A DNA stretch of 20,949 nucleotides from positions 1-20,949 of IMG/VR virus record IMGVR_UViG_3300008050_000407. One strand, written 5' to 3'. Position numbers and translations under genes: made by a program. The notes below the pieces were generated by a model. That model was not told the origin of the DNA and ran no database searches. It saw only the letters and a list, made by a program, of their open reading frames with translations. This stretch comes from a virus. Shown here piece after piece: positions 1-20,949 of this stretch; position 1 is the stretch's first letter, and each line of letters begins with the position of its first letter.

Positions 1-269
1 CACCCAGACATTCCCTCGGCGTCTGGCAGGTGGTTATGCGGCGACCACTTCAACAGACCGTCGCTGTCAGTCATCACTGATGGACCTGTTCGGGTGGCGG
101 TGAAGAGACCAGCGAAAGTGGTGCGCGACCCATCTTCGACGTATCGTTCTTCAATAAAGTCAGCGATGGTATATGGTACAACTCCACCAACAGCGTAAGA
201 GTTGTAGGGTATCAGTATGTTGAATGGTTTTTTTGTAGAGAGCGATTTAAATCCGAAAGGCGTTTCCAT
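1..269 (-). CDS. Tail fibre / receptor-binding-like protein, N-terminal part (cut by window edge)
   Basis: The frame opens at an ATG at 267-269 and stays open for 89 codons to the left edge, so only the N-terminus is visible. It begins METPFGFKSL. The stretch FTATRTGPSVMTDSDGLLKW is typical of phage tail-tip or fibre-like proteins in which an 'F-x-R-x-T ... V-T-D-x-D-G-L-L-K' strand pair precedes a lectin-like or receptor-binding domain. The start ATG overlaps the stop of the preceding gene as TAATG, so the two are translationally coupled. Its place as last gene after the ejection proteins and small tail-tip proteins fits an adsorption role outside the cell. The family call is from memory of the motif, and the C-terminal domain that would settle it lies outside the window. 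Confidence 0.6.
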   Translation of the reverse strand, partial: METPFGFKSLSTKKPFNILIPYNSYAVGGVVPYTIADFIEERYVEDGSRTTFAGLFTATRTGPSVMTDSDGLLKWSPHNHLPDAEGMSG

Positions 270-568
270 TAGGCATGATCCACAAATACCGCAGCTTGGT
301 CTGAATTTGCACCACTTATTGACACGGGTTTGGCCCACACGCGATCTGCGCTGGCAAGATAGGTGAGGTCTGCGATAGCTTTTTGTAACTCCCCCGCGCC
401 ACGGGTATAGACAATGCCGTGGTCTTCTGTGGGCGTTGTCGTATCTGTCGTGAAGCGGATATACACCTGCCCTGAAAGAACCTCAAAGGTGATGCTTGTT
501 ACATTTGCGTTGGTTAGCTGCGTCCACGTATCCGCAGGGCAGGTTATGGTTTGTTGATCTTGCGCCAT
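269..568 (-). CDS. Small phage tail/head accessory protein (99 aa, beta-rich)
   Basis: This is a short acidic protein beginning MAQDQQTITCPADTWTQLTN. Its layout (ITCPADTWTQL, then VTSITFEVLSGQVYIRF, then a Gly-rich loop) resembles small all-beta phage virion proteins that often sit beside tail fibre genes. No catalytic motif, signal peptide or membrane segment is visible. The start ATG overlaps the upstream stop as TAATG at 566-570, and its own stop overlaps the ATG of the next gene at 267-271. It is therefore locked into a tail-tip operon between an Ig-like protein and a fibre-like protein. A structural role at the tail tip or fibre base is inferred from the neighbours, and the precise function is unknown. 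Confidence 0.7.
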   Translation of the reverse strand: MAQDQQTITCPADTWTQLTNANVTSITFEVLSGQVYIRFTTDTTTPTEDHGIVYTRGAGELQKAIADLTYLASADRVWAKPVSISGANSDQAAVFVDHA

Positions 569-900
569 TACAGTAAGTCCTCATATATGCGAATGGGGAT
601 AAACCCCCGGTTAGGAAAAGTTTCGATTGTGCTGTCAGAATAGGTGACTTCAAACTCCCCGCGAAAACCTCCTGCAGTGTCAGTATCCGCCGCCGCCCAA
701 GCGTAGCTTACAATGCCGTTGGCTGCATCGGTAAGGGTTGCCGCTTCATCCACCACGGTCTCCCCGTCATCATCCAGCATGTGAAAGCGCACCGTCGCGC
801 TGGTGAGGTTCTTCGCCGCGTCGTCAGCATCCTTACACGTTCCCGAAATCGCCGGGGCCGTGTCATTTCTCTTGATATTAAAAACGTCTGTGTTTGCCAT
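568..900 (-). CDS. Ig-like BppU N-terminal-domain-type tail protein (110 aa)
   Basis: This protein begins MANTDVFNIKRNDTAPAISG. The whole chain reads as one Ig-like beta sandwich: a D-x-A-P-x-I-x-G strand, an L-x-S-A-T-V-R-F-H-M strand, an Asp/Gly turn, NGIVSYAWAAADTDTAGGF, then a GEFEVTYSD strand and a PNRGFIPIRI end. This arrangement is characteristic of the BppU N-terminal family of phage baseplate and tail proteins, which attach receptor-binding modules to the tail. Here the domain stands alone. The SD-like AAAGG lies just upstream of the ATG, 11 bases after the stop of the 50-aa repeat gene. Its own stop overlaps the next ATG. The family assignment is by pattern recognition, and the tail-tip adaptor role is inferred. 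Confidence 0.7.
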   Translation of the reverse strand: MANTDVFNIKRNDTAPAISGTCKDADDAAKNLTSATVRFHMLDDDGETVVDEAATLTDAANGIVSYAWAAADTDTAGGFRGEFEVTYSDSTIETFPNRGFIPIRIYEDLL

Positions 901-911
901 GATGACTGCCT

Positions 912-1064
912 TTATACTGTAAGTACCACAGAATTTCCACTGTCGTCTAATGCGAAGAAGTTTCCCCCTACATCGACCAAAACTAAAGCGTTCTCCGCGT
1001 CGTCGGCCAGCGTGAAAGAGTTCTCCGCGTCATCGGCCAGCGTGAAAGAGTTTTCTCTACTCAA
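912..1064 (-). CDS. 50-aa tandem-repeat protein with TTG start
   Basis: A 50-codon frame starts at TTG (1062-1064), overlaps the TAG stop of the 850-aa ejection protein (1057-1059), and ends at TAA (912-914). A strong SD (AGAGGA) lies 7 bases before the TTG. The protein starts MSRENSFTLADDA, repeats ENSFTLADDA almost exactly, and continues with looser copies (ALVLVDVGGN, FFALDDSGN, SVVLTV). This suggests short beta hairpins of about ten residues each. The first two repeats are encoded by two 30-bp units that differ at one base. Without this gene, 901-1056 would be the longest gap in an otherwise gapless operon. The non-ATG start and small size leave some doubt. No known family is recognised. 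Confidence 0.6.
   Translation of the reverse strand: MSRENSFTLADDAENSFTLADDAENALVLVDVGGNFFALDDSGNSVVLTV
991..1050. repeat. 30-bp tandem repeat, two near-identical copies
   Basis: Positions 991-1020 and 1021-1050 are head-to-tail copies of a 30-bp unit beginning TTCTCCGCGT and ending GGCCAGCGTGAAAGAG. They differ only at 1002/1032 (G versus A). The next copy begins but decays after 1051, and 976-990 looks like an older degenerate copy. The unit is a multiple of three, so it adds ten residues (ENSFTLADDA on the minus strand) without changing the frame of the 50-aa gene. Confidence 0.9.
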
Positions 1065-3609
1065 AACCGCTTCCTCTTTTTATTGTCTCAGCGGGAGTAC
1101 CAACAATGGGCAAATCTACATACTCCTGCCCGGTTCTGTTTTTGAGATTGCGCTCCATTCGTTTCACGTAACCGGGGTTCACAAGCTCCTGCAGTTGATA
1201 CCACAAAAGGTAATCCGTCGCCATCTTTGTATAGAACAGGTTTGAGCCGGGGACATTACCTTTAAGAAGCTGCACTGCATTGCGCCCGAATTGCGAAGTA
1301 TCGCCTTGTATCAAAGCATCATGTGCTGTGTGCAAAATGGTTTCAATATCGGCAGGCACTGGCCCCGCTATGCTACCAAGAAGCCCCCCGCCATACTCAT
1401 TGTGTTTAGCCAGCAAGAAATCCCCGTAAAGCCCCGCCGCGCCGCCTTGCAAAAACGCTTTGATTGCAAACTCTTTTGTAGCCATGTCACGGGGTTCTCG
1501 CCCTTTTGCCATCTCTTTTAGTTGCACCACCGCAGCGCCTGCGACCAGTGAGCCGACTAGCAAATTGACCATTTGCATGTTGCTCCCGCCGCCGTATGTC
1601 GCGCGGCCCATGACTTTGGTTGTCGCAGTAAGTGGGAAACTTTTGAATTGCGTGAACATGCGGATTGCTTGCCCCGCAAAACTATCTGGCGTAAGTCCCG
1701 ATTTCATCATGGACTGCTCCCGCGCTCCCGGTGTTGGCGCTGCGAAATCGGCCTCACTGGAATACAAAAGGAAAAGGTTTTCTCTTGCGCGAGTTTTCAG
1801 TTCGCGTTGCTGAAACTTTGACATTCCGGTAAATGCGCTACCTGTAACCTCGTCAATATCTCCCGGCAGAATATAGGTGCGCCCATCGTCTGCTTCTTTT
1901 GCCGCTTGACGAATTACGCTCCATTGTTTCGCGTCGATCCCGTACAAATCCAGAAGTCGCTTGTGCGCACCAGACAAGCCATCAAAAGGCTTGGCCGCGT
2001 TCATCGCCAGATCACGCGAAAGGATCATTGTTGCGCCAGCCTTAACGCTGTCTGTCCACGGACCAAGCAGGTTCCACTTAAAGAACGTGTTCATCATCCC
2101 TGCAGTTTCGCCGTGCATGTAATCGTCAGAACTGAACCGGGAAAGCATTGATCCCATTTTCATCTCAAGACCAGCGCCAAGCAACTCAGACACAATCACC
2201 CGATCTTCGCTGCCTAGCCGTTGCAGCGGTGAAAGGAAAGCATCGCCCCACGCTTCAAAGAAATTCTTGCCATGATATATGCGATTGTTCGCATTGAACA
2301 CCACATCAGTCAGCGCGGATACGAAAGAGCCGCCAAGTGCAGCCATTGTTTTCAACGCGCGCAGCCATTCGCCTACTTGCGCTATTGTTTCATGTGAACC
2401 GAAATTAACAGCGCCCGTGACCACATCCATATCATTATGCAGGCGGTTGCGCCGTGTTTCCAGCACCCTGACCGCTTCGGGATTTTCATCACGGTACTTT
2501 CGCCCTATTGCGTCAATCATACCATCCAGAAAATTTTCAGGGTTTGTGGTCATACGCTCCATGATCGCAATATTTTTGGTTGTCATTGCTAGGTCTTGAA
2601 TAAGGTTCTGGCGAAAATCCCCTGCGCCGAACTCACGGTTATACTCAAGCCAACCTTTCGCGGTCTTAAAATGCAGTAAACGACTGTGGCTTAGAGACCG
2701 GGCGAGATTGTTTTTCCCTTTGAACCCTTCTGCAAGAGGATCAGGGTCTTTGCCGAACTCTTTGCGCACGCCCGTGTATTGCGCGTTGTAGACGCTTTGA
2801 AGGAAATCCTCTCGCCGTGCTTCGGGGATTTTCATCTTATCCCAATCTAGTTCCCGCTGCGCAACGGCTTTCCAAGCGTCAAAACCTTTTCGCTGGATTT
2901 TTAACTGGCTGTGCATCTGGTGACCCATGAAGCCTGACAGTTTTGGTACATCAGCCCCGGCGCGATTAAGGCGCAGCCGCAATGCCTCTTGTGTATCCAC
3001 TAGCGCCCGTGCGATTTTCATCGCGTCTTGATACCCGCGCGAACCCATTGCGCCTACACGCGGAGCCTCCCCTACTGCGTCTTTCGTGTTGAGGTGTTTA
3101 ACCGCTACGGCAATTTGATGCTCCATTTCACTGCCACGCTTCATTCCACTACGGAATGTCTCCATGACGTCTTCTTTTCTTAGCCGAGCAGATAGCGCGC
3201 CGAAGTATTCATTTTTAAGCGCTTGAGATATACCATCAACAGAACGCTGCGCCCCGGTAAAAGGTGTGTTCATTCCGACCAGAACAGCTTTGACAGAGTG
3301 ATAGAGGCTGTTTTTCTTTTTACCAAAAGCCGCGTAAGACGCGTCAATCTGGCGAAACACTTCTTGCTCTGTGAGTTTGTTTTTGTACGCATTACGCTTA
3401 CGGATCATCGCACTGCGCTCTGCCGATCTGATTAAATCGTTGCTGGCGTGAGAGACCGCAGATTGCACATCTTCGCTGCTGGCACGCGCAAGCTCAATTG
3501 CATCTGAAATACCCTGCATTTCATCTTGAAATTCTTCAATCGAAATAGTGTCGCCCAGCGCTTTGCTGATCGACTGTTCGCAAGCTGTCATGTACGCGCT
3601 TTTACTCAT
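1057..3609 (-). CDS. Large internal virion (ejection) protein, gp16-like C-terminal half
   Basis: This 850-aa protein is long and mostly helical, Ala/Arg/Lys-rich in its N-terminal 350 residues. Hydrophobic patches occur near residues 415-435 (ALKTMAALGGSFVSALTDVV), 678-695 (NLLVGSLVAGAAVVQL) and 718-748 (FLQGGAAGLYGDFLL and the following GGGLLGSIAGP). The motif TQFKSFPLTATTKVMGR followed by these Gly-rich hydrophobic stretches resembles the region called LPD38 in large polyvalent and ejection proteins of BPP-1-type podoviruses. In T7-like virions such proteins sit in the capsid core and form a channel across the host envelope during DNA ejection. The start ATG overlaps the upstream gene's stop as ATGA (3606-3609). 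Together with that 577-aa protein it occupies the place of the single, longer T7 gp16. No catalytic residues are recognised. Confidence 0.7.
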   Translation of the reverse strand: MSKSAYMTACEQSISKALGDTISIEEFQDEMQGISDAIELARASSEDVQSAVSHASNDLIRSAERSAMIRKRNAYKNKLTEQEVFRQIDASYAAFGKKKNSLYHSVKAVLVGMNTPFTGAQRSVDGISQALKNEYFGALSARLRKEDVMETFRSGMKRGSEMEHQIAVAVKHLNTKDAVGEAPRVGAMGSRGYQDAMKIARALVDTQEALRLRLNRAGADVPKLSGFMGHQMHSQLKIQRKGFDAWKAVAQRELDWDKMKIPEARREDFLQSVYNAQYTGVRKEFGKDPDPLAEGFKGKNNLARSLSHSRLLHFKTAKGWLEYNREFGAGDFRQNLIQDLAMTTKNIAIMERMTTNPENFLDGMIDAIGRKYRDENPEAVRVLETRRNRLHNDMDVVTGAVNFGSHETIAQVGEWLRALKTMAALGGSFVSALTDVVFNANNRIYHGKNFFEAWGDAFLSPLQRLGSEDRVIVSELLGAGLEMKMGSMLSRFSSDDYMHGETAGMMNTFFKWNLLGPWTDSVKAGATMILSRDLAMNAAKPFDGLSGAHKRLLDLYGIDAKQWSVIRQAAKEADDGRTYILPGDIDEVTGSAFTGMSKFQQRELKTRARENLFLLYSSEADFAAPTPGAREQSMMKSGLTPDSFAGQAIRMFTQFKSFPLTATTKVMGRATYGGGSNMQMVNLLVGSLVAGAAVVQLKEMAKGREPRDMATKEFAIKAFLQGGAAGLYGDFLLAKHNEYGGGLLGSIAGPVPADIETILHTAHDALIQGDTSQFGRNAVQLLKGNVPGSNLFYTKMATDYLLWYQLQELVNPGYVKRMERNLKNRTGQEYVDLPIVGTPAETIKRGSGFE

Positions 3610-5339
3610 GTGTTTCTCACCATACAGGTCATTGCCTCTTTAATACCTGCAAGTCGCGCGTTTGTCTCTGTTTCAATCTGCGCGATTTCTGTCACCTCTT
3701 CATCTCCCAGCATCTCGCGGAAATTCTCAATCTCTTCCGCAGCGTCTTTGACCTCTTGATCTGTGGCGTGTTTTACATCAATTGCTGTGGAAACTGCAGG
3801 CTCTTTCCCTGTTGAAAAATCCGTAGCCACTTTTTCATACGCAGCCGCTCCACGGGTGAACGGCTTCACTACGCTCGCAAGGTCTTGTTCAGGCGCAAGG
3901 GCGATCTGTTGCGTATCCGGTCCTTTTGGTACGCGAACATTAGCGCCTTTTGCGCGGAGCATTGCTTTGGCGTCTTTGTCAGTGTTGCCCACAATCCCGA
4001 AAAGGTCGCGCTCCCCTGCACGATTGATTAGTACAGGTTCAGCGGCTTTCGGAAGTAACCCGTCTTTCCGTGCAGTCGAAATGAATTTGTTCGCTGCGGC
4101 TTTGTTTGGAAAAGTCAGGGGTGATCCACCCGCGTCCAGTACGAAATCTGCGTCCACATCGCGCCGGATTGTGTACAGGCCGGGGGTGTTAGTACGTTGT
4201 GCCGTACCTCCTACGCTCGCTGCAGCCGCCATAGCGGACGCTGGAGTGTCAAACGTCCTCGGGTTGCCCTTCCCATCTACAATCAGCACTGTGGGCCTTG
4301 GGCGGTCTCTCACAGGGCCTATGGGCTGCAGATCGCGCGTGTACTCAGGCTGAAATTCAATCCCCCGCACAGATACAAGCGAAGTGGTGCCTCGCATATC
4401 GCGGCCAAACGCGGCGAAACTTACCGCTTCATCATTGACGAATTGCCGCAAAGCGACATTAGCCAAATCCTGCTCTCTGCTTGTGGGGAGGTTTGTACCT
4501 TCATTTAAACGAACTCGCACATCCCCTGCAGCACCCTCTGATCCTCGCAAACGTGGCGCAAGAACTGCGCCCAACGTACCGCCTAACAGTGTTCCTAGGG
4601 CGATATTCAGCAGCGCTTCATTTGCTGTGTAATCTAGTTGTTGACGTTTAGATAAGGCGTAGTACGCAGGTTCAGTCAGAACCGACCCGACAAACGCTTC
4701 TGACGCAGCGACACCAAATCGAGCGGGAAGGGTGCCGCCTGTCCACGGGATGATAAGAGTGGACACCAGCCCGATTGTAAGCTCTACCGGATCAGTCGCC
4801 ACATCCAGCAGCGCCACTCCGAATTTCGCCGCGCCTGCAGCGAACCCGCCTTGGCCCCGAGACAAAATACTTTGCCGGATCGCCTCTTTCTTTTTTCCGG
4901 TGTATTTCAGCGCCGCCTCGGTAGGCGTCATGGGGCGGTCTACTTCCAGCAAATCTCCATAGAGATGCTTGAGTTCATCCACACCAAGAAGACGCCCCTC
5001 TTCAATGGCAAGTTCGCGTATCTCTGCACTGGTGTTTTCTCTCGCTGCGGCAAGCGCTTCTCGCTCTGTGTTAAGCTGATTAAAATCTTCCGCAGTGCGT
5101 GCCTCCATGAACCGTTTACCCCAGTCTATTTCTTCGGGGGTTGCCTGCATCCGCGTCTTGTCTTCTGGAGTGTACGGAACATCTTGCATTATAAGATGCT
5201 CGTTCCTTATGAGATCAGTCATTTGGGGTGTTTCCCAAATCTGTTGAAGCTCTGAGCCAAGGCTCACTTGCATCTCATAAGGAAGGGACGCCTCAAGTAG
5301 AGGGTTACGCCGGATATTAAAGTTGAAAATATCACTCAT
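3606..5339 (-). CDS. Internal virion (ejection) protein with hydrophobic segments
   Basis: This 577-aa protein begins MSDIFNFNIRRNPLLEASLP. Residues 1-160 are helical and charged. Residues 163-200 (GQGGFAAGAAKFG through STLIIPWTGG) and 241-264 (EALLNIALGTLLGGTLGAVL) are Gly/Ala-rich and hydrophobic enough to insert in membranes. The C-terminus is an acidic helix (residues about 530-577) like the tails of large polyvalent phage proteins. The position between a gp15-like and a gp16-like gene marks it as an ejection protein that leaves the capsid with the DNA. The start overlaps the upstream stop by 8 bases, and the stop overlaps the next ATG. No lysozyme-like or lytic transglycosylase motif is visible, unlike the N-terminus of T7 gp16. 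No named family is recognised with certainty. Confidence 0.65.
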   Translation of the reverse strand: MSDIFNFNIRRNPLLEASLPYEMQVSLGSELQQIWETPQMTDLIRNEHLIMQDVPYTPEDKTRMQATPEEIDWGKRFMEARTAEDFNQLNTEREALAAARENTSAEIRELAIEEGRLLGVDELKHLYGDLLEVDRPMTPTEAALKYTGKKKEAIRQSILSRGQGGFAAGAAKFGVALLDVATDPVELTIGLVSTLIIPWTGGTLPARFGVAASEAFVGSVLTEPAYYALSKRQQLDYTANEALLNIALGTLLGGTLGAVLAPRLRGSEGAAGDVRVRLNEGTNLPTSREQDLANVALRQFVNDEAVSFAAFGRDMRGTTSLVSVRGIEFQPEYTRDLQPIGPVRDRPRPTVLIVDGKGNPRTFDTPASAMAAAASVGGTAQRTNTPGLYTIRRDVDADFVLDAGGSPLTFPNKAAANKFISTARKDGLLPKAAEPVLINRAGERDLFGIVGNTDKDAKAMLRAKGANVRVPKGPDTQQIALAPEQDLASVVKPFTRGAAAYEKVATDFSTGKEPAVSTAIDVKHATDQEVKDAAEEIENFREMLGDEEVTEIAQIETETNARLAGIKEAMTCMVRNT

Positions 5340-7383
5340 TAGAGAACAACTGTTGCGATAAGGATTTTGTTGGAGTACGAACTAGCGCCGGGGGTAGTTT
5401 TTCCTCTGGAGCAATAGGCATATGTGGGTACAAGGCTTTCAAATCCGTAAAGGAAAACTCTACCCCTAAAGGAACGGATACCCCATGCAGATTGGCCGAT
5501 AGCTCCACGCCATCTCCCGTATCGTTCAAAATGAAACGCCCCTGCGAGTGCAGAATTATCGCCATCACTTCGTCATCTACATCTTGGTTCATAAAACTAC
5601 TAACTGCGTTGCGTGTTTCCTCTGAGATGAACGGCACAAGCGCGTCACTGGCATCCGCGATCAATCTGTTTGTTTTCGACGCGACCACTGCTGTATCTGT
5701 TCCGGCAGGAACAATTAACGCCGCGTGATCTGACACAACAATCGGCTCTGCAAACATTCGGCCAAGGAACGCTTCAACCGTCATATCTCCGTTTTCTACT
5801 TTGTGCGTCATGTACGTGGCGAAGGCGGTGTCTTGCAGGGAGCGTATAAACCGTCCTGCATCTGGTCCGCGTCCGGCCATGAAGGCTTCTGCGTACTCTT
5901 CTGTTCCGTTAAATATCTCGGTTCTCAAGTCGGTTGATTCGGATTTTGACCCCATCGCTGCATTGTAGCTGTCTGCCACTGTTTGCCGATCTGCGTTTTT
6001 CGCACGCGCGATCATGTCCACAACAAGGTTATCTTCACTGCGCCAGATTTGAGCAGCAACAAAAGGACTTAGGTCGGCGCTCAAAAGTTCCTGCATTACC
6101 CGTTTTTTCTCTGCGCCCCAGCTTTCCACAAAAGCAGAAGCCTCAAGTCCTGTCAGTCCGTTCTCTTTAGTGTTGAAGTCTTCCACAATAGCTTCCGCTC
6201 TCCCATTCGGAAGGAGAGGCCGTGGCGCATCTTCTGCAATTCCAAGCTCAGTATATTTCAAATCCATACCCGCAGAGTATGCTTCAAGCGCCGCTTGTTT
6301 CGCCGCTGGATCAACAATCTTGTCCATGTCCGCAAGCATATCGGCCATCCGTGGATCAAGCGCGTGGACATATCCAGCCGCGTCTTTATCCAACGCTTCC
6401 ATGTGCGTGGTAAGCGCAGCCTGATACATGCCTACGCGCTTAAACTCTTCTGCAGTATTCGCTTCGGCGGTTATACCTTCCAGATATGTTTTACTTTCAG
6501 AAATGGGCTGACTGCGAATATCGAAAGTCGCTTCGGCAAAAGGTATCGTTTCCTCTAGCTGTTTTGTGTACTCGCTCTGCGTGGCTTCATCCATGTAGCT
6601 TTCCGCGATGAAATCTTCCACAACAGAAGTATCAGCTTCGCCCGTATGGGCGGCAACCGCCAGTGCGTCTGAGAGCATCTTTTTAGTGGCTTGTTCATCC
6701 TCGACCGCGAAACGATTTTCAGCGGATTTCATACTCTTGCGGAACTTAATCTCTTCTGCGGGAGACATAATACCTTTAAACGTATCTGCATCTTCGACTA
6801 ACCCTTTCAGACTTTCATGCGCAAACCTGTCGCCCTCCAACATAACAGTGCTGGACCAAATACCGAAAAGGCGCTTGCGTTCCCCTTCGGGGAGGCCATC
6901 TGAGAGCCTTTGATAGTTCTCGAATGTGGGGTCTTCCAACATGGCGTGGCCACGGTTTTCCGCGATCTTCGCCTGCGCTGCTGCACGTGCTGCTGCACGC
7001 GCTGCTGCCTCGCGCTCTAACGCCTTTGCCTCAAGCTGTATCCGATACTTGGCAAAGTTGTGGTTCATGTTGTCCACTTGCCGAAGAGGGACTGTTTGCA
7101 TTGTTCGCTCGACATAGGCGTCATACTCTTTGAGAGTTGCGCCCGTGAACCCGTTTCCCGCAGTTTTGCTGCCCTCTTTGAAGCTCCGCGCAATATCAAC
7201 CTGCGCCTGTGTCCAGATCAGTTCCGCTTCTTCGCTGGCCTTCTCTTCGTAATATGCCGAGAACTTATCCGCCACACCCTGCATCGCAGCGCCTGCAGCT
7301 TTCAGATCACGCGCAGGCGCGAGAGAAACCTGACCTGCAGGCCGCACAGTCGGCGCGATTTTCGGTGTGATAATCTCAACCAT
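5332..7383 (-). CDS. Internal virion protein, T7 gp15-like
   Basis: This 683-aa protein is close in length to T7 gp15 (747 aa) and sits in the same place, after a gp14-like gene and before the gp16-like genes. It starts MVEIITPKIAPTVRPAGQVS, followed by a long predominantly helical, acidic chain. An Ala/Arg-rich heptad-like run (EREAAARAAARAAAQAK, about residues 121-137) suggests a coiled coil, and the C-terminus is looser. No membrane segment or catalytic motif is seen. In related phages this protein forms part of the inner core and the periplasmic tunnel used for genome ejection. The start codon lies one base after the stop of the preceding gene. The call rests mainly on gene order, size and composition, since these proteins diverge quickly in sequence. 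Confidence 0.65.
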   Translation of the reverse strand: MVEIITPKIAPTVRPAGQVSLAPARDLKAAGAAMQGVADKFSAYYEEKASEEAELIWTQAQVDIARSFKEGSKTAGNGFTGATLKEYDAYVERTMQTVPLRQVDNMNHNFAKYRIQLEAKALEREAAARAAARAAAQAKIAENRGHAMLEDPTFENYQRLSDGLPEGERKRLFGIWSSTVMLEGDRFAHESLKGLVEDADTFKGIMSPAEEIKFRKSMKSAENRFAVEDEQATKKMLSDALAVAAHTGEADTSVVEDFIAESYMDEATQSEYTKQLEETIPFAEATFDIRSQPISESKTYLEGITAEANTAEEFKRVGMYQAALTTHMEALDKDAAGYVHALDPRMADMLADMDKIVDPAAKQAALEAYSAGMDLKYTELGIAEDAPRPLLPNGRAEAIVEDFNTKENGLTGLEASAFVESWGAEKKRVMQELLSADLSPFVAAQIWRSEDNLVVDMIARAKNADRQTVADSYNAAMGSKSESTDLRTEIFNGTEEYAEAFMAGRGPDAGRFIRSLQDTAFATYMTHKVENGDMTVEAFLGRMFAEPIVVSDHAALIVPAGTDTAVVASKTNRLIADASDALVPFISEETRNAVSSFMNQDVDDEVMAIILHSQGRFILNDTGDGVELSANLHGVSVPLGVEFSFTDLKALYPHMPIAPEEKLPPALVRTPTKSLSQQLFSNE

Positions 7384-7384
7384 A

Positions 7385-7969
7385 TTACCTGCCGCCCCCG
7401 TACACTCTGTTTCCTACGGTCGCGTAACTTCTGCTACTCGCCCCGCCGCCGGGGGCAAGATTAAGTGGATCAAAATTGGTGAAGCCCTTTACCGCCGCAG
7501 TGAAAATCTTCAAAGGACTTGCCTCGCGCTTTGCTTGCGCTGCGCGGAAGTCCGCGGCTTTCCCCGCTTGCTCGCCACGGTACTCCAACATAAGCGCGTC
7601 GAGTTCCAGCGCCGCGGCGTTCTGGCTCTCCAAACCAAGAGCCGTGCCGCTGTACGCCCCGCCTTCAATCTGCGCGGCCCGGTCTCTCGCCATACGCTGA
7701 CGGTTCGCCTTGCGTTTTTGTTGCGCCTCTTGGTGGCCTGCTACACGCGCCTCCGTCGCCTCGCGCTTATGTTCTGCCGACTGCTCGTTAGCTGCCTGCA
7801 CTTCGGATATGGCCCCGAACACCTGCAGGACCGGGCCGAGAACACTTGCAACGCCTCCCATGCCCCCGGCAGCGCCGCCGCTCATTCCCAGCATGGCAAG
7901 AGTTGCAGGATCGCACACAACCCCTTTCATGGGGTCGAGGAATGTTAAACCTGTGAATTGTCCTCTCAT
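7385..7969 (-). CDS. Internal virion protein, T7 gp14-like
   Basis: This 194-aa protein matches T7 gp14 (196 aa) in size and position. A Gly/Ala-rich hydrophobic segment (about residues 26-57, GMSGGAAGGMGGVASVLGP and on) could insert in a membrane. A long Gln/Ala/Arg/Lys-rich helix follows (about 58-110, with EHKREATEARVAGHQEAQQK), then a Gly-rich C-terminus ending YGGGR. Proteins of this family form an outer-membrane channel component during DNA ejection. The ATG overlaps the stop of the gp13-like gene as ATGA (7966-7969). An internal Met at residue 14 is an alternative start, but the first Met is preferred because of the stop-start overlap. Confidence 0.75.
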   Translation of the reverse strand: MRGQFTGLTFLDPMKGVVCDPATLAMLGMSGGAAGGMGGVASVLGPVLQVFGAISEVQAANEQSAEHKREATEARVAGHQEAQQKRKANRQRMARDRAAQIEGGAYSGTALGLESQNAAALELDALMLEYRGEQAGKAADFRAAQAKREASPLKIFTAAVKGFTNFDPLNLAPGGGASSRSYATVGNRVYGGGR

Positions 7970-8391
7970 GTGAACCTCACATAAATTGAATAGTTGTGGC
8001 CGTCTGGGCCGTATCGCCGTGCTATGGGGGTTTCCAGAACGAAACCTAAGAGCCGCGCCCAGCGGTGGCCAGCATCAAACTCTTCTCGAACCGCAAGCTC
8101 TATGCGCGAGAAAGATGACTTTTTTATATTGGCCTGAATTTCTTTTGTGATCGCTCTCGCATGGCGTTTCCATTTACGCGAGAGCCACGCCCATGCAACG
8201 CCAGTGCCTTCCCATTTTTCGGAAATACCTGCAATGCCAAGAATTGTTCCGTCATCGGCAATTGCAGTTCTTGCATCACCGCTGGTTTCTACATTTTTCG
8301 CAATCTCTTCGGTAATTTGCGCCTCTGCATGGACACCTAGAAGGTCTTTCAAAAGTAGAGCATGTTCAGATTTCATAGGTACAAACTCCAT
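7966..8391 (-). CDS. gp13-like internal virion protein with GNAT-type fold
   Basis: The preferred start is the ATG at 8389-8391 (MEFVPMKSEH), which overlaps the nozzle gene stop as ATGA and has a good SD (AGGAGCGGTG). This gives 141 aa; an upstream in-frame Met at 8469 would add 26 residues inside the nozzle gene. The chain reads as a small acetyltransferase-like fold: a strand ending in DGTILGIAGIS, a central VAWAWLSRKWKRHARAI helix region, and ARLLGFVLETPIARRYGPDG with the GNAT-like 'A-x-x-x-G-F' step. This matches the T7 gp13 family (DUF2833-type). The classical acetyl-CoA loop Q/RxxGxG/A is not clear, so catalysis is doubtful and a structural or assembly role is likely. It opens the ejection-protein block. 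Confidence 0.75.
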   Translation of the reverse strand: MEFVPMKSEHALLLKDLLGVHAEAQITEEIAKNVETSGDARTAIADDGTILGIAGISEKWEGTGVAWAWLSRKWKRHARAITKEIQANIKKSSFSRIELAVREEFDAGHRWARLLGFVLETPIARRYGPDGHNYSIYVRFT

Positions 8392-10823
8392 CACCGCTCC
8401 TCCTCTGTTACCACCTGTGGAAAGATTGACGTTATGGTGGCCGGAAACATCGTTGAGTTCTCGTACCATATTTGCCCATCAGTTTCATAGCCTGCAGGCC
8501 AGTTTAGATGCGCATCGCCGCTATAGAGCGAGCCATTGGAGAGGTCCGCGAGCGCATCTTGATTGGTTGCGTCGGGGCCTGCCGTGCCGCCAATCGTGTT
8601 AATCACGCGGAAAGTAACGTCTGTTATTCGTTTGGTTTTGGCCTGCGCAGTGCCATCTCTGGTAGGCACATCAATGTTCATGGAACGATACGTTGAATTG
8701 TATGTCAGCCCCACTTGCGCCACGCTCGCGCTGGTTATCGTAACCTCTCCATTGGAAACTGCCACAGCGGTTTGCTGTGCTCCATCCCCAAGCACACCTA
8801 CTGTTTCACCCTCAAGGTGATCGAGCCCGTACAGCGTAGTTGTTGCGCTGCTGTCATAAGTCAGCATGCAGTCCGCGTACTTCACGTCCTCAAGATCACC
8901 TCCTTCTATATGTTCGGGCTGCAGGTATTCGATGTACCGATACGTGCCACCGTTGATCGTCCGCGATACAATCATCCAGACTTCATCACTGCGCAAATCC
9001 GTGGACGGGATTACCGCCAAACATTCCACAACAGAAGTTGTGCCGCCGAGTGTATGCCGCCCCCACGCGCGGACCTTTTGCGTTGTGTCAAATGCGAAAG
9101 ACAGAAGCACTCCATCTTCGCGCGTGATCCACATCGTTTGGTTCGGCTCCTCTTGCCGTACCACTTGTGTCAGATGACTTTCTTTTCCCAAATGCTCCGC
9201 GCGAACAAGCATATCCGGCGCACGGAATGTTTCCGCTTCGAAAGTGTAGGTTAGTGCGCGAAGTTTACGCCCTGACGCTTGTACGAAGAGAACGCTTTCA
9301 TCCACCCGAAATGGCCGAACAGGATGCGCCCCGTAAGAGGTTTGCCGGGAAACCCTGATATTGTTTGGCCCAAGAGGCTCTGTTGCCGCAGGCGCATCAA
9401 CAGTAAACTCTGCGCCTTCTGTGTTAACAATCAAGATTGTACCTTCTACCAATCCTACAATATTGTTTGTTTCTGAGGATTGAGTGGTTACAGATATTGC
9501 ACTTGTCGCCAATACCTCTCCTGCGTCATCGGTAGCATGGCTCGAAAAAGCCGCCACTACGGACATATCAAGGCGTTGAGCCATCCCCCAGCAAAGTCTT
9601 TCGCGGAAAAACGTCACACAAGTTGGATAGCCGTTAGCCTCTGACCACGCGCTTTTCTGCCATAGAACAGACGTATTGCCGGAACCAATCACAGTTTGCG
9701 GGAATGTTGTTAAAACTGTTACCGTTGCTGTCGTTCCACTTTGCGCAGTGATGCGGCCAGTTCCATAGCCGGGACTGCTGTATTCCCACTCCACGTGATT
9801 ATCTATCACTACCCCAATAGTGTGTTCAGGGGGCCAAGTACCAGAGGCATGCGAGGAGACATTAACCGCTTGATATTCTCGCCCATTTGACCGCACACAA
9901 TCAGGAAGTTTATATGATTTACTTGTTTCCCATTCATCCGTAGCAACAAGGTCTTCTTCATAGATACGGATAAGCGACCCTACGTCATCCGCAGTGAAAA
10001 CAGACGTGCTGGCAGTAATCGTGATCGACCCTGTTCGAGCCGAGGCGTACATAGTTGTGGCCCCTGCGTTTATGTCCAGCCACGGGCCGTCATCCGGTTC
10101 GTGGTCCGCAAAGGCCCAAGAGGTTGCGCTTGTACGGGAAAGCGTCTGGGGTTTCACGGTGCCGCCTCTGTGCGCGATATAGACCACATCCCCGGTTTGC
10201 ACGAAGTCGATATTCAGTTCTGCCCCATCTGAGCTTGCGAGGTTCGCAGCGGAGTAAGGGCTTACAATTTCATAAGGGGTATCGGTCTCTCCGTTTGCGG
10301 AATACGCCGTATACCCGCTGCCATCAACATTCTGGCTATGGATGGTTTGTAGCTCGAAAGTGGTGGCCGTTTTGTTGGCCACTATAAACCACCGCCCGTT
10401 AACCTCTGTCATCCCATCTACACCAGAGATGAAAACGTCATCGCCATCCGAATAGCCATGCGCTGCGGAAGTGGTCACAACAGGAGGATTTGCCGCCGTG
10501 ATCCCGGTAATGGTGGCGGTTGTTCCTGTCACCACAGGCGATCCTTGGTAATAAAAACGGCAGTACAGATCGCCAAACTCAATCATATAGGCGATGCTAC
10601 GGGACCGGATGAACGGCACCAGCCATGTTCTGTCCGAACTATCTTTCACCGCACGAACAAACGCGGAGCCTGCGCGTCGTGTTATGGGGCCTTGGACTGT
10701 GGGAATAAAATTCTCAAGCGTTATCGCACCCGAAGAATATCCTTCAAGATCAGTACGCCCGTTGAGCAGGGGAGCCCATTCCCCGGCATTTAGTGCATTG
10801 ATTGGAGGGGAAAATTTACTCAT
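8391..10823 (-). CDS. Tail nozzle protein (T7 gp12 / tail tubular protein B-like) with FCCH-like insert
   Basis: This 810-aa protein has the N-terminal signature of podoviral nozzle proteins: FSPPINALNAGEWAPLLNGR, then LENFIPTVQGPITRRAGSAF and a segment ending IEFGDLYCRFYYQGSPV. Length matches the family (T7 gp12 is 794 aa). Residues about 100-178 form an inserted beta module (AANPPVVTTSAAHGYSDGDD, then VNGRWFIVANKTATTFELQT) of the kind databases label 'ubiquitin-activating E1 FCCH'. That is a fold resemblance and does not imply ubiquitin chemistry. The rest is beta-propeller-like, ending in acidic beta segments. In the virion it forms the tapered tail tube below the gatekeeper ring. The ATG overlaps the gp11-like stop as ATGA (10820-10823), consistent with coupled synthesis of the two tail-tube proteins. 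Confidence 0.85.
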   Translation of the reverse strand: MSKFSPPINALNAGEWAPLLNGRTDLEGYSSGAITLENFIPTVQGPITRRAGSAFVRAVKDSSDRTWLVPFIRSRSIAYMIEFGDLYCRFYYQGSPVVTGTTATITGITAANPPVVTTSAAHGYSDGDDVFISGVDGMTEVNGRWFIVANKTATTFELQTIHSQNVDGSGYTAYSANGETDTPYEIVSPYSAANLASSDGAELNIDFVQTGDVVYIAHRGGTVKPQTLSRTSATSWAFADHEPDDGPWLDINAGATTMYASARTGSITITASTSVFTADDVGSLIRIYEEDLVATDEWETSKSYKLPDCVRSNGREYQAVNVSSHASGTWPPEHTIGVVIDNHVEWEYSSPGYGTGRITAQSGTTATVTVLTTFPQTVIGSGNTSVLWQKSAWSEANGYPTCVTFFRERLCWGMAQRLDMSVVAAFSSHATDDAGEVLATSAISVTTQSSETNNIVGLVEGTILIVNTEGAEFTVDAPAATEPLGPNNIRVSRQTSYGAHPVRPFRVDESVLFVQASGRKLRALTYTFEAETFRAPDMLVRAEHLGKESHLTQVVRQEEPNQTMWITREDGVLLSFAFDTTQKVRAWGRHTLGGTTSVVECLAVIPSTDLRSDEVWMIVSRTINGGTYRYIEYLQPEHIEGGDLEDVKYADCMLTYDSSATTTLYGLDHLEGETVGVLGDGAQQTAVAVSNGEVTITSASVAQVGLTYNSTYRSMNIDVPTRDGTAQAKTKRITDVTFRVINTIGGTAGPDATNQDALADLSNGSLYSGDAHLNWPAGYETDGQIWYENSTMFPATITSIFPQVVTEEER

Positions 10824-11449
10824 CCAACCAGCCTGCTCCGGTGCCAGCGGCCTGCCGCAAATTCTCGGGGAGGGCGAAGCAGCGCGTTAGTTCGCCGCGC
10901 TAAACTAAGTGTTTCGCTGTACTTCATCAGCGCGTATTTCTTCTTAGCATCGCTTTGGGTCAACTCTTCCGCTGCGTCTTCTGCCAGCTTCGCGGCAAGC
11001 GCTTCCACAAAAAGCTGGTCAAATTTATCTGGGTCGGTGATCTTCGCAATGTATTCATATTCCACAGGCGACGAAAGATTGGTGTGGAGTTCCCCCGCGA
11101 TGATCTCATACGCTGCCCTTTGTCCTGACGAATATCCGCTGCTTTCATACATCACGCCAACGGCCTGCGCGTTCACCGCATCCCCGCCAACTTTGATTGT
11201 TCTGAGGTTGTCTTTCGGGAGACCGTAAACATTGGAATAACCCCACTCAGGCTCTGCGCCAGAAGAGTAGAGCAGGCTTCGCTTAACGGCGAAACGCCAA
11301 GGATACGCTGCAAGTTCCGCGTCCCGCAAAAGCGTATACCGCGCATTCATGGCGCGGCCCTGTTTGTTATCATCCGTGAGTGCGGTAATTCGAGCTTCAC
11401 CAAGCATACTCAGCGCCCGGTTCGCGATATCAACAGCGGTAACAGCCAT
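10820..11449 (-). CDS. Gatekeeper / adaptor protein (T7 gp11, tail tubular protein A-like)
   Basis: This 209-aa protein begins MAVTAVDIANRALSMLGEAR and continues through NARYTLLRDAELAAYPWRFA, YGLPKDNLRTIKV and, near the end, KYALMKYSETLSLARRTNAL. That is the helical gp11 and head-tail adaptor signature: an N-terminal 'NxALxxLGxxxI' helix, the 'Rxxxlxxaxa.PWxFA' helix and a Y-x-L-P-x-D strand. It binds the portal from below and connects to the nozzle. The start has a textbook SD (TTTGGAGG, ATAC spacer). It follows a terminator-like hairpin (11469-11495), so it may begin a new transcriptional segment. Its stop overlaps the nozzle ATG. Size is close to T7 gp11 (196 aa). Confidence 0.85.
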   Translation of the reverse strand: MAVTAVDIANRALSMLGEARITALTDDNKQGRAMNARYTLLRDAELAAYPWRFAVKRSLLYSSGAEPEWGYSNVYGLPKDNLRTIKVGGDAVNAQAVGVMYESSGYSSGQRAAYEIIAGELHTNLSSPVEYEYIAKITDPDKFDQLFVEALAAKLAEDAAEELTQSDAKKKYALMKYSETLSLARRTNALLRPPREFAAGRWHRSRLVG

Positions 11450-11468
11450 GTATCCTCCAAAGGATTAA

Positions 11469-11495
11469 AGCCCCGCCGCGATGTGAGGCGAGGCT
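11469..11495 (-). terminator. Terminator-like hairpin between capsid block and tail block
   Basis: On the minus strand AGCCTCGCCTC and GCGGCGGGGCT pair across a 5-nt loop, giving nine consecutive pairs including one G-T wobble. They are followed by TTTAATCCTTT. The T-run is short, so termination is probably partial. It lies in the 51-base gap after the 66-aa gene and just before the SD of the gatekeeper gene, where attenuation would let capsid mRNA exceed tail mRNA. No energy calculation was run. Confidence 0.45.
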
Positions 11496-11500
11496 AGGGG

Positions 11501-11701
11501 TTAAAGGCCACTGTCTTCCTCGACCGATTGCATAATTGCTTCAAGTGCCAATCGAACAAACTGTCGTTTGGTGATACCGCCTGCCGTGAGGTTGGTATCA
11601 TCTACCGCCAGTTCAATATCCGAAGAGGTAGTGGATGTGTCGATGGTTACGTCGGGGGCATCTTGGCCCCCGACTGCAACTCCGTAGTAACGGACTGCCA
11701 T
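11501..11701 (-). CDS. 66-aa protein of the head module, unknown function
   Basis: This short acidic protein starts MAVRYYGVAVGGQDAPDVTI and has a Ser/Thr-rich middle (DTSTTSSDIELAVDD) and a helical end (TKRQFVRLALEAIMQSVEED). Its ATG overlaps the stop of the decoration-like gene as TAATG (11699-11703). The chain suggests an N-terminal beta part and a C-terminal amphipathic helix, as in small capsid-associated proteins, but no family is recognised. It is the last gene before the terminator-like hairpin and so belongs with the capsid block. The coupling and clean reading frame make it very likely a real gene. Confidence 0.7.
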   Translation of the reverse strand: MAVRYYGVAVGGQDAPDVTIDTSTTSSDIELAVDDTNLTAGGITKRQFVRLALEAIMQSVEEDSGL

Positions 11702-12204
11702 TACGCGCCACCATCAACATAGATGACTTCGCAACAAAGCGTACCGCCTGCGCCCATATCCGTGGTGACAACAGCCGTAACGTCGTACCACAGTTGAGGG
11801 TCTGCTGAGAGGCCAAGAGCTTCCCAAAGCGGTTTGTCGCGGTCTTCGATCCCGTAAACAGCGCTTTCGTGCGCCGCTTCCGAAAGGGTCAGACCACCGC
11901 CGACTGCCAACGCCGAAGCGAAGAAATCAGCGTCAACCGCTGCGCCACCATCATCATCAGTGCGATAGATACCGAGGTTAATCGCTCCTGACGTAATTGC
12001 AGCATCAGACGAAACAAGAACGCTTTTAATCATCGCATTGGACCGCACCCGGCAGAACCGGATTTCGTCATCAGCATCCGTGGCAGTCGAAACTTCCACA
12101 ATACCAACGCCAGTGGTTTTCATCTTCGCGTCATTGTAAGGCTCGTTAGCAACACGCGGGGTTGCCGCGCGGTTGCTGATCAGTGTGCTATCAAGGTCTG
12201 CCAT
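11701..12204 (-). CDS. Head decoration-like protein after the capsid gene (167 aa)
   Basis: This 167-aa acidic protein starts MADLDSTLISNRAATPRVAN and is made largely of short beta strands with turns (GIVEVSTATDADDEIRFCRV, IKSVLVSSDAAITSGAINLG, LWYDVTAVVTTDMGAGGTL). That composition suits a jelly-roll or beta-sandwich protein on the capsid surface. It lies directly downstream of the major capsid gene, 4 bases from its stop, with a GGAG SD that overlaps the end of the capsid frame. Many phages encode a cement or decoration protein or a head fibre at this place. The function is inferred from position and fold style, with no diagnostic motif. It could instead be a head-completion protein. Confidence 0.6.
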   Translation of the reverse strand: MADLDSTLISNRAATPRVANEPYNDAKMKTTGVGIVEVSTATDADDEIRFCRVRSNAMIKSVLVSSDAAITSGAINLGIYRTDDDGGAAVDADFFASALAVGGGLTLSEAAHESAVYGIEDRDKPLWEALGLSADPQLWYDVTAVVTTDMGAGGTLCCEVIYVDGGA

Positions 12205-12208
12205 GATA

Positions 12209-13105
12209 TTACTCCGTGCATTCGATTTGAATTACGCGGCCTTCTTCAAGGCGGGTCGCACCCATCGTCAGCGTCGTAGCTAACTGATAAGGAACCCCCT
12301 CAATATCGGGACGCTCGTCAACACGCGCAGACACTTCATCCCAGATACCCAAGTGCATACCGGAGCGCACCCACATAGGTACAAGGCGGTAGCTTGAGTT
12401 GCTGGGTGTCAGCCGTGAAATGATGATGTGAACACCAGCAAATTCCGAGATACGGCCATCACCAGCGAAGACAGGCTTGCCTTCTTTGGTGAAGTAGTCG
12501 GTGTTGACCACTTGGGTTTGCCGTTTCAGGTCTTCATGCTGTTGTGGTGTGATCATCATACATGGCTGCTCCATTTCGGTGTCCACATCATTATCTTCCA
12601 TGATGCGTACAGCGCGTAGGATTTTGTCCACGTTCAGCCCGGTATCAGCCGCAGCGCCAATTGCAGCATCAACACGGTGGTTTGTCGTGTCGAAACTGGT
12701 GGTAGTGCCACCTGCTTTACCTGTTTTCGCGTCTGCATAGAACGCATCCGAGATAATGGTGTCGATCTTACGCCCAGCCGCCATCGCCGCCGCTTGAGCC
12801 AGCGGCCCCTGCGGATCGACCATAAGTCGGAGTTTGTCGAAAGTGTCTACCATTTGAGGCAGATTGTAGTCGGTCGGATAGACCCAACGCCGATCAACAG
12901 AGGCATCTACACGCGGCATAGGGCCGAACCGTGTAGTTACTTCCTGCATTTCAACGGAGCCGTACTGATCAACCGGAACAGCGCTTTCCCCGAAGTGGGT
13001 GTCTTCGCTGACATAGGGGCGCATTTTGCCCCCACGAATTTGCAACAGGTGCGCGACGTTTGTCGTGTACTGTGTCACAAAGTGATTTGGTACATTAACG
13101 GACAT
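12209..13105 (-). CDS. Major capsid protein (HK97-fold type, 298 aa)
   Basis: The chain has the layout of the 'phage capsid protein' family of podoviruses. It starts MSVNVPNHFVTQYTTNVAHL, continues with RFGPMPRVDASVDRRWVYPT and AQAAAMAAGRKIDTIISDAF (a long spine-like helix), then MEQPCMMITPQQHEDLKRQT and AGVHIIISRLTP, and ends with YQLATTLTMGATRLEEGRVI. These are the E-loop, spine helix, peripheral domain and axial domain segments expected of an HK97-like subunit without a long N-terminal delta domain; a separate scaffold gene lies upstream. The SD is very strong (TAAGGAG, 8 bases from ATG), as expected for the most abundant virion protein. The 5' leader carries two inverted repeats (13121-13137 and 13155-13196). 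Confidence 0.85.
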   Translation of the reverse strand: MSVNVPNHFVTQYTTNVAHLLQIRGGKMRPYVSEDTHFGESAVPVDQYGSVEMQEVTTRFGPMPRVDASVDRRWVYPTDYNLPQMVDTFDKLRLMVDPQGPLAQAAAMAAGRKIDTIISDAFYADAKTGKAGGTTTSFDTTNHRVDAAIGAAADTGLNVDKILRAVRIMEDNDVDTEMEQPCMMITPQQHEDLKRQTQVVNTDYFTKEGKPVFAGDGRISEFAGVHIIISRLTPSNSSYRLVPMWVRSGMHLGIWDEVSARVDERPDIEGVPYQLATTLTMGATRLEEGRVIQIECTE

Positions 13106-13120
13106 TGCCGTTTCTCCTTA

Positions 13121-13137
13121 GATTGTTTCAAACAATC
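13121..13137 (-). promoter_or_regulatory. Perfect palindrome abutting the capsid SD
   Basis: GATTGTTT and AAACAATC form a perfect 8-bp inverted repeat around a single base. The repeat ends immediately before TAAGGAG, the capsid SD. As RNA the loop would open to about three to five bases. A stem this close to the SD could protect a processed 5' end or bind a repressor or coat protein. The role is inferred. Confidence 0.4.
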
Positions 13138-13154
13138 GAGGGTGGCTTGTCCTA

Positions 13155-13196
13155 ACTGGGGCCGTCTCTGCGATTTTAGGCTTCGTCAGCCCCAGT
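13155..13196. repeat. 8-bp inverted repeat with 26-nt loop in capsid leader
   Basis: ACTGGGGC (13155-13162) and GCCCCAGT (13189-13196) are exact inverted repeats within the 102-base gap between the 60-aa gene and the capsid gene. On the plus strand the stem is followed by CTTTT, and on the minus strand by TAGGACAAGCC without a T-run. It is therefore a poor terminator for the late transcript. It could be a processing site or an attenuator of antisense transcription. Confidence 0.4.
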
Positions 13197-13207
13197 CTTT
13201 TCCGGTG

Positions 13208-13390
13208 TCAGGAGGAGGCTTTGCCTTTATCTCCGAGCTTAGGGGCCGACTTCGGGGGCAATGCCTTGTCCTCGCCAGCCATAACCCAATCTGTCAACAC
13301 TTCCGCATCGCGCACAAGTCTTTGCGCTTCGCGGACGCCCATTGCAGACAGGGCTTCTATTGACCGCATTCTAACTTCACGTTCAAACAT
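13208..13390 (-). CDS. 60-aa small protein between scaffold and capsid
   Basis: The frame starts at ATG (13388-13390) as MFEREVRMRSIEALSAMGVR; a TTG two codons upstream (13396), adjoining the scaffold stop, is an alternative. The sequence GGGAGAAGGATAA upstream contains SD matches for either start. The chain is an Arg/Glu-rich helix (residues 1-40) followed by a Lys/Pro/Ser-rich tail (PPKSAPKLGDKGKASS). No family is recognised. Small helical proteins at this place may assist scaffold or capsid assembly, but that is only context. Tight packing against the scaffold gene supports a real gene. Confidence 0.65.
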   Translation of the reverse strand: MFEREVRMRSIEALSAMGVREAQRLVRDAEVLTDWVMAGEDKALPPKSAPKLGDKGKASS

Positions 13391-13396
13391 AGTCAA

Positions 13397-14188
13397 TTAT
13401 CCTTCTCCCGCAGCGATTTTTTGCAACTCTTCCATCCGTTTGATAGCAGGTTCGCGAGTTGCTTTACTGGGGTGGTTGTATTGTTTGTAGAAAGTTTCGT
13501 CAGCCATAAGCTCCCCAATCTTCGCCTTTGCGCCTTCGGCAGACATAGTGAATTGTTGACCGGGAGGATCACCATTAACCACAGTGCTTTCTCCTGTACG
13601 TGCGCCGACTTTCGCAAGAAAGTCATAAAGCGCGCTCTTGTCGCCAGACAGAACACTCTCAACCGCTTCTTCGGTCATGCCCACCTCGGCCATAACCCGC
13701 GCAGCGTTCTGGAAGCCTTCTTGGTTAGAACTCTGCCACGCATCAAACGCTTCTGCAGACTGTGCGTCCTGTTGCTCCATGATGGTGTTGGCTTGTTCGG
13801 TGAACACTTCCTGCAGCCCTTGGAATTGTTGGTTGCCAAGCCCAAGCTCGTGCGCCTTGCCTGCAAGTGCGCCGTATACATCTTCGCTGAATGTATCAGG
13901 AATAGCACGGGTGTAGCCATCTGCCTGCTCAGGCATCCCAAGTCGGTTGTAGACAGGCTGCATCGCCTCCCGGTCGGAAATATCCGTGGGGAGTTTCAGG
14001 AGTTGATCAGCGCCAACGCCGTGGAGTTTTTCAAGATTTTGATAGGAGGTGGCCAACGCTGCCGGGTCTTTGAACCCTTTGTTTTCCACGTAACCTTTCA
14101 GATTGTCATCAAAGCCGCTTGTCCATTCTACTGGGGCAGGAGCGGCTTGTCCCGGATCGGCGGGGGCCGGAGTTACTTCTTCTGACAT
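13397..14188 (-). CDS. Capsid scaffold protein (263 aa)
   Basis: This acidic, Gln/Glu/Ala-rich protein lies directly upstream of the capsid gene. The N-terminus is a Pro/Ala-rich disordered stretch (TPAPADPGQAAPAPVEWTSG). Next come a conserved-looking 'GYVENKGFKDPAALATSYQN' block and the 'GMPEQADGYT' turn, both common in podoviral scaffold proteins. The rest is helical (QFQGLQEVFTEQANTIMEQQ, EGFQNAARVMAEVGMTEEAV), ending in a helix-turn-helix tail (REPAIKRMEELQKIAAGEG) typical of the capsid-binding end. It would fill the procapsid during assembly and then leave or be degraded. The start has SD AAAGG and the upstream stop TAA immediately precedes the ATG. Confidence 0.8.
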   Translation of the reverse strand: MSEEVTPAPADPGQAAPAPVEWTSGFDDNLKGYVENKGFKDPAALATSYQNLEKLHGVGADQLLKLPTDISDREAMQPVYNRLGMPEQADGYTRAIPDTFSEDVYGALAGKAHELGLGNQQFQGLQEVFTEQANTIMEQQDAQSAEAFDAWQSSNQEGFQNAARVMAEVGMTEEAVESVLSGDKSALYDFLAKVGARTGESTVVNGDPPGQQFTMSAEGAKAKIGELMADETFYKQYNHPSKATREPAIKRMEELQKIAAGEG

Positions 14189-14425
14189 TTATTTACCTTT
14201 GGCTGGTGCGAAGATGCGTTTCTTTACATGGGCATAAGTTCTTCGCTTCTCATACACCCCGGCCAAACGAAGAGGATCAACGTGGCCATCAGGAGCAGTC
14301 GGCATCAGAGATACCATCCACCCACATTCTTTTTCCAGATCACGCAGGACCGCCTCGCCTTCGGGCTTGAGGGAACCGTCTTCCTCTAGGAAGAGAGCGC
14401 GATAAGCGCGTTCAATTTCGGTCAT
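14189..14425 (-). CDS. Bbp19-like small phage protein (78 aa)
   Basis: It starts MTEIERAYRALFLEEDGSLK and continues GEAVLRDLEKECGWMVSLMP and HVDPLRLAGVYEKRRTYAHV. The spacing 'Y-x-x-x-F ... G-x-x-V-L-x-D-L-x-x-x-C ... D-P-x-x-x-A-x-x-x-G-x-x-x-V' matches the Bbp19 family, named from Bordetella phage BPP-1 and found between portal and capsid genes in many podoviruses. Its role in the virion is not established as far as I know. The ATG overlaps the upstream stop as ATGA (14422-14425). The family assignment is by remembered motif; the gene itself is certain. Confidence 0.7.
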   Translation of the reverse strand: MTEIERAYRALFLEEDGSLKPEGEAVLRDLEKECGWMVSLMPTAPDGHVDPLRLAGVYEKRRTYAHVKKRIFAPAKGK

Positions 14426-14661
14426 TTATCTCCGCCGCGCTTAATGCCCATCTTTCGAAGCGCTCTGTTAGCTTTTCGTGTGAGGGGAAGTTGTGTACCC
14501 GGTCCACCAACAGGCGCGAGAGGTGTACCTTTAGTCGCGCTGGCGAAAGAAGGCCCCACCATATTCGCAATAGTTGGGCCTTTGCGAACCGAGTACGGCG
14601 CTTTCGGCAAACGGCCAATACGTTTTGATTTTCCTGTTTTAGTGCCTTTAAAATCCGCCAT
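14422..14661 (-). CDS. Small basic protein after portal (79 aa)
   Basis: It starts MADFKGTKTGKSKRIGRLPK and is strongly basic throughout, with Gly, Pro and Lys spread evenly and the C-terminus RKANRALRKMGIKRGGDK. It has no membrane segment and no catalytic motif. The composition suggests nucleic acid binding or a disordered assembly peptide packed in the capsid. A good SD (TAGGAGAG) overlaps the portal stop. The stop overlaps the Bbp19-like start, so it is translationally coupled on the downstream side. No family is recognised. Confidence 0.7.
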   Translation of the reverse strand: MADFKGTKTGKSKRIGRLPKAPYSVRKGPTIANMVGPSFASATKGTPLAPVGGPGTQLPLTRKANRALRKMGIKRGGDK

Positions 14662-14670
14662 TTTACTCTC

Positions 14671-16260
14671 CTATGGTGTCAGCATCTGCTGAGTTTCAGC
14701 CAAGGTTTTCGCCGTGTCGGCCATCACGGGCGCGGCTTGGACAACATCCCCGAGGGTCTGCTGCGCCTGCTTCTGCTCGCGCTCCTCTTCAAGCTGCTCT
14801 GGCGACTTGAGCGCGCGCGCAGGGACGCCATTCACATCCGCTACGATCTTCGCAACTTCATCAAAGTTGAACCTGTCGAACACTGTTGGGTCCACCTGCG
14901 CTGGGCCTGCCAGCGCTTCGAAGGCACGCAGGATACCGACGCCCTCTTCGTTCTTCGCCTGTCGGGTCATTGGTGTTTCGTACAAGATTTCCAACGGCTT
15001 GCGGCGCTGCAGGAGTATGTTTGGCATAGGCGGTAGCTTGCCTTGCGCATAGAGGATGCTGCTTTCCCTGCGGATCATGGGGCCGAGCCATTCATTCTGC
15101 AAGCGGCCCACAGTCGGGGCAGTCATCTGGCCTTGCTGCTGTGCGATCAACATCGCCTGTGTCGCAGTCATGTTCGGGTTTTCAAGCAGCACACGGAAGT
15201 AGACGCCGAGGAACCCATCGTCGATCTGTGCGCGGGTGTCCGCGATCATCTCTAGGCCCACATCAACGCGCGGGTTTGCGTCCCACGGCATAGCCAAGGG
15301 CCGCCCATTATCGTCCAGAGTGCCGGGGTTACGCGCGCCGGGTGTGAGGTCGAACTCCGACACGTCATCATGCATCAGAACGGGCTTATCCACGACCATA
15401 TTCGCCGCTTCGATCACTGTCCGGCGCATCTCGTTCAACATTGAAATGTCAGGCAGAAGCTGGATCGCCGGGGATCGCCCATAGACTTCACGGGTCGATA
15501 CCGAGTAACGAGAGATGATATAGGGGTTTGAGCGGAATTGTTCCGGCTTCTCGCCTATGATCTGCTTCTCGAAAACGTAGCAGCCTTCTGCTTGGAACCC
15601 GAGCGAGAAATCATCCTTCGGCTGCACGCAATGAATAAAATCATAGCGTTCTTCCAGCTTTCCAGAATTGTATTTGTCGATGATCTTTTGCGGTGTGTCA
15701 TCTCCAAAAAGCTGGATCGCCTGCCGTGCAGACAGGGTGAACTTCCGGTGGACGGTATCAATCATACCTTCCACGTTCTCTTCCACATAAAGCTCTGACA
15801 GGTGCAGTGTGCGGTACTTGATCCCGCCGCCTGCACGGGGCTCGACCAACATCCCGCCTGTACCGAAAGACCCAAGCGAGATACGTTTCTCATGCGCCTG
15901 TGACGCAAAGTTCCCATAAGGTGAGTACCGTTCCTGCCACAGGGTTTTGTTCACTTCTTCCAGATAGACCTGCACATCATGGTCCGCATCAAGCTCCTGA
16001 TCGCCTGTGGACATACGGTGCCAGTAGGTCTGCCGAGGCATGGTGCCAGCTTCAATCGCTGCGGCGAACTTATCCAATGCGGCCATCGGAAAGGCATCGT
16101 ACTGCTGCTGATTGCGTTGAGAACCGGGAGAGTGTTGTGAGCGGAAGTCATCGCCTCGCGGGAGGACGAGACGTGCCACGGCCTCCCACAAACTCTCCCA
16201 GTTCGCCCTTCGGGCTTCCATTCGCTCTTGTCGAGCCATTACGCGATCAGCATCTATCAT
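14671..16260 (-). CDS. Portal protein (podoviral head-tail connector, T7 gp8-like)
   Basis: This 529-aa protein equals the usual length of the podoviral head-tail connector family (T7 gp8 is 536 aa). Recognisable family blocks include an N-terminal helix ARRANWESLWEAVARLVLPR, then QQYDAFPMAALDKFAAAIEA with the conserved 'Y-D/S-T/A ... A-x-x-x-L-A' helix. Also seen are YGNFASQAHEKRISLGSFGT and the segment ending VYGRSPAIQLLPDISMLNEM ('G-R-x-P-x-x-x-x-L-P-D-x-x-x-L-N'). NMTATQAMLIAQQQGQMTAP is followed by RLQNEWLGPMIRRE. Twelve copies would form the ring that DNA passes through, binding terminase outside and the gatekeeper below. The C-terminus is Gln/Glu/Ala-rich. It starts 3 bases after the upstream stop. 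Confidence 0.9.
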   Translation of the reverse strand: MIDADRVMARQERMEARRANWESLWEAVARLVLPRGDDFRSQHSPGSQRNQQQYDAFPMAALDKFAAAIEAGTMPRQTYWHRMSTGDQELDADHDVQVYLEEVNKTLWQERYSPYGNFASQAHEKRISLGSFGTGGMLVEPRAGGGIKYRTLHLSELYVEENVEGMIDTVHRKFTLSARQAIQLFGDDTPQKIIDKYNSGKLEERYDFIHCVQPKDDFSLGFQAEGCYVFEKQIIGEKPEQFRSNPYIISRYSVSTREVYGRSPAIQLLPDISMLNEMRRTVIEAANMVVDKPVLMHDDVSEFDLTPGARNPGTLDDNGRPLAMPWDANPRVDVGLEMIADTRAQIDDGFLGVYFRVLLENPNMTATQAMLIAQQQGQMTAPTVGRLQNEWLGPMIRRESSILYAQGKLPPMPNILLQRRKPLEILYETPMTRQAKNEEGVGILRAFEALAGPAQVDPTVFDRFNFDEVAKIVADVNGVPARALKSPEQLEEEREQKQAQQTLGDVVQAAPVMADTAKTLAETQQMLTP

Positions 16261-16263
16261 AGG

Positions 16264-16446
16264 TCAGGTTCCTGTGACTGTCCGTTTCGCCGTAGCAGGC
16301 GCGGCATTGCCTGCAGTTAGCATCGCCGCAGCGCGGCCTTGGAGTTGCCGCCGCTTCTTCATGTTCTCGATGAAGCTCTGAGAGGCGGAGGATGGAGGCG
16401 TGGAGGGTTCGCTCTTTTTGCTTCCTCCACCGAAGAGGTAGGACAT
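16264..16446 (-). CDS. Small Gly/Ser-rich protein between terminase and portal (60 aa)
   Basis: The start is taken at ATG 16444-16446 (MSYLFGGGSKKSEPSTPPSS) because AAGGAG lies 6 bases upstream; a longer frame beginning at 16494 would overlap the terminase end and lacks that support. The layout is an aromatic 'LFGGGS' N-terminus, a Pro/Ser linker, a helix (SFIENMKKRRQLQGRAAAML), then TAGNAAPATAKRTVTGT. I recall similar small proteins between large terminase and portal in podoviruses, with an 'RGRASTILTGG ... TAKKTLLG'-like end. Their function is uncertain; a tail or head assembly role, in the manner of T7 gp7.3, is possible. Confidence 0.7.
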   Translation of the reverse strand: MSYLFGGGSKKSEPSTPPSSASQSFIENMKKRRQLQGRAAAMLTAGNAAPATAKRTVTGT

Positions 16447-16456
16447 TGGGTTCTCC

Positions 16457-17803
16457 TTACGCGAAAAAACGCTGCTTAGGCTGGTGTCTAACACGGTTTC
16501 GTCTGTTTGTCTTTACAATTTGGGGAAACAGGAATGTGAAGCCCCACACCAGCGCGTCCACACGGTCCGGCGAGTAGCCTTGTTTCTTGGTGTCAAAGTC
16601 TGGCGTGAACGCGCACATCTGGTCTTCCAATCGGTCGAACTTGTCTACATGAGACACGCGCTGCTGCTCGTACAAGGCGGCAACGGGCTCCGCGCGGGTA
16701 TACTTGCCACGGGACGCATGGACAAGTGTTACCGGGGCATTGTGCATTTGCGCCTTGATGATGCTTTCGACCATATCCCCGCCTTGGTTCTTCTCCGCAA
16801 CAATGCGGTCAGCCTGAAAGCGGTGGAACAGCGAGAGCGCAGTCTTCGCCCATTCATCTGGGGTATAAACACCACTCTCGTCCGCAAGCAGGTAGCCATG
16901 TTTTTCATCGTCGAGGGCCACCGCCACTATCCCGGTTTCGTTTGAATTATCCTCAGACGACACGGCGGGGTCTATGGCGATCACCACCCGCATCATATCG
17001 GGCAGGGTCTCTCGGGATGCGCGGTTACTATCAATATCCCGCTGCCGCCACAATGCGCCGGGGGTATCTTCGAGAAGCTCCGCGTTAAGTTCTTGTCTGC
17101 CGAGCCGGGTGTTCTCGTATTTCTTAATGATTTCAGTGAAGAACGCTGGCGCGAGGTTCTGTTTATTATCGTAGGTCGAACCTTTGGTAACGTGACAATT
17201 CGGATCGCGGACCAATTCTCGCATGATCTTGGTAGGTCGCGGTGTGGTTGTGATCAGGGCTTGCGGAGAGGCACCGAGCCGAAGCCCGAACTTCGCCTGA
17301 TCCCACGCTTCCGGGTAGCGCCACGCGCCAAGTTCGTCGCCCCACAACTTTTCATGCTGCTTGCCGCGCAGGCGTTCCGGTTCGTCTGCGGTGAAGATCA
17401 GCGACATTGCGCCATTGGGCCACTCAAGTTTTCGCTCGTGCTTTTTGTAATAGGGGCGTTCATCCTTGGGGCATACCGCAAGTATCCCGCTCTCACCCTC
17501 AATCATAATATCCTTGGCATCGTCAGAGGTCGCGCCGATAAGGTTGATAAACCGAAACGATCTGGCCCACATGCGGACGGTCTCCGCGCCCGTGCGGGTC
17601 TTGCCGAAGCCCCGGCCAGCAAGGATAAGCCAGTAGGTCCAAGGTTGTGGCGGTAGGAGTTGTTCTGGCCGCGCCTTCATTTCCCACGACCAGCGCAGAA
17701 GGTGCTGCACCTGCGGGGATGCTTTGTTGATGAACTCCCGCATTTCGTCTGGAGGGAGGGTTTGTACTTTTTGGTACATTTGCCGGAGTTGTTCGGGGTC
17801 CAT
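16457..17803 (-). CDS. terL: Terminase large subunit (DNA-packaging ATPase and nuclease)
   Basis: The 448-aa chain has both motor and nuclease motifs. Walker A is GRGFGKT (residues 63-69), Walker B is LWGDELG (153-159) with D156/E157, and the coupling motif TTTPRPTK begins at 186. The RNase H-like nuclease carries AIDPA (Asp278), VAEKNQGGD (Glu337) and SPDRVDALVW (Asp413/Asp416). It cuts concatemeric DNA and drives it through the portal. The ATG (17801-17803) overlaps as TAATG the stop of a 19-codon ORF lying between it and the small subunit, and only weak SD sequence precedes it, so translation probably depends on coupling. Length and motif order fit the Terminase_6-type family. Confidence 0.95.
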   Translation of the reverse strand: MDPEQLRQMYQKVQTLPPDEMREFINKASPQVQHLLRWSWEMKARPEQLLPPQPWTYWLILAGRGFGKTRTGAETVRMWARSFRFINLIGATSDDAKDIMIEGESGILAVCPKDERPYYKKHERKLEWPNGAMSLIFTADEPERLRGKQHEKLWGDELGAWRYPEAWDQAKFGLRLGASPQALITTTPRPTKIMRELVRDPNCHVTKGSTYDNKQNLAPAFFTEIIKKYENTRLGRQELNAELLEDTPGALWRQRDIDSNRASRETLPDMMRVVIAIDPAVSSEDNSNETGIVAVALDDEKHGYLLADESGVYTPDEWAKTALSLFHRFQADRIVAEKNQGGDMVESIIKAQMHNAPVTLVHASRGKYTRAEPVAALYEQQRVSHVDKFDRLEDQMCAFTPDFDTKKQGYSPDRVDALVWGFTFLFPQIVKTNRRNRVRHQPKQRFFA

Positions 17804-17862
17804 TACGATACCCGAATATTGAATACGTCAAAGTACAGCGAGTGGAAATCAGGTAAAGTCAT
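17803..17862 (-). CDS. 19-codon coupling ORF between small and large terminase
   Basis: An ATG at 17860-17862 overlaps the small terminase stop (ATGA), and the frame MTLPDFHSLYFDVFNIRVS ends in a TAA overlapping the large terminase ATG (TAATG). A strong SD (TAAGGA, 6-base spacer) precedes it, while the large terminase itself has only weak SD sequence. The likely role is to carry ribosomes from terS to terL in a set ratio. The peptide has no recognisable function. It is small enough that chance cannot be excluded, though two exact overlaps plus an SD are hard to explain otherwise. Confidence 0.5.
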   Translation of the reverse strand: MTLPDFHSLYFDVFNIRVS

Positions 17863-18563
17863 ATCTTGTCCTTACCAAAAGAACCGAGCGAAGGCAATAT
17901 TTCCTCTACCAGATCAGGCGTTACGTCAGTATCGCCGAGTGGCGTTACGTCAGTATCGCCGAGTGGCGTTACGTCAGTAACTTCGGATTGAAGTGGTGTT
18001 TTTGTGGGGGAGTGGTTGGCAACAACTTTTCCGGCGCGCGATTTCCCCCCACCCCCACCCCCTGCGGCATCCTGCGCGATCAATTCCGTGGGCGCGTGGG
18101 TCGCGCGATCCTTTACCGGGGTAACATCAATCGCCTTTGATCCCCCCAATAGTTCAAACAATTCTTGTGTTGCTTGTTCGGTTTCAAGCTGATGGTTGTG
18201 GTTCACCTCTATTCGCTGGACATCAAGACCCATTAGCTTTGCGATGTTCATCACTGCGCTATTCGCTGCGCCAAGCTGTTTGTCGCGCACTGCTATCTCG
18301 CGATGCTCTAACAGTTGGGCAATTAGAGTATCGCGCGTGATCGCCGTGTCGCTGTTTAACTGTTGCTGATACGCCTCAAGCGCCAGCTTGATCTTGGGCT
18401 TGCGCGCGATCTGATGCCCTTTTTGTTGGGAATAGGTCAATTTGTGTTTTTTGGCCGGATATGCGGCAATAAATGCCGCTGATTGTGTCGCCCCGGTCGC
18501 CAATTCCATCACGAATTTAGCCTCGCCAGTGTCTAATCCTACGAATGGATCGGGTTTTTTCAT
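17859..18563 (-). CDS. terS: Terminase small subunit
   Basis: The N-terminal half fits the Terminase_2-type small subunit: a helix-turn-helix DNA-binding region with EAKFVMELATGATQSAAFIA and QQKGHQIARKPKIKLALEAY, then an oligomerisation helix (IAQLLEHREIAVRDKQLGAA, AVMNIAKLMGLD). It selects phage DNA for packaging and presents it to TerL. I use ATG 18561-18563 (MKKPDPFVGLD, 234 aa); an in-frame ATG at 18590 adds nine residues but has no SD either. The C-terminal 80 residues are low-complexity: a hexaglycine run (GGGGGGKS, encoded by a C/G-rich tract at 18044-18063) and 2.6 copies of VTPLGDTD. Such tails usually contact TerL or the portal. The stop overlaps the 19-codon ORF. Confidence 0.8.
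   Translation of the reverse strand: MKKPDPFVGLDTGEAKFVMELATGATQSAAFIAAYPAKKHKLTYSQQKGHQIARKPKIKLALEAYQQQLNSDTAITRDTLIAQLLEHREIAVRDKQLGAANSAVMNIAKLMGLDVQRIEVNHNHQLETEQATQELFELLGGSKAIDVTPVKDRATHAPTELIAQDAAGGGGGGKSRAGKVVANHSPTKTPLQSEVTDVTPLGDTDVTPLGDTDVTPDLVEEILPSLGSFGKDKI
17917..17979. repeat. 24-bp tandem repeat, 2.6 identical copies, in terS
   Basis: Units at 17917-17940, 17941-17964 and the partial 17965-17979 are identical and begin GGCGTTACGTCAGTATCGCC. The unit keeps the terS frame and encodes the repeated octapeptide VTPLGDTD. Complete identity, including silent sites, points to recent slippage expansion and to a copy number that may vary among relatives. Confidence 0.9.
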
Positions 18564-18590
18564 GTTTTTGCGCCTGATTTGTTGCTGCAT

Positions 18591-18740
18591 TTCAGTATTT
18601 TTGCATTTTTAGACCCAAAATACAAAATTATTTGCCGGAATTTGCTTTTTTGGGCTTGATTTATGCACAATGCATATACTATGTATGTGACAGACAGGAT
18701 GGCCCTGCCTAAGCATCACAACAGAAAAGGAACAAAGAAA
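18591..18740. promoter_or_regulatory. Divergent intergenic control region with overlapping dyads
   Basis: This 150-base AT-rich gap lies between leftward late genes and rightward early genes and holds no ORF I can support. For the plus strand, TATACT (18675-18680) is a good -10 match, but no convincing -35 lies 16-18 bases upstream (TTGGGC at 18650 is 19 away). TATGCA-CAA-TGCATA (18662-18676) and CATA-TAC-TATG (18673-18683) are small dyads overlapping that -10, which suggests an operator. CCCAAAA (18614-18620) and TTTTGGG (18648-18654) pair at longer range and could be a bidirectional terminator or structured leader. The exact promoters are uncertain. Confidence 0.45.
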
Positions 18741-19610
18741 ATGAAAAATCAAGAGATCATGGAAGAGGTTGCAAACCGCGTCGTTAAGTTGATGGAAACG
18801 CACGGAACAAATTGGGTAAAACCTTGGCAGGGTTCAAGCGGTTTCCCCCACAATATCGCATCAGGCAAAAATTACCGTGGCATCAATGTTATCTTGCTTA
18901 TGTCAGCCGGTTTCAGCACGTCAGTTTGGGGAACGTACAAACAGTGGTCGGCCAAGGGCGCGCAAGTCGCCAAGGGCAGCAAGGGAACACGCATTGTATT
19001 CTGGAAGCCGCTGGACGTTGACGATAAAGACAAGCCCGGCAAAAAGAAACAAATCTGGATGCTGAAAACATACGTTGTTTTCAACGCTGATCAGGTTGAA
19101 GGGTATGACGCGCCAACACTTCCAACAATTGCCGCACCAAGCGAAATCGCGTGTCCAGAGATGGACGAATATTTCGCAAAGGCTGGCGTTGATTTGCGGC
19201 ATGGTGGCGATAAAGCATTTTTCAGCCCAATGGCAAATTTCGTGCAAATGCCGAACAAAAAAGACTTCAACGGCACGAAAACCAGCACGGCACGTGAAGC
19301 CTACTATTCAACACTCGCCCATGAGGTAACACATTGGACCGGACACGCAAGCCGTTTGGATCGGATCAAGGCAAGCCGTTTTGGCTCAAAGGATTATGCT
19401 TTCGAGGAATTGGTGGCAGAATTGGGCGCGGTGTTTATGTCAATGCAATTTGGGATAAGCCCAGCACCCCGCCCAGATCATGCGCAATACCTCAATAACT
19501 GGATTGCCGCGATGAAGGAAACCCCGCGCGTTATATTCAGCGCCTGTAAAGACGCGCAAGCCGCTATGGATTGGCTTGAAACTGAAACAGGTACAACAAT
19601 AGCAGCTTGA
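18741..19610 (+). CDS. ardC: ArdC-type antirestriction protein (ssDNA-binding domain plus zincin metallopeptidase domain)
   Basis: The start is MKNQEIMEEV, after the A-rich leader AAAAGGAACAAAGAAA shared with neighbouring genes; a longer frame from 18663 would extend across the promoter region. The N-terminal domain (about 1-115) has the ArdC N-terminal signature: NWVKPWQ, GKNYRGINVILL, WGTYKQW, KGSKGTRIVFWKP. The C-terminal domain is a zincin: HEVTH (194-198), then GHASRLDR and the EELVAELGA helix (223-231) supplying a third metal ligand. The 289-aa length is usual for the family. ArdC proteins protect incoming DNA from type I restriction by binding ssDNA, and a proteolytic role is suspected. 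As first gene of the rightward arm it is placed for early expression, like T7 gene 0.3. Confidence 0.9.
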   Translation: MKNQEIMEEVANRVVKLMETHGTNWVKPWQGSSGFPHNIASGKNYRGINVILLMSAGFSTSVWGTYKQWSAKGAQVAKGSKGTRIVFWKPLDVDDKDKPGKKKQIWMLKTYVVFNADQVEGYDAPTLPTIAAPSEIACPEMDEYFAKAGVDLRHGGDKAFFSPMANFVQMPNKKDFNGTKTSTAREAYYSTLAHEVTHWTGHASRLDRIKASRFGSKDYAFEELVAELGAVFMSMQFGISPAPRPDHAQYLNNWIAAMKETPRVIFSACKDAQAAMDWLETETGTTIAA

Positions 19611-19611
19611 T

Positions 19612-19693
19612 AGGATAGCTCAGTTTTGCAGCGCTACATGCGCTGCAATGCCGGGAATATCCCGACAACAGAAACAGAAAAGGAACAAAGAAA
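19612..19693 (+). ncRNA. Double-hairpin intergenic element, copy 1
   Basis: Directly after the ardC stop comes AGGATAGCTCAGT, then a perfect 9-bp stem (TTGCAGCGC, loop TACAT, GCGCTGCAA; 19626-19648), a 5-bp stem (CGGGA, ATA, TCCCG; 19652-19664), and the shared leader CAACAG...AAAAGGAAC with the SD. Copy 2 at 20291-20366 preserves both stems with compensatory changes. It is typed as ncRNA because it is a structured RNA segment of the mRNA. It could be an RNase III processing site between early messages or a translation control element. Confidence 0.6.
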
Positions 19694-19978
19694 ATGTCAT
19701 ATGATAAAATCAGCCGATACCAAACCGACGTAATCGAAAGCGATGGCAGCGGGATGGTTAAATATCGCAATACCGTAATTGTGGAATGGAACGCGGAAAC
19801 AATTACCTTGCGTTCTGGTGGTTGGGAGACCGTGACCACCAAACGCAAAATGAACCAAGCCGCAAATGAATTTTGCCTAGGTTTTAGCGTGTACCAGAAA
19901 AACCACGATTGGTTTGCAACCTTGCCCAATGGCGAAACCGTGACATTTGACGATGGCATGACATTTGAAAGGAACTGA
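19694..19978 (+). CDS. Small protein of the early arm (94 aa), unknown
   Basis: It starts MSYDKISRYQTDVIESDGSG at the ATG after the leader AAAAGGAACAAAGAAA. The chain alternates short beta strands (NTVIVEWNAETITLRSGGW, WFATLPNGETVTFDDGMTF) around a central helix (NQAANEFCLGFSVYQ), suggesting a small alpha/beta fold. The 'NGETVTFDDGMTFERN' ending resembles small phage proteins of the host-takeover region that I cannot assign to a family. It is preceded by double-hairpin copy 1. The next gene begins four bases after its stop, and that gene's SD (AAAGGAAC) lies inside this gene's last codons, so the two are probably co-translated. Confidence 0.75.
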   Translation: MSYDKISRYQTDVIESDGSGMVKYRNTVIVEWNAETITLRSGGWETVTTKRKMNQAANEFCLGFSVYQKNHDWFATLPNGETVTFDDGMTFERN

Positions 19979-19982
19979 GAAA

Positions 19983-20297
19983 ATGAAAACGATCATCATA
20001 AACGGCAAAGAGCTAAAAGTTTCAGCAGTACAGGAACGGGCTTTGCGCGAATTGAAAAACTCAGATTTTGCTGCAACGCGCGGTTCATTTTCGGAAAAGG
20101 CAGGCGCACCGGGTTGGCGCTATAACAAATTCACTCTGCCAACAATATTGGGTGATGTGTTTGGCGTGTTCGAAACGTACAACGGCCATCAAGCCACAGC
20201 ACGGGAACACGCATTTTTTAAAGCACATCCTCGCTGTCGTTCTGGCGTTTTTGGCAACCCAAGGCGCATTAACGCAATTCTAGTCAAATTAGGATAG
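19983..20297 (+). CDS. Small protein of the early arm (104 aa), unknown
   Basis: The start is ATG 19983 (MKTIIINGKELKVSAVQERA), nine bases after the AAGGA core of the shared leader; an earlier in-frame ATG at 19965 lies inside the previous gene and lacks an SD. The N-terminus is a beta hairpin (TIIINGKELKVS) leading to a helix (AVQERALRELKNSDFAATRG). A Lys/Gly-rich middle and HQATAREHAFFKAHPRCRSG follow, then a C-terminal GNPRRINAILVKLG. The chain is basic, and nucleic acid binding is possible but not shown. The stop TAG is part of the first bases of double-hairpin copy 2 (AGGATAGCTCAGT), so the element begins inside this gene's coding end. Confidence 0.7.
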   Translation: MKTIIINGKELKVSAVQERALRELKNSDFAATRGSFSEKAGAPGWRYNKFTLPTILGDVFGVFETYNGHQATAREHAFFKAHPRCRSGVFGNPRRINAILVKLG

Positions 20298-20366
20298 CTC
20301 AGTAATGTAGCGCTACACGCGCTACATTGCCGGGGTATTCCCGACAACAGAAAAGGAACTGAGAAA
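20291..20366 (+). ncRNA. Double-hairpin intergenic element, copy 2
   Basis: AGGATAGCTCAGT is followed by a perfect 10-bp stem (AATGTAGCGC, loop TACAC, GCGCTACATT; 20304-20328), a second stem (CGGGG, TAT, TCCCG with one G-T pair; 20331-20343), and ACAACAGAAAAGGAAC. Relative to copy 1, a C-G pair became T-A and a T-A pair became A-T, each changed on both sides, while the outermost T-T mismatch became A-T. Flanks and the 5-nt loop are nearly unchanged. This is direct covariation evidence for structure. Confidence 0.6.
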
Positions 20367-20522
20367 ATGGAAAACCAGAAAATGTGGACAGGCAAATGGT
20401 CGGTTGAAAGTGTAATTGAGTATTTTGATACACATTGGGATTGCACGTTGCACGAATTGGGCGCGCTGTCTGGTTGGCGCAAAGCTGAACTGAAAAAACT
20501 TCTAATGGGTGGTGCGGAATGA
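20367..20522 (+). CDS. 51-aa protein of the early arm, unknown
   Basis: The frame starts at ATG 20367 after AAAAGGAACTGAGAAA and reads MENQKMWTGKWSVESVIEYF, then a segment with DTHWDCTLHELGAL, ending SGWRKAELKKLLMGGAE. It is short, mostly helical, and has a 'W-S-V-E-S-V-I-E-Y-F ... T-L-x-E-L-G-A-L-S-G-W-R-K-A-E-L-K-K-L-L-M' pattern. The second half is a two-helix 'LxxLGALSGWRKAELKKLL' unit reminiscent of small helix-turn-helix DNA-binding proteins, where a helix, a Gly turn and a basic helix are in sequence. That resemblance is weak. The stop TGA overlaps the next gene's ATG (ATGA, 20519-20522), so the two are translationally coupled. The shared leader and copy 2 of the hairpin element precede it. 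Confidence 0.65.
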   Translation: MENQKMWTGKWSVESVIEYFDTHWDCTLHELGALSGWRKAELKKLLMGGAE

Positions 20523-20677
20523 CCCGTATTCAACGCCGCCACAAAGCGCGCCTGAGTGGCATCAAACGCGCGACAGGTCTCACCCTACTAACAATTGTTT
20601 GCGCCACTGTGGTAGCGCTCACAATGGCGCTGGCATGGTTTGCTCTATCCAATGCCATACTTTTTGCAATCAACTAA
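20519..20677 (+). CDS. 52-aa single-pass membrane protein of the early arm
   Basis: It starts MTRIQRRHKARLSGIKRATG, a strongly basic N-terminus, followed by a continuous hydrophobic stretch (about residues 21-50, LTLLTIVCATVVALTMALAW and on) and ends at IN. By the positive-inside rule the N-terminus stays in the cytoplasm. No holin, spanin or toxin family is recognised, and position in the early arm argues against a late lysis role. Small early membrane proteins of phages often affect superinfection or host envelope enzymes, but nothing here shows which. The ATG overlaps the upstream stop as ATGA. Confidence 0.65.
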   Translation: MTRIQRRHKARLSGIKRATGLTLLTIVCATVVALTMALAWFALSNAILFAIN

Positions 20678-20690
20678 AAGGATCAAGAAA

Positions 20691-20949
20691 ATGTTTGACA
20701 TAGAACTTGCAATCGAAAACATGGCCGAGCCTGACGCAACCGTCAGCCCTGCTATAAAGCAACGCTATCCAGAACTGTCTAACGTGTTCGCGCGACTTGA
20801 CCACATGGCAGACGTGATCGAAGAACACGAAACGACGCGCACCGTTCCAGAAGCCAATTTCGAAGAACTAGACACCTGCCTAACGTCGCTTTTGGATGGT
20901 CTGGCTATTGTCTCCGAGATGCTATCGACCTTGCGCAAGTTCGACGCGG
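20691..20949 (+). CDS. Acidic helical protein, N-terminal part (cut by window edge)
   Basis: The frame starts at ATG 20691 after AAAAGGATCAAGAAA, a variant of the shared early leader, and stays open for 86 codons to the right edge. It begins MFDIELAIENMAEPDATVSP, then AIKQRYPELSNVFARLDHMA and VIEEHETTRTVPEANFEELD. The chain is acidic and helical, with heptad-like leucines in the last visible part (CLTSLLDGLAIVSEMLSTLR), so it may be a small coiled-coil protein. Acidic, helical early phage proteins include DNA mimics and host-protein inhibitors, but no motif supports either here. The C-terminus is missing. Confidence 0.7.
   Translation, partial: MFDIELAIENMAEPDATVSPAIKQRYPELSNVFARLDHMADVIEEHETTRTVPEANFEELDTCLTSLLDGLAIVSEMLSTLRKFDA

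Follow-up and report, generated by a model that had tools for sequence, protein, structure and literature searches.

Duplicated rod-like RNA elements in early-gene gaps of a marine-type bacterial virus: candidate modules for the punctuation of early mRNA

Cleavage by RNase III is established for the early sites R0.3, R0.5, R1, R1.1 and R1.3 of bacteriophage T7 (positions 890, 1468, 3138, 5887 and 6448). When folded with the tools applied below to a different virus, the T7 gaps that hold these sites form rods (-18.5 to -26.2 kcal/mol in four short gaps), followed by a leader, an SD and an ATG; the gap between genes 0.6 and 0.7 is unstructured. In gaps 0.4-0.5 and 0.7-1 the first letters, at the stop codon, are TGATAG; gaps 0.4-0.5, 1-1.1 and 1.2-1.3 have a common frame, AAGG..CCTT, around inner stems that differ. 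The first T7 early gene, 0.3, is an antirestriction gene. Phages also carry clusters of hammerhead ribozymes, one of which flanks ardA, an antirestriction gene; Perreault et al. (2011; PMC3088659) suggested that these ribozymes divide long phage transcripts into mRNAs of gene length. The ESAS of Cluster K mycobacteriophages, finally, are phage-specific inverted repeats upstream of several gene starts, described as a SAS motif adjoining the start plus 17-bp inverted repeats, for which the authors found little support for RNA hairpins (PMC3203893).

The DNA analysed here as a whole (“the window”, 20,949 bases) is an incomplete contig of a marine-type bacterial virus that carries two related elements, both between early genes. 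Its rightward arm (all features on the plus strand), as far as shown in the window, has only two sizeable gaps, 19611-19693 and 20290-20366, each filled by one 56-nt element followed by a leader and an SD; the remaining joints are a few bases long or overlapping. First in the arm is an ardC-like antirestriction gene (18741-19610, 289 aa; Pfam ArdcN and MPTase-PolyVal; PHROG anti-restriction protein), which is 58% identical to Roseobacter phage CRP-804 gp1. Copy 1 of the element (19611-19666) begins directly behind the TGA stop of this gene and is succeeded by an A/C-rich leader (19667-19693), predicted to be unstructured, with the SD AAAAGGAAC of the next gene (19694-19978, 94 aa; Kyano_Gp96 family, Pfam PF23790, E=5e-13). 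This family is otherwise found mainly in cyanophages; here it stands in one arm with a Roseobacter-phage-like ardC. The following gene, P0003 (19983-20297, 104 aa, no assigned family), has homologues that mark phages with comparable elements. Copy 2 (20290-20345) begins seven bases before the end of P0003, and its leader (20346-20366) contains the SD of a 51-aa gene for which family searches gave no known family (20367-20522).

An earlier, sequence-only reading of this DNA had described a duplicated element, and the alignment of both gaps bears out its sequence, coordinates and layout. That reading had also let both copies start at or after a stop codon, which holds for copy 1, whereas in copy 2 the TAG stop of P0003 (20295-20297) lies inside the element, within the conserved AGGATAGCTCAGT. 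The copies do end towards a start codon as it had claimed, with an SD-bearing leader and then the next ATG in both gaps. A near-identical SD leader (AACAGAAAAGGAAC..AGAAAATG) is seen before four genes (18720-18743, 19673-19696, 19962-19985 and 20346-20369), once in shortened form. Since this A-rich leader stands without a stem before ardC (18720-18743) and, shortened, before gene 19983, it is not specific to the element. Elsewhere in the window, the C-terminal part of a minus-strand ORF (17859-18590) is encoded with three copies of a 24-bp tandem repeat (17917-17988). The P0003 family comprises 18 aligned phage proteins with the motifs MKTI..NGK..ISA.ERAL.. and GNPRRINAIL, and no similar solved fold was found for the confident AlphaFold model of P0003 (pLDDT 86).

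The two copies differ in 10 of 56 aligned columns, while AGGATAGCTCAGT, GCGCTACA, GCCGGG and CCCGAC are unchanged. Alignment and fold give copy 1 the pairings GGAUA/UAUCC, CUC/GGG and GU/GC, a 9-bp inner stem and the loop UACAU; copy 2 has the same frame, an inner stem of 10 bp and the loop UACAC. The inner stem reads TTGCAGCGC, loop TACAT, GCGCTGCAA in copy 1 (19626-19648) and AATGTAGCGC, loop TACAC, GCGCTACATT in copy 2 (20304-20328). Four of the ten differences fall within the nine-pair inner stem, where they form two double-sided changes (T-A to A-T and C-G to T-A), and all nine pairs stay Watson-Crick; copy 2 gains a tenth (T.T to A-T). These paired replacements had been noticed before, and the alignment confirms them. 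In simulations that placed four changes on the 18 bases of the stem, Watson-Crick pairing stayed intact at all nine positions in 0.13% of cases (P about 0.001), which disfavours the view that the copies are a recent duplication with random differences, named earlier as an outcome that would refute the element. Self-templated repair of a palindrome could be another source of paired changes. Four further differences distinguish AATAT from GTATT, in which TAT is kept, shifted by one and still pairable with an invariant ATA of the 5' strand. Perfect hairpins of at least 9 bp number three in the window, against 0.47 expected from shuffles, and two of the three are the elements.

The minimum-energy fold predicted by RNAfold is, for both copies, a single rod made up of an outer helix, small internal loops and the inner stem, with energies of -27.4 kcal/mol for copy 1 and -29.7 kcal/mol for copy 2 (z-scores -4.5 and -5.2). 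For copy 1 the prediction counts 19 pairs interrupted by small internal loops, an imperfect double strand of about two helical turns; copy 2 has a weaker outer helix, and the A/C-rich leader with its SD is predicted to be unpaired. Of the “double hairpin” originally proposed, the long stem stands, but the outer helix is a competitor of the second hairpin (CGGG-N5-CCCG), with whose loop and 3' arm GGAUA is predicted to pair, and the two-hairpin fold is weaker by 2.3-2.4 kcal/mol. On these predictions, the element is probably better read as one rod, and the folds compatible with the two copies may include a rod, two hairpins, or a pseudoknot between the 5' strand and the loop of the second hairpin. 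The intergenic gaps of these phage contigs are often structured (control mean z -1.64), so the z-score alone proves little; moreover, gaps after ardC have z-scores no stronger than those of control gaps, and structure enrichment as such was therefore dropped as an argument. Because structured gaps are common, the argument is built not on folding energy but on position and on frames that are duplicated while their stems are exchanged.

By sequence comparison, the element appears to be new in its letters and of a kind already known. Rfam 15 gave no match at or above the gathering threshold in the window. Searches with DNA patterns of the element, exact or relaxed, retrieved only tRNAs and chance matches from viral contigs and nothing from genome contigs, and a pattern of loop plus leader only the phage G004 and chance matches. 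With blastn, phage genomes gave no more than weak matches, some 18-32 nt long and for the most part to the A-rich leader. The element had not been recognised as a described one in the sequence-only reading, in agreement with its absence from Rfam and from the viral and genome contig collections searched. Covariance model R1 found no clear further member in 1.5 Mb of related loci; its third match in the window is the leader before ardC, and a gap of G004 (E=0.015) owes its score mainly to loop and leader. The covariance search once suggested as a check thus yielded no more copies of the exact sequence in the loci searched, and covariation of the exact element rests on two copies. A tRNA-like reading was rejected, as the likeness of AGGATAGCTCAGT to a tRNA D arm is one of letters only and neither ARAGORN nor the Rfam tRNA model detected a tRNA or tRNA-like cloverleaf in the element. 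An intrinsic terminator, likewise a GC-rich hairpin after a stop codon, was rejected because a U run is lacking behind either stem; a terminator scan reported neither copy.

Comparable designs were found in other phage contigs. The P0003 protein, used as a query, led to 26 viral loci with homologues. Same-genome pairs of intergenic hairpins had like flanks and mostly different stems in 8 of 97 cases, compared with about 0.5% between genomes, a count that includes overlapping loci and one pair whose stems are identical. Besides the window, families of gaps with the same frame occur in G014, G005, G004 and G018; they begin at or shortly behind a stop codon and close with an SD-bearing leader. 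G014 has four rods of the form AATCC-c-TTTCA-[stem]-TGAAG-t-GGATT (96% of cells paired), in which two inner pairs are changed on both sides, and G005 has three of the form CACC-[AGGCCC..GGGCTTT]-GGTG; with their short U runs, the rods of these two phages could be attenuators. In G004, two rods have an identical stem and a third is unlike them, with the loop UACAU and a leader resembling that of the window. In these contigs the design recurs, and it is from such analogous families in other phages that it draws its support; the association with P0003 homologues was noticed after the search, outside a controlled test.

Two further observations were made in other loci. Another uncatalogued gap element lies directly after ardC in six of them (L136:2041, L138:2331, L167:2617, L168:6653, L170:1162 and L171:5342); it reads TAAA(G/A)CC(T/C)GACT-[variable stem]-GGGCGTGTTTTACGCC-GATTCC. 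Changes on both sides are seen in its last hairpin (L170) and between the 5' strand and the loop (L138, L168), a pseudoknot being possible. In G020, three group I introns are found within 1.3 kb (L338:12655-13882).

In two other phages, the slot of the element is occupied by hammerheads or by RNAs that look like them. The Rfam model Hammerhead_II (type II) matches G022 at L339:12206-12273 and 13180-13243, with 37.5 and 40.8 bits (threshold 37). The first of these overlaps the stop of the P0003 homologue (11806-12207), a position matching that of copy 2 in the window, and the second follows the stop of a gene ending at 13180; both genes are of early type, and the two ribozymes have a common core and different stems. 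In G018, a strict scan detected hammerhead-like cores (CUGANGA..GAAA..UH, three stems) at L304:5925 and 8511, and others were seen by eye. These cores score below the Rfam threshold, with a weak RAGATH-1-hammerhead match, and are therefore treated as hammerhead look-alikes. Similar cores lie on the minus strand of another G018 locus (L334, near 11109, 12831 and 14903); the whole series stands in gaps before SD leaders. The strict scan covered 2.47 Mb of loci and matched in G018 only; in the window, the scan for this core was negative and no Rfam ribozyme matched. As hammerheads or look-alikes occupy the slot in G022 and G018, RNA cutting at this position is plausible.

The explanation that we favour, giving it about even chances, is that the elements of the window are RNase III-type cutting or punctuation modules of early mRNA, the first of which stands directly after ardC. 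They have two features of such sites: a predicted imperfect rod, and a place ahead of an SD leader with early genes of the same orientation on either side. Both gaps would lie in one transcript, on which the translational stop of the upstream gene would come first, followed by the rod and by a leader free of structure that carries the SD for the following gene. A double-strand-specific nuclease, presumably the host RNase III, would cut the 3' side of the rod of about 19 pairs, as in T7, within or beside its internal loops, putatively within 19650-19663 and 20330-20342. The cut would provide the downstream gene with its own 5' end about 25-45 nt before the ATG, while the hairpin left behind would protect the 3' end of the upstream message. 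The T7-like anatomy pointed out in the sequence-only reading is upheld, given that the T7 early gaps fold alike with the same tools. Sequence, duplication, maintained pairing, position and the recurrence of the design in T7 and other phages are observed here, and it is by analogy with T7 and with this design that cutting by RNase III is suggested.

Alternatively, the rod might remain uncut and act as an insulator or stabiliser that halts ribosome run-on, shields message ends and keeps the SD leader open. The stop codon at or inside the rod and the leader predicted to be unpaired would suit this role, as would the many gaps in such phages that are structured without a common design. However, it leaves unexplained that both copies keep one 13-mer of the frame unchanged although their stem drifts, and that self-cutting ribozymes stand in the same slot of other phages, and we regard it as unlikely. 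Rather more doubtful is a translational operator, in which a phage or host protein would bind the hairpin (loop UACAY, AGGATAGCTCAGT) and co-control the two downstream genes; a comparable coordinate control of translation may be exerted by the start-associated inverted repeats of Cluster K mycobacteriophages. Indeed, two genes have the element upstream of their start, the loop and the 5' strand are conserved while the stem varies, and the loop UACAU recurs in one rod of G004. Yet the SD, which is predicted to be open, stands a good way behind the rod, the frames are entirely different between phages, and no repressor is known.

A new small self-cleaving ribozyme, placed where related early arms have hammerheads, seems improbable. 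Slot and gene neighbourhood are those of the hammerheads, and a conserved frame with varied stems resembles the pair in G022, but the element matches no ribozyme family, the fold of the rod is simple, and with two sequences only, the conserved letters may reflect recent common descent. Still less probable is a site at the level of DNA, either a dyad operator or a promoter of the phage in front of each gene. As DNA, the stem forms a nearly perfect dyad, and the promoters of the T7 single-subunit polymerase are located in such gaps; operators, however, retain the letters of their half-sites, whereas here the letters change and the pairing stays, and the stop-codon register and fixed orientation suit RNA. 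The phage-promoter reading is also disfavoured because the conserved 13-mer is confined, within the window, to the two copies, and the late genes show no match to it. Least probable of all is a block of homology for the exchange of early-gene cassettes with no RNA function, which would account for a module with a duplicated frame exactly between small accessory genes, but for which compensated stem changes would be useless.

A bolder proposition would place the element in a class of its own among RNAs that cut mRNA, by self-cleavage or in some other way, in the hammerhead slot, with rods, hammerheads and others interchangeable in a widespread strategy of cutting early transcripts; we consider this a long shot, behind the operator and ahead of the new ribozyme in likelihood. 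If cutting takes place, phages far from T7 would punctuate their mRNA by the same design, though with sequences unrelated to those of T7, and other phages in which a homologous gene occupies that position would use hammerhead ribozymes there instead, so that a ribozyme and an RNase III-type rod would be two solutions to one task. With both as equivalent solutions, the old question of the clustered early-gene hammerheads would become testable. Moreover, uncatalogued phage RNAs might be found as gap elements within one genome that combine a constant frame with swapped stems.

Among the known systems, the ESAS have in common with the window element that inverted repeats stand upstream of starts, while compensated stem changes are a feature of the latter. 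Its arms are 9-10 bp long, compared with inverted repeats of 17 bp, its leader is unlike by sequence, and the SAS motif is absent. The clustered hammerheads of phage and prophage early operons share the slot and, as in the window, an antirestriction neighbour, and a P0003 homologue adjoins them in G022 and G018; they too occur in several copies per phage with changed stems, around a conserved hammerhead core that the window element does not have. With the RNase III sites of T7, the element has no sequence in common, and this fragment holds only two copies; the likeness lies in the stop codon at or in the rod, the internal loops, the succession of leader, SD and start, the shared frame with differing stems, and the antirestriction gene as a neighbour.
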